Assembly (NCBI RefSeq): GCF_014653175.1 | Contig: NZ_BNAG01000001.1 | Location: 1,178,001-1,242,000 of the forward strand | DNA: 64,000 nucleotides | Direction of reading: 5' to 3' | From: Roseivirga thermotolerans | Lineage (GTDB): Bacteria > Bacteroidota > Bacteroidia > Cytophagales > Cyclobacteriaceae | The notes under the pieces: model-generated | Told to the model about the DNA's origin: nothing | Seen by the model: the letters and a program-made list of their open reading frames with translations, nothing else | The model's database searches: none | Made by a program: the position numbers and the translations under genes | Part shown: positions 1-64,000 of the stretch, one piece after another | Layout of the letters: every line of letters begins with the position of its first letter | Position numbering within the stretch: position 1 is the stretch's first letter

Positions 1-3000
1 TTTTTGGAGTGGAGCTATTTGAGTGGCCAAAGGAAGCTCTACGGAGCGGAAATCCTTGCCATTGCCCATAAAAGCAGTGTGCTTAAAAGTATATACATGA
101 CGCGTGTAGGCGTCAGATCGCAGATTTTCAGGTACAATCTCATTGAAATTGGCCTGAGCAAAAGGTTCATGTTTAAGGAAGCGCTTTTTAAAGGAAACCA
201 CCTGAGCCTCCAGCGTACTTTTGGAGTGCAAGAGATGCTGCTCACCGTTAATGTAGCAACTCATGATAGCGTCAATCATTCCATTGCGATCGTAGTCTTT
301 GGCATAGACACTCAAGGGTTCGTTGGGCGATACCTGATATTTAGTGTTAAGCCCCAGATTTCCGGCTAGTATGTCAGGGTAGCCATTACCATCAACATCA
401 TCTACCCAAACGGTATTCCACCAACCGGTGGATTTTTCTAATCCGTATGTACTGGTTTTGTTGGAGAACTCTCCGTTTTCTTGCTCAAAAATAGTTATTG
501 GCATAAACTCGCCTACCAGGACTAAATCATGCGTCCCGTTTCCGTCAATATCGGCCCATTGAGCATCTCTTACCATGCCAATGTTTCTGAGCTCGGGAGC
601 CAGGCTATCGGTTACATCAAAAAACCTTCCTTTTTCATTTCTAAGCAGGTATGAGGTTCCGGGAAGCGGGTATTCCCTTGGGCTGAGGGCTCCACCCACA
701 AACAGATCAAGATCTCCATCATTGTCAAAGTCCACAGCTCTGACCACAGACGAGCTCGTAAGCATAGATGGTAAATTGTCGGATAAACTAAAGTTACCTT
801 TGCCATCATTGAGGTAGAGCCGGTCTTGGTATACAGGGCTATTTTTATTGAATTCATTGCTTCCGGAGCAAACATATAAGTCCAAATCTCCATCGCCATC
901 GGCATCAAAAAACAGGGCGTCCGTATCTTCAGACGGTTGGCCAAGGGCAAGTTCTTTTGTTACGAATTGGCCATTGTTTTGGATGAACAAATAGTTGGGG
1001 AGATTAGACGAGCCACCAATAAACAGATCATCCAGTCCATCTCCATTTACATCGCCCACAGCCATGGCAGGCCCTTGCTGAGAGAGCCTATGGGGTAGTA
1101 GGGGTTCATAGTAAAAGTCTACATAGTCATTTTCTTTGGCTATATGTCCAAGTCCAAACTCCAAAGCCTGGTTGCCTGTTGTTAGCTGTATTGCCTTTGG
1201 GACGTCACCAGCTTTGGCTTGGGTAATATCGAACGTTGCAGTGCTGTTTGTTTCTACTTCTCGGCTTTCTTTAAGCCCATTGGGCCACGTTACTTCTATA
1301 GTAACTGGAGCTGTGTTTTTTCCAAGACCAAAATGAATGATTGGGCTTAGAGTAGAAAGGTAACCTCTTGTTTTAGACTGATAATGAGATTGTTGCACAT
1401 TGCTTTGCCGAATCACTATTTTGACACCAATGCCCTCAGGGTTTTTCTCTGTGCCTTCCAGTTTTACCTTCACGTAGTTTGGTTTTTCCGGGGTATCATT
1501 TAAGGTGTTCTTATAGATGTGAGCCACGTCATCTATGTTAGATATAGCTAAGTCAAGGTCTCCATCATTGTCCAGGTCGGCATAGATCATACCATTGGAC
1601 CAGGTTGGTGCGCTCAGCCCCCATGTATCGGTAGCTTTGGTAAAGGTGAGGTCTCCGTTATAAGCATAGGCATAATTGGGCAGCTTTATGTCGTTGGTTT
1701 TTTGCACAATGGCTAGAGCTACTTCGTCCGGGTCGTTGCCTTTTTCCTTGGCCAACTCCAGTTGTTCTCGAACATAGTTCCTGAAATCAAAGTCAGTTAC
1801 ATTTCTTCTAAAACCATTGGTTATAATCAGATCCTTCTGTCCGTTGGCATCATAGTCGGCAAACACAGGAGCCCAGCTCCAGTCGGTTTCATGAATTCCG
1901 GCAAACTGACCAATTTCGGCAAAGCCCGTTTCTGCTTTGTTAAGTTGGAGTGTATTGCGCATAAACTGAGGAGTATAGCCCTCTTTAATAGAAAGGTTAA
2001 AAAAATCGAAGGCCATAGGGCCAAGAATCTTCTTCTGCCGGTAATTGTCTTCGGGCATCATGTCCACCTGAACTATATCGGGTAGCAGGTCATTGTTAAA
2101 GTCTTGTACATCGACCCCCATTCCAAACTGGCTAGTGTGTTTCAGATAGTCTTTGGCACGGTCAGTAAAGGTGCCGTCACCATTGTTAATGTACACTATG
2201 TCATCGAACAAAAAGTCATTACTCACATAGATATCAGGGTAAAGGTCATTGTTAAAATCATTGATGGCTAATCCCAGGCCATAACCTTCAACCAGTATTC
2301 CCGCCTCCAGTGTTACGTCTGTAAACCGGCCGTTGCCATCGTTGCGAAACAACTTATCATTAGAAAGTGAGCTGCCATCAACAATTTTTTTGTTTACCAG
2401 CTTTAGATCGGTGCCTTCATTGTTGCCATAAGTGAGAAGATACATGTCCAAATCACCATCCAGGTCATAGTCGAAGAAGGCGCTGTGAGTAGAATAACCA
2501 TCGTCTGCTAGCCCATATTCTTCGGCTTTTTCTACAAAGGTTAGGTCTCCCTGATTTATGTAGAGGAGGTTTTTGCGCTTGGATTTATTCGGTCCGGAGA
2601 CAGCAATATACAGGTCTTGAAAGCCATCTTCGTTGATGTCTACCACCGAAACTCCATTGCACCATACATTGGTTGTCAGTCCCGCGGCTTCCGTTATATC
2701 TTCAAACTCAAAATTACCCTTATTGAGATACAACTTGCTCGAAACCATGTTGCCAGTAAAGAACAGATCTTCCAAACCGTCATTGTTGAAATCGCCAACG
2801 GCCACACCCCCTCCATTATAAATCGGGGCAAAGTTCATCAGGTTTATCTCTTTGGACTCCTGCATTACATTGTTGAAGTTGATGCCTGTTTCATTCGCGG
2901 GTAAAAGCTCAAACAATGTGGATTGCTCTTTTTCGAACTGCCGGCCACAAGAAACCAGCAATATAAGGAGCAGAATGGGTGCGTTACATTTCAAAAAATG

Positions 3001-3009
3001 CAGTCTCAT
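1..3009 (-). CDS. VCBS/FG-GAP repeat lipoprotein with UnbV-like region (3' end outside window)
   Basis: An open frame runs leftward from the ATG at 3009 through position 1 without a stop, at least 1003 codons, so the C-terminus is missing. The N-terminus (MRLHFLKCNAPILLLILLVSCG) is a lipoprotein signal with lipobox LVSC, Cys at about residue 21. Many FG-GAP/VCBS calcium-loop units follow (for example VAVGDFNNDGLEDL, DLDNDGDLDLAISN, DGDGDLDLYVCSG). An ASPIC/UnbV-like segment (EVTWPNGLKE) lies near the middle, then further VCBS units. The family forms extracellular beta-propellers on Bacteroidota surfaces, and members of about 1100 residues are common, so little is probably missing. The ligand cannot be inferred. 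No close -7 box was found upstream. Confidence 0.88.
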   Translation of the reverse strand, partial: MRLHFLKCNAPILLLILLVSCGRQFEKEQSTLFELLPANETGINFNNVMQESKEINLMNFAPIYNGGGVAVGDFNNDGLEDLFFTGNMVSSKLYLNKGNFEFEDITEAAGLTTNVWCNGVSVVDINEDGFQDLYIAVSGPNKSKRKNLLYINQGDLTFVEKAEEYGLADDGYSTHSAFFDYDLDGDLDMYLLTYGNNEGTDLKLVNKKIVDGSSLSNDKLFRNDGNGRFTDVTLEAGILVEGYGLGLAINDFNNDLYPDIYVSNDFLFDDIVYINNGDGTFTDRAKDYLKHTSQFGMGVDVQDFNNDLLPDIVQVDMMPEDNYRQKKILGPMAFDFFNLSIKEGYTPQFMRNTLQLNKAETGFAEIGQFAGIHETDWSWAPVFADYDANGQKDLIITNGFRRNVTDFDFRNYVREQLELAKEKGNDPDEVALAIVQKTNDIKLPNYAYAYNGDLTFTKATDTWGLSAPTWSNGMIYADLDNDGDLDLAISNIDDVAHIYKNTLNDTPEKPNYVKVKLEGTEKNPEGIGVKIVIRQSNVQQSHYQSKTRGYLSTLSPIIHFGLGKNTAPVTIEVTWPNGLKESREVETNSTATFDITQAKAGDVPKAIQLTTGNQALEFGLGHIAKENDYVDFYYEPLLPHRLSQQGPAMAVGDVNGDGLDDLFIGGSSNLPNYLFIQNNGQFVTKELALGQPSEDTDALFFDADGDGDLDLYVCSGSNEFNKNSPVYQDRLYLNDGKGNFSLSDNLPSMLTSSSVVRAVDFDNDGDLDLFVGGALSPREYPLPGTSYLLRNEKGRFFDVTDSLAPELRNIGMVRDAQWADIDGNGTHDLVLVGEFMPITIFEQENGEFSNKTSTYGLEKSTGWWNTVWVDDVDGNGYPDILAGNLGLNTKYQVSPNEPLSVYAKDYDRNGMIDAIMSCYINGEQHLLHSKSTLEAQVVSFKKRFLKHEPFAQANFNEIVPENLRSDAYTRHVYTFKHTAFMGNGKDFRSVELPLATQIAPLQK

Positions 3010-3101
3010 AAATACCTATTTAGCAGTAGATTAAACAAAGGTTCTAAATTGGTTCAATATTGCCAAGAGTAATTAAATCAGTGGTTGGCCAAGGGTTAAA
3101 C

Positions 3102-3290
3102 CTATTGGTCTTTTTCGTTCATTTCAGTAACCACTCGCCAAATTGTGCCTAAAAGCATTAGGGAAAAGCCAACGATAAACATGCCCGACCTGTAATTGGA
3201 AGCCACCGGTGAGAGGTGCCTGCTTACTATTCCTAAAAGAACAATGAAGAGGCCGCTGAAGGCTACGTACGTAAATAGTTTTTGCTTCAA
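3102..3290 (-). CDS. small two-helix membrane protein, unknown function
   Basis: 62 residues with two hydrophobic segments (about residues 5-24 and 35-53) and a charged C-terminal end (MNEKDQ). The start is TTG at 3290, overlapping the TGA stop of the upstream methyltransferase-like gene. No in-frame ATG exists before residue 37, so translation is probably coupled. The TTG start and short length limit confidence. No family recognised; its position suggests it accompanies the integral membrane methyltransferase-like protein. Confidence 0.5.
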   Translation of the reverse strand: MKQKLFTYVAFSGLFIVLLGIVSRHLSPVASNYRSGMFIVGFSLMLLGTIWRVVTEMNEKDQ

Positions 3291-3862
3291 AATGGATTGA
3301 TTATACGAGGAAAGAGGGCCGGAACCTTTTCCTTGTATTGTTCATATTGGTGGCCATAAGCTTCGGTCAGTTTTTTTTCTTCCCACCGAATTCCGAAAGG
3401 AAGGTAAATAATAAGTGCCACCAGAACAACCAAACTACTGAACAAAGGATTGAACAAGACATAGCCAATAGCTATTAGGAGGCTCCCCAGATAGAGTGGG
3501 TGGCGTACTTTGCTTTGTATGCCTTTTGTTACCAGCTGCGAATACTCACTTTTTTTAAGGCCAATAAATTCACGAAAACTATATGCTCTAAAAGCTCTTT
3601 TTATAATAAAGAGTCCGGTTGCTGCGAGCATCAGACCCAAGTAGTTGCTTACTGCACCGGGGGCAAACATGAGCATTGTATAAATCATGGCACTTATGAA
3701 CAACAGTATGATAAAAAGAACCGTACTGATAAAAGTGTAAAGAAGCCGGTAGGTTCTGTTGCCTAATTTTGTAAGCTGCTTTACCCGCTTAGAGGCCAGG
3801 GCACTGTGCATTCCATAATACCCAAGCCAAAGTAGCAATAATGTCAGGTGCTCCATCCACAT
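3287..3862 (-). CDS. isoprenylcysteine-carboxyl-methyltransferase-like (ICMT/PEMT/NnrU-type) membrane protein
   Basis: About 191 residues from the chosen ATG at 3862 (a second ATG is two codons on). The frame continues upstream to 4003, but that extension overlaps the divergent regulator gene and is unlikely. It has several transmembrane helices and the family C-terminal signature: KVRHPLYLGSLL followed by EEKKLTEAYGHQYEQYKEKV and a P-x-L-F-P ending. Family members methylate prenylcysteines, phospholipids or other membrane substrates using S-adenosylmethionine; the substrate here is unknown. It is divergent from the WYL regulator with only about 37 bp between, so that regulator may control both directions (inference). 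Confidence 0.8.
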   Translation of the reverse strand: MWMEHLTLLLLWLGYYGMHSALASKRVKQLTKLGNRTYRLLYTFISTVLFIILLFISAMIYTMLMFAPGAVSNYLGLMLAATGLFIIKRAFRAYSFREFIGLKKSEYSQLVTKGIQSKVRHPLYLGSLLIAIGYVLFNPLFSSLVVLVALIIYLPFGIRWEEKKLTEAYGHQYEQYKEKVPALFPRIINPF

Positions 3863-3899
3863 GGGGCAATGATAAGTATATTTTTTATGTTTATGCGGA

Positions 3900-4847
3900 A
3901 TGAATAGGATTGACAGACTAACGGCTATTCTCATCCAGTTGCAGAGCAAGAAGCTCATTACGGCACAAGAAATAGCCAATAGGTTCGATATTAGCCTGCG
4001 CACGGTTTACAGAGATGTGCGGGCCTTAGAAGAGGCCGGTGTGCCTATTGGGGCAGAGGCAGGCAAAGGCTATTTTATTATGGATGGCTATCACTTGCCT
4101 CCCGTTATGTTTTCTACAGAAGAAGCCAATGCTCTGGTTTTGGGAGCAAAATTAATCGAAGGTCAAACCGATTTGTCTATAAAGCAGCACTTTTCAGAAG
4201 CCATGCTCAAAATAAAATCGGTGTTGAAAAGTGGTCAGAAGGAAGAACTTACCCGACTGGAAGAACAGATTAGGGTCAACCAGAGTCCTTCCATAACCGA
4301 TGAATCGTTTCCTAACAACTTCATGGCTACAATTCAGAAAGCCCTCACCAGAAAACAGTTGCTCAGATTTAAGTACTATTCCAATTACAATGGAGCCATG
4401 AGCGAACGCGAGGTAGAGCCTATGGGGCTTGTGTTTTACGGTAACAGCTGGCACCTTTTGGCCTATTGCAGAATGAGAGAAGCCCCCAGAGATTTTCGGG
4501 TCGATCGGTTGGTGAAGCTTGAAGTCCTGCCCGATAGTTTTGAACCGAGAGCTCCACTCAGCGAGTTTCTCAATCAACTCATGCATGGTACAGAGTTGGA
4601 TGAAGTAGTCATTCAGGTTCAGAGAAAGATAGCCAGGTACATTGTCAACCAAAAATTCTATCAAGGCTTTGTGAGCGAAGAGGACAAAGGAGACTGGCTT
4701 GAAATGAAATTTTTGGTACCATCTCTCGATTTCTTTTCCCGGTGGTTGGTCTCGTTGGGCGATGCCGTGCGTATCATTAGCCCAAATAAGCTATTGCTCA
4801 TTATGCAAGAAAGAGCAAGAGAGCTACAGGCCAACTACTCTGCCTAA
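3900..4847 (+). CDS. YafY-family transcriptional regulator, HTH_11 plus WYL domain
   Basis: 315 residues. The N-terminal winged helix-turn-helix (about residues 3-58; ITAQEIANRFDISLRTVYRDVRAL region) is typical of DeoR/HTH_11 regulators. It is followed by a WYL sensor domain (about 140-230; LRFKYYSN, EVEPMGLVFYGNSWHLLAYC) and a WCX-like C-terminal part. WYL proteins are ligand-responsive regulators. It heads a co-directional run with three small enzyme-like or ligand-binding proteins (4941-6408), which it probably controls, and is divergent from the ICMT-like gene. The inducer is unknown. Confidence 0.92.
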   Translation: MNRIDRLTAILIQLQSKKLITAQEIANRFDISLRTVYRDVRALEEAGVPIGAEAGKGYFIMDGYHLPPVMFSTEEANALVLGAKLIEGQTDLSIKQHFSEAMLKIKSVLKSGQKEELTRLEEQIRVNQSPSITDESFPNNFMATIQKALTRKQLLRFKYYSNYNGAMSEREVEPMGLVFYGNSWHLLAYCRMREAPRDFRVDRLVKLEVLPDSFEPRAPLSEFLNQLMHGTELDEVVIQVQRKIARYIVNQKFYQGFVSEEDKGDWLEMKFLVPSLDFFSRWLVSLGDAVRIISPNKLLLIMQERARELQANYSA

Positions 4848-4940
4848 ACCGAAGTAAATTCTTTCTGATTTTATATTTTTCTTAACCCTACTGACATAAG
4901 GCTGTCACTGGTGCGGACTTACTTGCTCAAAAAACACAAA

Positions 4941-5252
4941 ATGAGCAAAGAACACATCAAGGAGATAGTCATCTATCGCATTAAGCCCCAAAGATCAAAA
5001 GATTTTATGGAGAAAGGCCTGCCCGAGCTTAGGCAAATAGCCAAGGGCTTTACGGGAATGGTTAGCCACACAACCCACCAATGTGTTGGACAACCCGAGT
5101 TGTTCATCGATGTGGTGGAGTGGGAGTCTTTACACTATGCAGAAGAAGCCGCCAAACAAATGGATGCAAAAATGAAGGCGGGAGAGGCTCCGAACATGAT
5201 CGATACCTACGAGAAAACCGAATTTTTCAATCACTTTAAAATCATCCATTAA
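4941..5252 (+). CDS. ABM-like dimeric alpha/beta-barrel protein
   Basis: 103 residues from the ATG at 4941; a GTG at 4911 would add ten residues (MRTYLLKKHK) that look non-conserved. The pattern fits the antibiotic-biosynthesis-monooxygenase/ferredoxin-like dimeric barrel fold: an initial strand IKEIVIYRIKP, helix with KDFMEKGLPELRQIAKGF, strand FIDVVEWES, then a helix EEAAKQMDAKMK. Such proteins are oxygenases, heme-binding or purely structural, and no catalytic assignment is possible. Its stop (TAA, 5250-5252) overlaps the next ATG by one base, so it belongs to the 3900-6408 operon. Confidence 0.6.
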   Translation: MSKEHIKEIVIYRIKPQRSKDFMEKGLPELRQIAKGFTGMVSHTTHQCVGQPELFIDVVEWESLHYAEEAAKQMDAKMKAGEAPNMIDTYEKTEFFNHFKIIH

Positions 5253-5860
5253 TGTTAGTTTCAGAGAAAATCAATTTGGCCAAAACCTATCCTGAGTATT
5301 ATACGGCCAATCAAAAGCCCAAAATTGTCAACTTAGAACCATACCATTATCTCAGTATTCAGGGGCAATCGGCCCCCGAGTCCCCAATATTTTTAGATGC
5401 AATGGGACAGTTATACAGCCTAGCCTATCGGGTCAAGTCAATCTGCAAAGAACAAGATCTGGATTTTGTGGTGCCCAAATTGGAGGGGTTTTGGTGGGTA
5501 GAAGGCCACTCCTCCTATGAAAATACACCAAGGAGCCAATGGCATTGGAAGTTGTTGCTGCGTATGCCCGATTTTGTAGGTGGTTCGGATGTAAAAGAGG
5601 CCATGACCATACTAATCAACGATCAGAAGATTCCGGAAAATCATCGATTGCTGTGGGAGGAAATACACGAAGGGCTCTGTGTACAGATGCTGCATACAGG
5701 CTCTTATGAAAACGAAAAGGCAACGGTAGAGAAGCTGATACAGTTTGTTAAAAGGGAGGGGTTCGATGTGGTTGGAAAACACCATGAGATATACCTCTCA
5801 GACCCCAGAAAGACAGAGGAGAGTAAATTGAGAACCATTATTAGATACGCAATACAATGA
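5252..5860 (+). CDS. GyrI-like small-molecule-binding domain protein
   Basis: 202 residues with the GyrI-like (SHV/BmrR effector-binding type) pattern: KPKIVNLEPYHYLSIQGQSAP near the N-terminus, then DFVVPKLEGFWWVEG, IPENHRLLWEEIHEGLCVQML and a C-terminal GFDVVGKHHEIYLSDPRK. This family binds hydrophobic cations or drugs, and some members hydrolyse small electrophiles. It starts within the stop of the ABM-like gene and ends over the ATG of the DHFR-like gene (ATGA), so the three are translationally coupled. With an upstream WYL regulator, a response to a small toxic compound is plausible (inference). Confidence 0.8.
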   Translation: MLVSEKINLAKTYPEYYTANQKPKIVNLEPYHYLSIQGQSAPESPIFLDAMGQLYSLAYRVKSICKEQDLDFVVPKLEGFWWVEGHSSYENTPRSQWHWKLLLRMPDFVGGSDVKEAMTILINDQKIPENHRLLWEEIHEGLCVQMLHTGSYENEKATVEKLIQFVKREGFDVVGKHHEIYLSDPRKTEESKLRTIIRYAIQ

Positions 5861-6408
5861 GAAAAATAGTTGCTTACATAGCCATTAGCCTGGATGGTAA
5901 AATTGCCGACTCAGACTTTGGGGTAGAGTGGCTTGATCAGGTACCCAACCCCGAGCATACAGACTATGGATATGCTGATTTTTTTGCAGGCATTGAAACC
6001 ACCATCATGGGAAATAGCACATACAGACAGGTGTTGGGGTTTGGGCAGCCATTTCCCTATGCCAGCAAGACCAACTATGTACTAACCAGAGATCGCTCTC
6101 AAGAGAAAGATGAAAACGTAACCTTTATTTATGAAGATCCGGTAGCAGCTATAGGTCAAATAAAGGCGCAACCGGGGAACAACATTTGGTTAATTGGAGG
6201 AGGGCAGGTAAATAGCTTGTGCCTGGAGTCTGGGTTGTTAGATGAGCTTATTGTATTTGTTATGCCTGTTGTGGTTGGAAAAGGTGTGTCGTTGTTTTCC
6301 GATGAGCGCCATATGCGCCTGTTGGAACTTAAGGAAACGAAAAGTTATCAGTCGGGTGTAGTAGAGTTGCGCTATACCGTGAGCTCACAATTAGCCCCGG
6401 AATCTTAA
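5857..6408 (+). CDS. dihydrofolate-reductase-family protein (RibD C-terminal-like domain)
   Basis: 183 residues spanning one DHFR/RibD_C domain: MRKIVAYIAISLDGKIAD at the N-terminus, TTIMGNSTYRQVLGF, the nucleotide-binding stretch IWLIGGGQVN, and LDELIVFVMPVVVGKGVSLF. These stand-alone proteins are NADPH-dependent reductases of mostly unknown substrate and are not the folate-pathway enzyme. The start overlaps the previous gene by four bases (ATGA). Last gene of the WYL-regulator operon. Confidence 0.85.
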   Translation: MRKIVAYIAISLDGKIADSDFGVEWLDQVPNPEHTDYGYADFFAGIETTIMGNSTYRQVLGFGQPFPYASKTNYVLTRDRSQEKDENVTFIYEDPVAAIGQIKAQPGNNIWLIGGGQVNSLCLESGLLDELIVFVMPVVVGKGVSLFSDERHMRLLELKETKSYQSGVVELRYTVSSQLAPES

Positions 6409-6465
6409 AGTTCATATAGGTTTTGCCTGCCCGCTTCAGTAGATTGAGCATTCAGAAAACTGAAG

Positions 6466-7587
6466 ATGAAGGTAATTCTCTGTCCCGATAAGTTCAAAAG
6501 CTCCCTCACTGCTGAAGAGGTTTGCTCGGCCATGGCAAAGGGCGTTCGCACCGTTGTTCCCCAGGCAGAAATAGTGCGTATGCCTTTGGCCGATGGTGGA
6601 GAGGGAACGTTAAGTGTCTTGGAGTCCAACCTCAACGCTGAGCGAATCTGTGTTGAAGTGTCGGGCCCGCTGTTTAGACCTGTATTAGCCCACTACCTGC
6701 TAAAAGGCAACAGAGCCTATATAGAAATGGCCGAAGCCTCCGGCCTGCCACTGCTCAAAACTTTCGAGCGCTCCGCCATGAACACTTCTACCTATGGCAC
6801 GGGCGAACTTATTGCCCATGCCATTGGCCGAGGAGCCAAGGAGGTGTATGTGCTCATTGGCGGTAGTGCTACCAACGATGGTGGCTGCGGGATGGCTGAG
6901 GCTCTCGGAGTGCGTTTTTTGAGCCATGGAGGAAGGAATCTGACGGCCATCAGGGGGAAAGATCTTGCACGCATTAAACAAATAGATACCACGGCATTAA
7001 GTGCTTATAAGGACATTACCTTTGTTGTGCTTTCAGATGTGCGCAATCCATTAACAGGGCCAAATGGGGCTACACATGTGTTTGCTCCACAAAAAGGAGC
7101 CGGTGTGGCTGAGATGGAGCATCTGGAGAAAGGACTCCTAAACCTGACCGCCTGTCTTGGCAATGGCCTGGAAGATCAGCCGGGGGCTGGAGCGGCCGGT
7201 GGCCTGGGCTATGGCCTGATGAGTTTTCTTGGGGCCGAGATTCGATCAGGAGTAAATACACTTCTGCATATGCTCAATTTTTCGGAGCAACTCGATTCTG
7301 CAAACCTCATATTGACGGGTGAGGGAAAGTTAGATCACCAGACCATGTCGGGGAAGGTGGTTGCAGGAGTGATAGAGGCAGTAGGAAATAGAAATATACC
7401 AATTGGTATAATATGTGGAATGTGCGAAAACTTGCCGGAAATTAAGAGAGAATTGAGAGCAGACTGGGTGGTTCAACTAAGAGATCAAGCCAGCGGTTTT
7501 CGGGATTCTATGACCAACGCGGCCAGATATGTGCAACAAGCAGCCGCTCAAATTGCTAAAGAATGGCGCTCCGGAGCTGATAATTAA
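6466..7587 (+). CDS. glycerate kinase (GarK/GlxK type)
   Basis: 373 residues, the usual length for the type I glycerate kinase family that phosphorylates D-glycerate with ATP. Diagnostic stretches are DKFKSSLTAEEVCSAMAKG (N-terminus), PLADGGEGT, EMAEASGLPLL, LIGGSATNDGGCGMAEALG, PGAGAAGGLGYGL and TGEGKLDHQTMSGK. It lies 57 bp after the WYL operon and may be read through from it. It ends convergently with the UnbV lipoprotein gene, the two stops overlapping by four bases (7584-7587), with no terminator between. Confidence 0.93.
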   Translation: MKVILCPDKFKSSLTAEEVCSAMAKGVRTVVPQAEIVRMPLADGGEGTLSVLESNLNAERICVEVSGPLFRPVLAHYLLKGNRAYIEMAEASGLPLLKTFERSAMNTSTYGTGELIAHAIGRGAKEVYVLIGGSATNDGGCGMAEALGVRFLSHGGRNLTAIRGKDLARIKQIDTTALSAYKDITFVVLSDVRNPLTGPNGATHVFAPQKGAGVAEMEHLEKGLLNLTACLGNGLEDQPGAGAAGGLGYGLMSFLGAEIRSGVNTLLHMLNFSEQLDSANLILTGEGKLDHQTMSGKVVAGVIEAVGNRNIPIGIICGMCENLPEIKRELRADWVVQLRDQASGFRDSMTNAARYVQQAAAQIAKEWRSGADN

Positions 7588-9830
7588 TGTTTTGCCGAAT
7601 GGTTGGGGAGGGCTCCCGACCATTGTACCGGAGTTATGGTTATGGGCTGCAACTCAGCCTTACCTTCAATAATTTTCACGAACTGATTAACTCCCACATT
7701 CTTAAATAACTGTTGTTCTCCTGTGGCAGGCCATGTCACTTTCAGCTCGCTAATACTTGTAGCAGTACCAAGCCCCACTTCCAGTCTGTAACTGTTGGCT
7801 CCAAAGCTGGCTCCGCTAGATACCACCCTAAAAATCTGCTGGCCTGTTGAGGTGGTAATTTGCACCCTGGTACCTATAGCTACTTTATTAGAAGTTTTTC
7901 CTTCCAGACTAATGTTTATCCAATTTGTGTTTTTTAGAGGATTAATGAGCAACTGATTTTGATACACATCGCCCTCATGTGCACCGCCCATGGTTATATA
8001 CACATCCTCATCGCCATCGTTATCAATGTCTCCCCAGCTTACCCCATGTCCTTTTTGAATATTTGAGAATCCGCCCTCGTAGGTTACCTCTTCAAAGTAC
8101 TTTCCGCCCATATTCAGAAACATGCGGTTGGGAATAATGCTTTCAAAGTTGGGGTCTCCTGTTCCAAAATAGATGTCCAGATAGCCATCATTGTTTAGGT
8201 CGCCATAGTTAAATCCCATGCCGTAAATGGTGTGCTTCATTTTTCGCAGAGCCGTCACATCAGTAAAAGTACCGTCACCATTGTTTTCGTAGAGCCGAGG
8301 CAAGGCGGCAACGGGTTCATTGCCCAACATTTCTGTCAGAAACTCATGAGGAAGGGGCTTGCCGGTAGAGGTATATCCACAAACCAGTAAATCTTCAAAC
8401 CCATCATTGTTGTAGTCAAAAGCGGCTACAGGAAAACTCTCAATGGGCTCTAACATGCCCAGAGGTTTGGCCACATTTTCAAACTTTAAGTTCCCTCGGT
8501 TCATCAGAAATATGTTTTCTCCCTGGTTTACCGAAAGGTACAAGTCAGTCAATTGATCGTTGTTGGCATCAAAAGCCACAACACCCTTAATCATTTCTAT
8601 AAAGTCCAGCCCCAGGTCGGCCGCAACGTTTTTGAAAGTTCCATCGCCCTGATTCAGATAGAACTCAGCTCTGTGTACCCTTTTGGGGTCGGCTGTTTTA
8701 GGCATGCCCGGAGGAATAAACGATTCGTTGCCAATAAATACATCGAGCCAGCCGTCTTTGTTGAAATCGGCCCAGGCCGCGGTTTGCGTAGGGTTGAAAG
8801 AAAGCAGCCCTGCCTCCCGGGTTACATCGGTAAAGGTGCCGTCTCCGTTGTTTCTGAGCAAGGAATTGGGGTGTTTTCCCCAGGGGCCAAACCAGCCGCC
8901 TCGCAGCACAAATATGTCTATTAAGCCATCGTTGTTATAGTCGGTTTGTTGGCAGTTTAGCCCACCTACCAGTCCTGTAAGTCCTGCTTCTTTGGTTCTG
9001 TCTATAAAACCACCCTTGCCATCGTTCACAAAAAAGCGCATTTGATCTTCCGGAGTAAACCCGCTTGAGGTTACTACCAAATCCAGATAGCCATCGCCCG
9101 TGAAGTCTTCCATTATTGAGCCTCCGGCTATGCCCGATACAGCTACATTCAATTGTGGTGCATAATCCTCAAAGCGATCAATGAGTGATTTAGAAGCAAA
9201 TGCTTTTTCAGGAATCAAATAAGACTTAGGTACTTCATGAGGGTAGGCTCCTATGGTTTGATAACACAAATTGAGTAGCCACACAAGCTCAAGGTCTTCG
9301 GGATAATCTTTTAACAGGGGCTCTATAATTTCTATGGCCCGTTGAGAGCCGGAAGGGTCGATATGAACGCCATCACCGGCTACGGGCAGAATACAAGAGG
9401 CAGCCGTATGGTTAATCAGGCAATTGGTTTGTTCACCCAACCGAATATAGGCCACTGCCTCGAGCCGTTTGAAGAAATAATCCCACTGAGGAGTTAGTGC
9501 TTTACTTTCTGAAGCCAGCTCGTTCCTAAACTTTTCAATTTCCAGAATGGCTTTTTCCGTATTGCCACTGTTCATTGTCTCACGCACATACCAATAGCTG
9601 TAAGAGACATAATCATCGAAACTTCTTTTAAAACGTTGTCTTAGCGAATCATAGGCTGCTGCCCGCTTGGCATTGTAGTAGTAGGTAATATCGAGTGCCC
9701 TCACATCGGCATGGCGTTCTTCCAGCAAGTCCAGCATGTACTGGTTTTCTGTGGCTGTTTCCGTAGGGGTGGAATCACAGGCCAAGAGCAACCAAAACGA
9801 AAAAGAAAATAATAAGGTCAGACTCCTCAT
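7584..9830 (-). CDS. VCBS-repeat/ASPIC-UnbV lipoprotein (CRTAC1-like)
   Basis: 748 residues. The signal peptide has lipobox LLAC (Cys about residue 18). Residues about 30-230 form a helical, TPR-like region preceded by linker. From about 240 there are repeated VCBS units (EDFTGDGYLDLVVTSSG, QTDYNNDGLIDIFVLRG, FNYGDLNNDGYLDIYFG, WGDIDNDGDEDVYITMG), then a C-terminal ASPIC/UnbV domain (IGTRVQITTSTGQQ, LKVTWPATGEQQLF). The architecture matches bacterial CRTAC1-like secreted proteins. Likely an outer-surface calcium-binding propeller; substrate unknown. Divergent from the dehydrogenase at 9899 with about 68 bp between them. Confidence 0.9.
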   Translation of the reverse strand: MRSLTLLFSFSFWLLLACDSTPTETATENQYMLDLLEERHADVRALDITYYYNAKRAAAYDSLRQRFKRSFDDYVSYSYWYVRETMNSGNTEKAILEIEKFRNELASESKALTPQWDYFFKRLEAVAYIRLGEQTNCLINHTAASCILPVAGDGVHIDPSGSQRAIEIIEPLLKDYPEDLELVWLLNLCYQTIGAYPHEVPKSYLIPEKAFASKSLIDRFEDYAPQLNVAVSGIAGGSIMEDFTGDGYLDLVVTSSGFTPEDQMRFFVNDGKGGFIDRTKEAGLTGLVGGLNCQQTDYNNDGLIDIFVLRGGWFGPWGKHPNSLLRNNGDGTFTDVTREAGLLSFNPTQTAAWADFNKDGWLDVFIGNESFIPPGMPKTADPKRVHRAEFYLNQGDGTFKNVAADLGLDFIEMIKGVVAFDANNDQLTDLYLSVNQGENIFLMNRGNLKFENVAKPLGMLEPIESFPVAAFDYNNDGFEDLLVCGYTSTGKPLPHEFLTEMLGNEPVAALPRLYENNGDGTFTDVTALRKMKHTIYGMGFNYGDLNNDGYLDIYFGTGDPNFESIIPNRMFLNMGGKYFEEVTYEGGFSNIQKGHGVSWGDIDNDGDEDVYITMGGAHEGDVYQNQLLINPLKNTNWINISLEGKTSNKVAIGTRVQITTSTGQQIFRVVSSGASFGANSYRLEVGLGTATSISELKVTWPATGEQQLFKNVGVNQFVKIIEGKAELQPITITPVQWSGALPNHSAKH

Positions 9831-9898
9831 AGTCTTAAAGATAGAGAAATATTAATTTGGCAAACAGAATAATCGAAGCACAAAACTGAGCAACACGT

Positions 9899-11119
9899 AT
9901 GGCGAAGCAATCATTGCAACTGGGCATTATTAAAGAGGGTAAAATTCCAATTGATAGGAGGGTTCCACTTATTCCACAACAAGTTAAGACCTTGTTGGAA
10001 ACTTATCCGGAAGTTGTTGTCAAATGTCAAAGAAGCGATATTCGGTGCTTCTCCGATGAGGAATATGAGCAGGCGGGTGCTCTTTTGGTCGATGATGTTT
10101 CGGACTGCGATATTATTTTGGGAGTAAAAGAAGTGCCTTTGTCTATGCTGGCAAATGGTAAAACCCATTTCTTTTTTTCGCATACCATTAAAAAGCAGGA
10201 GTATAACCGAAAGTTGCTCCAGACCATTCTTGAAAAACAAATCAGATTGATCGACTGGGAATGTCTTACGAATAAAAATGGCAAACGTCTAATTGCCTTT
10301 GGCCACTATGCGGGAATCGTAGGGGCTTACAACGGCATTCTTACCTATGGAAAGCGGTTCAACCTCTTTCACCTAAGGCCCGCCCATACCTGTTTCGATC
10401 TTGAAGACCTGAAGACTGAGTTCAGGAAAGTAGATTTACCTAAGATCAAGATTATTTTAACCGGAGGAGGAAGGGTTTCTAAAGGAGCGATGGAGGTGCT
10501 CGATGGCATGAAAATAAGAAAAGTAAGTCCGGCTGAATTTCTGGAAGAGCATTTTAACGAACCGGTTTATACTCAACTCAACTCCCGCGACTACAATGAG
10601 AGAATTGCCGGAGGAATCTTCGACCGAGATGAATTCTATGCTCACCCCGATCGTTACAGGTCCTCTTTTTTACCCTATGCTAAAAAGGCCGATTTGTTGA
10701 TAGCCGGAGCATACTGGGACCCGAGAGCCCCGGTGCTATTCAACAAAGAAGATATTTCTGCCAAGGATTTTAAGGTGAAAGTAATAGCCGATATTACCTG
10801 TGATATTGAGGGGTCTATACCTTCTACCAAAAGGCCAAGTACCATTGAAGACCCGGTGTATGACTATAATCCAAGCAACGACAGGGTGGAAGAGGCCTTT
10901 ACAGATGAGGGTAATATTACCGTGATGGCCGTGGATAACCTGCCGTGCGAGTTGCCAAGAAATGCTTCAGAAGACTTCGGAAAGGAATTTCTTGCTCATA
11001 TAATGCCCAATTTGGTGGGAGAAGACGTAGATGGTATCATTGAACGGGCAACCATTGCCAATGAGGGATCGTTAACTGATCGGTTTAGCTATTTACAAGA
11101 CTATGTCGATGGAAATTAA
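9899..11119 (+). CDS. saccharopine/alanine-dehydrogenase-like NAD(P)-dependent oxidoreductase
   Basis: 406 residues with the AlaDH/PNT N-terminal domain (LGIIKEGKIPIDRRVPLIP; residues about 7-140) and a Rossmann domain (KIIILTGGGRVSKGAMEVLDG, about 183-203). The stretch VIADITCDIEGSIPSTKRPS followed by DPVYDYNP resembles LYS1-type saccharopine dehydrogenases rather than true alanine dehydrogenase, but the reaction is not certain from sequence alone. The end overlaps deoC by 17 bases if deoC starts at 11103, making a coupled trio with acyP. Confidence 0.8.
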   Translation: MAKQSLQLGIIKEGKIPIDRRVPLIPQQVKTLLETYPEVVVKCQRSDIRCFSDEEYEQAGALLVDDVSDCDIILGVKEVPLSMLANGKTHFFFSHTIKKQEYNRKLLQTILEKQIRLIDWECLTNKNGKRLIAFGHYAGIVGAYNGILTYGKRFNLFHLRPAHTCFDLEDLKTEFRKVDLPKIKIILTGGGRVSKGAMEVLDGMKIRKVSPAEFLEEHFNEPVYTQLNSRDYNERIAGGIFDRDEFYAHPDRYRSSFLPYAKKADLLIAGAYWDPRAPVLFNKEDISAKDFKVKVIADITCDIEGSIPSTKRPSTIEDPVYDYNPSNDRVEEAFTDEGNITVMAVDNLPCELPRNASEDFGKEFLAHIMPNLVGEDVDGIIERATIANEGSLTDRFSYLQDYVDGN

Positions 11120-11768
11120 CCGGTACATAGAACATACTTTGTTAAGCCCCGAACTGACCGCCCTACAGGTGGATGGCTTGATCGAAGAGGCCCTTGAACA
11201 TAATTTTGCAGGGGTTTGTGTGCCGCCTTTCTGGGTGAAAAAAGTAGCCCGAGAGCTTCGGGAAACCTCCATTGGTTTAGTCACCGTTGTTGGGTTTCCG
11301 CTAGGATACCAGCAAACAGAAACTAAGCTGAGAGAAATGGAGGTGGCTCTGGAACAAGGGGCCAACGAGCTGGATGTGGTGATGAATATTTCGGCTTTTA
11401 AAACAGGAATGCCCTGGACAAAGATAGAGTTGGCCAAATGTGCCCATCAGGCCCACCAGGCCGGGGCAGTTTTAAAGGTCATACTGGAAACGGCCTTACT
11501 TTCTGACGATGAAATTATAAAAGCAACTAAACTCTGTGCCGATGCCGGGACCGATTATGTAAAAACTTCTACGGGCTTTGCTTCGGCCGGGGCAAAGGTA
11601 GCCCATGTAAGCCTTATGCGTAAAACAGCTCCGGCACATGTAGGGGTTAAAGCTTCAGGGGGCATTAGAAGCTATGCTGATGCCCTTCGTATGATAGAGG
11701 CCGGTGCAGATAGAATAGGAACTTCTTCGGGTGTAAAAATCATGAAGGAATATGGAAATGGCGATTAG
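11103..11768 (+). CDS. deoC: deoxyribose-phosphate aldolase
   Basis: 221 residues, full length for DeoC, which cleaves 2-deoxyribose-5-phosphate to glyceraldehyde-3-phosphate and acetaldehyde. Visible family residues are the Schiff-base Lys in DYVKTSTGF (Lys about 154), the second Lys in GVKASGGIRS (about 183) and the Asp in NELDVVMN (about 91). The start is ATG 11103, or ATG 11109 (MEINRY), both inside the preceding gene. The 3' end overlaps acyP. Role: deoxynucleoside salvage. Confidence 0.95.
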   Translation: MSMEINRYIEHTLLSPELTALQVDGLIEEALEHNFAGVCVPPFWVKKVARELRETSIGLVTVVGFPLGYQQTETKLREMEVALEQGANELDVVMNISAFKTGMPWTKIELAKCAHQAHQAGAVLKVILETALLSDDEIIKATKLCADAGTDYVKTSTGFASAGAKVAHVSLMRKTAPAHVGVKASGGIRSYADALRMIEAGADRIGTSSGVKIMKEYGNGD

Positions 11769-12027
11769 TATAACTGTAAAAGGGAAGGTGCAGGGAGTTT
11801 TTTACAGAGCCTCCTGTCAGAAAAAAGCTCAGGCCTTGGGTGTAACGGGCTGGTGCAGAAATTTGCCCAATGGCGATGTTGAAATTCATGCAGAAGGAAG
11901 TGACCAGGCATTAAACCAATTTGTAGACTGGTGTAAGAATGGGCCGGAACAAGCACGGGTGGAGGCCACTTTTACCCATAAAGTAGAAGCAGAGGGTTTT
12001 TCTACTTTTGAAATAAGAAGGGCTTAA
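11758..12027 (+). CDS. acyP: acylphosphatase
   Basis: About 89 residues from ATG 11758 (an ATG at 11752 adds two residues). Shows the acylphosphatase signature GKVQGVFYRASC with the phosphate-binding Arg, then GWCRNLPNGDVEIHAEG with the catalytic Asn. It hydrolyses acyl-phosphates in the cytosol. Overlaps the deoC end by 11 bases and convergently overlaps the stop of the unknown gene at 12024 by four bases. Confidence 0.93.
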   Translation: MAISITVKGKVQGVFYRASCQKKAQALGVTGWCRNLPNGDVEIHAEGSDQALNQFVDWCKNGPEQARVEATFTHKVEAEGFSTFEIRRA

Positions 12028-12533
12028 GCGCTTTTGCTCTTGTAGGCCTGAATTCCTTTGTGCTTGTATACCTTGAGTTCGAAATGCTCAAAAATGGCCA
12101 CCTTCATTCTGTTCTGAGCGAGTTCAATTCGTTTTTCAGGACTCCTGAAAACGGTAAGCTCAAGGGCGGCTAATATAAAGTTCTTTTTGGTACACAGCTC
12201 CTGAGTATAAGCGCAAAAAGCTTCTGTCCAGTCGGTTACGTATTTGTCGTAGTGGCTGCTGCCATCAAAAAGTAATTCCAGTTGGTTATCGCCAATCTGA
12301 TAACGGTAAATACCGGCCAGAATATCATATAACTCGTCAAACACGTCTAGTTCTGTGGTCTGGAACAGTCTAACTTGCTCACTGGTGGTATCGGGTAAGC
12401 GCAGCGGATTGTACACCAGAAAATAGCCTTCTTTAACGATCTCCATAAGGCGGAGCTGCAAAGAGGCTCGCTGGTCTTTTTGCGCTTGCTTTAAAATGTA
12501 ATTCTTATCTAGTAAAAATAGTCGGTTGCTCAC
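12024..12533 (-). CDS. hypothetical cytosolic protein
   Basis: 169 residues starting at a GTG (12533); no signal peptide or membrane segment. It reads as a mixed alpha/beta soluble protein rich in Leu, Glu and Lys, ending in a basic tail (KVYKHKGIQAYKSKSA). No family recognised. Upstream on its strand a TACTTTTG box (12557-12550) fits the Bacteroidota -7 element and gives a leader of about 10 nt. A perfect palindrome abuts that box, so local regulation is likely (inference). Confidence 0.7.
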   Translation of the reverse strand: MSNRLFLLDKNYILKQAQKDQRASLQLRLMEIVKEGYFLVYNPLRLPDTTSEQVRLFQTTELDVFDELYDILAGIYRYQIGDNQLELLFDGSSHYDKYVTDWTEAFCAYTQELCTKKNFILAALELTVFRSPEKRIELAQNRMKVAIFEHFELKVYKHKGIQAYKSKSA

Positions 12534-12549
12534 CGTAAAGTCGTTTAGA

Positions 12550-12576
12550 CAAAAGTAGGTAAAAAACTTTTTTACC
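12550..12576 (-). promoter_or_regulatory. promoter -7 box with adjoining palindrome (possible operator)
   Basis: On the minus strand TACTTTTG (12557-12550) matches TAnnTTTG. Directly upstream is GGTAAAAAA-g-TTTTTTACC (12576-12558), a perfect 9-bp inverted repeat with a one-base centre, placed where a repressor would block polymerase. Alternatively it is a weak terminator for the M14 peptidase gene upstream. Confidence 0.5.
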
Positions 12577-12592
12577 GGGTTAAATAACTCAA

Positions 12593-15154
12593 TTACCTGG
12601 CTGCGTAGCCATCAACAATTCGTCCAAAGAATATGGCATTCATCATTAATTTGTTGGTGCCATACCAGAAAGCTCTGAAGTTAGGATTGTCTACCAGCGA
12701 AACTACCCGGCCTCTGCCCAGTGCAGAAACTCGTATGGTAGAAGTACCTTTTAGGGCTTCCAGATTAGCCTGGCTGATCCACCCGGAAACAAGCGGTTCT
12801 TCCGTATACCTGCCAGCGTTGGCATATAGACTTTCAGAAGGCTCAATAAGAATGGTGCCTCGTTTAAAGGTGGGCAACATTTTTCGGTAATAGCCAAAGG
12901 TCATAGGGTGCGACAATTCAAGTTCGGACATGTATACTCCACCAGGGATATAGAGGGATCTGCTGTAGTTATCTATCTTATCGTAAGGTACCTTATCCGT
13001 TTTGGGGTACTCTACCTCAACGGTTTTCAGGTTGGTCAACTTGTTTCGTGCCATCCAGGTAACGGCCGAGCCCATACCAACGAGTGTTCCCCCTTTGCTT
13101 ACCCAGCTTCTCAGGTTTTGCAGCTCGCCTTCCGACAAGTTCAGTCCACCAGTAAGTATTATAGTGTTGTAGCGGTCAATGGCCGAAGAGCCTACTCTGT
13201 CGGCTGGTAATTTGGTAACAAGCATGTTCATTCGTGTGTCCAGCAGGTGCCATACCTCTCCTGCATCGTAAGAACTACCAGCCTCTACAACCAGAGCTAC
13301 TTCTGGTTTTTCCAGAGCTACAAAGCTATTGCTACCCAGGGCTACTCCATCGGTCAACCCCGATTTCATGGCATGCACATCGAGCCCGTCTTCACGTGCT
13401 ATGCGCTGCATTTCATAAAAGAGATCGCTTTCTGAAAGCCTCTGCCCTTCCACAGGCACAAGTATTGTCCCCCTGTCGAACAGCTTTTCTCCGGGGCCTG
13501 TAAACTGGCTGGTAGCCACTTTTATCCGCACTCCTTTTTCCAAAAGCCTGTTGGCAGCTCTTGGGGCATAATATCCGTGCCATTCAAAAAGGTAGGCATA
13601 AGCACTTTGTCCGCCTAAAACTTTACCCTCAGGAAAACTAAGCTTATCTATTTTTTCTCCCAGTTGATTACGGCTGTAGTCTCGGCTGCTCATCTCGTGG
13701 TATTCCAGGTTAAAGGCCATGGGGTAGGTCCAGCCAGAAATATCGTAGAACAGGCTGTCTTTAAATGTTGTGCGCTGTTCGAACATGGCTTTTACCAGTT
13801 TATAGTTTCTTTGTTTTAGTGGTATGATGTAGCTGTTTTCAGAGGTATAGGTTTCTTCACCCATTTTTATGTTGCGCGAAGGGCGATAAAAATCTACTTC
13901 CTGAGCATTCAGTATCTCGGCCAAATGGTAGGCTCTCACAGGGTCTTTTTCTGCCTTAAACACATAAGCCTTGGTGTTGTCATTGTCAGCATCTTTAAGC
14001 ACTTGCTTATAAAAATCGCGTTGGTAGGCCAAAAGCTCCTCGCGCATAGCCACTGAGGCTTTCCAGGTAGAAAGAGCAGTGTTGAACTGGTTTTTTATCG
14101 TAAACGGGAAGCGCAAAATACCATTGGCGCTTTCCTGAGCATGGCCTCTGGAGCTGGCTTGCTCAAAAAGAATTCCTATGCCTCCATTAATATCAGGAAA
14201 AGTAGAGCCTTTGCCATAATAGAAGTCATCGTAGCCTTCTTCAGTGAAGTACAGCGAACCCAAGCTGTCTAAGGCAGCAGCATGAAACTCACTAATCTTT
14301 GCGGTTAGCTCCTGATTAAGTTCGGGGGTAAGAGGGTGGGTGCGTTCGGGTACGCCCGGTTGAAAGAAGAAAGTAGAGTTGGTGCCCATTTCATGATGAT
14401 CGGTGAGCACGTTGGGTTTCCATAAATGATACTTAGCTATGCGGTTTTTAGACTCGGGTTGTTGTACCGGCAGCCAATCCCTGTTCAGGTCGAACCAGTA
14501 ATGATTGGTTCTTCCCCCCGGCCAGGCTTCACTATATTCCCTGTCGGCAGGGTCGGGGTTGATTTTTTTGCTTTTGTGCATGTTGGCCCATGTAGCAAAT
14601 CGGTTTAGGCCATCCGGATTAAAGCTTGGGTCTAGTAAGACCACGGAGTTCCTGAGCATTTGCTCTATTTCTGATCCCTGTGCTGCTGCCAGATAGTATG
14701 CCACTAGCATAGAGGCGTTGGAGCCGCTCGGCTCATTGCCATGAATACTAAAACCCATATAGGTAACAACCGGCATTTTTTTGATATCGAACTTGTCGGC
14801 CTCGTTGGGGTAAGTAAGCCATACATGGTCACTTCTAATCTTATCGATCCCTGCATGGTTAGAAGGGTGTGTAATGGTAAGCAATAGCTGTGGTCTGCCT
14901 TCGTGAGTCTTGCCAATTTCTTCAATCGTTACGCGGTCTGAAGACCGGGCCAATTCTTTCATATAGTACACCAGCTTGTCGTGGGTTACGTGCCACTCGC
15001 CCACCTCATGGCCGATGACCGATGCGGGAGTTGGTATATTGGGGTTAAACGACACATTTTGAGGCAGATAGTAATCTAATGTTTGCGAAAAAGCAGTGCA
15101 GATTGTCAGGTAAAAAAGGGTCAGGAACAGCCCCCTTACAAAGAATTTTCCCAT
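12593..15154 (-). CDS. secreted M14-family zinc carboxypeptidase-like protein, large form
   Basis: 853 residues with an N-terminal signal peptide ending near AFSQ (about residue 24). The M14 zinc site is visible: SIHGNEPSG supplies His138 and Glu141, and a later His comes from LTDHHEMG (about residue 250). DLNRDW and SFNPDG are other M14 landmarks. Residues beyond about 400 form a long C-terminal extension, including a glutamine-amidotransferase-like segment (TIILTGGLNLSEGELQNLRSWVSKGGTLVGMG), a known arrangement in Bacteroidota M14 proteins. Predicted periplasmic or extracellular peptidase. Divergent from the TonB receptor with 356 bp between, perhaps functionally paired (inference). Confidence 0.9.
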   Translation of the reverse strand: MGKFFVRGLFLTLFYLTICTAFSQTLDYYLPQNVSFNPNIPTPASVIGHEVGEWHVTHDKLVYYMKELARSSDRVTIEEIGKTHEGRPQLLLTITHPSNHAGIDKIRSDHVWLTYPNEADKFDIKKMPVVTYMGFSIHGNEPSGSNASMLVAYYLAAAQGSEIEQMLRNSVVLLDPSFNPDGLNRFATWANMHKSKKINPDPADREYSEAWPGGRTNHYWFDLNRDWLPVQQPESKNRIAKYHLWKPNVLTDHHEMGTNSTFFFQPGVPERTHPLTPELNQELTAKISEFHAAALDSLGSLYFTEEGYDDFYYGKGSTFPDINGGIGILFEQASSRGHAQESANGILRFPFTIKNQFNTALSTWKASVAMREELLAYQRDFYKQVLKDADNDNTKAYVFKAEKDPVRAYHLAEILNAQEVDFYRPSRNIKMGEETYTSENSYIIPLKQRNYKLVKAMFEQRTTFKDSLFYDISGWTYPMAFNLEYHEMSSRDYSRNQLGEKIDKLSFPEGKVLGGQSAYAYLFEWHGYYAPRAANRLLEKGVRIKVATSQFTGPGEKLFDRGTILVPVEGQRLSESDLFYEMQRIAREDGLDVHAMKSGLTDGVALGSNSFVALEKPEVALVVEAGSSYDAGEVWHLLDTRMNMLVTKLPADRVGSSAIDRYNTIILTGGLNLSEGELQNLRSWVSKGGTLVGMGSAVTWMARNKLTNLKTVEVEYPKTDKVPYDKIDNYSRSLYIPGGVYMSELELSHPMTFGYYRKMLPTFKRGTILIEPSESLYANAGRYTEEPLVSGWISQANLEALKGTSTIRVSALGRGRVVSLVDNPNFRAFWYGTNKLMMNAIFFGRIVDGYAAR

Positions 15155-15510
15155 GGTATAGTTGTTCTCAAAAGCAATATACTGATAACCTTTACTTAAT
15201 GAAAGATTCTTAGGTTTCTTCAGGTAAAGTATGGTTTACATACAGAATTGACGTAATTTACTAATGGTTTGGTAGGACATATTTTTTGAGAGCCGGTGTG
15301 CAAGCCGGATTAGTGTAAATCAACCGAAAGAAAAAGTTCTGATATACAGCAAAATAGAAATGTTGAGTCTAAAAAATTTCGAATGTTAAGAATAGGTTAA
15401 AGGAGGGGCTGATTCGTAGCGAAATCATAACATTTGTCAACCAACCATGACTGCATACCTTTTTAATTTTGCGCCAACTGAATGTAGAAATACTATCTAA
15501 ATTAACAACT
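15155..15510. other. divergent intergenic region between M14 peptidase and TonB receptor
   Basis: 356 bp with no convincing ORF. The right end holds the receptor's -7 box (15464-15471). A CCGG-containing short repeat (around 15295-15311) is the only other structure noticed. The length suggests promoter and regulatory sites for both divergent genes, but no operator is evident. Confidence 0.5.
15464..15471 (+). promoter_or_regulatory. Bacteroidota -7 promoter box for the TonB receptor
   Basis: TAATTTTG matches TAnnTTTG exactly, 39 bp before the ATG at 15511, predicting a 5' leader of roughly 35 nt. No well-spaced -33 TTG is evident; the nearest (15434-15436) is 27 bp upstream, longer than the usual spacing. 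Confidence 0.55.
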
Positions 15511-18237
15511 ATGAAGCAATTTTTACTTTGTCTGATGTTCTTAGCAGCATCTCAAGTATCACTGGCTCAGATTACCGGAAAGGTAATTGACGCAGAAACA
15601 AAAGATCCCCTTCCTGGGGCTACTGTTGTTCTGAAAGGAACTCAAACAGGAGAAATTACAGGATTCGATGGTTCTTTCCGTCTCAATGCAACGGAAGGTC
15701 AAACTCTTCAGGTTTCATTCATTGGTTTTGAAACTGTAGAAGTAGCAGCTAAAGCAGGAATGGTAGTTGAACTAGTTCCTAAAACCAATTTGCTTGGTGA
15801 GATTGTGATTTCTTCAAGTGTGATTGATGTTGCCAAGGAGCGAGAGACTCCGGTAGCCATTTCTACGATTACCCCGGCTGAAATCTCTTTGAAAGTAGGT
15901 AACATGGAGTTTCCTGAAATTATGAACAGAACTCCTGGTGTGTATGCTACTAAACAAGGTGGTGGATACGGTGATTCAAGAATCTCGCTTAGAGGTTTCG
16001 ATCAGAGAAACACCTCATTCCTAATCAACGGACAGCCTGTAAACGATATGGAAAATGGCTGGGTATATTGGAGTAACTGGCAAGGTCTTACCGATGTTGC
16101 TTCAGGTATTCAGATTCAGAGAGGTCTTGGTGCCTCACGTTTGGCTGTTCCATCAGTAGGTGGTACAGTTTCTATTTTCACTAAAGCTGCCGAAATAGAA
16201 AGAGGCGGTACTTTTACTCAGGGAATTGGTAACGATGGTTACGTGAAAACAGGATTCTCTTACAACACTGGTAAAAACGACAAAGGATGGGCTTTCTCTG
16301 CCTTGTTGAGCAGATGGTCTGGAAACGGATATGTGAATGGTACCAGCGGTGAAGGCTGGACATACTTTGCAGCTTTGGGTTATGCTCCTGAAGGTTCTGC
16401 CCACAACTTTAACCTTACCCTATTGGGCGCAGGTCAGTGGCATCACCAAAGAAGCACATGGGTTTCTATCCGTGACTACATCAACTTTGGTGAGTCTGGT
16501 GTGGACAGAAGATGGAACACTGATGCCGGTGAACTTGGTGGAGAAGAATTCAATATGAGAAGAAACTTCTACAATAAGCCATTGGCTACATTCAACTGGG
16601 ATTGGAAAATTAACGAGAGTGTGAAATTGGCTACTTCTCTTTACGGTTCTGCCGGTAGAGGTGGAGGAACAGGCCCAAGAGGTAACAACTTCCGTAACTC
16701 TGATATTGATCTTTATCCGTTCAGAAGAGACCTTACCGAGCACTTGCTAGAGAGAAACCTTGGTGCTGCTTCAAGAAATGCAGATGGTTCAATCAACTTC
16801 GATAATGTAGTAGCAGTAAACAGAGCTACAACATCTCCTTACACCGGTTCTATTTCAGGCTTCCAAGGTCAATTGATCGGTTCTAACGGCTTTAGAAATG
16901 ACGGTGTAAACAGAGCAGTATTGGTGAGAAGAGCTTCAATGAACTCTCACAACTGGGTAGGTGCTATTTCTACTCTTGATTTTGACAAAGGAGATTGGAG
17001 ATACTCTATTGGTATCGACTTGAGAAGCTACACTGGTTTCCACTACAGATCTTTGGAAAACCTTATGGGTCTTGACGGTTACTACTCTACTGGTAACAGC
17101 AACTCTGCCGGTCAAATCCAGAACACAACCATCAATGCTTCTCCATTCAGAAATACTGGTCTTGAAAGAGAAAAGATCGATTACTTCAACACAGGTATTG
17201 TAGGCTGGCAAGGACTTAACGGTCTTGTTGAGTACAACAACGAGACTAGCTTCACAGCTGTTCTTCAGGCAGGTATTTCAAACCAGTCGTTCAAAAGAGA
17301 AGACTTCTTCGATCAGCCTAATAACCCTATCTCTGAGAAGAAGAGCATTACTGGTGGATATTTAAAAGGTGGTGCTAACTACAATCTTGATGCTCGTTCA
17401 AACGTGTTCTTCAACGCTGGTTACATTTCAAGACAACCACTTTTCGATGCGGTGTTCCCTGGCTTTGCCAACGACATCAACGAAAATCTTCAAAACGAAG
17501 AGATTGTTTCAGTTGAGTTGGGTTATGGTTTCGTAAGCAACAACCTGAAAGTAAATATTAACGCTTACAACACCGTTTGGGGTAACAGATTCCAGACCAG
17601 AAGCGTGCCTTTGACAGGTGGTGCAACAGGTACCGCACAGTTCGATGATATCGATGTTCGTCACATGGGAGTTGAACTTGAAGTAGACTACCGTTACAAC
17701 AGCAAGTTCAGAGTAAGAGGTATGGTTTCTGCCGGTGACTGGAGATACACTGACAACTTTGAAGGTGCAGTATTTGATGATAACAACCAGCCTGTACCGG
17801 GTAGAGCCAACGAAATTCTTTATGTTAAAGATGCTAAGGTTGGTGATGCCGCTCAGTTTACATCATTCATTGAGGGTGAGTACAAAATTGGTAAGTTCGT
17901 GTTCGATCTTGGTTACAGATTCGTAGATGGTTTGTATGCTGATTACTCAATCGAAGATTCAGACTTCTTCCAGGAAGACAACCAAGGTGCTTTGAAACTA
18001 CCTTCTTACGGTCTTGTAGATCTTGGTGGTACAGTACGTTTCGATTTGATGGGTAACACTTCTTCTTTCAGAGTGAACGTGAACAACCTGTTCAACACCA
18101 TTTACATTGCTGAGTCTGAAACTAACATCCACAGAGTTGATGAGTCTGCTCCTGCCTGGAAAGGTATCGACTACAGAAACTCAGTTTGGTTTGGTTTCGG
18201 AACTACTTGGAATGCTACTTTGAGAATTAACTTCTAA
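15511..18237 (+). CDS. TonB-dependent receptor with carboxypeptidase-regulatory-like N-terminal domain
   Basis: 908 residues from ATG 15511 (an in-frame upstream extension to 15469 lies over the promoter and is rejected). Signal peptide to about residue 19 (SLAQ), CarboxypepD_reg-like beta-sandwich (about 20-95; GKVIDAETKDPLPGATVVLKG), plug domain (about 110-230; FPEIMNRTPGVYATKQGGGY, ISLRGFDQRNTSFLINGQPV), then a barrel ending in an aromatic residue (LRINF). No SusD-like partner is adjacent, so it is not a standard SusCD pair. Codon choice is strikingly biased (AGA for Arg, few rare codons), as in very highly expressed outer-membrane genes. Substrate unknown. Confidence 0.93.
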   Translation: MKQFLLCLMFLAASQVSLAQITGKVIDAETKDPLPGATVVLKGTQTGEITGFDGSFRLNATEGQTLQVSFIGFETVEVAAKAGMVVELVPKTNLLGEIVISSSVIDVAKERETPVAISTITPAEISLKVGNMEFPEIMNRTPGVYATKQGGGYGDSRISLRGFDQRNTSFLINGQPVNDMENGWVYWSNWQGLTDVASGIQIQRGLGASRLAVPSVGGTVSIFTKAAEIERGGTFTQGIGNDGYVKTGFSYNTGKNDKGWAFSALLSRWSGNGYVNGTSGEGWTYFAALGYAPEGSAHNFNLTLLGAGQWHHQRSTWVSIRDYINFGESGVDRRWNTDAGELGGEEFNMRRNFYNKPLATFNWDWKINESVKLATSLYGSAGRGGGTGPRGNNFRNSDIDLYPFRRDLTEHLLERNLGAASRNADGSINFDNVVAVNRATTSPYTGSISGFQGQLIGSNGFRNDGVNRAVLVRRASMNSHNWVGAISTLDFDKGDWRYSIGIDLRSYTGFHYRSLENLMGLDGYYSTGNSNSAGQIQNTTINASPFRNTGLEREKIDYFNTGIVGWQGLNGLVEYNNETSFTAVLQAGISNQSFKREDFFDQPNNPISEKKSITGGYLKGGANYNLDARSNVFFNAGYISRQPLFDAVFPGFANDINENLQNEEIVSVELGYGFVSNNLKVNINAYNTVWGNRFQTRSVPLTGGATGTAQFDDIDVRHMGVELEVDYRYNSKFRVRGMVSAGDWRYTDNFEGAVFDDNNQPVPGRANEILYVKDAKVGDAAQFTSFIEGEYKIGKFVFDLGYRFVDGLYADYSIEDSDFFQEDNQGALKLPSYGLVDLGGTVRFDLMGNTSSFRVNVNNLFNTIYIAESETNIHRVDESAPAWKGIDYRNSVWFGFGTTWNATLRINF

Positions 18238-18255
18238 TTCATTAGCTATAGAATT

Positions 18256-18286
18256 AAAAGCCCGGCCTCAAGCCGGGTTTTTTTTT
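18256..18286 (+). terminator. rho-independent terminator of the TonB receptor gene
   Basis: CCCGGC-CTCAA-GCCGGG (18261-18277) is a perfect 6-bp GC stem followed by a T-run of nine (18278-18286) and preceded by an A-run. It starts 24 bp after the stop at 18237 and makes the receptor a monocistronic unit. Confidence 0.92.
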
Positions 18287-18344
18287 GCCATCAAATTAAA
18301 CCAAGTGTTCTTTGAACGGTCGAACTAAATCTTAGACCAGACGT

Positions 18345-18352
18345 TAAGTTTG
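18345..18352 (+). promoter_or_regulatory. -7 promoter box of the efflux operon
   Basis: TAAGTTTG fits TAnnTTTG and lies 12 bp upstream of the ATG at 18365, implying a very short leader. It follows the strong terminator at 18256, so the RND operon must have its own promoter here. Confidence 0.55.
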
Positions 18353-18364
18353 CATCTAGCGGCT

Positions 18365-19165
18365 ATGTTATATTACAAAACATACGAACATTCTACCTCG
18401 GCAGAGTGGGTCACCTTTGTGCACGGTGCCGGAGGCAGCTCCTCTATCTGGTTCAAACAGATAAAATCATTTAAGAAACACTACAACGTGTTGCTACTCG
18501 ATTTAAGAGGGCATGGAAAATCGCAGGAAATATTCAGGCGCTACTTTACCAACGAGTATAATTTTGAAAACATAGCCAAAGACATACTTGAGGTACTCGA
18601 CCATCTTAAAATTAAAAAGTCCCACTTTGTAGGTATATCGCTGGGAACAATTCTTATGCGCACGCTTTGCGAAATTGCCCCCCAACGAGTAAGCTCCCTG
18701 GTTATGGGAGGAGCTGTTACCCGCCTAAATATTCGCTCCAAAGTGTTGGTAGGTGTGGGCAATGCTACCAAAAGAATTATACCCTACATGTGGCTCTACA
18801 AGCTTTTCGCCTGGATTATTATGCCTCGCAAACGAAATCAGGAGTCGCGCATACTCTTTGCCAATCAAGCCAAAAAGCTTTGTCAGAAAGAATTTATTCG
18901 CTGGTTCAAACTCACCTATAAACTGAACCCGCTACTCAAATACTTCAACGAGAACGATACCCGATTACCAACCCTTTACTTAATGGGCAATGAAGACTAT
19001 ATGTTTTTGCCCCAGGTAATGGACTTGGTAACAAAACATTCCAACGCCTACCTGCGCGTAATCCCCGACTGTGGACATGTGTGCAACGTAGAACAGCCAG
19101 ACGTATTTAATCGGATGGCGATGGAGTTTATCGATTCAAATTCTTTTAAAACGACCTTAAACTAA
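18365..19165 (+). CDS. alpha/beta hydrolase
   Basis: 266 residues from ATG 18365 (a TTG five codons earlier sits inside the promoter box). Alpha/beta hydrolase fold: oxyanion region VHGAGGSSSIW, DLRGHGKS, nucleophile elbow GISLGT (Ser nucleophile), acidic residue in LMGNEDYMF, catalytic His in DCGHVCNVEQP. Substrate unknown. Its stop TAA overlaps the ATG of the membrane-fusion protein, so it is the first gene of the RND operon. An unusual but firm coupling, suggesting a role in processing something the pump handles (inference). Confidence 0.88.
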   Translation: MLYYKTYEHSTSAEWVTFVHGAGGSSSIWFKQIKSFKKHYNVLLLDLRGHGKSQEIFRRYFTNEYNFENIAKDILEVLDHLKIKKSHFVGISLGTILMRTLCEIAPQRVSSLVMGGAVTRLNIRSKVLVGVGNATKRIIPYMWLYKLFAWIIMPRKRNQESRILFANQAKKLCQKEFIRWFKLTYKLNPLLKYFNENDTRLPTLYLMGNEDYMFLPQVMDLVTKHSNAYLRVIPDCGHVCNVEQPDVFNRMAMEFIDSNSFKTTLN

Positions 19166-20241
19166 TGAGTAAAGTATCGAGAATCGCTGTCATACTAGTG
19201 ATTATTCTGGCGGTGGCTGCCTGGGCCGTATATCCGCGATTGGATGAGATAACCGGTTCTGAAAGTCAAGCCGCTCCGGTAGCCGCTCGTGGTGGTGGCG
19301 CACTACCCGTAAATATTAGTGTGGCCAAACCAAAGTACATCGAAAATAAAATAAAGATTACCGGAAGTATTTTACCGAATGAATCCATTGAACTGAAGAG
19401 TGAAGTTTCCGGATTGGTAATGAAAATTCATTTTCAGGAAGGGCAACGAGTAAAGAAAGGAGATCTGCTCATAAGCCTGAAAGACGATGAACTGAGAGCC
19501 CAACTGGAAAAGCTGCGTTACAGCAACCAGTTGGCGCGCGAAACAGAAGCTCGCCAGCAAAAGCTCCTCCAGAAAGAGGCCATAAGTCAAGAAGAGTATG
19601 ATATTGCATTAACCAACCTGAACACAACCTCTGCAGATATTAAGCTGGTAGAAGCCCAGCTGGAAAAACTATCCATTCGCGCACCTTTTGATGGTGTGCT
19701 GGGGCTTCGTCAGATAAGCGAAGGAGCTTATATAACCAACGGTACGGTAATAACCAACCTCTACAACCTTAATCCAATGAAGGTGGACTTTGCTATTCCC
19801 GGTAAATATGCCGGTAAGGTTCAGAAAGGTGATAAAATCAACTTTACAACCGATGCCTCCAACAAGATTTTCGAAGGTGAAGTATACGCCATAGAACCAC
19901 GAATAGACGAAACTACACGAACGCTCAAGTTGAGAGCTCTTGCCGATAACAAAGACAACCAGCTAATGCCTGGCCAGTTTGCCAAAATAGAGTTGGTGAT
20001 GGAAAGCATAGACAATGCACTCATGGTGCCTGCGGTCTCAGTAATTCCTGAGCTTAATGGCCATCGAATTTACCTGGCCAAAGGCGGAAAGGCAGTGATC
20101 AACAATGTAGAGATAGGTATCCGAACTGATGAAGAAGTTCAGATCATAAGCGGTATTGAACCCCGAGACTCTGTCATTACTTCAGGACTGTTGCAAATAA
20201 GACCCGGAGCAGCTATTCAAATCAATTCAGTGAAAAACTAG
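19165..20241 (+). CDS. RND efflux periplasmic adaptor (membrane fusion protein)
   Basis: 358 residues. N-terminal membrane anchor (about 5-24), biotinyl-lipoyl half-motifs (SEVSGLVMKIHFQEGQRVKKG and RAPFDGVLGLRQISEGAYI) flanking a short helical hairpin (about 110-160), then a beta-barrel domain (KVDFAIPGKYAGKVQKGD) and membrane-proximal domain. It links the inner-membrane pump to the TolC channel across the periplasm. It overlaps the hydrolase stop by one base and is followed one base later by the pump. Confidence 0.95.
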   Translation: MSKVSRIAVILVIILAVAAWAVYPRLDEITGSESQAAPVAARGGGALPVNISVAKPKYIENKIKITGSILPNESIELKSEVSGLVMKIHFQEGQRVKKGDLLISLKDDELRAQLEKLRYSNQLARETEARQQKLLQKEAISQEEYDIALTNLNTTSADIKLVEAQLEKLSIRAPFDGVLGLRQISEGAYITNGTVITNLYNLNPMKVDFAIPGKYAGKVQKGDKINFTTDASNKIFEGEVYAIEPRIDETTRTLKLRALADNKDNQLMPGQFAKIELVMESIDNALMVPAVSVIPELNGHRIYLAKGGKAVINNVEIGIRTDEEVQIISGIEPRDSVITSGLLQIRPGAAIQINSVKN

Positions 20242-20242
20242 T

Positions 20243-23200
20243 ATGGCCAGTTTATCTACTATAAGCATCAAGAGGCCAGTGTTAGCACTGGTAATGAACA
20301 TTGTTATCGTTATCTTCGGTATCATTGGGTTTCTCTTTTTGGGCGTAAGAGAATTCCCTAGCGTAGACCCTCCGGTTATATCGGTTTCTACCTCCTACAC
20401 CGGGGCTAATGCCGAAATTATTGAGTCTCAGATTACAGAACCTCTGGAAGAAGCCCTTAACAGCATAGCCGGTATAAAAACCCTCACCTCCATAAGTAGA
20501 GATGGTGGGAGCAGTATAAGTGCCGAGTTCGATTTGGGAGTAGACCTGGAGGCCGCGGCAAATGACGTGCGCGATAAGGTTGCCGGTGTGGTACGCAGAC
20601 TGCCTCCCGATGTGGAGCCTCCGAATGTTTCGAAGGCTGATGCGGATTCAGGACCAATTATTTTTCTCAACATTTTTAGTAGTGAGAGAGACCTGCTGGA
20701 GCTTACTCTTCTGGCAGAAAATATATTCAAAGAGCGTGTGCAAACCATCCAAGGAGTAAGCTCGGTGCAGGTTTGGGGATCAAAACGTTATTCTATGCGT
20801 TTGTGGATGGATCCTGATAAACTTGCCGCTTACGAGCTTACTCCGCTGGATGTTCTTAATGCTGTAAACCGAGACAATGTAGAACTACCTTCGGGCAGAG
20901 TAGAAGGGGCCGAAACGGAGCTTACCGTGAGAACCATCGGGCGAATTAATACTCCCGAAGAGTACAACAACCTCATTGTGAAGGAGCAGGGAGATGTCAT
21001 TGTGAGGTTTAGAGACATTGGAAGGGCTGTGTTGGCGCCTGAAAATGAGAGAACCATTCTAAAACGTAATGGAGTACCCATGGTGGGTATAGCTGTTGTT
21101 ACTCAGCCCGGGTCGAACAACATAGAAATTGCCGATGCTTTTTACGAGCGAATAGAGCAAATAAAAAAGGATCTTCCGGCCGACATTGAGGTGGGTATTG
21201 GATTCGATAATACAACCTATATCCGAGAGTCCATTACAGAGGTTCAGCAAACCATTATTGTAGCTTTTGCGCTAGTGGTTGTCATTATTTTTCTCTTTCT
21301 GAGAGACTGGCGCACGACCGTTATTCCTATAGCCACCATCCCTATTTCGCTAATCGGAGCATTCTTTATCATGTATGTGTCCGGTTTTTCCATCAATGTA
21401 CTTACCCTGCTGGGTATAGTGTTAGCCATTGGTTTGGTGGTTGACGATACCATTGTAGTATTGGAAAACATATACTCAAAAATAGAAGATGGGCTAGAGC
21501 CGCAAGAGGCGGGAGTGAAAGGGGCCAGCGAAATATTCTTTGCTGTAATTTCCACTACAGTGGCGTTGGTAGCTGTGTTTATGCCCGTAATCTTTTTACA
21601 AGGCCTTACCGGTAGGCTTTTCCGCGAATTCGGAGTGGTGGTGGCTGGAGCAGTAGTTATTTCATCGTTCGTGGCCCTTACGCTCACACCTATGATGAGT
21701 ACCCGAATTCTTAAGAAAAGAGAAACACACAACTGGTTCTACAATGTTACCGAGCCATTCTTCGTAAGTCTCAATAAGCTATATGCCAACTCGTTGGAGT
21801 CTTTTATGAAAGTGCGCTGGATGGCCTTTGTAGTTGTGCTTCTATCAGGAGGAATGATTGCCCTCTTTTTGACAGGCAACAGAATTCCTGAAGAGATAGC
21901 CCCTTTGGAAGATCGTTCCAGTATCAGGGGTTTTGCTACCGGCCCTGAAGGAGCCACTTTCGAATACATGGATCGCTATGTTGACAGTGTGATTACGGCC
22001 ATAGAAAAGGAAGTTCCGGAAAAGAGCGCCATCATCACTGTGACCTCTCCCGGCTTTGGAAACAGTGCCGTAAACTCTGCCCGTTTCTTCATAATTCTTA
22101 AAGACCCGGATGAAAGAGAGCGATCGCAACAGGAAATAGTAGACGATTTTACCCCTAAAATCAATAAGTATACAGAAGCACGGGCTTTTCTTTCGCAGCC
22201 TGCTACCATTGGTGACCGGAGAGGTTCGGGCTTTCCTGTACAATACGTTATTCAGGCACCCAATCTGGAAAAGCTAAAAGAAGTGTTGCCGGAGTTTATG
22301 CTAAAGGCTCAGCAAGCTCCTGAGTTCACTTTTGTAAACCTCGACCTCAAATTCAACAAGCCTGAGATAAAAATAGAAATCGATCGGGAGAAAGCGCGAT
22401 CGCTTGGACTCTCGGTGCGCGATATTGCACAAACACTACAACTGGGTCTTTCCGGCCAGCGTTTTGGCTTCTTCATTTTAGACGGAAAGCAATACCAGAT
22501 TATTGGTCAGGTAGATAGAGAAAACAGAAACGATCCGCTAGACCTTAAAACGCTATATGTGAGAAATAGCCAGGGTAATCTTATTCAGTTAGATAACCTT
22601 GTTACGCTCACAGAGAGTAGCTCTCCCCCACAACTTTACCGGTTCAATCGTTTTGCTTCAGCTACCGTTTCGGCTAGTTTGGCCCCAAAAGTAACTACAG
22701 GTCAGGGTATAGAGGCTATGGATCGTGTGGCCGAAGAGGTGCTCGATGAGTCTTTCCAGACTGACCTGGCCGGCCAGTCTCGTGAGTTTAGAGAAAGTAC
22801 CAACAGCTTATATTTTGCTTTTGGCTTTGCTCTCGTACTTATCTACCTCGTGCTCTCTGCTCAGTTCGAAAGTTTTGTCGACCCGCTCATCATTATGTTC
22901 ACCGTTCCCCTGGCTTTGGCAGGAGCCCTGCTGGTGCTGTGGAGGTACGAAGAGTCACTCAACATTTTTAGCCAAATAGGTATTATAATGCTGGTTGGCT
23001 TGGTTTCCAAAAACGGGATACTGATAGTAGAGTTTGCCAATCAGCGAAAGGCCCAGGGGCTCAGTGTAACTGAGGCAATTCTCGATGCTTCAAAATCTCG
23101 CTTCCGCCCAATTCTTATGACCTCTTTTTCGACCATCCTTGGCATTTTGCCCATAGCCCTGGCTTTGGGTGCGGGGGCAGAAAGCAGGGTGTCTATGGGA

Positions 23201-23314
23201 GTGGCCATCATAGGTGGGTTGGTGTTTTCTACCATTCTTACACTTTATGTGATCCCGGCCATGTATTCTTATTTCACCAGCAAGAAAAGTAGATTGGCCA
23301 GAACTACCGTTTAG
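20243..23314 (+). CDS. RND multidrug efflux inner-membrane transporter (AcrB/HAE1-like)
   Basis: 1023 residues, full length. Two six-helix halves, each followed by large periplasmic loops. Landmarks are SIKRPVLALVMNIVIVIFG at the first helix, PPNVSKADADSGPIIF, and in TM4 GIVLAIGLVVDDTIVVLENI carrying the adjacent Asp pair of the proton relay. The second half ends with GIIMLVGLVSKNGILIVEFAN and SMGVAIIGGLVFSTILTL. It exports hydrophobic or cationic compounds driven by proton motive force; substrate not predictable. Middle gene of the hydrolase-MFP-RND-TolC operon. Confidence 0.97.
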   Translation: MASLSTISIKRPVLALVMNIVIVIFGIIGFLFLGVREFPSVDPPVISVSTSYTGANAEIIESQITEPLEEALNSIAGIKTLTSISRDGGSSISAEFDLGVDLEAAANDVRDKVAGVVRRLPPDVEPPNVSKADADSGPIIFLNIFSSERDLLELTLLAENIFKERVQTIQGVSSVQVWGSKRYSMRLWMDPDKLAAYELTPLDVLNAVNRDNVELPSGRVEGAETELTVRTIGRINTPEEYNNLIVKEQGDVIVRFRDIGRAVLAPENERTILKRNGVPMVGIAVVTQPGSNNIEIADAFYERIEQIKKDLPADIEVGIGFDNTTYIRESITEVQQTIIVAFALVVVIIFLFLRDWRTTVIPIATIPISLIGAFFIMYVSGFSINVLTLLGIVLAIGLVVDDTIVVLENIYSKIEDGLEPQEAGVKGASEIFFAVISTTVALVAVFMPVIFLQGLTGRLFREFGVVVAGAVVISSFVALTLTPMMSTRILKKRETHNWFYNVTEPFFVSLNKLYANSLESFMKVRWMAFVVVLLSGGMIALFLTGNRIPEEIAPLEDRSSIRGFATGPEGATFEYMDRYVDSVITAIEKEVPEKSAIITVTSPGFGNSAVNSARFFIILKDPDERERSQQEIVDDFTPKINKYTEARAFLSQPATIGDRRGSGFPVQYVIQAPNLEKLKEVLPEFMLKAQQAPEFTFVNLDLKFNKPEIKIEIDREKARSLGLSVRDIAQTLQLGLSGQRFGFFILDGKQYQIIGQVDRENRNDPLDLKTLYVRNSQGNLIQLDNLVTLTESSSPPQLYRFNRFASATVSASLAPKVTTGQGIEAMDRVAEEVLDESFQTDLAGQSREFRESTNSLYFAFGFALVLIYLVLSAQFESFVDPLIIMFTVPLALAGALLVLWRYEESLNIFSQIGIIMLVGLVSKNGILIVEFANQRKAQGLSVTEAILDASKSRFRPILMTSFSTILGILPIALALGAGAESRVSMGVAIIGGLVFSTILTLYVIPAMYSYFTSKKSRLARTTV

Positions 23315-23316
23315 TT

Positions 23317-24621
23317 ATGAAGAAAGTTATTAGCTATATCCTCTTAGTTTTAGTTTCTACCATGCTACATGCACAGGAAAAGCTGAGTCTGCAGCAGGCA
23401 GTGAGCATTGGACTAGAAAAGAATCTTAACATTAAAATTTCGGAGAAGGCTGTGGAACAAACCACAAACGACTACGAGAAAAGTGTTGGTGCCTTTTTGC
23501 CACAAGTGAGCATTACTGCCGGCAAAAGCTTTTCGAACACCAATGTGAGACAGCAGTTTGTGAATGATGACTCCCCGAGAGAAATCAATGGGGCCAAATC
23601 GAATACACTAGATGTGAGTCCCAATTTGAGGTGGACTATTTTCAATGGCCTGGGGATGTTTCATACCCGAGACCGTATAGCCGAAACCATGGGCCTGGCC
23701 GAAGATGATCTGAAGATTCAGATTGAAAATACCATAGCGCAAATTTCTACGGCCTACTACCGCCTGGTACTAGAAAAAGAGAGACTTCGGGTATTGGAAG
23801 AGGCTTTAAAGCTTTCGGCCGACCGGGTAGAACTGGCCAAAACCCGATATGAAGTAGGAAAAACCTCTAAGCTGGACTATCTGCAGGCACAGGTAGACTA
23901 TAATGCCGATCAGTCTAACGTACTCAACCAGAAAGAAGTGGTCTTTAATGCGCAGGTAGATCTGAATAGGCTAATGGGCACCGGACTGGATGCACAATAC
24001 GAAACAGATGCTAACTTTTCAGCCAATGAAAGCCTGCAAATTGAGAGCCTGTTGGCAAGCGCACAACTCAATAACCCCGGTCTTTTGAGAGCTCAACGCA
24101 ACCGGGAAATTGCCTATTTGCAGAGCAAAGAAATTGGAGCAGAAAGATTTCCTCAGTTATCCCTCAATTTCGGTTACAACTTTAACGACCGTAACTCCGA
24201 TGCCGGTTTCCTCATTAGCAATACCTCAAAAGGGATTAATTATGGGATAACTGCCTCATGGAATATTCTGAACGGTTTCGATGTGAAGAGACGTATGCAG
24301 AATGCTCAAATTCAAATTGAAACCCGTGAGTTGGAAATTGAAAACATGAAGCTCCAATTAGAGTCGGATTTAAGAAAGGCCTTCATTAATTACCAAAACA
24401 GCATAGCCCTTAGGGCATTGGAAGAGCAGAACTTTTCCATTGCTGAGGAGAACTATGATATTGCTTTGGAACGATACAAACTGGGCAATGCTACACCGCT
24501 TGAAATTCGTGAAGCCCAGATTAACTTCGTTCAGGCCGAGTTGCGCAAAATCCAGGCTTCTTTTAGTGTAAAAGTACAGGAAATAGAACTTAACAGGCTG
24601 GCTGGTAACAACCTTCAATAG
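23317..24621 (+). CDS. TolC-family outer-membrane efflux protein
   Basis: 434 residues. Signal peptide to about residue 20 (MLHAQ), then two OEP repeats of long coiled helices with barrel strands; typical stretches are LSLQQAVSIGLEKNLNIKI, AKTRYEVGKTSKLDYLQAQV and ALERYKLGNATPLEIREAQ. It forms the outer-membrane duct for the preceding RND pump, starting two bases after that gene. No terminator was seen before mltF. Confidence 0.96.
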   Translation: MKKVISYILLVLVSTMLHAQEKLSLQQAVSIGLEKNLNIKISEKAVEQTTNDYEKSVGAFLPQVSITAGKSFSNTNVRQQFVNDDSPREINGAKSNTLDVSPNLRWTIFNGLGMFHTRDRIAETMGLAEDDLKIQIENTIAQISTAYYRLVLEKERLRVLEEALKLSADRVELAKTRYEVGKTSKLDYLQAQVDYNADQSNVLNQKEVVFNAQVDLNRLMGTGLDAQYETDANFSANESLQIESLLASAQLNNPGLLRAQRNREIAYLQSKEIGAERFPQLSLNFGYNFNDRNSDAGFLISNTSKGINYGITASWNILNGFDVKRRMQNAQIQIETRELEIENMKLQLESDLRKAFINYQNSIALRALEEQNFSIAEENYDIALERYKLGNATPLEIREAQINFVQAELRKIQASFSVKVQEIELNRLAGNNLQ

Positions 24622-24711
24622 GGTATTCGTTTGAATTTCTGAGCCGTTCTCATTATCTTCTTTCAACCTGAAAATAAACCAATTGCGGTTTTTCGGGTTT
24701 TATTGAAGGAC

Positions 24712-26211
24712 ATGACGCTTTTCAGAATCAAGAATAGTTCATTGATATTCAGCTTGTTAGTTTCCTCTTTTTTGTTGGCCTGCTCGAATGGTCAAGGTGG
24801 CAAAGGGGGCCAGCAAGTGGCTAAAGAAGAGCCCGTTTTCTTTGATCTGGAGCAGATCAAACAGCGGGGTAGCCTCATTGCGGTAGTAGACAACAGCACA
24901 ACCAGCTACTTTATATACAGGGGCCGCCCAATGGGCTATGAATATGAGCTACTAACACGTTTTGCTAAATCGCTTAAGGTAGAGCTTCAGATTGTACTTA
25001 CTCCCAACCTGGAGAAGGCTTTTGAAATGTTGAACAATGGTGAAGCCGACCTGATGGCCTATCACCTGGCCATTACTCGTGAACGAGCAGAGCGAGTGGC
25101 CTTTACAGAGCCGCACAATACGGTAAGGCAAGTGTTGGTGCAAAAGAAACCGGACAACTGGCGCCAGTTAAAACAACATCAGATTGATGCCTCGCTTATT
25201 CGTAACCCCTTAGACTTGGCTGGAGAAACTGTGCATGTGAGAAAAGGGTCCTCATTTGCCGAGCGCCTTGAGAACCTTTCAGACGAAATAGGAGCAGATA
25301 TTCATATAGTGGAAATTGAAGGCGATGTAGACACCGAGTCACTCATTAAGCAGGTGGCTACCGGAGAAATAGACTATACGGTGGCCGATGAGGATGTGGC
25401 TCTCATTAATGTGAGTTATAACCCGATTCTGGACGTTTCCACCGAACTGAGTTTTCCCCAACAGATTGCCTGGGCCTTGCGCAAAAACAGCCTGCAACTC
25501 AAAGAGGCTGCAGACCAATGGCTTCAGGCCATGAAGCGAGAGCCCGATTTTTACGTGATTTACGACAAGTATTTTAGAAGTAGCAAAAACCAGAGAATAC
25601 GGGCTACCAGCGATTACTCTTCTATCAGCCAGGGTAAAATATCTCCTTACGATGAAATAATTATGGATGCCGCCAGCGGTTTAGGTATAGATTGGTTGCT
25701 TTTGGCCTCGGTAATATATCAGGAATCCAAGTTCAATCCCAGGGTAGAATCATGGGCTGGGGCTAAGGGGTTAATGCAACTTACCTCTCAGGTAATTGAT
25801 GAGTATGAGGTTGAAGATGTGTACAATCCGGAAGAAAACATTGAAGCCGGAGTAAACCATTTGAAGTGGCTTATGACGTATTGGGAAAATGAGATCGAAG
25901 ACGAAGAAGAGCGACTGCGCTTTAGCTTGGGAGCCTATAATGTAGGGCAGGGACACGTAAGAGATGCCATGAAGCTGGCCGAGAAATTTGGTGAAGACCC
26001 AACCAGTTGGGAGGTTGTAGCTAAGTATTTAATTAAGAAATCAACGTCTGAATATTATACCGACCCTGTGGTTCAGTTTGGCTATTGTCGTGGTTCGGAG
26101 CCTGTAAACTATGTAAAGCAAATTATGCATCGGTACACTCAGTACAGAGCCTTCTACTCTAACCAAGAGGCCGATAGTACACAGATAGTAGAGGCATCAC
26201 TGATTCATTAG
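24712..26211 (+). CDS. mltF: membrane-bound lytic murein transglycosylase F-like lipoprotein
   Basis: 499 residues from ATG 24712 (a TTG at 24703 is a weaker alternative). Lipoprotein signal with lipobox LLAC (Cys about 24). Residues about 50-275 are a periplasmic solute-binding (SBP_bac_3) domain (GSLIAVVDNSTTSYFIYRG, GEADLMAYHLAITRERAERV). Residues about 310-440 are an SLT goose-lysozyme-like domain with catalytic Glu in IYQESKFNP and the GAKGLMQL motif. Cleaves peptidoglycan with anhydro-muropeptide formation. Ends convergently with the desaturase gene, overlapping by 15 bp. Confidence 0.94.
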   Translation: MTLFRIKNSSLIFSLLVSSFLLACSNGQGGKGGQQVAKEEPVFFDLEQIKQRGSLIAVVDNSTTSYFIYRGRPMGYEYELLTRFAKSLKVELQIVLTPNLEKAFEMLNNGEADLMAYHLAITRERAERVAFTEPHNTVRQVLVQKKPDNWRQLKQHQIDASLIRNPLDLAGETVHVRKGSSFAERLENLSDEIGADIHIVEIEGDVDTESLIKQVATGEIDYTVADEDVALINVSYNPILDVSTELSFPQQIAWALRKNSLQLKEAADQWLQAMKREPDFYVIYDKYFRSSKNQRIRATSDYSSISQGKISPYDEIIMDAASGLGIDWLLLASVIYQESKFNPRVESWAGAKGLMQLTSQVIDEYEVEDVYNPEENIEAGVNHLKWLMTYWENEIEDEEERLRFSLGAYNVGQGHVRDAMKLAEKFGEDPTSWEVVAKYLIKKSTSEYYTDPVVQFGYCRGSEPVNYVKQIMHRYTQYRAFYSNQEADSTQIVEASLIH

Positions 26212-27663
26212 TTCATCCACCAGTTTTGCTGACGAAAGACAAAGAGGTATCCCCCCACCAGGGTGTACACTGCCTCCGCAAAAATAGAGATGCCTGATTT
26301 TGGAAGAAAAATTGGGGTGCCTTAGAAAAGCAGCAAACTTGTTGTTAGAGCTATTTCCGTAGAGAGCACCAGCTACGCTACTTGTTTTTAACTCAATAAG
26401 CCTGGGGTCTAACACCGACTCCTCTTCAATAAAAGATTCTATGTTGGTGCCGAGGTTTTCAGAAAGCTTATTAATGATAGCCTTTCGGGCATATTGTATC
26501 AGGTAGTCCCAATCTTGCCCCTGGTTGTTGGGTACATTAATCATGGTAAACCAATTCTGGCAACCGCTTGGAGCATCGGAAGGATTCATAACGGAAGTTA
26601 TGTTCACATAAACAGTTGGGTCTTTAAAAAGGCTGCCTTTATCGAATATATGTTCGAATTCGCGCTTGTAGTCAGAAGTAAAGAAGATGTTGTGTAAGCC
26701 TAATTGAGGAAAGCTTTTTTTTATGCCCCAGTAGAAAATAAGGGCAGAGCTGGACTTGGGTTGGTTCAATAACTTTTTAGGTTGATGTTGATCTTTCAGC
26801 AATGTTCTATAAGCCGCAACCATATCCATATTACACACAATTCTGTCGGCCTTATGAAAGCCCATGTGGGTGTCTATTCCCTTAGCCGTGCCGTTGTGCA
26901 CCACAATTTTTTGTACGGTTGTATTGAAGTAAAACCGAACGCCAACCTTTTCTGCTAATTCATACAAAGTCTGGGTAATGCTGTGCATACCCCCCTTGGG
27001 GAAATAGGCACCAATACCAAATTCCAGATGAGGAATGATGTTAAGTGTGGCTGGTGTTTGGTATGGGTCAGAACCATTGTATGTGGCATATCGGTTGAAA
27101 AGTTGTGTGGTTTTTTCGTTTTCGAACCGCTTGGAATTGGCTTCGTGCATGGTTCGGTTAAAATCGAACTTATGTAACCGGGAGTAGGCCGCAAAGGCCT
27201 TTGTACTCAACCATGTACCGGGCTTGTGAAGGCTTTTTTCTATAAAGAGTGGAGCCAATTGACTGTATAACCACTGGCTTTGGTTTAAGGCGGCTTCTAC
27301 ATTTTCTTTGGGCTCGGTAAGTTTTTCAAGAAACTCTTGTTTTAGCTTTTCTCTGTCGGCCCAGGCTGTAAGCTTGGTGCCATCCGGGAAGAAGTAGCGG
27401 CAAGTTTCATCCAGTTGCTCATAAACAAATGAGTCGGCCGGATTCATGCCACAAAGTTCAAAAAGCTCATCTACCAAAGCAGGAAGGGTAAACAGAGAGG
27501 GGCCGGCATCAAAGCGATAAGCTCCAAGCCGGATTTCGGAAAGCTTACCTCCCGGGTAGTTGTTGGCTTCGAATACAGAAACCGTATAACCTCTTTTGGC
27601 CAGGCGAATAGCAGCGGCAATACCGGCTATCCCTGAACCAATAACAATAGCAGTTTTGGCCAT
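26197..27663 (-). CDS. phytoene-desaturase-family FAD oxidoreductase (CrtI/CrtD-like)
   Basis: 488 residues. N-terminal dinucleotide motif VIGSGIAGIAAAIRLAKRGY, FEANNYPGGKL and RFDAGPSLFTLP; C-terminal family ending FCGGSVHPGGGIPLCLSSAK. This fits carotenoid desaturases; the FAPDG-like region DETCRYFFPDGTKL is nearer to CrtD (1-hydroxycarotenoid 3,4-desaturase) than to some CrtI forms, so the step is undecided. No other carotenoid genes are in the window. Upstream (27734-27745) is a short palindrome ATTCAATTGAAT that could be an operator. Confidence 0.88.
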   Translation of the reverse strand: MAKTAIVIGSGIAGIAAAIRLAKRGYTVSVFEANNYPGGKLSEIRLGAYRFDAGPSLFTLPALVDELFELCGMNPADSFVYEQLDETCRYFFPDGTKLTAWADREKLKQEFLEKLTEPKENVEAALNQSQWLYSQLAPLFIEKSLHKPGTWLSTKAFAAYSRLHKFDFNRTMHEANSKRFENEKTTQLFNRYATYNGSDPYQTPATLNIIPHLEFGIGAYFPKGGMHSITQTLYELAEKVGVRFYFNTTVQKIVVHNGTAKGIDTHMGFHKADRIVCNMDMVAAYRTLLKDQHQPKKLLNQPKSSSALIFYWGIKKSFPQLGLHNIFFTSDYKREFEHIFDKGSLFKDPTVYVNITSVMNPSDAPSGCQNWFTMINVPNNQGQDWDYLIQYARKAIINKLSENLGTNIESFIEEESVLDPRLIELKTSSVAGALYGNSSNNKFAAFLRHPNFSSKIRHLYFCGGSVHPGGGIPLCLSSAKLVDELMNQ

Positions 27664-27810
27664 GGATTAGTAGTCTGAAAATTGGAGGTTGAGGCTTCCT
27701 AAAATCCGAACGAATTCAATTGAATCCAAAGGATAAAAACCAAAGAAGGGTTTTTTTGTTTACCAGAGGACTAATTCGCTCTTTAATTGAGGGCAAAATA
27801 CTAAAATATT

Positions 27811-29064
27811 TTAAGCATAGCGGTCTACCCCAATTAGGGGAGATTGAATAGACATCTTTTTCTCTGTTATTTGTTCGGCCAAAAGGTGTCCGGTTACTGG
27901 GCCGAGGGTCCAGCCCAGCATGGCGTGGCCGGTGCCAATGTACAGGTTATTGGCTTTTTTGGTGCCTCCTATGTATGGCAATCCGTCAGGGGTGCAAGGG
28001 CGCAGCCCCGCCCAGGGTTTAACGGTGCTAAAGTCTACATCGCGGAAGTCGGGCATAAACTCTTTAATGCTCTTTACAATGCCGTTGATACGGTTTTGTC
28101 GAATGTCATGATTGTGACCGGAAAGTTCCATGGTTCCTGCAAAACGTAAGCCGTCCTGCATGGGCGTAGTAGCTAACCTGCCTTCTACTAAAATGGCCGG
28201 CAACGAAGTCATTTTGGGTGGATTGTTGAGCATAAAGCTATAGCCTTTTCCCGGCTGGAGAGGAATGTTCAACCCCACTTGCTTGGCCAGAAGGGGAGAC
28301 CAGGAGCCGGCTGTTATCACCACATGATCGGCTTCAAAGCTGTTGTCTTGTGTAGTTACGCGGGTTATTCTTCCGTTGTCGCGCACCAACTTTGTTAGTG
28401 TTTGCCCATAATGAATTTTGACGCCTAGTGCTGCTACCTTTTGCTGAAACAACTTCATAAACTGATGTGGGGTCATCCAGGCATCGCAGGCAAAATAGAC
28501 AGACCCATGCATGTCGTATTTCACGGCAGGTTCCAGGCGTTCCGTTTCCTCGCGTGTGAGTACTTCTGCTTCCAGTCCCATCTTCTGGGCCATTTCTACC
28601 AGTTCTACTTCATGCTTTAAGGTTTGCTCCGTTTTACAGATCATCAGCAAGCCGGGCTTTTTGTAGCCTGCATCAATTTGCTCTTCATGAATGATTTGCT
28701 CATAAAGCTGCTGTGATTTTACCATCAGGTCGCGCAGTACCGGAGCTGCCGCCTGAACTTTGCCATGGGTAGCTGCTTTCTTAAACAACCAGCCCCAGCG
28801 CAGCAGATCACTGTTAAGCCTGGGTTTAATATAAAATGGACTTTCCGGATTCAGCATCCAGCGCAGCCCCTGGCTAATGATACCGGGTGAAGCCAAAGGA
28901 ATAAGATGGCTCGGAGAAACGTAGCCCGCGTTGCCAAATGAACAGTTATTATTGCCATCTCCGGCATCAATAATTTCTACCTGTAGCCCTCGCTTTTGTA
29001 GATAATACGCGGTGCTAAGCCCTACAATGCCTGCGCCTACTACTAAAACCCGTTGTGTACTCAT
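27811..29064 (-). CDS. FAD-dependent D-amino-acid dehydrogenase-like, probable D-hydroxyproline dehydrogenase
   Basis: 417 residues of the DadA/DAO family: VLVVGAGIVGLSTAYYLQKRG at the N-terminus, SFGNAGYVSPSHLIPLASPG, and a C-terminal WAGLRPCTPDGLPYIGG, GTGHAMLGWTLGPVTG. It starts immediately after the stop of the epimerase gene (29065), so it is co-translated with it. In known trans-4-hydroxy-L-proline catabolism the epimerase product cis-4-hydroxy-D-proline is oxidised by such an enzyme to pyrroline-4-hydroxy-2-carboxylate; the substrate assignment rests on this context. Confidence 0.85.
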   Translation of the reverse strand: MSTQRVLVVGAGIVGLSTAYYLQKRGLQVEIIDAGDGNNNCSFGNAGYVSPSHLIPLASPGIISQGLRWMLNPESPFYIKPRLNSDLLRWGWLFKKAATHGKVQAAAPVLRDLMVKSQQLYEQIIHEEQIDAGYKKPGLLMICKTEQTLKHEVELVEMAQKMGLEAEVLTREETERLEPAVKYDMHGSVYFACDAWMTPHQFMKLFQQKVAALGVKIHYGQTLTKLVRDNGRITRVTTQDNSFEADHVVITAGSWSPLLAKQVGLNIPLQPGKGYSFMLNNPPKMTSLPAILVEGRLATTPMQDGLRFAGTMELSGHNHDIRQNRINGIVKSIKEFMPDFRDVDFSTVKPWAGLRPCTPDGLPYIGGTKKANNLYIGTGHAMLGWTLGPVTGHLLAEQITEKKMSIQSPLIGVDRYA

Positions 29065-30063
29065 TTATATTACGCTAAACCCATAAGCATAAGGGTCGGA
29101 GTCGTCAATCAATATGGTGTTGTAGCCGGTTATTTTGGCCCAGCCTTCAATACTTGGAATAATGGCTGGCCGATCGCCACACTGGGTTTGTTCTTCTACC
29201 CTACCCACAAACTGACTCCCGATTATGCTTTCATGAACGAATTTATCACCTTTTTTGAGTTTTCCATGGGCAGCTAGCTGCGCCATACGTGCAGAAGTGC
29301 CTGTGCCACAAGGCGAACGGTCTATGGCTTTTTCGCCATAGAAGACAGCATTGCGGGCGTCAGACCCGGGCTGCGTGGGTTGGCCGGTCCACATTACATG
29401 AGAAAGACCCTGAATTTTTTCATCGATGGGATGAATAAATTTGTGCTGTTCATTGAGTCTGGCTCGAATGGCTCGACTCCAACGCACAAGTTCGAGAGCC
29501 GAATAGTCAGCCAAATCGCTATAGTTTTCTTGTGTTTCTACAATGGCATAGAAGTTACCACCATAGGCCACGTCTACCTGTAGCCGACCCAACTGGGGGC
29601 AGTCAACCTCTATTTTGCTTTGGTGTAAATAGGAGGCAATGTTGGTGATTTTTACAGACTTAACTTCATAACCCTCCTGAACATATTCGGCCACTACCAG
29701 CCCCGCAGGTGTCTCTAAGCGCAATATGCCGGGTGTCTTTGGACTAACCAGCCCTTCTTCCAGCATTATGGTAACGGTGCCGATGGTACCATGCCCGCAC
29801 ATGGGTAGGCAACCACTGGTTTCGATATACAGCACACCGATATCGTTTTGTGGGTCGGAAGGTGGGTAAAGTATGGATCCGGACATCATGTCGTGCCCGC
29901 GAGGTTCAAACATGAGTCCTCTGCGAATCCAGTCATACTTCTCCATGAAGTGCAATCTTTTTTCGCGCATGGTTGCGCCTTCCAAGGGAGGCCCCCCACC
30001 GGCAACGAGTCTCACGGGGTTGCCACAGGTATGGGCATCGATACAAAAGAACCTCTTTTTCAA
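29065..30063 (-). CDS. 4-hydroxyproline 2-epimerase (proline racemase family)
   Basis: 332 residues. Both catalytic cysteines of the racemase/epimerase subgroup are present: PMCGHGTIG (about residue 90) and DRSPCGTGTSARMA (about residue 250). This excludes the 3-hydroxyproline dehydratase subgroup, where the first Cys is replaced. N-terminal IDAHTCGNPVRLVAGGGPPL is typical. It converts trans-4-hydroxy-L-proline to cis-4-hydroxy-D-proline, reversibly, in the cytosol. Neighbours (dehydrogenase, DHDPS-family) support hydroxyproline over proline as substrate. Confidence 0.92.
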   Translation of the reverse strand: MKKRFFCIDAHTCGNPVRLVAGGGPPLEGATMREKRLHFMEKYDWIRRGLMFEPRGHDMMSGSILYPPSDPQNDIGVLYIETSGCLPMCGHGTIGTVTIMLEEGLVSPKTPGILRLETPAGLVVAEYVQEGYEVKSVKITNIASYLHQSKIEVDCPQLGRLQVDVAYGGNFYAIVETQENYSDLADYSALELVRWSRAIRARLNEQHKFIHPIDEKIQGLSHVMWTGQPTQPGSDARNAVFYGEKAIDRSPCGTGTSARMAQLAAHGKLKKGDKFVHESIIGSQFVGRVEEQTQCGDRPAIIPSIEGWAKITGYNTILIDDSDPYAYGFSVI

Positions 30064-30120
30064 GGGCGTATGGTTAGTTTAAGTTATACTTTTTTGTCCG
30101 TCAGGTTCGATTTCAAAGTT

Positions 30121-30317
30121 TAGGATTGTCCCTTCAGAATGGTGGAGGTCAAAAGATAAAACTTTGATTTACCTCTGTTCTAACCCGATGTCATTCCGAA
30201 CGGGTCTGCCCACAAGCAGGTTTGTTTCAGAATCGTAAGGAAATTGTAACCTAATACTGAGAAGACCCTGATCCCGAAGTTTCGGGACAAGGTGACGATC
30301 CTTACTTAGCTTCTCTT
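30121..30317. repeat. interspersed-repeat-like spacer with palindromes
   Basis: The gap between epimerase and DHDPS-family genes has no ORF but contains TCCCGAA-gt-TTCGGGA (30272-30287, perfect 7-bp arms) within CCTGATCCCGAAG...CAAGGTGACG. Another segment beginning GATGTCATTCCGAACGG lies near 30188. Both look like the dispersed palindromic repeats common in Bacteroidota intergenic DNA. The hairpin may stabilise or attenuate the polycistronic message. Confidence 0.55.
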
Positions 30318-31232
30318 CTAAATATTGAGGTAATCTGGCAGAACCGGTCGGTTTTTCAAACCCTCATCAATAATTTGAAGCACTTTTTTTCTTTCCTCTC
30401 CATGTAGAGGGAGTCTGGGTGCTCTCACATTTTCTGTGCCTATGCCGGTCGCCACTTCGGCCAGTTTAATGTTTTGAACAAGTTTGGAATTAATGTCCAG
30501 TTCAAGAAGCGGTAAAAACCAGCGATATATGTCTCTGGCTTCCTTGATTTTCCCCGCTTTTTGCAATCGATATATGGCAACGGTTTCGGCAGGAAAGGCA
30601 CATACCAGCCCCGCAACCCATCCATCGGCACCCATGAGCATGCTCTCCAAAGCCAGAGTGTCTACTCCTGAAAGTATTTTGAACCGGTCGCCAAAGCGGT
30701 TTCTCATTCGGGTAACGTTAGAGATGTCTCGGGTTGACTCTTTAACGGCCTGTATATTTTCACACTCCATTAGCGACTCGAACATATCCAGGGTTACCTC
30801 AATCTTATAGTCTACCGGATTGTTGTAGATCATTATGGGCAAGTCGGTGGATTGGGCCACTGCTTTAAAGTAAGTTACCGTTTCGTGATCATCGGCTTTG
30901 TAGCGCATAGGAGGCAACATCATCAAGCCATTGGCTCCATTGGCTTTGGCCTTTTCTGCTGCTTTTATGGCTCCTTTGGTAGTTTGCTCGGCAATATTCA
31001 TTACTACCGGCACCTTACCTTTAGCCAGCTCTGCAGTGTACTTTACAAGTTCATCTTTCTCGTCTTCCATCAATGAGCTGGCCTCTCCAAGAGTGCCTCC
31101 AAGTATTATTCCGTCAACTCCTGCGCTTAGCTGGGCTTCGATGTTTTTAGCAAACATTTCATGATCAAGGTGGTCGTCTGCCGTAAATTTGGTGGTAACA
31201 GCCGGGTACACCCCTTCCCAATTCACTTTCAT
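30318..31232 (-). CDS. DHDPS/NAL-family protein, probable 1-pyrroline-4-hydroxy-2-carboxylate deaminase
   Basis: 304 residues of the TIM-barrel DapA family: GVYPAVTTKF, DGIILGGTLGEASSL, the Tyr in PIMIYNNPVDY and the Schiff-base Lys in QAVKESTRDI (about residue 165). True DapA is possible, but the linkage to hydroxyproline epimerase and D-amino-acid dehydrogenase genes favours the deaminase that yields alpha-ketoglutarate semialdehyde. First gene on this strand; a TAGCTTTG -7 box lies just upstream. Confidence 0.82.
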   Translation of the reverse strand: MKVNWEGVYPAVTTKFTADDHLDHEMFAKNIEAQLSAGVDGIILGGTLGEASSLMEDEKDELVKYTAELAKGKVPVVMNIAEQTTKGAIKAAEKAKANGANGLMMLPPMRYKADDHETVTYFKAVAQSTDLPIMIYNNPVDYKIEVTLDMFESLMECENIQAVKESTRDISNVTRMRNRFGDRFKILSGVDTLALESMLMGADGWVAGLVCAFPAETVAIYRLQKAGKIKEARDIYRWFLPLLELDINSKLVQNIKLAEVATGIGTENVRAPRLPLHGEERKKVLQIIDEGLKNRPVLPDYLNI

Positions 31233-31247
31233 AGCTTAAATTTTTCT

Positions 31248-31255
31248 CAAAGCTA
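31248..31255 (-). promoter_or_regulatory. -7 promoter box of the hydroxyproline genes
   Basis: On the minus strand TAGCTTTG (31255-31248) matches TAnnTTTG, 15 bp before the ATG at 31232, predicting a leader of about 10 nt. Confidence 0.5.
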
Positions 31256-31316
31256 AGGTAGCTAATAGAGCTCTGCTTCTTAGAAATTGATCAATAATGA
31301 TGAAATATTTGCATAA

Positions 31317-32501
31317 TCATTGCTGCTTCGCTTCGCTCACTCGTTGTGGGATGAGTAAATCGAACTTAATTACTCCCTCATTCTCCATGTAATGCTCAAA
31401 ATCGGCAATGTATATTCCTTCCTTAGAGGTAAAGAAGACCGAAGTGGTATACTGCTTGGGTACTTTATACTCACCAATCTTTTGTAGGTGCCTGTCGGCA
31501 ATGATAAATGTTTTTCTTAAGTGGGATGCTCCCGATTGAATTTCCTCCTTACTCCTTGGAAGAAAAGTTTCGCGGATAAAGTACTCTTCCTTAGCATTTG
31601 GAAAGTAGAGTATTTTATAATACTTGGGGTTCATTTGGCTGATGTTACTCCTTTCTTCATAAGTAGACATGTCCATATAGTCGGAGAGGTTAGAAGAGTA
31701 GGGCTTAATGTTGTTGAAGTATTCTGAACCTAGAGTGAGCTTTTTATTCAACTGTCCATCTTGGGAGTAAGTGTATATATGAGGTTCTATTCCATAACTG
31801 ATAATGAATTCCTTTCTTTTTTCAGCGTAGCAGCTGAAGGTATTGGTGGAGTAATTAATGCCCCAGCAGTGTGTTGCGTATGATTGAGGAGGGAAAATGA
31901 GGCCTGTTAAATTTTCAGTGGCCAGGTTGAACTCAAGTAGAACGGGTTTGTTGCCAAAGTTGGTGTCGGGTAATCCCTGAGCGTTTATGTAAATATTTTT
32001 CCCATGTCTATATAATCGGTTGTCGTTGGTTATCGCAATATTGAATGGACCATTGGAGCGGAAAAGGTCAGATTCACCAAAGTTGTAAGTTCTCAGTTTT
32101 TCACCCCTTCCATTAAATAGAAAGGCCCTGAGTTCCCAGCCGTTGTAGATAAATACCGAGTCCATGCCAATGGGTAGATGGGCAATAAGGTCTTTGCGAT
32201 TCCCGATACCATCAGGTCCCTCACTTTGAAATGATACAACCTTAAACGACTTGCCGCTGTCAGCGTCATAGTAGTGTAGGTTACCAGTTAGTTGATTAAA
32301 AAAGGTGAAGAATGTTTTTCCTTTATACTCGAACTGGTTGAGGTTATTGTTAAATAGTCCTTGAGTGGAGTCAAGTCTTAAAAGGAGAGATTTCTCAACT
32401 ACTAATGTGTCTCTATATTTTCGGGTAGAGTTGTTGGTCTCATGGTGACATGAATAGACAAGTGTAATCAAACAAATTAAAGAGTATGCTTGTGATTTCA
32501 T
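31317..32501 (-). CDS. lipoprotein of unknown function, possibly DUF4221-like
   Basis: 394 residues. Short signal with lipobox VYSC (Cys about 18), then a Tyr/Phe-rich, beta-rich body (HYYDADSGKSF, SEGPDGIG, LIFPPQSYATHCWGINY). It resembles the beta-propeller-like DUF4221 lipoproteins of Cytophagales, but I cannot confirm the family. Between the hydroxyproline genes and the AraC regulator, which is divergent with an 85-bp gap. Not obviously enzymatic. Confidence 0.7.
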   Translation of the reverse strand: MKSQAYSLICLITLVYSCHHETNNSTRKYRDTLVVEKSLLLRLDSTQGLFNNNLNQFEYKGKTFFTFFNQLTGNLHYYDADSGKSFKVVSFQSEGPDGIGNRKDLIAHLPIGMDSVFIYNGWELRAFLFNGRGEKLRTYNFGESDLFRSNGPFNIAITNDNRLYRHGKNIYINAQGLPDTNFGNKPVLLEFNLATENLTGLIFPPQSYATHCWGINYSTNTFSCYAEKRKEFIISYGIEPHIYTYSQDGQLNKKLTLGSEYFNNIKPYSSNLSDYMDMSTYEERSNISQMNPKYYKILYFPNAKEEYFIRETFLPRSKEEIQSGASHLRKTFIIADRHLQKIGEYKVPKQYTTSVFFTSKEGIYIADFEHYMENEGVIKFDLLIPQRVSEAKQQ

Positions 32502-32586
32502 TTTGCTAGAACGTGACCCTTATTCTATTTATGAGATATTTATATAAAATTTTCAGATTAGGCTGTAAGAAGTATAGATTTCGCCA

Positions 32587-33447
32587 ATGAAAGTTCTTCC
32601 TTTCAAAATTCCGAAGGTTGAAAACAGCTCATTCCATTTGCAAATTGATGATGAGCCTTATTTCTACGACAAGCTCCATCAGCACCCGGAGTTGCAGCTA
32701 ACATGGATTGTGAAGGGTGAAGGAACGCTTATTTATGGAGACTACCTGGGAGAATTCATGCCCAATGAGGTTTACTTAATTGGCAGTAATGTGCCCCATG
32801 TTTTCAGAAGCAAAGCGGAATATTACCAGCAAGCAGACAAACGGGTTTTGGCCAAAACTATCTTCTTTAAACCAGACCTTGTAAAGAAGGGACAGTCTGT
32901 TTTTCCTGAGTTGAGTCAGTTAGAGGGCTTGCTGTTGGCCGCGGATCGTGGCTTAAAGATAAACCCTACTGCCAGCCCAAAGCTGATTCACCAGATGAAT
33001 GCAGTATTTGAGACCAACCCGCTTTCCAGACTTGGCCAAATTCTCTGCTTGGTTGATGAATTCGGAAGAACAGAGTCTCAGGTATTAAGCCAGTGGCCTC
33101 AAAAGCCTTTAAAAGAACAACATGGCCGAAGGTTAGACGATGTTTTTAAGTTCACCCTGGAAAACTATCACCGACCCATTCAATTAGAAGAAGTGGCCGA
33201 AGTGGTCCACATGAACAAGGCAGCCTTTTGCCGTTATTTTAAACAGCACACCCGAAAAACCTATCTCAACTTCCTCAATGAAATCAGGCTGCAGAAAGCC
33301 ACTGAATTGCTCAAAAATTCTGAAATGCCTATCGCCCAAATTGCTTATGAAGTGGGTTTTAATAACCTTTCGAACTTTAACAGGACTTTTAAGTTAATGA
33401 AAGGGCGTACACCGGTAATGGAGCGTTCGAGATTTACAATTGCCTGA
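32587..33447 (+). CDS. AraC-family transcriptional regulator with cupin-like sensor
   Basis: 286 residues. N-terminal cupin-like half (about 20-130; YDKLHQHPELQLTWIVKGEGTL, LIGSNVPHVFRS) and C-terminal double HTH AraC domain (about 185-285; LEEVAEVVHMNKAAFCRYFK, PIAQIAYEVGFNNLSNFNRTF). Likely senses a small metabolite. It sits between the hydroxyproline and kynurenine gene sets and overlaps the 3' end of kmo by 14 bp convergently. Which set it controls is undecided. Confidence 0.92.
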   Translation: MKVLPFKIPKVENSSFHLQIDDEPYFYDKLHQHPELQLTWIVKGEGTLIYGDYLGEFMPNEVYLIGSNVPHVFRSKAEYYQQADKRVLAKTIFFKPDLVKKGQSVFPELSQLEGLLLAADRGLKINPTASPKLIHQMNAVFETNPLSRLGQILCLVDEFGRTESQVLSQWPQKPLKEQHGRRLDDVFKFTLENYHRPIQLEEVAEVVHMNKAAFCRYFKQHTRKTYLNFLNEIRLQKATELLKNSEMPIAQIAYEVGFNNLSNFNRTFKLMKGRTPVMERSRFTIA

Positions 33448-34756
33448 CAATCGACTCAAAATCCAGGCTCTGCCAATGTTCCTCAAGACTCTCTTGCTCC
33501 ATTACCTTATCCATAATCTTCTGTTGCTTCCGCCCAATTTCCAGGGCCTCGGAATAACGAAGATCACTGAAGGTTACCATTGAGTAGAGCGGAAGCCATT
33601 GATTAGGGTAGAGCTCATTCAGCCGTTTTTCAATCTTTTTTTGAAGAACGAATTTAGGGTCGGCTACCTTGTCGCGCATTTCTATAAAGTTGTATAGGGC
33701 CAAATCGGCTATGGCCTCAGCGTCCGGCTTGCGCATTTCCTGATACCGGCTAAGTACCTCGGCATTCAAGGTTCCTAGTTCTTCAAGCAGTTGGTTTAGC
33801 ACATGACAGTCTTCAAACCCCGCATTCATGCCCTGTCCGTAAAACGGAACTATGGCGTGAGCGGCATCGCCAATAAGGGCACAGTTTTGTTTTACCCACG
33901 GATAGCACCGCATTGTAACCAAGCCCGAAGTTGGGTTGCTGAAGAAGTCTTCTACAAAGTCGGGCATTAAGGGTACAGCATCGGCAAATTCACGGTTAAA
34001 GAATGTCAGAACCTGGTCAGGGCTCTGCAAACTTGCAAAAGAGTTTTCTCCTTCAAAGGGAAGAAAAAGAGTTACCGTAAAGCTCTTGTCTAAATTAGGC
34101 AGGGCAATGAGCATAAACTTACCTCTTGGCCAAATGTGCAGGGCATGAGGGTCCATAGCAAACTCGCCCTTAGTGGTGGCCGGAATATGAAGTTCTTTGT
34201 AACCGGCCGTTATATAGTGCTGCTCATAGTTGAACCTATCGGTGCGCATAAACGAATTTCTCAAAGCGCTAAAGGCGCCATCGGCCCCAAACACAAAATC
34301 GGAGTTTACTTCAATACTTCCCTGGGGTGTAGTAAAGTAGGCCGTGGTTGTTTGATGATCTACCCGGGTACATCGGTGTTCAAAATGGAGGTAAACACCT
34401 GCTTTTTCGGCTTCATTAAGCAATAGTTCATTGAGTCCGCTGCGCGAAACGGAGTTGATAAACTGTCCTTCCTTTCCGTAGGGATGAAAGTCCAAATTGC
34501 CGGCCGTATCATGTATCATTCTACCGGGCATTGGTATGCATCGGGCTTTAATTTCGTCTTCCAGCCCCACGGCCTTCAGTGCTTTAAGTCCTCTATGGCT
34601 CAAGGCCAGGTTGATAGAACGACCGCCTTCCAATTGAGATTTCCGGAGGTCCGGGCGTCCTTCATAGGCATGAACATTATAGCCTCTTTTGGCTAGAAAG
34701 ATGGAGAGCAATGTGCCAACAAGCCCGGCTCCAAGCACTGTTACTTTTTTACTCAT
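33434..34756 (-). CDS. kmo: kynurenine 3-monooxygenase
   Basis: 440 residues, the usual length. FAD motif VTVLGAGLVGTLLSIFLAKR at the N-terminus, DLRKSQLEGGRSINLALSHRG (the KMO Arg/Ser-rich substrate region), FGADGAFSALR and CALIGDAAHAIVPFYGQGMN. It hydroxylates L-kynurenine to 3-hydroxykynurenine with NADPH and O2. Last gene of the operon; its ATG is three bases after the stop of the 49-codon ORF. Confidence 0.95.
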   Translation of the reverse strand: MSKKVTVLGAGLVGTLLSIFLAKRGYNVHAYEGRPDLRKSQLEGGRSINLALSHRGLKALKAVGLEDEIKARCIPMPGRMIHDTAGNLDFHPYGKEGQFINSVSRSGLNELLLNEAEKAGVYLHFEHRCTRVDHQTTTAYFTTPQGSIEVNSDFVFGADGAFSALRNSFMRTDRFNYEQHYITAGYKELHIPATTKGEFAMDPHALHIWPRGKFMLIALPNLDKSFTVTLFLPFEGENSFASLQSPDQVLTFFNREFADAVPLMPDFVEDFFSNPTSGLVTMRCYPWVKQNCALIGDAAHAIVPFYGQGMNAGFEDCHVLNQLLEELGTLNAEVLSRYQEMRKPDAEAIADLALYNFIEMRDKVADPKFVLQKKIEKRLNELYPNQWLPLYSMVTFSDLRYSEALEIGRKQQKIMDKVMEQESLEEHWQSLDFESIVRQL

Positions 34757-34759
34757 AGG

Positions 34760-34909
34760 TTAAAAAATTTTGCCTAAACCTCCTTTGCTTACCACAACCG
34801 TAAAGCCTGCCTGCTGTAGGAGAGCAAAAGAGAGCTTCAGTGCTTCGCCCCCATAAGCGTAAGGATTGACTGAAGCATTAAAATCGTATGTCGTGGCAGA
34901 GCTACGCAT
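34760..34909 (-). CDS. 49-residue small ORF between kynU and kmo, unannotated candidate
   Basis: ATG at 34909 overlaps the end of kynU by eight bases (ATGCGTAG) and the TAA (34762-34760) is three bases before the kmo ATG. The frame therefore exactly fills an otherwise empty 145-bp gap in a tightly overlapping operon. The product begins MRSSATTYDFNASVNPYAYG, then a probable amphipathic helix (EALKLSFALLQQAG), a strand (FTVVV) and the end SKGGLGKIF. No signal peptide or membrane helix; no family recognised. An open frame of this length can arise by chance, so the evidence is position and coupling, not homology. Confidence 0.5.
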   Translation of the reverse strand: MRSSATTYDFNASVNPYAYGGEALKLSFALLQQAGFTVVVSKGGLGKIF

Positions 34910-36188
34910 CAGCATATTTCTTGATAGCTTCCTTCAATAGTCGGCCAAAATGATAAACGTCTTCAAACGAATTATACATAGGAGCTGGAGCAATACGAAT
35001 AACATTGGGCTCTCGCCAGTCTCCTATTACACCTTCTTCTACCAGATAATCGAACATTAATTTACCATTTCTGTGGAAGTAAATGGAAAGCTGAGCTCCA
35101 CGCTCCTGAGGGTTTCTGGGTGTAATTATCTCAAATAGCTTGTCTTCACCACTTAATTCATCGATGATGTACTCCAGAAACCCGGTGAGTTTAAGGCTCT
35201 TTTCGCGCAATGCCTCCATGCCCACTTGTTCAAAGAGTTGAAGCGAAGCCAGGTGAGCGGCAGTAGAAATTACGTTTACGTTGCTAAGCTGCCAGCCATC
35301 GGCCCCTGGCATGGGGTCAAAGCCTTTTTCCATAAGAAAGCGCTCTTGCTCGTTGTGCCCCCACCAACCGGCAAAGCGAGGCAAATCTTTATCGTAGGCA
35401 AAGCGCTCGTGAACAAATATTCCGCTTACATTGCCCGGCCCCGAATTAAGGTATTTATAAGAGCACCAGGTGGCAAAGTCTACGTCCCATTCATGCAAAT
35501 GCAAGGGAACATTACCTGCCGCATGGGCCAAATCGAAGCCCACAAAGGCTCCCGCCTTATGGCCGGCTTTGGTAATGGCCGGCATATCGAATAGCTGACC
35601 GGTGTAGTATTGCAATCCGCCAAAAAGCACCAGGGCCAGCTCGTCTGCATTTTGCTCAATAGTAGAAATAATGTCTTCTGTTCTTAGGGTTTGCTCACCG
35701 GTTCGGGGAGCCACTTCTATAAGCGCTTCGGCCGGGTTTAATCCATGAAATTTGAGTTGCGACTCAAACATATACTGATCGGATGGAAAGGCACCTGCTT
35801 CGCAAATCACTTTGAAGCGCTTTTTTGTAGGTCTAAAGAAAGAAACCATTAACAGGTGAAGGTTTACAGAAAGGTTGTTCATGCATACCACCTCCAGGGG
35901 TTTAGCACCTACAATTTTAGCCAGAGCGGCTTTGCTTGCTTCATGAAACTTGAGCCAAGGTCTTTCTTTGGGTACAAAATGACCTTCGACTCCGTAGGTT
36001 TCCCATTTCTTCATTTCTGCTTCCACAAAAGTGCGGGCTTGCTTGGGTTGTAGCCCCAGCGAGTTGCCTGTAAAGTAATAAGCGTCTTTACCCTTTATTT
36101 GTGGAAAGTGAAATTCATTCCGCCACTCTCTAAGCGGGTCGTTCTTGTCTGCCTCTTGGGCAAACGCTAAGCTGTTTTCGTAGATCAT
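34902..36188 (-). CDS. kynU: kynureninase
   Basis: 428 residues. PLP enzyme of the aminotransferase V fold: FTGNSLGLQPKQ near the N-terminus, VGFDLAHAAGNVPLHLHEWD and the Schiff-base Lys in ATWCSYKYLNSGPGN. It cleaves kynurenine or 3-hydroxykynurenine to anthranilate or 3-hydroxyanthranilate plus alanine. The start ATG overlaps the ogt stop by four bases (ATGA). Confidence 0.96.
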   Translation of the reverse strand: MIYENSLAFAQEADKNDPLREWRNEFHFPQIKGKDAYYFTGNSLGLQPKQARTFVEAEMKKWETYGVEGHFVPKERPWLKFHEASKAALAKIVGAKPLEVVCMNNLSVNLHLLMVSFFRPTKKRFKVICEAGAFPSDQYMFESQLKFHGLNPAEALIEVAPRTGEQTLRTEDIISTIEQNADELALVLFGGLQYYTGQLFDMPAITKAGHKAGAFVGFDLAHAAGNVPLHLHEWDVDFATWCSYKYLNSGPGNVSGIFVHERFAYDKDLPRFAGWWGHNEQERFLMEKGFDPMPGADGWQLSNVNVISTAAHLASLQLFEQVGMEALREKSLKLTGFLEYIIDELSGEDKLFEIITPRNPQERGAQLSIYFHRNGKLMFDYLVEEGVIGDWREPNVIRIAPAPMYNSFEDVYHFGRLLKEAIKKYADA

Positions 36189-36682
36189 CCGAATAGTTTC
36201 AGTTGATTATAACCAGGTATGGAGTTTTCGTGTTTAAGTAGCCATTCTTTTCGATGCAGGCCTCCGGCATATCCGGTCAGGCTGCCATCGGTGCCAATTA
36301 TTCTATGGCAGGGTATAATTATGGCTATAGGGTTTTTCCCATTGGCCGAACCCACCGCTCGTATTTTTTTGAGGTCACCCATTTTTATGGCTTGTTTGGC
36401 GTAAGTGGAGGTTGAACCAAAGGGTACGCTGAGCAGATTGTCCCACACTTCTTTCTGAAAATCGGTGCCTTCCGGATCAAGCGGAACGTCAAAAGTTTTG
36501 CGTTTGCCCTCAAAGTATTCTTTGAGCTGAAATTTACAGGTACGAACTATGTTAGGAACCTTTCCATCGGTCGATCGTTCGGCCTCATCGGTAAACGACA
36601 CCAGTTTAATGGCCGTTTCATCGCCCACTATTTTGAGCTTACCGATGGGGGTTTCCAGAAAAGATATGGCTGTGTGTTTCAC
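36185..36682 (-). CDS. ogt: methylated-DNA--protein-cysteine methyltransferase
   Basis: 165 residues, full length. Shows the acceptor site IIIPCHRIIG (Cys125) and the DNA-binding helix AVGSANGKNPIA with TGYAGGLHRKEWLLKHE. It repairs O6-methylguanine by a suicide methyl transfer. GTG start overlapping the TAG stop of the ACMS decarboxylase gene by one base; the end overlaps kynU by four. It is fully embedded in the kynurenine operon, which is unusual because it has no known role in that pathway. Confidence 0.95.
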   Translation of the reverse strand: MKHTAISFLETPIGKLKIVGDETAIKLVSFTDEAERSTDGKVPNIVRTCKFQLKEYFEGKRKTFDVPLDPEGTDFQKEVWDNLLSVPFGSTSTYAKQAIKMGDLKKIRAVGSANGKNPIAIIIPCHRIIGTDGSLTGYAGGLHRKEWLLKHENSIPGYNQLKLFG

Positions 36683-37692
36683 TACTCAAATATTTCGCGT
36701 TTCAAATTGAGCCATTCCAGCGCGGCATTGCAATAAATATCTTCAACAATTTCCGGGGCCAGATTCATTTCCTCAATGTAGGCTCCTATTTCCAAATCGC
36801 CTAAGGGGAAGGGGTAGTCCGAACCTAACATAATGCGCTTAGACCCTTGCATTTTTAGTACATACTCGAGCAGGTCGGCATCGTGGGTAATAGAATCTAT
36901 CCAGAATTTTCCTAAATACTCCCTGGGGTTTACGGGGTTGTCTATGGCCACAAGGTCCGGACGACAGTTAAACCCATGTTCAATTCGGCCCAAAGTAGGT
37001 AAAAACGACCCACCGGCATGCGAGAAGCAAATGCGCAAATCCGGGAGACGCTCCATTACTCCGCCAAATATTAGCGAGCAGGCTGCACGTGAAGTTTCGG
37101 CCGGCATTCCTACTAACCACGGAAGCCAGTAGCGTTCTATACTCGAGAAGCCCATCATGTTCCACGGGTGGATCATTATGCACATACCCAGCTCCTGGCA
37201 GGCTTGGAAAATGGGGAAAAACTTGGGCGAGCTTAGGTTTTTATCGTTGATATTGGATCCTATCTGGATGCCCGGCAAACCGAGTTCATTTTTACAACGC
37301 TCCAGCTCCTTTACCGCGAGGTCTTCATCTTGCATAGGCAGTGTAGCCAGGCCAACATAGTTTTTAGGGTACTTGCGGCATATTTCGGCCATGTGGTCGT
37401 TGAGAAAACGAGCCATTTCCCATCCATCTTCAGGCTTGGCATCATAACCAAACATTACAGGAATGGTTGAAACTACCTGCACTTGTGTATGGTGCCGGGC
37501 ATATTCTTCAATTCGTAGTTCAGGGTCCCAGCAATTGGCTTGTATTTCTCTAAAGAATTTTGCTCCCTTCATCATCATAGCGGCCCCTTCTTTGTGGTGG
37601 TGCAGATGAATGAAATCACCATATCCGAACTTGTCTGCCCATTTTGGCAGGTGTTCCGGAATGATGTGGGTATGCATGTCGATTTTTAGCAT
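36682..37692 (-). CDS. nbaD: 2-amino-3-carboxymuconate-6-semialdehyde decarboxylase (ACMSD)
   Basis: 336 residues of the amidohydrolase superfamily. N-terminal IDMHTHIIPEHLP supplies the zinc HxH; further metal/active-site stretches are MIHPWNMM, CFSHAGGSF and MLGSDYPFPLG. Other stretches (QANCWDPELRI, VSTIPVMFGY, YWLPWLVGMPAET) match known ACMSD sequences closely, including the animal enzyme, so the assignment is strong. It decarboxylates the unstable ring-opened product of 3-hydroxyanthranilate, diverting it from quinolinate. Confidence 0.95.
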   Translation of the reverse strand: MLKIDMHTHIIPEHLPKWADKFGYGDFIHLHHHKEGAAMMMKGAKFFREIQANCWDPELRIEEYARHHTQVQVVSTIPVMFGYDAKPEDGWEMARFLNDHMAEICRKYPKNYVGLATLPMQDEDLAVKELERCKNELGLPGIQIGSNINDKNLSSPKFFPIFQACQELGMCIMIHPWNMMGFSSIERYWLPWLVGMPAETSRAACSLIFGGVMERLPDLRICFSHAGGSFLPTLGRIEHGFNCRPDLVAIDNPVNPREYLGKFWIDSITHDADLLEYVLKMQGSKRIMLGSDYPFPLGDLEIGAYIEEMNLAPEIVEDIYCNAALEWLNLKREIFE

Positions 37693-37693
37693 A

Positions 37694-37746
37694 AGTTATC
37701 GGTTAATTAGTTATCAGTTAATCGGGAGCCCTGATTACTGATAACT
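37694..37746. repeat. direct and inverted repeat hairpin between nbaC and nbaD
   Basis: AGTTATCGGTTAAT (37694-37707) is repeated as AGTTATCAGTTAAT (37709-37722), and an inverted copy ends CTGATAACT (37738-37746). The arms 37709-37726 and 37729-37746 form an almost continuous hairpin of about 16 bp with two single-base bulges. It occupies nearly the whole 66-bp gap, the only sizeable gap in the operon besides that filled by the 49-codon ORF. Possibly a REP-like insertion or an mRNA processing/attenuation element. Confidence 0.65.
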
Positions 37747-37758
37747 GCTTTCTGAACA

Positions 37759-38289
37759 CTATCCTACGAAACGTGGATCCGTTTCCATCACTTGCCCGCA
37801 ATTTTTGCAGGTGCGCAGTTCTTCGGAGTTGTAGAATTCTTTAAATCTTGGAAGAAAGTCTTTCTCAATATTGGTAAGCGGAAAGTAGGTGTCATGAAGC
37901 TTGGTGTTGCAGTTGTCGCAGAACCACATCAGTCCATCGGTATGTTCGGGTTTTCTTACTCTTTCAATCACCAGACCTAAAGAGCCTTCTGAACGAATGG
38001 GGGAGTGAGGTACTTTGGGCGGGTGTAGGTACATGTCGCCTGGGCCAAGTGGAATGTCAACCGCTTTGCCATCTTCCTGAATACGTACCGTAATGTTGCC
38101 TTCCAGTTGGTAAAAAAGCTCTTCGGTTTCGTTGTAGTGGTAATCTTTTCGGGCATTTGGCCCGGCAACAATCATCACAATATAGTCGGTACCTTCCGGA
38201 TAAAGGTTTTTGTTACCAACGGGTGGTTTCAGTTTGTCGCGGTTTTCTTCAATCCACCGCGTCAGGTTAAATGGTCTTCTTATTGACAT
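37759..38289 (-). CDS. nbaC: 3-hydroxyanthranilate 3,4-dioxygenase
   Basis: 176 residues from ATG 38289, chosen because GGAGAG precedes it by a few bases; the frame extends to 38337 but adds non-family sequence. Cupin fold with Fe ligands in DYHYNETEEL and VPHSPIRSE, plus the C-terminal rubredoxin-like metal site of bacterial enzymes (CDNC near 138 and CKNC near 164). It opens 3-hydroxyanthranilate to 2-amino-3-carboxymuconate semialdehyde. First gene of the minus-strand operon. Confidence 0.95.
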   Translation of the reverse strand: MSIRRPFNLTRWIEENRDKLKPPVGNKNLYPEGTDYIVMIVAGPNARKDYHYNETEELFYQLEGNITVRIQEDGKAVDIPLGPGDMYLHPPKVPHSPIRSEGSLGLVIERVRKPEHTDGLMWFCDNCNTKLHDTYFPLTNIEKDFLPRFKEFYNSEELRTCKNCGQVMETDPRFVG

Positions 38290-38312
38290 AATTTCTCTCC
38301 ATTTGATGTGTT

Positions 38313-38363
38313 CGAATTTACCCAAAAATCGGCTCATGCCTAAATTCGATTTTCATAACTTTG
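38313..38363. promoter_or_regulatory. divergent promoters of the kynurenine genes
   Basis: In the 85-bp gap between the divergent operons, the plus strand has TAACTTTG (38356-38363), a perfect TAnnTTTG box 11 bp before the SDR ATG at 38375. The minus strand has TAAATTCG (38320-38313), one mismatch from consensus, placed to give about a 17-nt leader for nbaC. A shared regulator could act here; no palindrome stands out. Confidence 0.5.
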
Positions 38364-38374
38364 AATGAACCCCA

Positions 38375-39169
38375 ATGTCTATGGATTTAAATTTAAAAGG
38401 AAAGTCGGCTTTGGTTTGCGGAAGTACGCAGGGCATAGGAAAAGCCATTGCAGAAGAACTGGCCAACTTAGGGTGCAGCGTTACACTTTGCGCCAGAAAT
38501 AAGCAAAAACTAGAGGAGGTGAAACAAGGGTTGTTCAAAGCCTCTGGTCAAAAACATCAGATTCTTGTGGCCGATTTTGCTAGCCCAGCGGAACTGAAAT
38601 CGACCATTGATAAGCATCTGGCCGAGGGCAATCAATATCATATTTTGATCAATAATACGGGTGGTCCACCTGCAGGTCAGGCCATAGATGCCGATGTGGA
38701 GGCTTTTAGAATTGCGTTCAACCAGCATTTGGTATGCAACCAGATCTTGGCTCAGGCTTGTGTGCCGGCTATGAAAGAAGCAGCTTACGGAAGAATCATC
38801 AATGTGATTTCCACTTCCGTGAAAATGCCCATCCCAGGCTTGGGGGTGTCAAACACCATTCGTGGAGCCGTGGCCAATTGGTCGAAGACTCTGGCGAATG
38901 AGCTGGGTCAATTTGGCATTACAGTCAATAACGTATTGCCTGGGGCAACTTCAACACAACGCCTTTCTTCAATCATTGAGAATAAGGCCAAAAAGACAGG
39001 CAGGGCTGTAGAAGATGTTGAAGCAGAAATGAAGTCGGAAATTCCGGCCAGGCGATTTGCCGAAGCTTCTGAAGTGGCCGCTGCGGCAGCTTTTTTGGCT
39101 TCTCCGGCAGCAGGTTATATCAATGGAATTAATGTGCCCGTAGATGGTGGTAGAACGGGTTGTTTGTAA
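38375..39169 (+). CDS. SDR-family protein lacking the canonical Tyr-Lys pair
   Basis: 264 residues. Rossmann motif CGSTQGIGKAIAEEL (about 15-29), LINNTGGPPAG, and a C-terminal YINGINVPVDGG typical of classical short-chain dehydrogenases. The Ser of the catalytic triad is present (ISTSVK, about 146-149), but the YxxxK site reads SNTIR (159-163), so Tyr and Lys are replaced. A subgroup with SNTIR-like motifs exists; its chemistry is unclear. Upstream of and one base from the ALDH gene; probably acts in late kynurenine catabolism (inference). Start 38375, with ATG 38381 also possible. Confidence 0.85.
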   Translation: MSMDLNLKGKSALVCGSTQGIGKAIAEELANLGCSVTLCARNKQKLEEVKQGLFKASGQKHQILVADFASPAELKSTIDKHLAEGNQYHILINNTGGPPAGQAIDADVEAFRIAFNQHLVCNQILAQACVPAMKEAAYGRIINVISTSVKMPIPGLGVSNTIRGAVANWSKTLANELGQFGITVNNVLPGATSTQRLSSIIENKAKKTGRAVEDVEAEMKSEIPARRFAEASEVAAAAAFLASPAAGYINGINVPVDGGRTGCL

Positions 39170-39170
39170 A

Positions 39171-40613
39171 ATGGAAAGGATACTCAATTATATCGGAGGC
39201 AAATTAGTAGAACCTCAGTCAGGGGGCTATTTAGATAATATTGAACCGGCCACAGGAAAGGTATATGGTGAAATTCCAGACTCAGATCATCAGGATATTG
39301 AGCTGGCTGTTCAGGCAGCCGAAGAAGCATTTCTTGCATGGTCAAAGACCTCCAGAGAAGAGCGTTCTCGTTGTATGCTTAGGATTGCAGACCTGATCGA
39401 TGACAACCTGGAAATGCTGGCTATGGCCGAAGCCAAAGACAATGGGAAGCCGGTAAAGCTGGCCAGGTCAGTCGATATTCCTCGGGCTTCTGCAAATATG
39501 AGGTTCTTTGCCACGGCTATTCTACATGAGTCTACTGAGGCACACCAAACCGATGGTGAAGCTTTGAATGTGACCACCCGGAGCCCATTAGGGGTAGTAG
39601 CCTGTATTTCTCCATGGAACCTGCCACTCTATCTCTTTACCTGGAAAATTGCTCCTGCTCTTGCTTCGGGCAATACGGTGGTGGCTAAACCCTCAGAAAT
39701 TACACCTATGACGGCCTTTATTTTTTCCAAACTTTGCAAAGAGGCCGGTCTGCCCGATGGAGTACTCAATATTGTTCATGGCTTAGGCGCCAAAGCGGGG
39801 CAGGCCTTGGTAGAGCAACCAGGAATAAAGGCCATTTCTTTTACGGGAGGAACACAAACCGGGAAAAAAATTGCAAGCACGGCTGCCTCTCAATTCAAAA
39901 AACTATCGCTGGAGTTGGGTGGGAAAAATCCCAACATAATCTTTGCCGATGCCGATTTTGAGAAAGCCCTGAAAACCTCTGTGCACTCCAGTTTCGCCAA
40001 TCAAGGACAAATTTGCCTATGTGGATCAAGAATATTTATAGAACGATCCATTTATAACAAGTTTAAAGAGGCATTTGTGAGCAAGACCAAAGCGCTGCGA
40101 ATAGGTTCGCCCTATGCCAGCGATACTCAGGTTGGTGCTTTGGTTTCTAAACAGCACATGGAAAAGGTGCTTTCATACATCGATCTGGCCACAAAAGAGG
40201 GGGGGGCTTTACTTGCCGGAGGTCAGCGAGTCGTGCTGGATGGGGAGTTTGCTGAGGGCTATTATGTACAACCAACGGTGTTTGAAGGTCTTTCACAAGA
40301 GTGCAGAACTAATAGCGAAGAGATTTTTGGTCCGGTAGTTACCCTGCAGCCTTTTGATACAGAAGAAGAGGTAATTGCTATGGCCAATGCAACTGACTAT
40401 GGCCTTTCGGCTACAGTTTGGACAAGTCACTTAGACCGTGCCAACCGTGTGTCGGCTGCTCTTCATAGCGGCATAGTGTGGGTAAATTGCTGGCTATTTC
40501 GCGACTTGAGAACCCCTTTTGGTGGGGTAAAACATAGCGGTATGGGTAGAGAAGGTGGCTGGGATGCGTTAAATTTCTTCACGGAAAAGAAGAATATCTG
40601 CGTTAAACTTTAA
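39171..40613 (+). CDS. aldehyde dehydrogenase, probable 2-aminomuconate-6-semialdehyde dehydrogenase
   Basis: 480 residues from ATG 39171, one base after the SDR stop. ALDH landmarks: SPWNLPLYLFTWKIAPALASG, SFTGGTQTGKKIA, catalytic Glu in LELGGKNPN and Cys in GQICLCGSR, and the ending FGGVKHSGMGREGG. The N-terminal INYIGGKLVEPQSGGYLD and the context of nbaC/nbaD favour the enzyme oxidising 2-aminomuconate semialdehyde to 2-aminomuconate. Alternative substrates such as alpha-ketoglutarate semialdehyde from the nearby hydroxyproline set cannot be excluded. Confidence 0.88.
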   Translation: MERILNYIGGKLVEPQSGGYLDNIEPATGKVYGEIPDSDHQDIELAVQAAEEAFLAWSKTSREERSRCMLRIADLIDDNLEMLAMAEAKDNGKPVKLARSVDIPRASANMRFFATAILHESTEAHQTDGEALNVTTRSPLGVVACISPWNLPLYLFTWKIAPALASGNTVVAKPSEITPMTAFIFSKLCKEAGLPDGVLNIVHGLGAKAGQALVEQPGIKAISFTGGTQTGKKIASTAASQFKKLSLELGGKNPNIIFADADFEKALKTSVHSSFANQGQICLCGSRIFIERSIYNKFKEAFVSKTKALRIGSPYASDTQVGALVSKQHMEKVLSYIDLATKEGGALLAGGQRVVLDGEFAEGYYVQPTVFEGLSQECRTNSEEIFGPVVTLQPFDTEEEVIAMANATDYGLSATVWTSHLDRANRVSAALHSGIVWVNCWLFRDLRTPFGGVKHSGMGREGGWDALNFFTEKKNICVKL

Positions 40614-40728
40614 TTTTGTGACGTACAGCAAATTAAATGGTGTGAATTCAACCCTAAGTGTGGATTTCGATGTGAATAACTTTTTTGAATTATTGGTTTG
40701 TTAAATTTTATTTAATAAAAAATCCTAC

Positions 40729-40736
40729 TAACTTTG
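40729..40736 (+). promoter_or_regulatory. -7 promoter box of the 40742-40896 RNA
   Basis: TAACTTTG matches TAnnTTTG exactly, in an AT-rich stretch, with expected transcription start near 40742. A TTTG (40697-40700) lies 28 bp upstream, longer than the usual -33 spacing. Confidence 0.55.
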
Positions 40737-40741
40737 ACTTC

Positions 40742-40896
40742 ACATGAGGAAGAAATTCCTCTCCTCCAAAGACAATTCGCGAAAGCAATTAAAGATAAGT
40801 CTGGGTGTAGGAATCGAAAGATTCACTATGAGTAGTTAGTTACCCAGGTGTTTAGGTGAAAGGGAGTCGCTCCAACGGGAGTGACTCTTTTATTTT
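40742..40896 (+). ncRNA. candidate structured RNA with three GAAA-tetraloop hairpins
   Basis: Downstream of the -7 box are: GAGGAA-GAAA-TTCCTC (40746-40761, perfect); AATT(c)GC-GAAA-GCAATT (40774-40790, one bulged C); and TAG-GAATC-GAAA-GATTC-(a)-CTA (40808-40828, one bulged A). The third is enclosed by CTGGGT (40801-40806) pairing with ACCCAG (40842-40847). A 10-bp terminator stem follows. A 31-codon frame starts at 40744 (MRKKFLSSKDNSRKQLKISL, ending at the TAG near 40837) and could be a leaderless peptide, but the hairpin arms fall inside it, so an RNA function is the simpler reading. I do not recognise a known class. The ends are estimates. Confidence 0.6.
40864..40896 (+). terminator. 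rho-independent terminator of the candidate RNA
   Basis: GAGTCGCTCC (40864-40873), loop AACG, GGAGTGACTC (40878-40887): ten base pairs including one G-U, followed by TTTTATTTT. No protein gene ends nearby (the ALDH stop is 250 bp upstream), so it must terminate a separate transcript or long leader. Confidence 0.85.
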
Positions 40897-41067
40897 AGCC
40901 CCTTGTCTTTAAGCCTTACTCTATGCCTGCCATGCCCGTGAATATTTAGCTTTTTTTTGCAACTTTTTGAAAATCAGCAAGTCTCTGATGTAATCTTTTA
41001 GGTACCAGGGTCGTCTTAGAAGACAGACACAGAAAGTCGCAACCAACTAAACTTAATTCAAATCGCC

Positions 41068-43476
41068 ATGGTCAAAAACTATTTGAAAGTAGCATTGCGC
41101 TCATTGCTCAAAAACCAAATCTTTTCTTTAATCAATATTACAGGTCTTGCTCTGGGCATTGCCGCCAGTCTGCTCATTATGCAATACGTTAGTTATGAGC
41201 TGAGTTATGATAATTTCAATCAGAATGCGGATCGTATTTATCGGCTGAAAACCAACCGGTACGAAAAAGGAGTATTGAGCACAGAATGGGCTGCCGGTGT
41301 GGTTTCCATTGGGTATTTGCTCAATGAAAACCTGGCCGATGTAGAGGCTTATGCCCGACTAACCCAAACCAGCGGTGTGTTTTCCAGAGGAGACATAGAG
41401 TTTGCTGAGAGCAAGGTGTATTTCGCCAATCCATCAGTGTTCGATGTTTTCGATACTAAAATATTATATGGCGATAAGGAAACGGCTTTAGTTGATCCCT
41501 CTTCGGTAGCTATTTCAAAGACAACTGCACAAAAATACTTTGCCAAAGTAGATGTGGTGGGAGAAACCATGTATTTCAATAAGAACCGGCCCATTAAGAT
41601 TACAGCAGTGTTTGAAGACGTGCCCCAAAACTCCCATTTCAAGTACGATATTTTGGCCTCATGGAGCACCATGGCACAAGGAGAGAGAGCTCAACAGGCC
41701 AACAGTGTCTGGTATTGGGATGGCTACTTTAATTATGTGATGCTCAAAGAAGGGGTTAATCCGGAAGAGTTTGCCGGCAAGGTCGATGACTTTGTAGAGG
41801 CTCAGTGGGGAGATGAAATGCGAGAGAATGAAACCTGGATGGACTTTGATCTTCAGCCATTAAGAGACATTCATCTCTACTCGAACTATATGATGGAAGC
41901 AGAGGTAAATGGCGATGGTGATGCGGTATATGCGCTTCTTGGCATTAGCTTCTTTATCATAATTATTGCATGGGTCAACTACATTAACCTGGCCACAGCC
42001 AAGTCCATGGAGAGGGCTAGAGAAGTAGGTCTGCGTAAAGTCTTAGGTTCGCTGCGAGGGCAGTTGATCAGGCAATTCCTTACCGAAAGCTTTTTAATTA
42101 ATCTGCTGGCAGTAGTACTGGCCTTTGGTATTGTGGTTTTGGCTCTGCCTTCTTTTGCGCGTTTGGCAGACCAGCCCATAACCATGGAGCTTTTTATGCA
42201 GCAGGGCTTCTGGGTAGGCCTGGGGGCACTTTTTTTAGTTGGAACATTTCTTTCAGGGTTATATCCGGCTATGGTGCTATCGTCTTACAAACCCATTGAT
42301 ACCCTGAAAGGTGGTGCGGTGTCTGGCTCAAGGGGTGCTTGGCTAAGAAAGGGGCTGGTGGTTTTTCAATTCATGGCATCTGTGGGCTTGATTATCGGCA
42401 CTTATACGGTTTATGAACAGATTTCATTTATGAGGAACCAAGAGCTTGGGGTAAACATAGACCGGACTTTGGTAATTGAGGGGCCAAGTGTCAGAGATTC
42501 CACTTATCAGGAAAAACTCACCGCTTTTGGCGATGTAATGGAAGCCAATGCGAACGTCAGGAAAGTGGTAGTAAGTACCGGTGTTCCAGGTAGATCGGTC
42601 GATTGGAATGCAGGAGGAATCAGAAGACAGGGAGAGCCGGACACCGAAGGTAAGCAATACAGGGTTTTGGGTATAGGTTATGATTTTGTGGAAACTTATG
42701 ACCTGAAGTTGGTAGCTGGGAGAAGCTTTGATGAGAGCTTTGGCGATGAAGGCTCCAAAATTCTTTTCTCTCGGTCGGCTGTAAGGCAGCTTGGTTTCGA
42801 TAATATTGAAGATGCACTGAATGTGGATATATACTTTTGGGGGCAGAACTATACCATAATAGGGGTTCTGGAAGATTATCATCATACTTCGCTCAAGGAA
42901 AATTATGATCAACTGATTTTTAGGCTTATTCCCGATGCCAGCAACTACTATTCGATAAAGTATGAAGCGGCCAATACTCAGGAAGTCATTCGACTGGCGG
43001 AGGAAAATTGGGCCAGGTTCTTTCCGGGAAACCCATTTGAATACTTCTTCCTGGATGATCGATTCAATGAACAGTACAAGGCCGATCAGCAATTTGGTAG
43101 TGTATTCACCATTTTCTCAGGCTTAGCCATTTTCGTAGCCTGCTTAGGATTATTTGGATTGGCTGCCTTTATGACTGCCAAGCGAACCAAGGAAATTGGC
43201 ATTCGAAAAGTGCTAGGAGCTTCCATTTCAAGTATTCTGCAATTGCTTTCTACGGACTTTATGAAGTTAATTTTAGTGTCGGTGGTTCTGGCAATTCCTG
43301 TAGCCTATTATGGCATGGAGCAATGGCTCAACGGCTTTGCCTTTAGAATAGACCTCTACTGGTACATTTTTGCCTTGCCGGCCGTGCTGGTTTTGACTAT
43401 TGCCTTGTTAACGGTAAGCTTCCAGACTTTCCGGGCGGCTAAGTCTAATCCTGTGGAGAGTTTGAGGTATGAGTAG
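41068..43476 (+). CDS. FtsX/MacB-type ABC transporter permease
   Basis: 802 residues. N-terminal transmembrane helix (about 20-42), MacB-type periplasmic domain (about 45-250), then FtsX-like three-helix bundles at about 285-410 (MERAREVGLRKVLGSLRGQLIRQFLTESF) and 680-795 (AKRTKEIGIRKVLGASISSILQLL), with a second periplasmic domain between (about 450-660). This double-permease architecture is frequent in Cytophagales and often lacks a neighbouring ATPase, as here. Substrate unknown; mechanotransmission or lipoprotein/peptide export is typical of the superfamily. Confidence 0.92.
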   Translation: MVKNYLKVALRSLLKNQIFSLINITGLALGIAASLLIMQYVSYELSYDNFNQNADRIYRLKTNRYEKGVLSTEWAAGVVSIGYLLNENLADVEAYARLTQTSGVFSRGDIEFAESKVYFANPSVFDVFDTKILYGDKETALVDPSSVAISKTTAQKYFAKVDVVGETMYFNKNRPIKITAVFEDVPQNSHFKYDILASWSTMAQGERAQQANSVWYWDGYFNYVMLKEGVNPEEFAGKVDDFVEAQWGDEMRENETWMDFDLQPLRDIHLYSNYMMEAEVNGDGDAVYALLGISFFIIIIAWVNYINLATAKSMERAREVGLRKVLGSLRGQLIRQFLTESFLINLLAVVLAFGIVVLALPSFARLADQPITMELFMQQGFWVGLGALFLVGTFLSGLYPAMVLSSYKPIDTLKGGAVSGSRGAWLRKGLVVFQFMASVGLIIGTYTVYEQISFMRNQELGVNIDRTLVIEGPSVRDSTYQEKLTAFGDVMEANANVRKVVVSTGVPGRSVDWNAGGIRRQGEPDTEGKQYRVLGIGYDFVETYDLKLVAGRSFDESFGDEGSKILFSRSAVRQLGFDNIEDALNVDIYFWGQNYTIIGVLEDYHHTSLKENYDQLIFRLIPDASNYYSIKYEAANTQEVIRLAEENWARFFPGNPFEYFFLDDRFNEQYKADQQFGSVFTIFSGLAIFVACLGLFGLAAFMTAKRTKEIGIRKVLGASISSILQLLSTDFMKLILVSVVLAIPVAYYGMEQWLNGFAFRIDLYWYIFALPAVLVLTIALLTVSFQTFRAAKSNPVESLRYE

Positions 43477-43482
43477 ATGTAT

Positions 43483-43528
43483 TTAAAGGTATTTTTTGAC
43501 TAGTCACCTATCCAAAAAATACCTTTAA
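43483..43528. terminator. bidirectional inverted repeat at a convergent gene junction
   Basis: TTAAAGGTATTTTTTG (43483-43498) and its exact complement (43513-43528) form a 16-bp stem with a 14-bp loop. The right arm lies within the last codons of the minus-strand gene (stop at 43500-43502). T-runs lie inside the stem on both strands, so it can serve converging transcripts. Confidence 0.65.
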
Positions 43529-44249
43529 CATCAATTGCCTCGAAATACCCGGTTTCGATATTTGCCCATCCCAACAAACCGAGTTGTGTTTTGATGAGAT
43601 AATAGAATTCACTCAAGTTATCTTTTTTATAGGCTAACACCACCTCTATTTTATAGTTTGGAGGCAATGATGCGATCTCTGTGTTCATTTGTCTATCCGT
43701 ATATAGTTTGATGCTCCTTAGGGTTTCGGTTTGTAAGCCTAGATGATAAAATTCAGGTTCTATTTCGACTGTTTTGTAGTTCTCTAGGAGAACAAACTTT
43801 TTTCTTATAGTGAAGGGAGCGTTGTAGCGTCCTACTGTATAGAATTTGTCATTTTGAGGCATAAATAACTCTGTGCCTCCCATGAAATTTCTGCCAATCG
43901 AGTCATTTTCTGAATCAAAAACATAAAAATGAGGGTCGCAACTTGGTCCCCAGGAAAAAAGTAGGGCTAATTCCTTGTTTGGATTTTCGGGTGGGTTAAA
44001 ATAGAGCACGAGAATGTCAGTATCTCTCAATTCATCCCTCAACGGGTTATGAGTTTCTAGATATTGAACCTCTTTGTTGACTATTCGAACTTTATTGGGG
44101 TCGAAGTGGATTTTAGGCTCAGATTTCACCCCTTCTATTTTACAGGCATCAGCGTTGCCTAATTCCAAGCTTGTGAGGTATGAGAATGCTTCTTGGCCCA
44201 TCAAGGTGAAGGAGCAGATTCCAAAAATGATTATGAAAACTGAGCGCAT
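43500..44249 (-). CDS. secreted hypothetical protein
   Basis: 249 residues with a signal peptide (MRSVFIIIFGICSFTLMGQ). The mature part is beta-rich (ILVLYFNPPENPNKELALLFSWG, PHFYVFDSENDS) and ends in an SH3-like pattern (KTQLGLLGWANIETGYFEAI). No family recognised and no catalytic motif. It precedes no gene closely on its strand; the sterol-desaturase gene ends 12 bp upstream, so the two may be co-transcribed. Confidence 0.7.
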   Translation of the reverse strand: MRSVFIIIFGICSFTLMGQEAFSYLTSLELGNADACKIEGVKSEPKIHFDPNKVRIVNKEVQYLETHNPLRDELRDTDILVLYFNPPENPNKELALLFSWGPSCDPHFYVFDSENDSIGRNFMGGTELFMPQNDKFYTVGRYNAPFTIRKKFVLLENYKTVEIEPEFYHLGLQTETLRSIKLYTDRQMNTEIASLPPNYKIEVVLAYKKDNLSEFYYLIKTQLGLLGWANIETGYFEAIDVKGIFWIGD

Positions 44250-44261
44250 GATTAATTCAAT

Positions 44262-45044
44262 CTAGTGATTTGATGTATGCTTCTCAAAATTACTTTCGTA
44301 CTTCTCACTTTCTGTTCTCATCAACTTGTCCCAAAAGGTAAAGTATAGGCCAAAATTGTATTTGTATTGAGTGTGATGAAGGCTGTGATGCGTGGCACCA
44401 ATAAACCATTTCCCTAGCCAATGTTTATGAAAGCCTTTCGGGTAAATCTCCACATTGGAATGATTGATAGCACTAGTGATGGTCATAAAAGTGAGTAAAG
44501 CCACAATGGTCCAATAATGCATTGGGAGAAAGAACACGATCATAGGAATGATCAAAGACTGAAGCAATCCCTCTCCCGGGTGGAATGAAAAGCAGGTCCA
44601 GGGGGAGGTGATATGACTGTCATGATGCGTCTTATGAATTAGTCTGTAAACCCTTGGTTTGTGCATCCATCGATGAAACCAGTAGTAATAGGTTTCATGA
44701 ATGAAGGCGGCAATCAAAAAGCTCGTAGGAACCCACCACCAGCCGAACCGATCGATCTCTTCATAAATGGCAGTATACCCCAATTGCCACATCACCACCA
44801 TGCCTGCGCCCGCCAAGGCAAAAAGCATAGAAGTAAAAGTTGACCAGAATATTTCCTTTCGAAACTGCTTTTTAGATGTGCCCGAGCTGAATATTTTTCT
44901 GCTTCGGGTCGATTTTGGGTCAATTACATAAAACACCAGATAGAAGATGCCTGCTACAAATGAGTAGCGAAAGACCACCACCAGAAACATAAGTCCTGTA
45001 AGAATAAGGAAGTTTTCAGGTTGGGTAAAATCGTGGTCACTCAT
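44262..45044 (-). CDS. sterol desaturase/fatty-acid hydroxylase superfamily membrane protein
   Basis: 260 residues with four to five membrane helices and the eight-histidine di-iron clusters: HETYYYWFHRWMH, LIHKTHHDSH, and GATHHSLHHTQYKYNFG, plus HSNVEIYPKG between. These bind two irons for O2-dependent hydroxylation or desaturation of lipids. Possible substrates include carotenoids, fatty acids or sulfonolipids; not decidable here. It lies between two unknown genes on the same strand. Confidence 0.92.
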   Translation of the reverse strand: MSDHDFTQPENFLILTGLMFLVVVFRYSFVAGIFYLVFYVIDPKSTRSRKIFSSGTSKKQFRKEIFWSTFTSMLFALAGAGMVVMWQLGYTAIYEEIDRFGWWWVPTSFLIAAFIHETYYYWFHRWMHKPRVYRLIHKTHHDSHITSPWTCFSFHPGEGLLQSLIIPMIVFFLPMHYWTIVALLTFMTITSAINHSNVEIYPKGFHKHWLGKWFIGATHHSLHHTQYKYNFGLYFTFWDKLMRTESEKYESNFEKHTSNH

Positions 45045-45049
45045 TTAGA

Positions 45050-45484
45050 TTATTTATACTTGAACTGGCTTCGAAGGACTTTTTCGAGCTCTGCTTTTTC
45101 AAACTTATTGAGTAACGGAATTCGTAAAACTTTACCCGTTTTTAATGTACAGATTAGCACTTCTCCTCTACGTAGACCATTATTTAGACAAACAATTCCC
45201 AAAGCAAGTGGAATAATTGGTACCACAAATTGCTCAATATATATGATGTCATCAGTGTTAATAAGAAAGTCTATTAACCTAATAATATAATAGCTTGCGA
45301 ACGCTATCAGACCAAGCCCCATACTTAACAGAACCATCCAGTTCTTGACCTGGGGCCCTCTTGTAATGTACACTTTTACTAAGTCAGTCTTAAGTAATGT
45401 TTTATAGTCAAAGCCGTTTCGGAGTAAGTGAATACCATCATTCTCAATATGGAAATTCTTGTGTGTAAAGAGGGGTGTGCTCAT
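45050..45484 (-). CDS. hypothetical membrane protein, PH-domain-like pattern
   Basis: 144 residues with two transmembrane helices (about 49-70 and 85-103) between an N-terminal strand-rich part and a C-terminal cytosolic segment (LICTLKTGKVLRIPLLNK, KAELEKVLRSQF). The arrangement is like small bacterial PH-like membrane proteins, but no firm family. Ends five bases before the sterol-desaturase gene start, so probably co-transcribed. Confidence 0.6.
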   Translation of the reverse strand: MSTPLFTHKNFHIENDGIHLLRNGFDYKTLLKTDLVKVYITRGPQVKNWMVLLSMGLGLIAFASYYIIRLIDFLINTDDIIYIEQFVVPIIPLALGIVCLNNGLRRGEVLICTLKTGKVLRIPLLNKFEKAELEKVLRSQFKYK

Positions 45485-45559
45485 GGTATTCTATCGAGAG
45501 AAATGAATGGAACATTAACCTATTTGATGTCGTTAGAAGATTGCTAATTTAATCAAGTA

Positions 45560-45856
45560 ATGAAAGGAAAATTTGATGCTTTAGTGAGTCAGGATCAGCC
45601 GGTGTTGGTTGATTTTTATGCCGATTGGTGTGGCCCTTGCCAAATGATGGCACCTGTGTTGAAGGAAGTGGCACAGGAAATGGGCGACAGGCTTAAGGTC
45701 ATTAAGATTGATGTAGATAAGAACCAGCCGATAGCTCAAAGATTTGGCGTTCGGAGCATTCCAATGCTTATTCTGTTCAAAAGCGGAGAGATACAATGGA
45801 AGAAGGCAGGGGCCATAACCAAACGAGAACTTACTCAACTACTCAGTCAGGTGTAA
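45560..45856 (+). CDS. trxA: thioredoxin
   Basis: 98 residues, slightly short. Active site FYADWCGPCQMM (Cys24, Cys27), the Pro loop RSIPMLILF with cis-Pro, and GVRSIPM context. Cytosolic disulfide reductase. It ends directly against the RES toxin gene on the other strand with no bases between the two stop codons. Confidence 0.94.
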   Translation: MKGKFDALVSQDQPVLVDFYADWCGPCQMMAPVLKEVAQEMGDRLKVIKIDVDKNQPIAQRFGVRSIPMLILFKSGEIQWKKAGAITKRELTQLLSQV

Positions 45857-46297
45857 TTAGAGCCTGTCATCCCAAAAGAAATTTTCCAGAGAGGCAATGC
45901 TCACATTCTTAAATGCAGGGTGCTTTGTATTGATCACATAGTTGAACTCAGAAGGTATCAGTACCGATGGAACCTTTAGCAAGAGTTGCTTACTTTCTTC
46001 ATACCATTGAGAGCCTATTCTCTGCAACTGCGGATATGCCTTTACCGATTTCCAGTTTTTGGGGAGTTCTTCATCGGTTATTTCTTCAATCTTTGTTTCT
46101 GGGATTTCGATAACCATGGTTCTATAATTTCCGGCAGGAACCACTCCATTGGTATGGGCCAGTAGTTCCAGGGCACACAAGGCTCTGGATTCAGCAGCGT
46201 AAATCACATGCTGGCCATCTTTGTTCCACCGGTTCATTCGTCCCGATGCCACTAGCTCAAGGGAATATTCCTCCCTACAGATTCTGAAAACCCTCAT
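45857..46297 (-). CDS. RES-domain toxin (NAD+-degrading family)
   Basis: 146 residues spanning one RES domain: MRVFRICREEY, ASGRMNRWNKDGQHVIYAAES with the conserved Arg, ALCALELLAH with Glu, and VPSVLIPSEFNYVINTKHPAF with Ser and Asn near the C-terminus. RES toxins deplete NAD+ or modify targets; the paired antitoxin neutralises them. It starts immediately after the antitoxin stop (46298), the classic order. Confidence 0.92.
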   Translation of the reverse strand: MRVFRICREEYSLELVASGRMNRWNKDGQHVIYAAESRALCALELLAHTNGVVPAGNYRTMVIEIPETKIEEITDEELPKNWKSVKAYPQLQRIGSQWYEESKQLLLKVPSVLIPSEFNYVINTKHPAFKNVSIASLENFFWDDRL

Positions 46298-46714
46298 TTA
46301 AATAGTGTCTCCTGATTCTATAGAGCACAGCTTATGATCTAAAAACTGTATGCCCGATATAGTTTTGAGAAATTGAAATGGCGGCAGGTTGTCAAAAAAG
46401 TAATTGGGCTTCTCTAGCCATTCGGTGAGTTTCTCTTTGCTGCCAAACACCTTAACTCCATGCTTCAGAACCGATAACATGGCCAATGTATGCTCTTGCT
46501 GTATGGGCTTTAACTCAACGGTTTTGTCTCGGTAGCTTCTATAGGTTTTTACGTTGATGTTCAGGCACTCGGAAATAATTTCATCATTGAGAGTGGTGAA
46601 CTCTTTAATGAATGGCACATAGTTGGAGCTTATGGTATGGCCTATCAAATAGGCCACAAACGCCTCATCTACGACTGAATCTGGAAATTCGGGTATGGTG
46701 TATTCTTTGCCCAT
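46298..46714 (-). CDS. Xre/MbcA/ParS-type antitoxin (DUF2384)
   Basis: 138 residues. N-terminal HTH-like part with ECLNINVKTYRSYRDKTVEL and C-terminal toxin-binding domain (HTLAMLSVLKHGVKVFGSKEKLTEWLEKPNYFF). This is the usual partner of RES toxins and typically autorepresses. A near-palindrome TACCCTAAGGTA (46714-46725) overlaps the start codon and is a candidate operator. Confidence 0.9.
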   Translation of the reverse strand: MGKEYTIPEFPDSVVDEAFVAYLIGHTISSNYVPFIKEFTTLNDEIISECLNINVKTYRSYRDKTVELKPIQQEHTLAMLSVLKHGVKVFGSKEKLTEWLEKPNYFFDNLPPFQFLKTISGIQFLDHKLCSIESGDTI

Positions 46715-46757
46715 ACCCTAAGGTATTAATTTTTTCTTGAATCAGGTAATTTTACCT
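46714..46757. promoter_or_regulatory. palindromes around the toxin-antitoxin promoter
   Basis: TACCCTAAGGTA (46714-46725; ten of twelve bases symmetric) lies at the antitoxin start. AGGTAA-tt-TTACCT (46744-46757) is a perfect palindrome in the last codons of the neighbouring hydrolase gene, and a further TTACCT half-site is at 46774-46779. The repeated GGTA/TACC halves suggest autoregulatory sites; unproven. Confidence 0.4.
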
Positions 46758-47515
46758 AAATAATTTTCCAAAATTACCTTAATCTGATTTTCGTCTTCAA
46801 ACATGCCCATATGCCCAATTTCTGGCAGAATATAACCGTCTATCTTGTCTCTCGCATATATGTGTTCTTCAGAAACCCGGGCGGGAATCCTTATGTCTTC
46901 ACTCCCTCCTATATAAAGGCAGTGATTCGCTATGTTTTGCCATACTTCAAACCTGTTCTTTCGGTCTCTCATGGCCAGAGTATAAGCCACTATGGTTTCA
47001 ACTTTCGTATTCACTCCCATGGCATGCACCATGGCAACAGCCTCTTGGCAATAGGCAAGGTTGTTTTTTGCGAATAGACTTGGAGCAAAAGTCTCTATCC
47101 ACTTTTCATGACCATGCTTGCCAATGAATTCAATTACCCTATTTCTATTGATTTTTCCTTCCTCCGAGTCTGCAAAGGCAGTAGAGTGTACCAAGCCCAC
47201 ACCAGCTATAAGTTTAGAGTACAGCTCGGCCAGGGCCAAACAAACGTAACCTCCAAGCGAGTGGCCAATAAAAACTGCTTTATCAATTTTCTGATCCTCG
47301 ACCCAGTCGGCCACTGCAGAGGCTACTGACTCCAGGCTCACTGTGGTTTGCCACAATGGCGATTGACCAAAACCTGGCAGGTCTATGGTGTAAACCTTAT
47401 AATTCTTTGATAGAGTGGGTACAAGGTGCTTCCACATTTCCAGGTTTTCACAGAAACCGTGGATGAGGACAACCGGCAACCCTTCACCTTCAACCTTGAA
47501 GTTAATTGCTGGCAT
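46742..47515 (-). CDS. alpha/beta hydrolase
   Basis: 257 residues. LIHGFCENLEMWKHL, DLPGFGQSP, nucleophile elbow FIGHSLGGYVCL (catalytic Ser), GGSEDIRIPA (Asp), and LPEIGHMGMFEDE (His). Lacks a signal peptide. Its start lies 14 bases inside the 3' end of dxs, so it is translationally coupled to it; substrate unknown, probably an esterase or related hydrolase. Confidence 0.92.
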   Translation of the reverse strand: MPAINFKVEGEGLPVVLIHGFCENLEMWKHLVPTLSKNYKVYTIDLPGFGQSPLWQTTVSLESVASAVADWVEDQKIDKAVFIGHSLGGYVCLALAELYSKLIAGVGLVHSTAFADSEEGKINRNRVIEFIGKHGHEKWIETFAPSLFAKNNLAYCQEAVAMVHAMGVNTKVETIVAYTLAMRDRKNRFEVWQNIANHCLYIGGSEDIRIPARVSEEHIYARDKIDGYILPEIGHMGMFEDENQIKVILENYLGKIT

Positions 47516-49436
47516 AGGAGCTCGTCACCTTTACTCCAAGCATTTGTCTTACGGTGTTGGCAATACCCAGCGGATCGAAACCACATTCAGCGTGCAGTTC
47601 GAGTTGAGTGCCATGTTCAACAATTCGGTCGGGGATACCCAAAATTTTGATTTGAGCAGAGTAATTGTTTTGAGCCATAAATTCTAAAATGGCGCTGCCG
47701 AAGCCACCCATCACACACCCATCTTCTACCGTAACTACTTTCTTGAAGTTCCTGAAAATATCGTGCAATAGTTCTTCATCCAGAGGCTTAACAAAACGCA
47801 TATCATAGTGAGCGGGAACAAGGCCCTGCTCAGCCAGCATTTCTTTGGCTTCTACGGCATAGTTGCCCATATGGCCAAGGGTTAAAATGGCCAAATCCTT
47901 TCCGTCAGAAATTTTTCGGCCGGTACCAATGGCTATTTTTTCCATGGCCGTGCGCCACTCAGGCATTACACCTTCCCCCCTGGGGTAACGAATAGTAAAG
48001 GCCTGTCCTTCGCGCGGAAGCTGAGCCGTGTACATCATGTTGCGAAGTTCGGCCTCATTCATTGGGGCGGCCACAATCATGTTGGGTATGCAGCGCATGT
48101 AAGCAATATCATAGGCACCATGGTGTGTGGGGCCATCTGCACCGGCAAAACCGGCTCTATCGAGGCAGAAGTTGACCGGTAAATCCTGAATGCACACATC
48201 GTGAATTACCTGATCGTATGCCCGCTGCATAAACGTGCTATATATGTTACAGAAAGGTACCAGTCCTTGCGTAGCCAACCCGGCAGAGAAAGTAACCGCG
48301 TGCTGTTCGGCAATTCCTACATCGAACGCCCGATCGGGCATTGCTTTCATCATTATGTTCATGGAAGAACCTGAAGGCATAGCCGGAGTTACCCCCATAA
48401 TTTTATCGTTCTTTTCGGCCAGTTCTACGAGTGTATGACCAAACACCTCCTGATACTTAGGAGGAGTTGGTTTGTCTTGAACTTTCTTAAAAACCTCACC
48501 TGTCACTTTATCGAACTTGCCGGGAGCATGCCAGGTAGTGGCATTTCCTTCTTCGGCCGGTTTGTAGCCTTTTCCCTTTACCGTAACACAATGCAATATT
48601 TTCGGACCCGGAATATCCTTCAGGTCATTCAAAACATGGGTTAGGTGGTGTACATCGTGTCCGTCTACCGGTCCAAAATACCTTAAGTTGAGCGACTCAA
48701 AAAGATTGCTTTGCTTGAGAAGCAATGCTTTAAGGGAATGTTCTACTTTAGAAATTATGTCTTGGGCACTTTTTCCAAACTTGGAGAACTTGCTCAATAT
48801 TTTCCACACATCGTCTTTTACCTTGTTGTAGGTGTGGGAGGTTGTCACATCAGTAAGGTAATCTTTGAGTGCCCCCACATTTGGGTCTATCGACATGCAG
48901 TTATCATTCAGGATGATAAGTAAATTGGCATTAGTTGAACCCGCATGGTTCATGCCCTCAAATGCCAGACCGCCAGTCATGGCACCATCACCTATAACTG
49001 CAATGTGCTGTCGGTTATCGTTCTTGTATTGGTTGGCAATGGCCATACCCAGAGCACCAGATATGGAGGTAGAAGAATGACCTACCCCAAACGTATCGTA
49101 CTCACTTTCTTTTCTTTTTGGGAAGCCCGAAATACCGTTGTACATCCGGTTGGTATGGAAAATGTCGCGTCTTCCGGTTAATATTTTATGGCCATAGGCC
49201 TGGTGCCCAACATCCCAAACCAGCTGATCGATTGGCGTATTGAATACATAATGAATAGCCACCGTCATTTCTACCACCCCCAAACTAGCACCAAAATGGC
49301 CTCCATATACAGAGACGTTGTCTATGATGAATTGTCTGAGCTCATCGCATATCTGAACCAGTTGGGCCTGATCCAGTTTTTTTAAGTCTGCGGGAGAATC
49401 GATTTTCGAAAGTAGTGGCCCTGGCTTTATCAACAT
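47502..49436 (-). CDS. dxs: 1-deoxy-D-xylulose-5-phosphate synthase
   Basis: 644 residues, full length. ThDP motif GDGAMTGGLAFEGMNHAG, the active-site region DVGHQAYGHKILTGRR near the N-terminus, GVTPAMPSGSSM, VGIAEQHAVTFSAGLA and FAGADGPTHHGAYDIAYMR. Condenses pyruvate and glyceraldehyde-3-phosphate in the first step of the MEP isoprenoid pathway. Divergent from scpA. Confidence 0.97.
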   Translation of the reverse strand: MLIKPGPLLSKIDSPADLKKLDQAQLVQICDELRQFIIDNVSVYGGHFGASLGVVEMTVAIHYVFNTPIDQLVWDVGHQAYGHKILTGRRDIFHTNRMYNGISGFPKRKESEYDTFGVGHSSTSISGALGMAIANQYKNDNRQHIAVIGDGAMTGGLAFEGMNHAGSTNANLLIILNDNCMSIDPNVGALKDYLTDVTTSHTYNKVKDDVWKILSKFSKFGKSAQDIISKVEHSLKALLLKQSNLFESLNLRYFGPVDGHDVHHLTHVLNDLKDIPGPKILHCVTVKGKGYKPAEEGNATTWHAPGKFDKVTGEVFKKVQDKPTPPKYQEVFGHTLVELAEKNDKIMGVTPAMPSGSSMNIMMKAMPDRAFDVGIAEQHAVTFSAGLATQGLVPFCNIYSTFMQRAYDQVIHDVCIQDLPVNFCLDRAGFAGADGPTHHGAYDIAYMRCIPNMIVAAPMNEAELRNMMYTAQLPREGQAFTIRYPRGEGVMPEWRTAMEKIAIGTGRKISDGKDLAILTLGHMGNYAVEAKEMLAEQGLVPAHYDMRFVKPLDEELLHDIFRNFKKVVTVEDGCVMGGFGSAILEFMAQNNYSAQIKILGIPDRIVEHGTQLELHAECGFDPLGIANTVRQMLGVKVTSSYASN

Positions 49437-49556
49437 TGCTTAGTTTGAATGTCTAATGAACAAACAGATACTACAAATGTTTTCATCAGACTTTTATAAC
49501 AAGCCGTAAAATTAAAAATAATTTTTGCTCCATCCGTTCCATTCTGTCAATCTCTA

Positions 49557-49564
49557 TATATTTG
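49557..49564 (+). promoter_or_regulatory. -7 promoter box of scpA
   Basis: TATATTTG matches TAnnTTTG, 19 bp before the GTG start, giving a leader of roughly 14 nt. Confidence 0.5.
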
Positions 49565-49583
49565 ATTCAAAAGAAATTATCCG

Positions 49584-50339
49584 GTGAGTTTCGAAATAAA
49601 GCTTCCATTGTTCGAAGGCCCTTTCGACCTGCTGTTGTTTTTTATTCAGCGAGACGAGCTGGATATTCATGATATTCCCATCAATAAAATCACTAAGGAC
49701 TTTCTGGACTATCTCCATCATTTGGAGCAACTCAACGTTGAAGTAGCCAGTGAGTTTATTTTAGTGGCAGCTACGCTCATGCGTATCAAAGCTAAAATGC
49801 TTTTGCCTCGTCCTGTTTTAGACGAAGAAGGCAACGAGGTTGATCCGCGAGAAGAGCTGGTCAGGCATTTGTTGGAGTATAAGAAGTACAAATCGGTAGT
49901 AGAAGAGCTGGCCAATATGGAACACACCCGTTCCTTGCAGGAGTCTCGTGGCAACATTGCCAGGGAACTTAAAAAGCTTGCTGAAGGAAATAATGTGGAG
50001 GCAGAGCTGCAAGATATTGACCTCTATAAATTACTCAGGGTGTTTCAAAAGGTAATGTCGCGCTATGAATATGAGCAAAGCAAACCGAAGCACGAAGTAG
50101 TGCAATATCCCTATTCCATTGCCAAACAGCGCCAGTACATACTGGACCAGTTGGTAGAAATACCGCGACTTTCATTTACACAGCTCATTGAGTTTGAACC
50201 CAACAAAATTGCAGTCATATTCAACTTCCTATCCATTTTAGACCTGTTGCAAATGAGGCAAATTACTATGCACCTGGGAGAAGGCTTCAATAATTTCTGG
50301 ATTGAGCGTTTGGAAGAAGACCTAGTATCGGAGGGGTAG
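49584..50339 (+). CDS. scpA: segregation and condensation protein A
   Basis: 251 residues. GTG start chosen because the ScpA signature FEGPFDLLLFFIQRDELDI follows directly; EFILVAATLMRIKAKMLLP and the C-terminal winged helix (LVEIPRLSFTQLIEFE, AVIFNFLSILDLLQ) complete the kleisin. Bridges SMC heads in chromosome condensation. scpB is not adjacent; the next gene, one base later, encodes a flippase-like membrane protein. Confidence 0.94.
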   Translation: MSFEIKLPLFEGPFDLLLFFIQRDELDIHDIPINKITKDFLDYLHHLEQLNVEVASEFILVAATLMRIKAKMLLPRPVLDEEGNEVDPREELVRHLLEYKKYKSVVEELANMEHTRSLQESRGNIARELKKLAEGNNVEAELQDIDLYKLLRVFQKVMSRYEYEQSKPKHEVVQYPYSIAKQRQYILDQLVEIPRLSFTQLIEFEPNKIAVIFNFLSILDLLQMRQITMHLGEGFNNFWIERLEEDLVSEG

Positions 50340-50340
50340 C

Positions 50341-51366
50341 ATGGAGCGGGCCAAGGCGCAAAAAGTTCTCAACCCTAAGAGTGTTTGGTTACCTGTTGTT
50401 ATTGGCATTTCTATAGTAGTCTTTCTGGCTTATAGAGACGATCAGTTTTCAGGCCGTTCACTTCAATTGTTTTCCGATTTCCGGGTGGCTTTCCTGCTTT
50501 TTGTGTTTTTTCTACTGCTTATTAAAGACGGGCTGAATGCTTTTCGTATTCGGCTGCTCTCTCATGGGCAGTTAAATGGGCTTTCGGCCATACGCATTGT
50601 GCTGCTTTGGGAGTTTGCCATTGCCGTAACGCCTCCCGTTATTGGTGCAGCTGCTGTTTTGGTTTTCATAGTATACAAGGAAGGTCAGCCATTGGGAAAG
50701 GCTCTTGTCTACACCTTGTTGCTGGCCATTCTCGATAATCTTTTTTTTCTAACAGCTTCTCCATTGGCAATTGGGTTGAGCAACGGAGCGGTATTTCCGA
50801 TCTTAAAAGAAGCTCCGGCTTATTTTGAATCGGGAGTGAGCCGGGTTTTTTGGTTGAGCTATACCTCCATTGCTTTTTATACCTTCTTTATGCTTTCGGC
50901 ACTTTTATTTTTTCCTGAAACCGTAAAGAAAATACTCACCTACCTAATGACTATCAGGGTTCTGAGGCGCTGGAAGGAGCCAGTTATTCAGCAAAGTGAG
51001 GAGTTGGTGTTAGCTTCAAAAGTGCTGAGGGGCCAATCGCCAGCATATTGGGTTAAGTTGCTGGCTGCCACCTATGCCATCTGGATTTTTAAGTTTGCTC
51101 TAATAAACGCCTGGGTGAGTGGGTTTAATCAAGTTTCTGTAAACGACCAGCTTCTCATGCTGGGTCGGCATCTCACCATGTGGGTGGTCATGCTGGTATC
51201 TCCTTCTCCGGGCAATGCCGGCACAGCCGAGTTCATTTTTCCGGTTTTCTATGAAGATTTTGCGGGGAAGTACACCTTTATTTCCGGCCTGTTATGGCGG
51301 CTCACCACTTATTATCCCTACTTAATTGCCGGGGTTTTGCTTATTCCCAAATGGTGGAAAAAATAA
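50341..51366 (+). CDS. flippase-like membrane protein (LPG synthase TM region / YbhN family)
   Basis: 341 residues with about eight transmembrane helices. DGLNAFRIRLLSHGQ, LLWEFAIAVTPPVIGAAAV and MLVSPSPGNAGTAEFIFPVF are the family signature. No C-terminal GNAT-like domain, so it is the stand-alone form, thought to move lipids or glycolipids across the membrane. One base after scpA and followed by a strong terminator, so the pair is an operon. Confidence 0.88.
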   Translation: MERAKAQKVLNPKSVWLPVVIGISIVVFLAYRDDQFSGRSLQLFSDFRVAFLLFVFFLLLIKDGLNAFRIRLLSHGQLNGLSAIRIVLLWEFAIAVTPPVIGAAAVLVFIVYKEGQPLGKALVYTLLLAILDNLFFLTASPLAIGLSNGAVFPILKEAPAYFESGVSRVFWLSYTSIAFYTFFMLSALLFFPETVKKILTYLMTIRVLRRWKEPVIQQSEELVLASKVLRGQSPAYWVKLLAATYAIWIFKFALINAWVSGFNQVSVNDQLLMLGRHLTMWVVMLVSPSPGNAGTAEFIFPVFYEDFAGKYTFISGLLWRLTTYYPYLIAGVLLIPKWWKK

Positions 51367-51396
51367 AAGCGCCTGAGTGTTTCTCAAGGCGCTTTT
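51365..51396. terminator. bidirectional terminator between flippase gene and ndk
   Basis: AAAAGCGCC...GGCGCTTTT (51365-51373 and 51388-51396) is a perfect 9-bp pairing, extended internally by TGAG/CTCA with a small bulge. A-run and T-run on opposite arms make it work for the two convergent genes. Confidence 0.9.
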
Positions 51397-51418
51397 AAAA
51401 CTTGCTTAATGCTTATGC

Positions 51419-51838
51419 TTAGAATCTCTCAAACTCAGAGAAGAAGAAGTTACCTTCTATGGCTGCGTTTTCGTCAGAGTCAGAGCCATGTACAGCATTT
51501 TCGCCAATAGACTTAGCATATAATTTTCTAATTGTTCCTTCAGCAGCTTCGGCTGGATTGGTAGCACCAATAAGGGTTCTGAAGTCGGCCACAGCGTTGT
51601 CTTTTTCCAGAATAGCGGCTACAATTGGTCCGGAAGACATGTACTCAACAAGCTCTCCGTAGAATGGTCTTTCGCTATGCACAGCATAGAACTTTCCGGC
51701 CAGTTCGGCAGAAAGTCTTGTGTATTTCATAGCGATGATTTTGAAGCCTGCCTCCTCAATCATTTTCAAAATTGCTCCCATGTTACCATCCGCCACAGCA
51801 TCAGGCTTAATCATTGTAAAGGTTCTGTTACCTGCCAT
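51419..51838 (-). CDS. ndk: nucleoside diphosphate kinase
   Basis: 139 residues from ATG 51838, the normal start ([15 protein letters not shown]); the frame extends ten codons upstream. Catalytic His117 in NAVHGSD, Lys in MIKPDAV, and [12 protein letters not shown]. Transfers phosphate between nucleoside di- and triphosphates in the cytosol. Monocistronic on the minus strand, ending against the terminator. Confidence 0.96.
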
Positions 51839-52027
51839 TTTATTTGTCGTAAAATTGTTGCGTTTCAAAATTCGGTCGCAAAAATAGAAGATAATTTCGA
51901 TTTAAACCCCTTAAGCTACGTTCTTTTAAATTCTTAATAATCAGATAATCAAGGCCTAGCATTGTTTGGTAAAACAATTCTTGTCAAATTTGCCCTCCTT
52001 TCAAAGGCCCTTAGGGTTGTTGATTGC

Positions 52028-53053
52028 ATGCAAGACATCAAAGAACTTCAAAATAAATTAGCCAAACCCTCTAAAGTCGTCATTACAACCCATGATAAGC
52101 CAGATGCTGATGCACTGGGCTCTTCACTGGGAATGGCCAACTACTTGCTCAAGCTTGGGCATGAGGTTACGGTAATTACCCCTTCAGATTATCCGGCTTT
52201 TCTTCACTGGATGAAAGGTAACGATAAGGTGAAGATTTTTACGGAAGAAGATCCTAACGACTGCCGGCAGTGGATCGAAGAGGCCGCCCTTATTTTCTGT
52301 CTCGATTTTTCAGTACTGAGCCGAATCAACGAATTGGGTGAGATGGTTAGAGCGGCCAGCGGCTATAAAGTAAATGTAGACCACCACCTGGATCCGGAAG
52401 ATTTTGCCGATTTTAGGTATTGGAGTACCCAGGCCGCTGCTACTTGCGAACTTTGCTACCAACTTATTGTAGACCTGGGCCATAATAACCTCATCGATAA
52501 AGACATTGCCGAATGTTTGTATGCCGGTATTATGACCGACACAGGAGGTTTTAGGCACCCAAACACAACCAAAAATGTACATGAGGTTGTAGCAAAGCTT
52601 ATTGAGAAAGGAGCCGATAACAGTAGAGTAGCTAAAAACATATATGACAGAAACTCCCTGAACAGGTTGCGTTTTATAGGCTATGCCCTCAGTGAAAACA
52701 TGCAGGTGTTGCCCGAGTATCGAGTGGCCTATTTTGCCATTACTGAAGAGGAATTGGCCAGATACGAATCGAAAACCGGTGATACCGAAGGGCTGGTAAA
52801 TTATGCCCTGTCCATAGAAGGAGTTACATTGGCGGGCCTCTTTAAGGAGGCCGATGGCAAAGTGAAAATATCTCTCCGCTCCATTGGAGACTTCCCGGCC
52901 AATGAACTAGCCGCAAAATATTTTAATGGTGGAGGCCATAAAAATGCGGCCGGAGGAAGGGTAGAAAAAAGCCTTTCCGAAACCATCGAATACTTTAAAA
53001 GCATACTTCCGGAGTATGCCAACCAACTAGAAGACGAATACAAGAAACTATGA
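52028..53053 (+). CDS. nrnA: DHH-family nanoRNase/pAp phosphatase
   Basis: 341 residues from ATG 52028 (a TTG at 51962 is far upstream and poorly supported). Motifs: THDKPDADALGSS, FCLDFS, NVDHHLDP (the DHH), MTDTGGFRH and C-terminal DHHA1 FNGGGHKNAAGG. Degrades oligoribonucleotides and dephosphorylates pAp. Its stop overlaps the next gene by four bases (ATGA), beginning a seven-gene co-directional run. Confidence 0.94.
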   Translation: MQDIKELQNKLAKPSKVVITTHDKPDADALGSSLGMANYLLKLGHEVTVITPSDYPAFLHWMKGNDKVKIFTEEDPNDCRQWIEEAALIFCLDFSVLSRINELGEMVRAASGYKVNVDHHLDPEDFADFRYWSTQAAATCELCYQLIVDLGHNNLIDKDIAECLYAGIMTDTGGFRHPNTTKNVHEVVAKLIEKGADNSRVAKNIYDRNSLNRLRFIGYALSENMQVLPEYRVAYFAITEEELARYESKTGDTEGLVNYALSIEGVTLAGLFKEADGKVKISLRSIGDFPANELAAKYFNGGGHKNAAGGRVEKSLSETIEYFKSILPEYANQLEDEYKKL

Positions 53054-53928
53054 GAAATATGAAGAAATATCTTCCTGCGGTTGCCCTTGCGGTAGCCTTG
53101 ATGGGCTGTGACAGCACACCAAAATACGTTGAGCTTGAATCTGGCCTGAAATTTAGAAAATTGGTGAAGGGCGATACCACCAAAGCCCAACCTACCGATG
53201 TAATGAATGTGGTAATGACCCACGTAGAGGGCGATTCAGTGCTCTATGATTCCGGCTCCGATCCAGGCTATTTTGTGAATCCAAGCGTAGGGTTGCCGCC
53301 CAACTTGCAAGAGGCTTTTTTACTTTGTAGCAAGGGAGATAGCGTTCAGATTGAAATGCCTTACACCGAGTATGCCACAATGACCGGCAGGCCGGTGGGA
53401 GCTGCAGACAGCTCGAAAGTTGTTACCTGGAATATTAAAGTACGCGAAATAGAAAATGAACAGGTGGTAATAGACCGACTGGTAGGCGAGCAGTTGGAGA
53501 AAGACAAAGTAAAAATCAACGAATACCTCGTTAACAATAATTTAGAAGCTACTGAAACAGAAGAAGGTGTTTCGGTAGTAACTTTGAAAAAAGGAAATGG
53601 AAAGTACCCGGCTTCGGGCGATAAAGTGGGAGTGAATTACGTTTTACGCCTGTTAGACGGTACTATTATTGACACCAGTTATGAGGAACTAGCTAAAGAA
53701 AATGGTCTGTATAATCCAAACAGAGATTATGCACCCTATTCTTTTACTTTAGGTAACAGAGAAGTGATTCAAGGCTGGGATGTGGCCATTCCTAATGTGG
53801 ATCAGGGAGGAAAAGCCAGGCTCTTAATTCCTTCTAAGTTAGGTTATGGCTCAAGAAATACAGGAGGACCAATACCTCCTAATTCCGTTTTGGTTTTCGA
53901 TGTTGAAGTAGTTGAATTGAACAAATGA
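53050..53928 (+). CDS. FKBP-type peptidyl-prolyl isomerase lipoprotein, two-domain
   Basis: 292 residues. Lipoprotein signal with lipobox ALMGC (Cys about 20). An N-terminal domain (about 25-140; ESGLKFRKLVKGDTTKAQP) looks like a degenerate FKBP domain. The C-terminal FKBP domain (about 180-290) has GNGKYPASGDKVGVNYVLRL, VIQGWDVAIP and IPPNSVLVFDVEV. Folding assistance in the periplasm or outer membrane. ATG overlaps the nrnA stop; the end overlaps the next FKBP gene by four bases. Confidence 0.9.
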   Translation: MRNMKKYLPAVALAVALMGCDSTPKYVELESGLKFRKLVKGDTTKAQPTDVMNVVMTHVEGDSVLYDSGSDPGYFVNPSVGLPPNLQEAFLLCSKGDSVQIEMPYTEYATMTGRPVGAADSSKVVTWNIKVREIENEQVVIDRLVGEQLEKDKVKINEYLVNNNLEATETEEGVSVVTLKKGNGKYPASGDKVGVNYVLRLLDGTIIDTSYEELAKENGLYNPNRDYAPYSFTLGNREVIQGWDVAIPNVDQGGKARLLIPSKLGYGSRNTGGPIPPNSVLVFDVEVVELNK

Positions 53929-54401
53929 TGAAAGTAAGGTTTTTGTTAATGGTGTTGTTCGTTGCCCTGATGGGTTGCGATGGTGAAGAGGTTTTTGACG
54001 AGGCGCAACAATTGGCCATTGATAGAAAGCTCATTGAAGACTACCTGGCCGAAAATAATATTGTAGCTCAGGAGGTTGGTGAAACCGGAATCATGTATGT
54101 GATTCATCAGGCCGGTTCAGGGCCCAAAGCCGCTTTTGCCAACTCAGTTTTCACCCATTACAGAGGTTATTTGCTCGATGGCACCGAGTTCGATACTTCC
54201 TCAGGTCGGGGCGTTTTCGATTTTGTGATTGGAGCCGGACAGGTAATAAGAGGATGGGAGTTAGGTTTTCAGGAACTAAACAAAGGGGCTAGTGCCACAT
54301 TGTTTATTCCTTCTAAATATGGCTATGGTTCTACCCGTCAGGGTTCTATTCCACCTAACTCCGTATTGCTTTTCGATGTAGACGTGGTAGACATTCGCTA
54401 A
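53925..54401 (+). CDS. FKBP-type peptidyl-prolyl isomerase lipoprotein, single domain
   Basis: 158 residues. Lipobox ALMGC (Cys about 18), then a helix and one FKBP domain (about 60-156): HYRGYLLDGTEFDTSSGRG, VIRGWELGFQELNKGASATL, IPSKYGYGS and SIPPNSVLLFDVDVVD. Closely similar in the domain to the preceding gene's C-terminal half, suggesting tandem duplication. Overlaps the previous gene by four bases. Confidence 0.93.
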   Translation: MMKVRFLLMVLFVALMGCDGEEVFDEAQQLAIDRKLIEDYLAENNIVAQEVGETGIMYVIHQAGSGPKAAFANSVFTHYRGYLLDGTEFDTSSGRGVFDFVIGAGQVIRGWELGFQELNKGASATLFIPSKYGYGSTRQGSIPPNSVLLFDVDVVDIR

Positions 54402-54412
54402 TAATAGCAGCA

Positions 54413-54985
54413 ATGCAAATTTGCTTTACCACCAATAACCAACACAAGCTCCAAGAAGTAAAAGCCATGCTTGGCGATAGCATCAAACTGCTGTCGCTGA
54501 GCGATATTGGCTTTGAAGGAGAAATTCCTGAAACCCACGAAACCCTGGAGGAAAATTCGTTGGAGAAAGCCCGGTATATTTTCGATCGGTTTGGTACAGC
54601 CATTTTCTCTGATGACTCAGGCTTGGAAGTAGATGTGCTAAATGGTAGGCCGGGCGTCCATACGGCCCACTACTCGGGTAGCCGCCATGCCGTAGACAAT
54701 ATGACCAAGGTGCTAAACGAAATGGGAGATACCTCCAATAGAGCCGCGCGTTTCAGAACTGTAATGACCTACATTAACTCTCAGGGAGAAGTTCATCAGT
54801 TTCAGGGTATTGTGGAAGGAACCATTGCTGCAAAAATAGCGGGTTCCGATGGTTTCGGATATGATCCCATTTTTATACCCAATGGGTACAACAAAACTTT
54901 TGCAGAATTGCCGGCAGAGGTTAAAAATAGTATCAGTCATAGAAAAAGAGCCCTAGACAAGCTTATTCAGTTTCTTAATCAATAA
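54413..54985 (+). CDS. rdgB: non-canonical purine NTP pyrophosphatase (RdgB/HAM1)
   Basis: 190 residues. TTNNQHKLQEVKAML at the N-terminus, SDDSGLEVDVLNGRPGVHTAHYSG, the substrate loop GSDGFGYDPIFIP and SHRKRAL near the C-terminus. Removes ITP, XTP and dITP from nucleotide pools. Eleven bases after the FKBP gene. Confidence 0.96.
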   Translation: MQICFTTNNQHKLQEVKAMLGDSIKLLSLSDIGFEGEIPETHETLEENSLEKARYIFDRFGTAIFSDDSGLEVDVLNGRPGVHTAHYSGSRHAVDNMTKVLNEMGDTSNRAARFRTVMTYINSQGEVHQFQGIVEGTIAAKIAGSDGFGYDPIFIPNGYNKTFAELPAEVKNSISHRKRALDKLIQFLNQ

Positions 54986-55003
54986 ACATTTTCAGTTCCT
55001 TTC

Positions 55004-55011
55004 TAACTTTG
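55004..55011 (+). promoter_or_regulatory. -7 promoter box directly upstream of udk
   Basis: TAACTTTG matches TAnnTTTG exactly; its last base is only four bases before the ATG at 55016, so transcription should begin at or near the start codon, giving a nearly leaderless message. Confidence 0.45.
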
Positions 55012-55015
55012 CACG

Positions 55016-55642
55016 ATGGAAAAGCCCTACATCATTGGTATTTCAGGCGGAAGCGGTTCAGGGAAAACACTCTTTCTCAACGAACTTAAAAAGTGTTTTG
55101 ATGCCAAATCGGTAACCTGCATTTCACAAGACGACTACTACATGCCACGTGAGTATCAGTTGGTAGATAAAAATGGTCAGCACAACTTCGACAGGCCCGA
55201 GTCCATAGACCATGAGCACTTTGCCAGCGACCTCAAAGCTCTGAGTGAAGGCAAAGAAGTGGAGAAGGAAGAATATACCTTCAACAATCCGAGCATTGTG
55301 CCCAAGAAGATTATTCGAAGACCGGCTCCTGTTATTCTCGTAGAAGGCATATTCATTTTTCATTACAAAAAAGTGGCCGAATTGCTCAATCTGAAAGTGT
55401 TCATTGATGCTAAAGACTATATTAAGCTTCAGAGAAGACTTAAGAGAGACAGGGAAGAGAGAGGATACGATGCAGACGATGTGTTGTATAAATATGAGAA
55501 CCATATAATGCCCTCTTTCCAAAAGTATATAGCCCCTTACAAAGAAACGGCAGACCTGATAGTGCCAAACAATACGGACTTTCAGAATGCTTTAGATGTA
55601 CTAAAGGCTGTAATAACCTCAAAAATACCGGTTAAAGCCTAG
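55016..55642 (+). CDS. udk: uridine kinase-like P-loop kinase
   Basis: 208 residues, typical length. Walker A GISGGSGSGKT, then QDDYYMPREYQ, NFDRPESIDHEHFASDL, VILVEGIFIFHYKKV (Walker B) and RRLKRDREERGYD. Phosphorylates uridine and cytidine in pyrimidine salvage. The start is fixed by the P-loop beginning at residue 8. Confidence 0.93.
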   Translation: MEKPYIIGISGGSGSGKTLFLNELKKCFDAKSVTCISQDDYYMPREYQLVDKNGQHNFDRPESIDHEHFASDLKALSEGKEVEKEEYTFNNPSIVPKKIIRRPAPVILVEGIFIFHYKKVAELLNLKVFIDAKDYIKLQRRLKRDREERGYDADDVLYKYENHIMPSFQKYIAPYKETADLIVPNNTDFQNALDVLKAVITSKIPVKA

Positions 55643-55660
55643 GATTTTCGGTGCATTTGC

Positions 55661-55668
55661 TACATTTG
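55661..55668 (+). promoter_or_regulatory. -7 promoter box of the small secreted protein gene
   Basis: TACATTTG matches TAnnTTTG; nine bases separate it from the ATG at 55678, again implying a very short leader. Confidence 0.45.
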
Positions 55669-55677
55669 TGACCCAAT

Positions 55678-56034
55678 ATGAGAAAAAAGGCTACATCCAT
55701 GAACAAACTAAAACATACCCTGGTGTTTCTGCTAGGCTTGTTTGTGGCTGTTTTTGTGGTAGCCCAGGAGGTGCTGGAGATTCCGTGTGAAGAATCGAAC
55801 GAAAAACAGGAGCAAGCCGAAGGAGAAGATTCTCAAGAGGTGGTCTATGAATATACCTGCGATGCCCTTTTACCGGCCAGCGGTGTTCATATAGAACCCT
55901 TTGAGGCCATACTTATTGCGGAAATAGGTTTTGAGATTACCGAGGAGCCACACCCGCTAGTGAGTGTTCCCTTATGTAATTCGCCTTATTACAAGACCCT
56001 ATTCAGGCAAATAATATCGCCTAACGCGCCATAG
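55678..56034 (+). CDS. small secreted acidic hypothetical protein
   Basis: 118 residues; ATG 55678, or a second ATG at residue 8 (MNKLKHT). Signal peptide with hydrophobic core LVFLLGLFVAVFVV ending near VAQE. The mature part is acidic (CEESNEKQEQAEGEDSQEVV) and has three Cys. No family recognised. Sits between udk and secDF. Confidence 0.6.
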   Translation: MRKKATSMNKLKHTLVFLLGLFVAVFVVAQEVLEIPCEESNEKQEQAEGEDSQEVVYEYTCDALLPASGVHIEPFEAILIAEIGFEITEEPHPLVSVPLCNSPYYKTLFRQIISPNAP

Positions 56035-56113
56035 GGAAAAGCCCTTTTTCCCTGATAGAACCCAACGGTTCACCTTTATTATTACTCCAATTTTTGCAAA
56101 ACATACTATTAAC

Positions 56114-59100
56114 ATGAAGAATAAGAATACCATTGTATTTCTGACGCTCGTAATTACAGCACTCTGTCTGTATTACTTGTCAATCACCTTCTTTTCGAGG
56201 GGTATTCAGGCCGATGCCATAGAATATGCCAAGAATGAGCAAGGCGTTATCGATCAAAGTAAAAAACAAGCCTACCTGGATTCCATTTGGTTAGAGCCTG
56301 TTTTGAATCTGTTAGGTGCCGAGTTTACCTACAAAGAAATTAAAGAACAAGAACTCAATCTGGGGCTCGACTTGCAGGGAGGTATGCATGTAACCCTGGA
56401 GGTTTCTCCGGTAGAAATTATTAAAGGATTGGCCGGAAACAGCCAGGACGCTAACTTTCTGCGAGCACTGGAACTGGCCACAGAGCGCCAGCGTAACAGC
56501 CAGGCACCATTTACGCAGTTGTTTCAGAATGCCTACAACGAAGTAAACCCTGACGGGCGCTTGAGCAGAATTTTTGCCAATGCGGCCAACCGAGGAAAAA
56601 TTAGCTTTGAGTCTACCAATGCAGAAGTAATGCAAGTGATTGAAGAAGAGGTAGACCAGGCCATAGATAGGGCTTTCCAGATTTTGAGAACCAGAGTAGA
56701 CCGCTTTGGTACGTCTCAGCCTAATATTCAGAGAATTCAGGGTACAGGTAGAATTCAGATTGAACTACCGGGAGTAGATAACCCTGCTAGGGTAAGAAAA
56801 CTGCTTCAAGGTGTGGCTAAGCTCGAATTCTGGGAAGTGTACCGTGAAAATGAGATACTGCCAACACTCAACGCCATAAATGAAGAGGCATTAAAGATTG
56901 AGAAGCTTAGCAACAGCAATAGCCTCAATACAGAAATTAACACTGCCGCCAAAGAAGGTGAAACACCTAATTCACTGGAGGCTAAAATAGCTCAAACAGA
57001 TAGTGCCAAAACAGACTCAACTAGCCTCGATGCTGCTACCTCCGGTTTATCTAAGTTTTTTAGTCTTAGAAGACAAGGCCCTTACCAGGGATTTTTCTAT
57101 AATCTGGCGGATACGTCTCAGATTAACAGAATTCTTAAGCATGAGCGCATAAAGCGTGTTATTCCTGCCAATCTGGACTTTAAATGGGGAGTAAAACCGG
57201 TTGAAGAAACTGAGCTTCTTATTCTATATCCCATCAAAGTATCGCGTGGAGAGGCTCCTCTAACCGGAGAAGTAATAACCGATGCCAGACAAACTTTAGA
57301 TGAAAGAGCACGACCTGCAGTAAGCATGCAAATGAATACGGTGGGTGCAAAAAAATGGAAAAACATAACCGGCCAGAACATTAACCGACAAATCGCCATT
57401 GTACTGGACAACTATGTATATACGGCTCCAAATGTAACTGGAGAGATACCAAACGGCAGCTCTTCGATTTCAGGAAACTTTACTCAAGAAGAGGCAGAAG
57501 ATTTGGCCAATATTCTCAAGGCCGGTTCTTTACCAGCACCAACCCGAATTGTGGAAGAAGCGGTAGTAGGACCAACTTTAGGTAAGGAAGCCCAGCGTCA
57601 GGGAGTTACCTCTATAGTAGCTGGTCTTTTGATAGTGATTGTGTTCATGATCTTCTATTATGCCAAAGGAGGTATTGTAGCCAATGTGGCTCTCTTGTTC
57701 AACATCTTCTTTATTCTGGGTATTCTGGCCAATATTGGCTCTGCTCTTACCCTTCCGGGTATTGCAGGTATAGTACTTACCATCGGTATGTCTATCGATG
57801 CCAACGTACTGATCTTTGAAAGAATAAGAGAAGAACTAAGAAACGGTATTCCGTTGCTTCAAGCCATAAGTTCAGGTTATCAAAAAGCTTATAGCTCTAT
57901 TATAGATGCCAACGTAACCACTTTGCTTACCGGTGCAATTCTTTACTTCTTAGGTCAGGGGCCTGTGAAAGGATTTGCCATTACCCTGATAATAGGTATC
58001 ATTTGCTCATTCTTCTCAGCGGTATTTATTACCAGAGTAATTGTTACCTGGATGACCAAGAAAGGAAATGACAGCAATATTTCGTTCGAGACCCCACTTT
58101 CAAGAGGTTGGTTGTCCAATATCAACCTGGACTTCCTTGGCAAAAGAAGAATGGCCTACATTGTTTCTGCGGTGGTAATTACTTTGGGTATTTCTGCCCT
58201 CTTTACCAGTGGTCTAAGACTTGGGGTAGACTTTAAGGGAGGTCGTTCTTATGTGGTTGAGTTCGATGAGCCCATGGTGGCTTCAGATATTAAAAGTGCT
58301 CTTTCTTCGGGCGTGTTTACTGAGGCCGGTGTGGAGGTGAAAACCTATGATGCCAGCAACGTGCTTAAGATTACCACCTCTTATCTGGTAGACGAAGAGT
58401 CTACTGAAGCGGATAATCAGGTTAAAGATGCCCTAACCCAAGGTATTGAAAACGCTACCGGAAAAACCTTTGTGGATGGTACGGTAGATCTCAGCGAAGG
58501 CCAGTTTACTATTGGAGCTTCATCTAAAGTTGGAGCAACCATTGCCGATGACATCAAGAAGTCTTCGTTCGAAGCCTTCGGGTTGTCCATTCTGGCCATA
58601 TTCGTTTACATTCTGGCCCGATTTAGAAGATGGCAGTTCTCGTTAGGTGCCATTTTGGCTCTGATTCACGATGCCACAATTGTACTTTCTGCATTTGCTA
58701 TTGCAGGTTGGTTTGGTCTGAGCTTTGAAATCGACCAGGTATTCATCGCATCCCTGTTAACCATTATTGGTTACTCCATCAACGATACGGTGGTTGTATT
58801 CGACAGGATCCGTGAAAACCTTCAACTTAAGGGAGGGAAAGACCTGATCGGAACCTTCAATATGTCTATCAATTCTACCATCAGCCGTACACTCATTACT
58901 TCTATGACAACCCTCATTGTGGTATTGGTGCTATTGATTTTTGGTGGTGAGGTATTGAGAGGATTCTCGTTTGCCTTGTTGGTGGGTATATTAGTAGGTA
59001 CTTATTCTTCAGTTTTCATTGCCACCCCAACAGTGGTAGACTTAACGAAGAAAACACTTACCGCAGCTGCCGATAAAGAGCAGGCAAGTGCCAGAGCCAA

Positions 59101-59140
59101 AGCTGCCGCCAAGGCTGAAGCTTCAGCACAGCAAGGATAA
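56114..59140 (+). CDS. secDF: fused protein translocase subunit SecDF
   Basis: 1008 residues combining SecD (about 1-640) and SecF (about 670-970), the arrangement usual in Bacteroidota. SecD half: GLDLQGGMHVTLEV, the long P1 periplasmic domain with a low-complexity Ser/Thr/Glu insertion (about 265-310), ARPAVSMQMN and TIGMSIDANVLIFERIREEL. SecF half: GLRLGVDFKGGRSYVVEF and TIIGYSINDTVVVFDRIREN. Ala/Lys-rich C-terminal tail. Uses proton motive force to pull exported proteins into the periplasm. Followed by a terminator. Confidence 0.97.
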   Translation: MKNKNTIVFLTLVITALCLYYLSITFFSRGIQADAIEYAKNEQGVIDQSKKQAYLDSIWLEPVLNLLGAEFTYKEIKEQELNLGLDLQGGMHVTLEVSPVEIIKGLAGNSQDANFLRALELATERQRNSQAPFTQLFQNAYNEVNPDGRLSRIFANAANRGKISFESTNAEVMQVIEEEVDQAIDRAFQILRTRVDRFGTSQPNIQRIQGTGRIQIELPGVDNPARVRKLLQGVAKLEFWEVYRENEILPTLNAINEEALKIEKLSNSNSLNTEINTAAKEGETPNSLEAKIAQTDSAKTDSTSLDAATSGLSKFFSLRRQGPYQGFFYNLADTSQINRILKHERIKRVIPANLDFKWGVKPVEETELLILYPIKVSRGEAPLTGEVITDARQTLDERARPAVSMQMNTVGAKKWKNITGQNINRQIAIVLDNYVYTAPNVTGEIPNGSSSISGNFTQEEAEDLANILKAGSLPAPTRIVEEAVVGPTLGKEAQRQGVTSIVAGLLIVIVFMIFYYAKGGIVANVALLFNIFFILGILANIGSALTLPGIAGIVLTIGMSIDANVLIFERIREELRNGIPLLQAISSGYQKAYSSIIDANVTTLLTGAILYFLGQGPVKGFAITLIIGIICSFFSAVFITRVIVTWMTKKGNDSNISFETPLSRGWLSNINLDFLGKRRMAYIVSAVVITLGISALFTSGLRLGVDFKGGRSYVVEFDEPMVASDIKSALSSGVFTEAGVEVKTYDASNVLKITTSYLVDEESTEADNQVKDALTQGIENATGKTFVDGTVDLSEGQFTIGASSKVGATIADDIKKSSFEAFGLSILAIFVYILARFRRWQFSLGAILALIHDATIVLSAFAIAGWFGLSFEIDQVFIASLLTIIGYSINDTVVVFDRIRENLQLKGGKDLIGTFNMSINSTISRTLITSMTTLIVVLVLLIFGGEVLRGFSFALLVGILVGTYSSVFIATPTVVDLTKKTLTAAADKEQASARAKAAAKAEASAQQG

Positions 59141-59147
59141 TATCAAC

Positions 59148-59173
59148 AGAGGGGCTTTGGCCCCTCTTGTTTT
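59148..59173 (+). terminator. rho-independent terminator of secDF
   Basis: AGAGGGGC-TTTG-GCCCCTCT (59148-59167), an 8-bp perfect stem, followed by TGTTTT. Begins eight bases after the secDF stop. Confidence 0.9.
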
Positions 59174-59180
59174 AAGCTAT

Positions 59181-59275
59181 AAAAAAGGCTACCCCACAAC
59201 TCTAATCCGGAAAGGGTATGTGTTAACCAACATACCGCTTCGGGAATAAAGTGACGGAGGTAGCCTTCTTGTTTT
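59181..59275 (+). ncRNA. candidate structured RNA element between secDF and the MBL gene
   Basis: AAGGCTACC (59185-59193) pairs exactly with GGTAGCCTT (59259-59267). Inside, GGTATGT (59215-59221) pairs with ACATACC (59230-59236), extended by CCGGA/TTCGG (59207-59211 with 59239-59243). An A-run precedes and a T-rich tail (TTCTTGTTTT) follows. It is distinct from the secDF terminator just upstream and too elaborate for a second simple one. Strand is unsure because both flanks suit termination in either direction; it may also serve the convergent MBL gene. No known class recognised, though Bacteroidota motifs such as Flavo-1 should be compared. Confidence 0.5.
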
Positions 59276-59287
59276 GAAAAATGAGAG

Positions 59288-60184
59288 CTATTCTCCAAAT
59301 AGTTCTAGCCATGCCGCTTGCACAGCCCTCGACTGATTCCCCTTCCATTCCGGAGCTCCCGGTATCTCATTGGCTTGAGCCAGTTCTTCTTTTGTCTTTC
59401 CGTTGGCTTTCCCTTTCTTCACAAAACTTAGTACCTGGGCCAGATAGTTCTGAAAAGCTTTGAGGTCTTCTCTGTTGCCGGTTATTTCATAGCCCTCTCC
59501 GGAGTGGCCATAAACAAACAAAGTGTCTGCATCGAAGGTGTTGTAGGCTTTTTCAAGCACCTGTTGCCAGTTGGCTATGTCGGCTCCTGCCGATTTATCG
59601 ATGTAAGGCACCCGTCTGTTAAACAATAAGTCTCCGGTGTGTACAATGTTTGCATTTTCAAAATGTACAAACGAATCACCGTTAGTGTGTCCTGCGCCAA
59701 AATAATGGAGAGCTATGCGTTCACCACCTACCCTTTCTCTGTGCACACCACTCTTATACGTAGTATTGGGTAATAGCTGGCCATCTAGTCCACCGCGGGC
59801 TTCAGCAGTAGTTTTCTGGTTGAGCATAGAGTTTTCATGGGCCACCACTTTGTTCACCAAGCCCTTAAAGGCAATGTTGCCGGCTGTGTGATCGCCATGG
59901 TGATGCGTGTTTACCAGAAGGTCTATCTTCCGCTCCGATTGTTTTTTAATCTCATCAATAAGGTGTTGCGATTGATCGGGGAACTGAGAGTCTACCACAG
60001 CTATTCCTTCACTACTGATCATGTAGGCAATAGTTCCGCCCCTTTCCGTAAAAATGCCCACATTGTTGCGGAGTACCTTCATTTGATATCCGTTTTGAAA
60101 CAAGAGCTTTACCAGAGGCGAAGAAAGGCTAAGGCCGGCAGTGCTAATAATGGATTTTTGAATAAAGTGTCGTCTGCTAATCAT
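59288..60184 (-). CDS. metallo-beta-lactamase-fold hydrolase with twin-arginine-like signal
   Basis: 298 residues from ATG 60184, chosen because MISRRHFIQKSIISTAGLSL is a twin-arginine-type export signal; upstream codons would mask it. Zinc motif NTHHHGDHTAGN, further ligands in GAGHTNGDSFVHF and YGHSGEG. Probably a periplasmic hydrolase; substrate unknown. Divergent from the M14 peptidase gene. Confidence 0.9.
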   Translation of the reverse strand: MISRRHFIQKSIISTAGLSLSSPLVKLLFQNGYQMKVLRNNVGIFTERGGTIAYMISSEGIAVVDSQFPDQSQHLIDEIKKQSERKIDLLVNTHHHGDHTAGNIAFKGLVNKVVAHENSMLNQKTTAEARGGLDGQLLPNTTYKSGVHRERVGGERIALHYFGAGHTNGDSFVHFENANIVHTGDLLFNRRVPYIDKSAGADIANWQQVLEKAYNTFDADTLFVYGHSGEGYEITGNREDLKAFQNYLAQVLSFVKKGKANGKTKEELAQANEIPGAPEWKGNQSRAVQAAWLELFGE

Positions 60185-60308
60185 GGGATTCAATTTGTAT
60201 GAAATTACACGGTTCGTTTTCCAAGTACCAACCACTTATGTAATTGAAAGTTTAGATACGGCCTGTGTTGGGCGTTTTTTGGTATTTTGGGCGACTAAAT
60301 TTCAACTC

Positions 60309-61934
60309 ATGAAGCAAATACTGATTGTTCTTCTCGTTTCATTAACACTTTCCCTTCAGGGGCAAGAATGGCCCAGGGAGTTGCTTACTCACCCCGAACT
60401 GACAGCCTACCGCGAAACCTCCAGCTATGAACAGGTGATGGGCGTGGTAAAGGCCGCCATAAAAGATAGCCCATATGCTCACCTCATTTCTATGGGGCAG
60501 TCTAAAGAAGGAAAAGATATTCCCGTTGTAGTAATGGCCAACCCGAAAGTGACTTCGGCTGAAGAAGCAAAAGCTACCGGAAAGCCTATAATTTATGTTC
60601 AGGGCAATATTCACTCCGGTGAGGTGGAAGGCAAAGAAGCTCTGCAGGTACTGTTGCGCGAAATATTAAAAGGAGAGCGTAGCTATTTGCTCGACAATCA
60701 GATATTGCTTTTTGCACCCATTTACAATACCGATAGCAACGATAAAATGGAACAGGGCAGAAGACCTTCTCAGGAAGATAGCCCCGTAAAAGTAGGGATT
60801 AGGGCCAATAGCCAGGGTTGGGATCTCAATCGCGATGGAATGAAGGCTGAGGCATTGGAAACACAAGGTCTTTTTCAGAACATAATTGTTCCGTGGGACC
60901 CCGCCCTGTTTGTAGACTTACACACCACCAATGGTGTGTGGCATGGATACTCCCTCACCTGGGCACCTAGTTATCATACGGCCGGAGAGAAAGCACCATT
61001 TGATTATACCTGGAATAAAATTCTGCCTGATGTAACAGATAGAGTACTTAAAGATTATGGCATTTACCTTGGGCCATATGGCTACTTTTATACCCGAAGT
61101 GAAGGCTGGCCCATAAAGTCTATTTATACCTACAACCACCATCCGCGTTATCTGGTCAACCAGTTTGGTTTGCGGAATCGAATGGCCATACTCAGCGAAG
61201 CATTCGCTCATGAGCGCCTTTATCAGCGAATGGCCAGCACTTACGCCTTTGTGCGCGAAATTTTGGAATATACCCACAAACACGGCCGCGAAATACTGGA
61301 AGTGAACAAGACAGCAGAAGAGGCTGCCATTCGTTTGGTTAAGGAACAAGCAGGAAAGGTTAAAAAGGGAGTTCGGTTTGAAATGGTAGCCATGGAAGAA
61401 CCCATAGACGAGTATAGAATATACAACCACGCCAAAACCACCAATGCTCAAGGACAGGAACAATACATTCGTTTGCCCGAAATTATTACCCTCAAAAATG
61501 TAGAAAATCACAGTGCATTCAATGCCACCGTTACTGCCACGCTTCCCAGGGGTTATGTAATACCCAAAGAAATGGGGCACATAGCCGCACATTTACAAAT
61601 GCTGGGAGCAAAAGTAGATACCCTTACCCGAAATAGCCGGGCCACGGGCGAAGTATTTACTGCCACTGGGTTGGAGTTGGCCAATCGTCCTTTTGAAGGC
61701 CACAACATGGCTACGCTAGAAGGTTCATTTAGTAGCCAAACCCGCAGATTTAGCAAGGGCGATTTTTACATAGATCTGGCACAGCCACTGGCCAATCTTA
61801 TTTTCTACCTTATGGAGCCTCAGTCAGACGATGGCCTGGTCACCTGGAATTTCTTCGATGCTTATTTTGAAAAGCAGAATATTGCGGAAAAACCGGTAGA
61901 ATATCCCATTTTTAAGTACTTCGAACTAAAGTAA
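60309..61934 (+). CDS. secreted M14-family metallopeptidase
   Basis: 541 residues from ATG 60309, which gives a clean signal peptide (MKQILIVLLVSLTLSLQGQ); the upstream frame to 60183 overlaps the divergent gene. Zinc ligands in YVQGNIHSGEVEGKEAL (His, Glu) and FVDLHTTNG (His); DLNRDGM and LSEAFAHERLY are further family stretches. The region after about 430 is a small beta domain. Three bases before the M28 gene; both are probably one operon for extracellular protein digestion. Confidence 0.9.
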   Translation: MKQILIVLLVSLTLSLQGQEWPRELLTHPELTAYRETSSYEQVMGVVKAAIKDSPYAHLISMGQSKEGKDIPVVVMANPKVTSAEEAKATGKPIIYVQGNIHSGEVEGKEALQVLLREILKGERSYLLDNQILLFAPIYNTDSNDKMEQGRRPSQEDSPVKVGIRANSQGWDLNRDGMKAEALETQGLFQNIIVPWDPALFVDLHTTNGVWHGYSLTWAPSYHTAGEKAPFDYTWNKILPDVTDRVLKDYGIYLGPYGYFYTRSEGWPIKSIYTYNHHPRYLVNQFGLRNRMAILSEAFAHERLYQRMASTYAFVREILEYTHKHGREILEVNKTAEEAAIRLVKEQAGKVKKGVRFEMVAMEEPIDEYRIYNHAKTTNAQGQEQYIRLPEIITLKNVENHSAFNATVTATLPRGYVIPKEMGHIAAHLQMLGAKVDTLTRNSRATGEVFTATGLELANRPFEGHNMATLEGSFSSQTRRFSKGDFYIDLAQPLANLIFYLMEPQSDDGLVTWNFFDAYFEKQNIAEKPVEYPIFKYFELK

Positions 61935-61937
61935 ACT

Positions 61938-63434
61938 ATGAAAAAGAGACACCTTACCCTAATGTTGGGGGCCTGCATACTTTCACTAGGAGCATGTGCC
62001 CAAAAGACCGACCTGGAAAAAACCCTGGAAACGGTCAGTCAGCAAACTATAAAAGATCACATTTACTACCTCGCGTCCGATGAAATGCGTGGTAGAGACA
62101 CTGGGTCTGAAGAAATTTTGAAGGCGGCCGACTATCTGGCCAAACAGTTCGAAACTTATGGTGCAAAGCCGGTTCCAGGAGCCGATGGCTACTTTCAGCC
62201 GGTGCCGCTGCGTATGAAAACGCCTGCTACTTCGGCTTCTTTGGAGTTTAGCAATAAGTCTTTTGAACTTAATAAAGACTTTCTGATTGTAGACGGTCAA
62301 AGTGCTGAGGTAGAAGGAGAGGTAGTGTACCTCAATTATGCCTTTGAAGAAGATTATACCAATGCCGATGTGAAGGGTAAGATTGTATTTGCCAAAGCTG
62401 GCGATGGAAAGGTGTCTAGCCGTCAAGAGATACTACGCCTTAGTCGGGAGAAGTACGAAATCGCCAGAGCCAACGGAGCTCTGGGGTTGGTGGAGTTTTA
62501 TAGTTCGCCCTCTACTCCATGGGAGCAGCTGGGTTTCCTTTTCAATAGGGTCAATATTAGCCTCGATAGTTTCGAAGATAAGGCAGAGATAATTCCACAC
62601 CTGTGGTTGAAAGACCTGGACAATGCCAACCAACGGTTTATGATGACCAAGAGTATAAAACGTGCTTCAATTGGCATTGAAGGAATGAAAAATGAGCTTA
62701 CCAAAGATAAAAACGTGGTGGCCATGGTAGAAGGAACAGACCCCGAACTGAAGGATGAATACATCATGTTCTCGGCCCATTACGACCACGTGGGTGTAGG
62801 ACGACCCAACGAAGAAGGAGACTCCATTTATAACGGTACCAGAGACAATGCCATTGGTACAGTCACTGTGCTTTCAGCTGCTGAAAATATTGCCCGGTAC
62901 CCCATGAAGCGCAGTGCTTTATTCGTGTTGTTTACGGCCGAAGAGAAAGGGCTAGTGGGTAGCCGATACCTGGCCAACAATCCAATTATTCCTAATGAGC
63001 AAATTGTATTCTGCTGGAATAGTGATAATGGCGGGTATAATGATACCACCATTTCTACCATTATTGGTCTGGAAAGAACCACTGCGGCTCAGTATATTAA
63101 AGATGCTAATGTGGCATTTGGACTCACGGCCATCGATGATCCGGCTGGGGAACAAGGGCTTTTCGATAGATCTGATAATGTGAGTTTTGCCCGTAAGGGA
63201 ATTCCAGCCCCCACGTATAGCCTGGGCTTTAGAGCCTTCGATGCAGAGATTATGAAGTACTACCACCAACCGGGAGACAACCCCAACACGGTGGATTATG
63301 ACTACCTGGAGAAGTTTTTTAAGAGTTACGTGTATGCTTCGCGCCTGATAGGCAACGCTGCCGAAACACCTTTCTGGTTGCCCGGTGATAAGTACTACGA
63401 GACGGGACTTGAACTGTACGGAAGGGATAACTAG
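61938..63434 (+). CDS. M28-family metallopeptidase lipoprotein
   Basis: 498 residues. Lipobox SLGAC (Cys about 20). A PA-like insert (about 125-215) precedes the M28 catalytic domain (about 265-480): FSAHYDHVGVG, GTRDNAIGTVTVL, LFTAEEKGLVGS with the catalytic Glu, FDRSDNVSFARKGIPA and YHQPGDNPNTVDYDYL. A co-catalytic two-zinc aminopeptidase-type enzyme at the cell surface. Last gene before the repeat region. Confidence 0.93.
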   Translation: MKKRHLTLMLGACILSLGACAQKTDLEKTLETVSQQTIKDHIYYLASDEMRGRDTGSEEILKAADYLAKQFETYGAKPVPGADGYFQPVPLRMKTPATSASLEFSNKSFELNKDFLIVDGQSAEVEGEVVYLNYAFEEDYTNADVKGKIVFAKAGDGKVSSRQEILRLSREKYEIARANGALGLVEFYSSPSTPWEQLGFLFNRVNISLDSFEDKAEIIPHLWLKDLDNANQRFMMTKSIKRASIGIEGMKNELTKDKNVVAMVEGTDPELKDEYIMFSAHYDHVGVGRPNEEGDSIYNGTRDNAIGTVTVLSAAENIARYPMKRSALFVLFTAEEKGLVGSRYLANNPIIPNEQIVFCWNSDNGGYNDTTISTIIGLERTTAAQYIKDANVAFGLTAIDDPAGEQGLFDRSDNVSFARKGIPAPTYSLGFRAFDAEIMKYYHQPGDNPNTVDYDYLEKFFKSYVYASRLIGNAAETPFWLPGDKYYETGLELYGRDN

Positions 63435-63472
63435 GGTTTATAACCCCTGCGCGCAAGCCCCAATGATAAATG

Positions 63473-63576
63473 GAGGCTGTCTTAAAAGCTAGTTAGCGTT
63501 ACCCTAAACTTGCCTGCCTGTCGGTAGACAAGTTTAGGGTGATGAGTTTTGATGCTTTTGAGACAGCCTCTTTTTT
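63473..63576. mobile_element. MITE-like inverted-repeat element with T-run
   Basis: GAGGCTGTCTTAAAAGC (63473-63489) faces GCTTTTGAGACAGCCTC (63554-63570), 17-bp ends with one mismatch. Inside, ACCCTAAACTTG (63501-63512) pairs perfectly with CAAGTTTAGGGT (63529-63540), around a smaller CTGCC/GGTAG hairpin. A T6 run follows. About 98 bp, no ORF, no clear target duplication. The ends look like insertion-sequence termini; it may also terminate the M28 transcript. Confidence 0.55.
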
Positions 63577-63610
63577 GGAGCAACTTGTTGATCTTGGGCT
63601 CAAACGTCCA

Positions 63611-63960
63611 TTCTAATGAAGGAATTGTCAGGCTAGTTTACTGTGCAGATGTCTCGGCTTCGCTCGACATGGAAAAGGGAGGTGGAGCCTGATTCTGTAC
63701 ATTCTTCCAGATGCTCTGAACAACTCCAATTTTTATCCTGACGAAGGAAGGAGCTGCAGAGATAGTTTGCCTTGTAGATGTCTCGGCTTCGCTCGACATG
63801 GAAAAAGAGGGGTGGAGCCTGATTCTGTAAATTCTTCCAGATGCTCTGAACAACTCCAATTTCTATTCTGACGAAGGAAGGAGTTGCAAAGCTAGTTTGC
63901 TATGTAGATGTCTCGGCTTCGCTCGACATGGGAAAAGGAAGAAGATTTGAACCCCTATTC
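63611..63960. repeat. tandem array, period 129-130 bp, about 2.7 copies
   Basis: GTCTCGGCTTCGCTCGACATG recurs at 63651, 63780 and 63910. The flanking unit repeats with it: CTGACGAAGGAAGGAG, AGTTTGC, GGAGCCTGATTCTGTA, TTCTTCCAGATGCTCTGAA and CAACTCCAATTT. Copies start near 63611, 63736 and 63866; the third is degenerate after about 63940. The core ATGTC...GACAT is a small hairpin. Short frames through it are repeat-derived and not called as genes. Confidence 0.8.
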
Positions 63961-64000
63961 TTTACCCTGCTTACTCTGAAACTTCTCCTTTAAATATTTG

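Follow-up and report, generated by a model that had tools for sequence, protein, structure and literature searches.

The interval at about 40742-40896 of the window (the whole 64,000-nucleotide stretch of DNA that was analyzed) is very probably, judging by its sequence and conservation, the gene of a trans-acting base-pairing sRNA of Roseivirga that has its own promoter and terminator. A hairpin domain and the terminator would flank a linker that stays single-stranded and acts as the seed. Based on sequence and calculated duplex energies, this linker is predicted to pair with sites of the (C)ACCUAAACA type that precede the start codon of an orphan gene, here called gene A, by a few nucleotides, and with similar sites in the leaders of genes for giant surface proteins. 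It is further predicted to pair with longer sites in the 3' UTR of gene A, which mostly read CCCUU(U/A)CACCUAAACAC, and with 21 nt inside the ftsZ coding sequence. Assuming that the RNA is made and pairs in the cell, pairing upstream of start codons would block ribosome binding, while RNase cleavage or decay may follow from the extended duplexes formed with ftsZ and the 3' UTR. On balance, the RNA would repress surface proteins and possibly division. Two RNAs, or the sRNA plus a 3' UTR copy, could also act jointly on both ends of gene A.

The locus and its conservation in Roseivirga

The sequence-only reading had described a -7 box, three GAAA-capped hairpins, a CTGGGT/ACCCAG stem and a 10-bp terminator in an intergenic position, and all of these elements were recovered at the same positions (Table 1). 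The upstream ALDH-like gene has its stop at 40613, 115 nt before the -7 box, and the downstream ABC permease gene starts at 41068. Further upstream, positions 34902-40613 look like a kynurenine (tryptophan) degradation cluster, with KynU-like, amidohydrolase, HAO-like and ALDH-like genes named from the look of their translations. The -7 box conforms to TAnnTTTG, the Bacteroidota -7 consensus. Such a box is present upstream of the core in all 19 Roseivirga loci, with a TTAAAT-TTT-ATTTAA-like element upstream of it, and the intrinsic terminator is conserved as well. Transcription presumably starts at about 40742-40744, and the palindrome-like element at 40701-40715 may be a regulator site for the RNA.

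Table 1. Features of the probable RNA gene and its promoter (positions in the window)
Feature	Position	Strand	Basis or remark
Palindromic element TTAAATTTTATTTAA, -33 region of promoter	40701..40715	+	same place in the 19 genus loci, some changes
-7 box TAACTTTG	40729..40736	+	Bacteroidota type TAnnTTTG
Variable 5' leader with GAAA hairpins 1 and 2	40742..40790	+	box-to-core length 57-161 nt (19 loci)
Hairpin 1, GAGGAA-GAAA-TTCCTC	40746-40761	+	sequence
Hairpin 2, AATTC-GC-GAAA-GC-AATT	40774-40790	+	sequence; MFE fold gives only 2 bp
Conserved hairpin domain: CTGGGT/ACCCAG stem, inner hairpin 40807-40829, GAAA loop 40816-40819	40801..40847	+	
Enclosing stem	CTGGGT 40801-40806 / ACCCAG 40842-40847	+	sequence
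Hairpin 3, GAATC-GAAA-GATTC	inside 40808-40828	+	sequence
Single-stranded GAGTAGTTAGTT in internal loop	40830..40841	+	nearly invariant in alignment A1
Linker, proposed antisense seed GGTGTTTAGGTGAAAGG	40847..40863	+	shares its first base with the stem and its last two with the terminator
Start of terminator 5' arm	to 40868	+	part of the predicted ftsZ pairing; complementarity 40848-40868
Intrinsic terminator	40862..40896	+	sequence conserved; 10-bp stem 40864-40873/40878-40887, then T-rich run

The earlier reading had allowed for the locus being unconserved, which is not what we observed. BLASTN found it in 18 of 18 other Roseivirga genomes (E 5.3e-26 or better), giving 19 of 19 with the genome of the window, which itself has one clear copy, and a BLASTN search of 80 genomes beyond the genus gave no convincing homologue. 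The BLAST matches cover the core alone, at 83-99% identity, and the leader diverges. A 28-mer spanning linker and terminator occurs in only 16 contigs from a collection of 84,980 species genomes, all titled Roseivirga or Cyclobacteriaceae, Cytophagales or Cytophagia MAGs. Across the core (40791-40897), alignment columns are 95% identical on average. Besides the promoter box, all 19 loci keep hairpin 3 within the CTGGGT/ACCCAG stem, the terminator and the near-invariant linker GGUGUUUAGGUGAAAGG (40847-40863), the last being the same in 18 genomes with a single change in G009.

The predicted fold of 40738-40896 beats 200 of 200 shuffles (z -3.6). Most of this signal is carried by 40798-40896, which alone gives z -4.55, with z -2.78 for the hairpin domain (40798-40851) and a weak z -1.76 for the leader (40744-40790). 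Linker positions 40848-40859, in the conserved candidate seed, are unpaired in the MFE fold. The least variable part of the RNA is an unpaired one, which points to antisense pairing. When the proposed stems are laid on the core alignment, 99.1% of cells are paired, with 100% and 98.6% for the two helices of the hairpin domain. The sequence-only reading had named compensatory changes together with retained GAAA loops as what would support it. The former are seen at three pairs that vary on both sides (8 cells, two of these pairs in the inner hairpin); the loops of hairpins 1 and 2 are not kept. Shuffles were as good in 0 of 500 cases for cells and covariation score, in 17 of 500 for the number of pairs and in 155 of 500 for pair types, a count in which most pairs are invariant and hence uninformative.

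Several other identities for the locus were rejected. No Rfam model (of 4227) reached its gathering score in the window, and six models that matched near the locus with E values up to 10 all scored far below theirs; the related loci likewise match no known Rfam RNA. A phage origin was dismissed given that the exact 17-mer is present in 0 viral contigs. A small ORF was dismissed since its start codon is not kept among relatives: the ATG of the 31-codon frame is there in 3 of 19 genomes (by eye), and this frame, whose conservation the earlier reading had named as evidence against an RNA, is not kept.

Outside of Roseivirga, model R1 detected in genus g36 a hairpin followed by GGTGATTAGGTGAAA and a terminator (E 2.4e-5 in G237), which by its sequence may be an sRNA that is either related or convergent; of the other weak R1 matches, several resemble terminators only. 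A family-wide scan for GTGNTTAGGTGAA gave no general excess relative to the reversed control. Genus g36 (L164-L192) also contains GTGNTTAGGTGA in 10 genomes, in the A form at 21 of 29 sites. By eye, some of these sites are in sense orientation before terminators, often with a second TAGGTGA near, and others are in another repeated RNA that ends in GGTTAGGTTAGGTTACG. One genome of genus g81 (G105) has GTGCTTAGGTGAA four times, perhaps another seed variant.

Complements of the linker in other transcripts

The first hint of targets came from BLASTN side hits over the linker alone that ran antisense to ftsZ or other genes. When windows along the whole RNA were compared, the linker had the highest affinity for the target sites; windows scanned over the internal-loop segment 40830-40841 showed no special affinity to them. 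Taken together, the conserved complementarity to several mRNAs described below exceeds chance.

Gene A codes for an orphan protein of ~212 aa, with no significant relative in Pfam, NCBIfam or PDB, and is found in 15 of the 19 genomes at 16 loci (L251-L266). ACCTAAA is present in 15 of the 16 leaders, and 14 hold ACCTAAACA at 2-14 nt before the start codon (start codons as chosen by script). The leader of L258 has only ACCTAAACC, a weak site, and the paralogue L266 has neither a leader site nor a 3' site. In 15 of 16 loci ACCTAAA also recurs at most 60 nt beyond the stop codon, in a seed-complement site that is followed by a terminator and mostly reads (C)CCTT(T/A)CACCTAAACAC, with L253 and L257 differing in the first half and L263 having CACCTAAGC. 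Sites at both ends of the mRNA are thus present in 15 of 16 loci, or 14 without the weak L258 leader. In ungapped alignments anchored on ACCTAA, which is fixed by choice, the other island positions are mostly 0.74-1.0 identical (one T/A position in the 3' site is 0.47) and the flanks are 0.33-0.36 identical. Conserved islands amid diverged flanks indicate that the sites do not just reflect common ancestry of the entire gene A UTRs. Mean duplex energies with the linker are -19.7 (5') and -26.4 (3') kcal/mol relative to -13.6 and -13.8 for shuffled seeds, none of which (0/200) matched the real value, and control stretches of gene A coding sequence exhibited no excess affinity (58 of 200 shuffles as good). 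Gene A homologues in six genomes of three other genera have the motif at neither end (0/6), and model R1 gave no match at E up to 1 in these six genomes, of which its result lists G043 alone by name.

The second candidate group consists of large surface-protein genes, with 51 matches in 16 of 19 genomes and open frames of 803-2,402 aa (mostly 1,850-2,400). Several of these stand in tandem, and one such series follows a gene that by eye looks purM-like. Among the leaders of the 30 matches that were fetched, CACCTAA is present in 15, and so missing from half, and ACCTAAA is present in 13. Their mean energy with the linker is -17.1 versus -12.7 for shuffles (0/200 as good), for pairings that are short, and a slight affinity extends to control coding sequence of these genes (24 of 200 shuffles as good).

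In 11 of 19 genomes, the linker plus the first terminator bases are predicted to pair with the ftsZ region coding for DSLSPKH, always at one homologous place and with energies of -29.8 to -40.5 kcal/mol, compared with -16.0 to -23.8 kcal/mol for the next best places in those 11 genes. The complementarity extends over 21 of 21 bases in G001 and G014, and the site in the genome of the window pairs throughout with two G-U pairs; by eye, many differences inside the site retain G-U pairing. The site is weaker in G009 and missing in 7 of 19 genomes. A compensatory seed change in G009 was considered and rejected, as the energy there is about -24.1 to -24.3 and is equal (-24.1) with either its own or the common seed. 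Seed-target covariation across the 19 genomes could draw on two linker forms, and the only variant, that of G009, is neutral. The best places in other-family ftsZ genes (5 of 9 parsed) reach -19.2 to -22.1 kcal/mol. The DSLSPKH peptide may be kept for protein reasons, and ftsZ is the least certain target.

Matches to the seed sequence are also in excess. The exact 12-mer GTGTTTAGGTGA occurs at 64 sites in the 19 genomes, of which 19 are the RNA itself, leaving 45 extra sites versus 9 for the backward pattern, although the 45 include near-identical repeats at the ends of contigs, which are not independent of each other. With up to 3 mismatches, the 20-mer of the linker has 26 extra sites versus 5 for the reversed pattern. 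The 10-mer GTGTTTAGGT is present at 10 sites in the genome of the window versus 5 for the control, and 4 of the 10 look unrelated. Targets inside the window were rejected, given that CACCTAAACA with at most one mismatch was found 5 times there (one being the linker itself) for an expected mean of 5.00.

A terminator-like hairpin closely follows the 12-mer in the sense direction at 18 of the 45 extra sites (L128 is doubtful). Tails resembling T9SS sorting domains precede 7 of the 17 sense sites examined (by eye; in L138 the stop is 284 nt away), and a TIGR04183 scan of four such tails placed two above the cut-off and two just below. By their sequence, the sense sites look like 3' UTRs, or 3' UTR-derived sRNAs, with the same seed, and a seed-terminator cassette seems to have spread among other transcripts, several of them T9SS-cargo-like. 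Seed and terminator-like hairpin occur together at the transcript ends L144:801-812, L109, L111, L117, L121, L122 and L124-L127, with further such loci being L129, L130, L132, L135, L138, L140 and L141.

The orientation of these sites also bears on whether the shared sequence is instead the site of an RNA- or DNA-binding protein, with the UTR complement being the same site on the other strand. Such a protein would fit an element that is intergenic in both orientations, but we consider it improbable, as orientation follows the logic of an RNA. Specifically, only 7 of 45 sites have a terminator-like hairpin in the other direction, and four of these seven lie in gene A 3' UTRs; by the same criterion, 82 of 1760 random stretches score positive. 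Furthermore, it is the complement that precedes start codons, with sense 7-mers found in 0 of 46 leaders, and proteins do not usually recognize sites as long as the 21-nt ftsZ match.

The leader hairpins and GNRA loops

Only 3 of 19 loci (the genome of the window, L012 and L017) have a perfect leader hairpin of 4 bp or more with a GNRA loop; the short GCGAAAGC from hairpin 2, too small for this count, recurs by eye in the two close relatives L002 and L003. Thus, three GAAA loops in a row are a trait of this one genome and not of the family. What holds of the proposed novel structured RNA in all 19 loci is the structured RNA with its box and terminator, and not the three-GAAA array. The loop of hairpin 3 is GNRA in 17 of 19 loci (GAAA, GTAA or GTGA) and TTTT in the other two.

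The strong fold and this frequent GNRA loop would suit a cis-acting or tertiary-folded, riboswitch-like RNA with docking loops, as the sequence-only reading had suggested, but that reading does not survive well. Hairpins 1 and 2 are not generally kept and hairpin 3 tolerates TTTT. The RNA also has its own terminator. Only 7 of 19 loci have the ABC permease as the nearest downstream gene, a variability that speaks for an independent unit and against a leader that serves one conserved downstream gene. Since, in addition, variation is lowest in a linker that is unpaired and has complements elsewhere, a riboswitch was rejected as very unlikely. Hardly credible, finally, is that the linker mimics a Shine-Dalgarno sequence and titrates the 3' end of 16S rRNA: its AGGUG(A) is complementary to the anti-SD core, but this explains neither why complements are conserved in leaders and 3' UTRs of mRNAs across the genus nor a match of 17-21 nt.

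Relation to known sRNAs and a possible wider network

To our knowledge, few base-pairing sRNAs of Bacteroidota outside of Bacteroides and Flavobacterium have assigned targets, and a search of a literature library did not find Roseivirga together with 'sRNA' or 'small RNA'. The closest parallel to the proposed trans-acting sRNA is offered by FopS and GibS of Bacteroides thetaiotaomicron, which are described as having the seed in a single-stranded stretch beside the terminator and as pairing near the start codons of surface proteins, with FopS being a 14-member family that acts on SusC homologues (PMC11697453). The Roseivirga RNA would share with them a seed by the terminator, several loci with the same seed, and pairing near surface-protein start codons. 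It differs from FopS, as described there, by having one structured core gene per genome, an added hairpin domain and the seed at the ends of other transcripts, and it has no Rfam match; the two are set apart here by description. The FopS/GibS consensus is reported as deposited in Rfam (PMC11697453).

Rfp18 of Flavobacterium is likewise a genus-wide structured sRNA of Bacteroidota. In its published account, the third stem-loop of Rfp18 is predicted to pair with secreted proteins and an adhesin, and two protease mRNAs drop when Rfp18 is deleted (PMC9723704). Unlike that stem-loop, and again compared by description, the Roseivirga RNA would use an open linker. DicF of Escherichia coli shares ftsZ as a target, here a candidate one; it is described as inhibiting ftsZ translation with Hfq, as prophage-borne and as being released from an mRNA 3' region (PMC9438474, PMC5069750). 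Relative to that description, the Roseivirga ftsZ site lies far inside the reading frame (at about codon 353), the RNA has its own promoter box and there is no Rfam match in the window.

A wider reading, which we put forward tentatively and hold to be doubtful as yet, is that of a genus-wide network in which the core sRNA and the seed-terminator cassettes, including those of T9SS-cargo-like mRNAs, share one seed, and in which the targets carry its complements before the start and after the stop. Both ends of a message would then be clamped, and cargo genes might repress rival surface genes and tune ftsZ. Comparative data alone have yielded a seed, candidate targets and a negative control, so that a concrete and cheap test is possible. 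If true, surface display, an orphan gene and possibly ftsZ would be wired together in an unusual way, through sites at both ends of an mRNA and a seed common to the ends of secretion-cargo-like transcripts.
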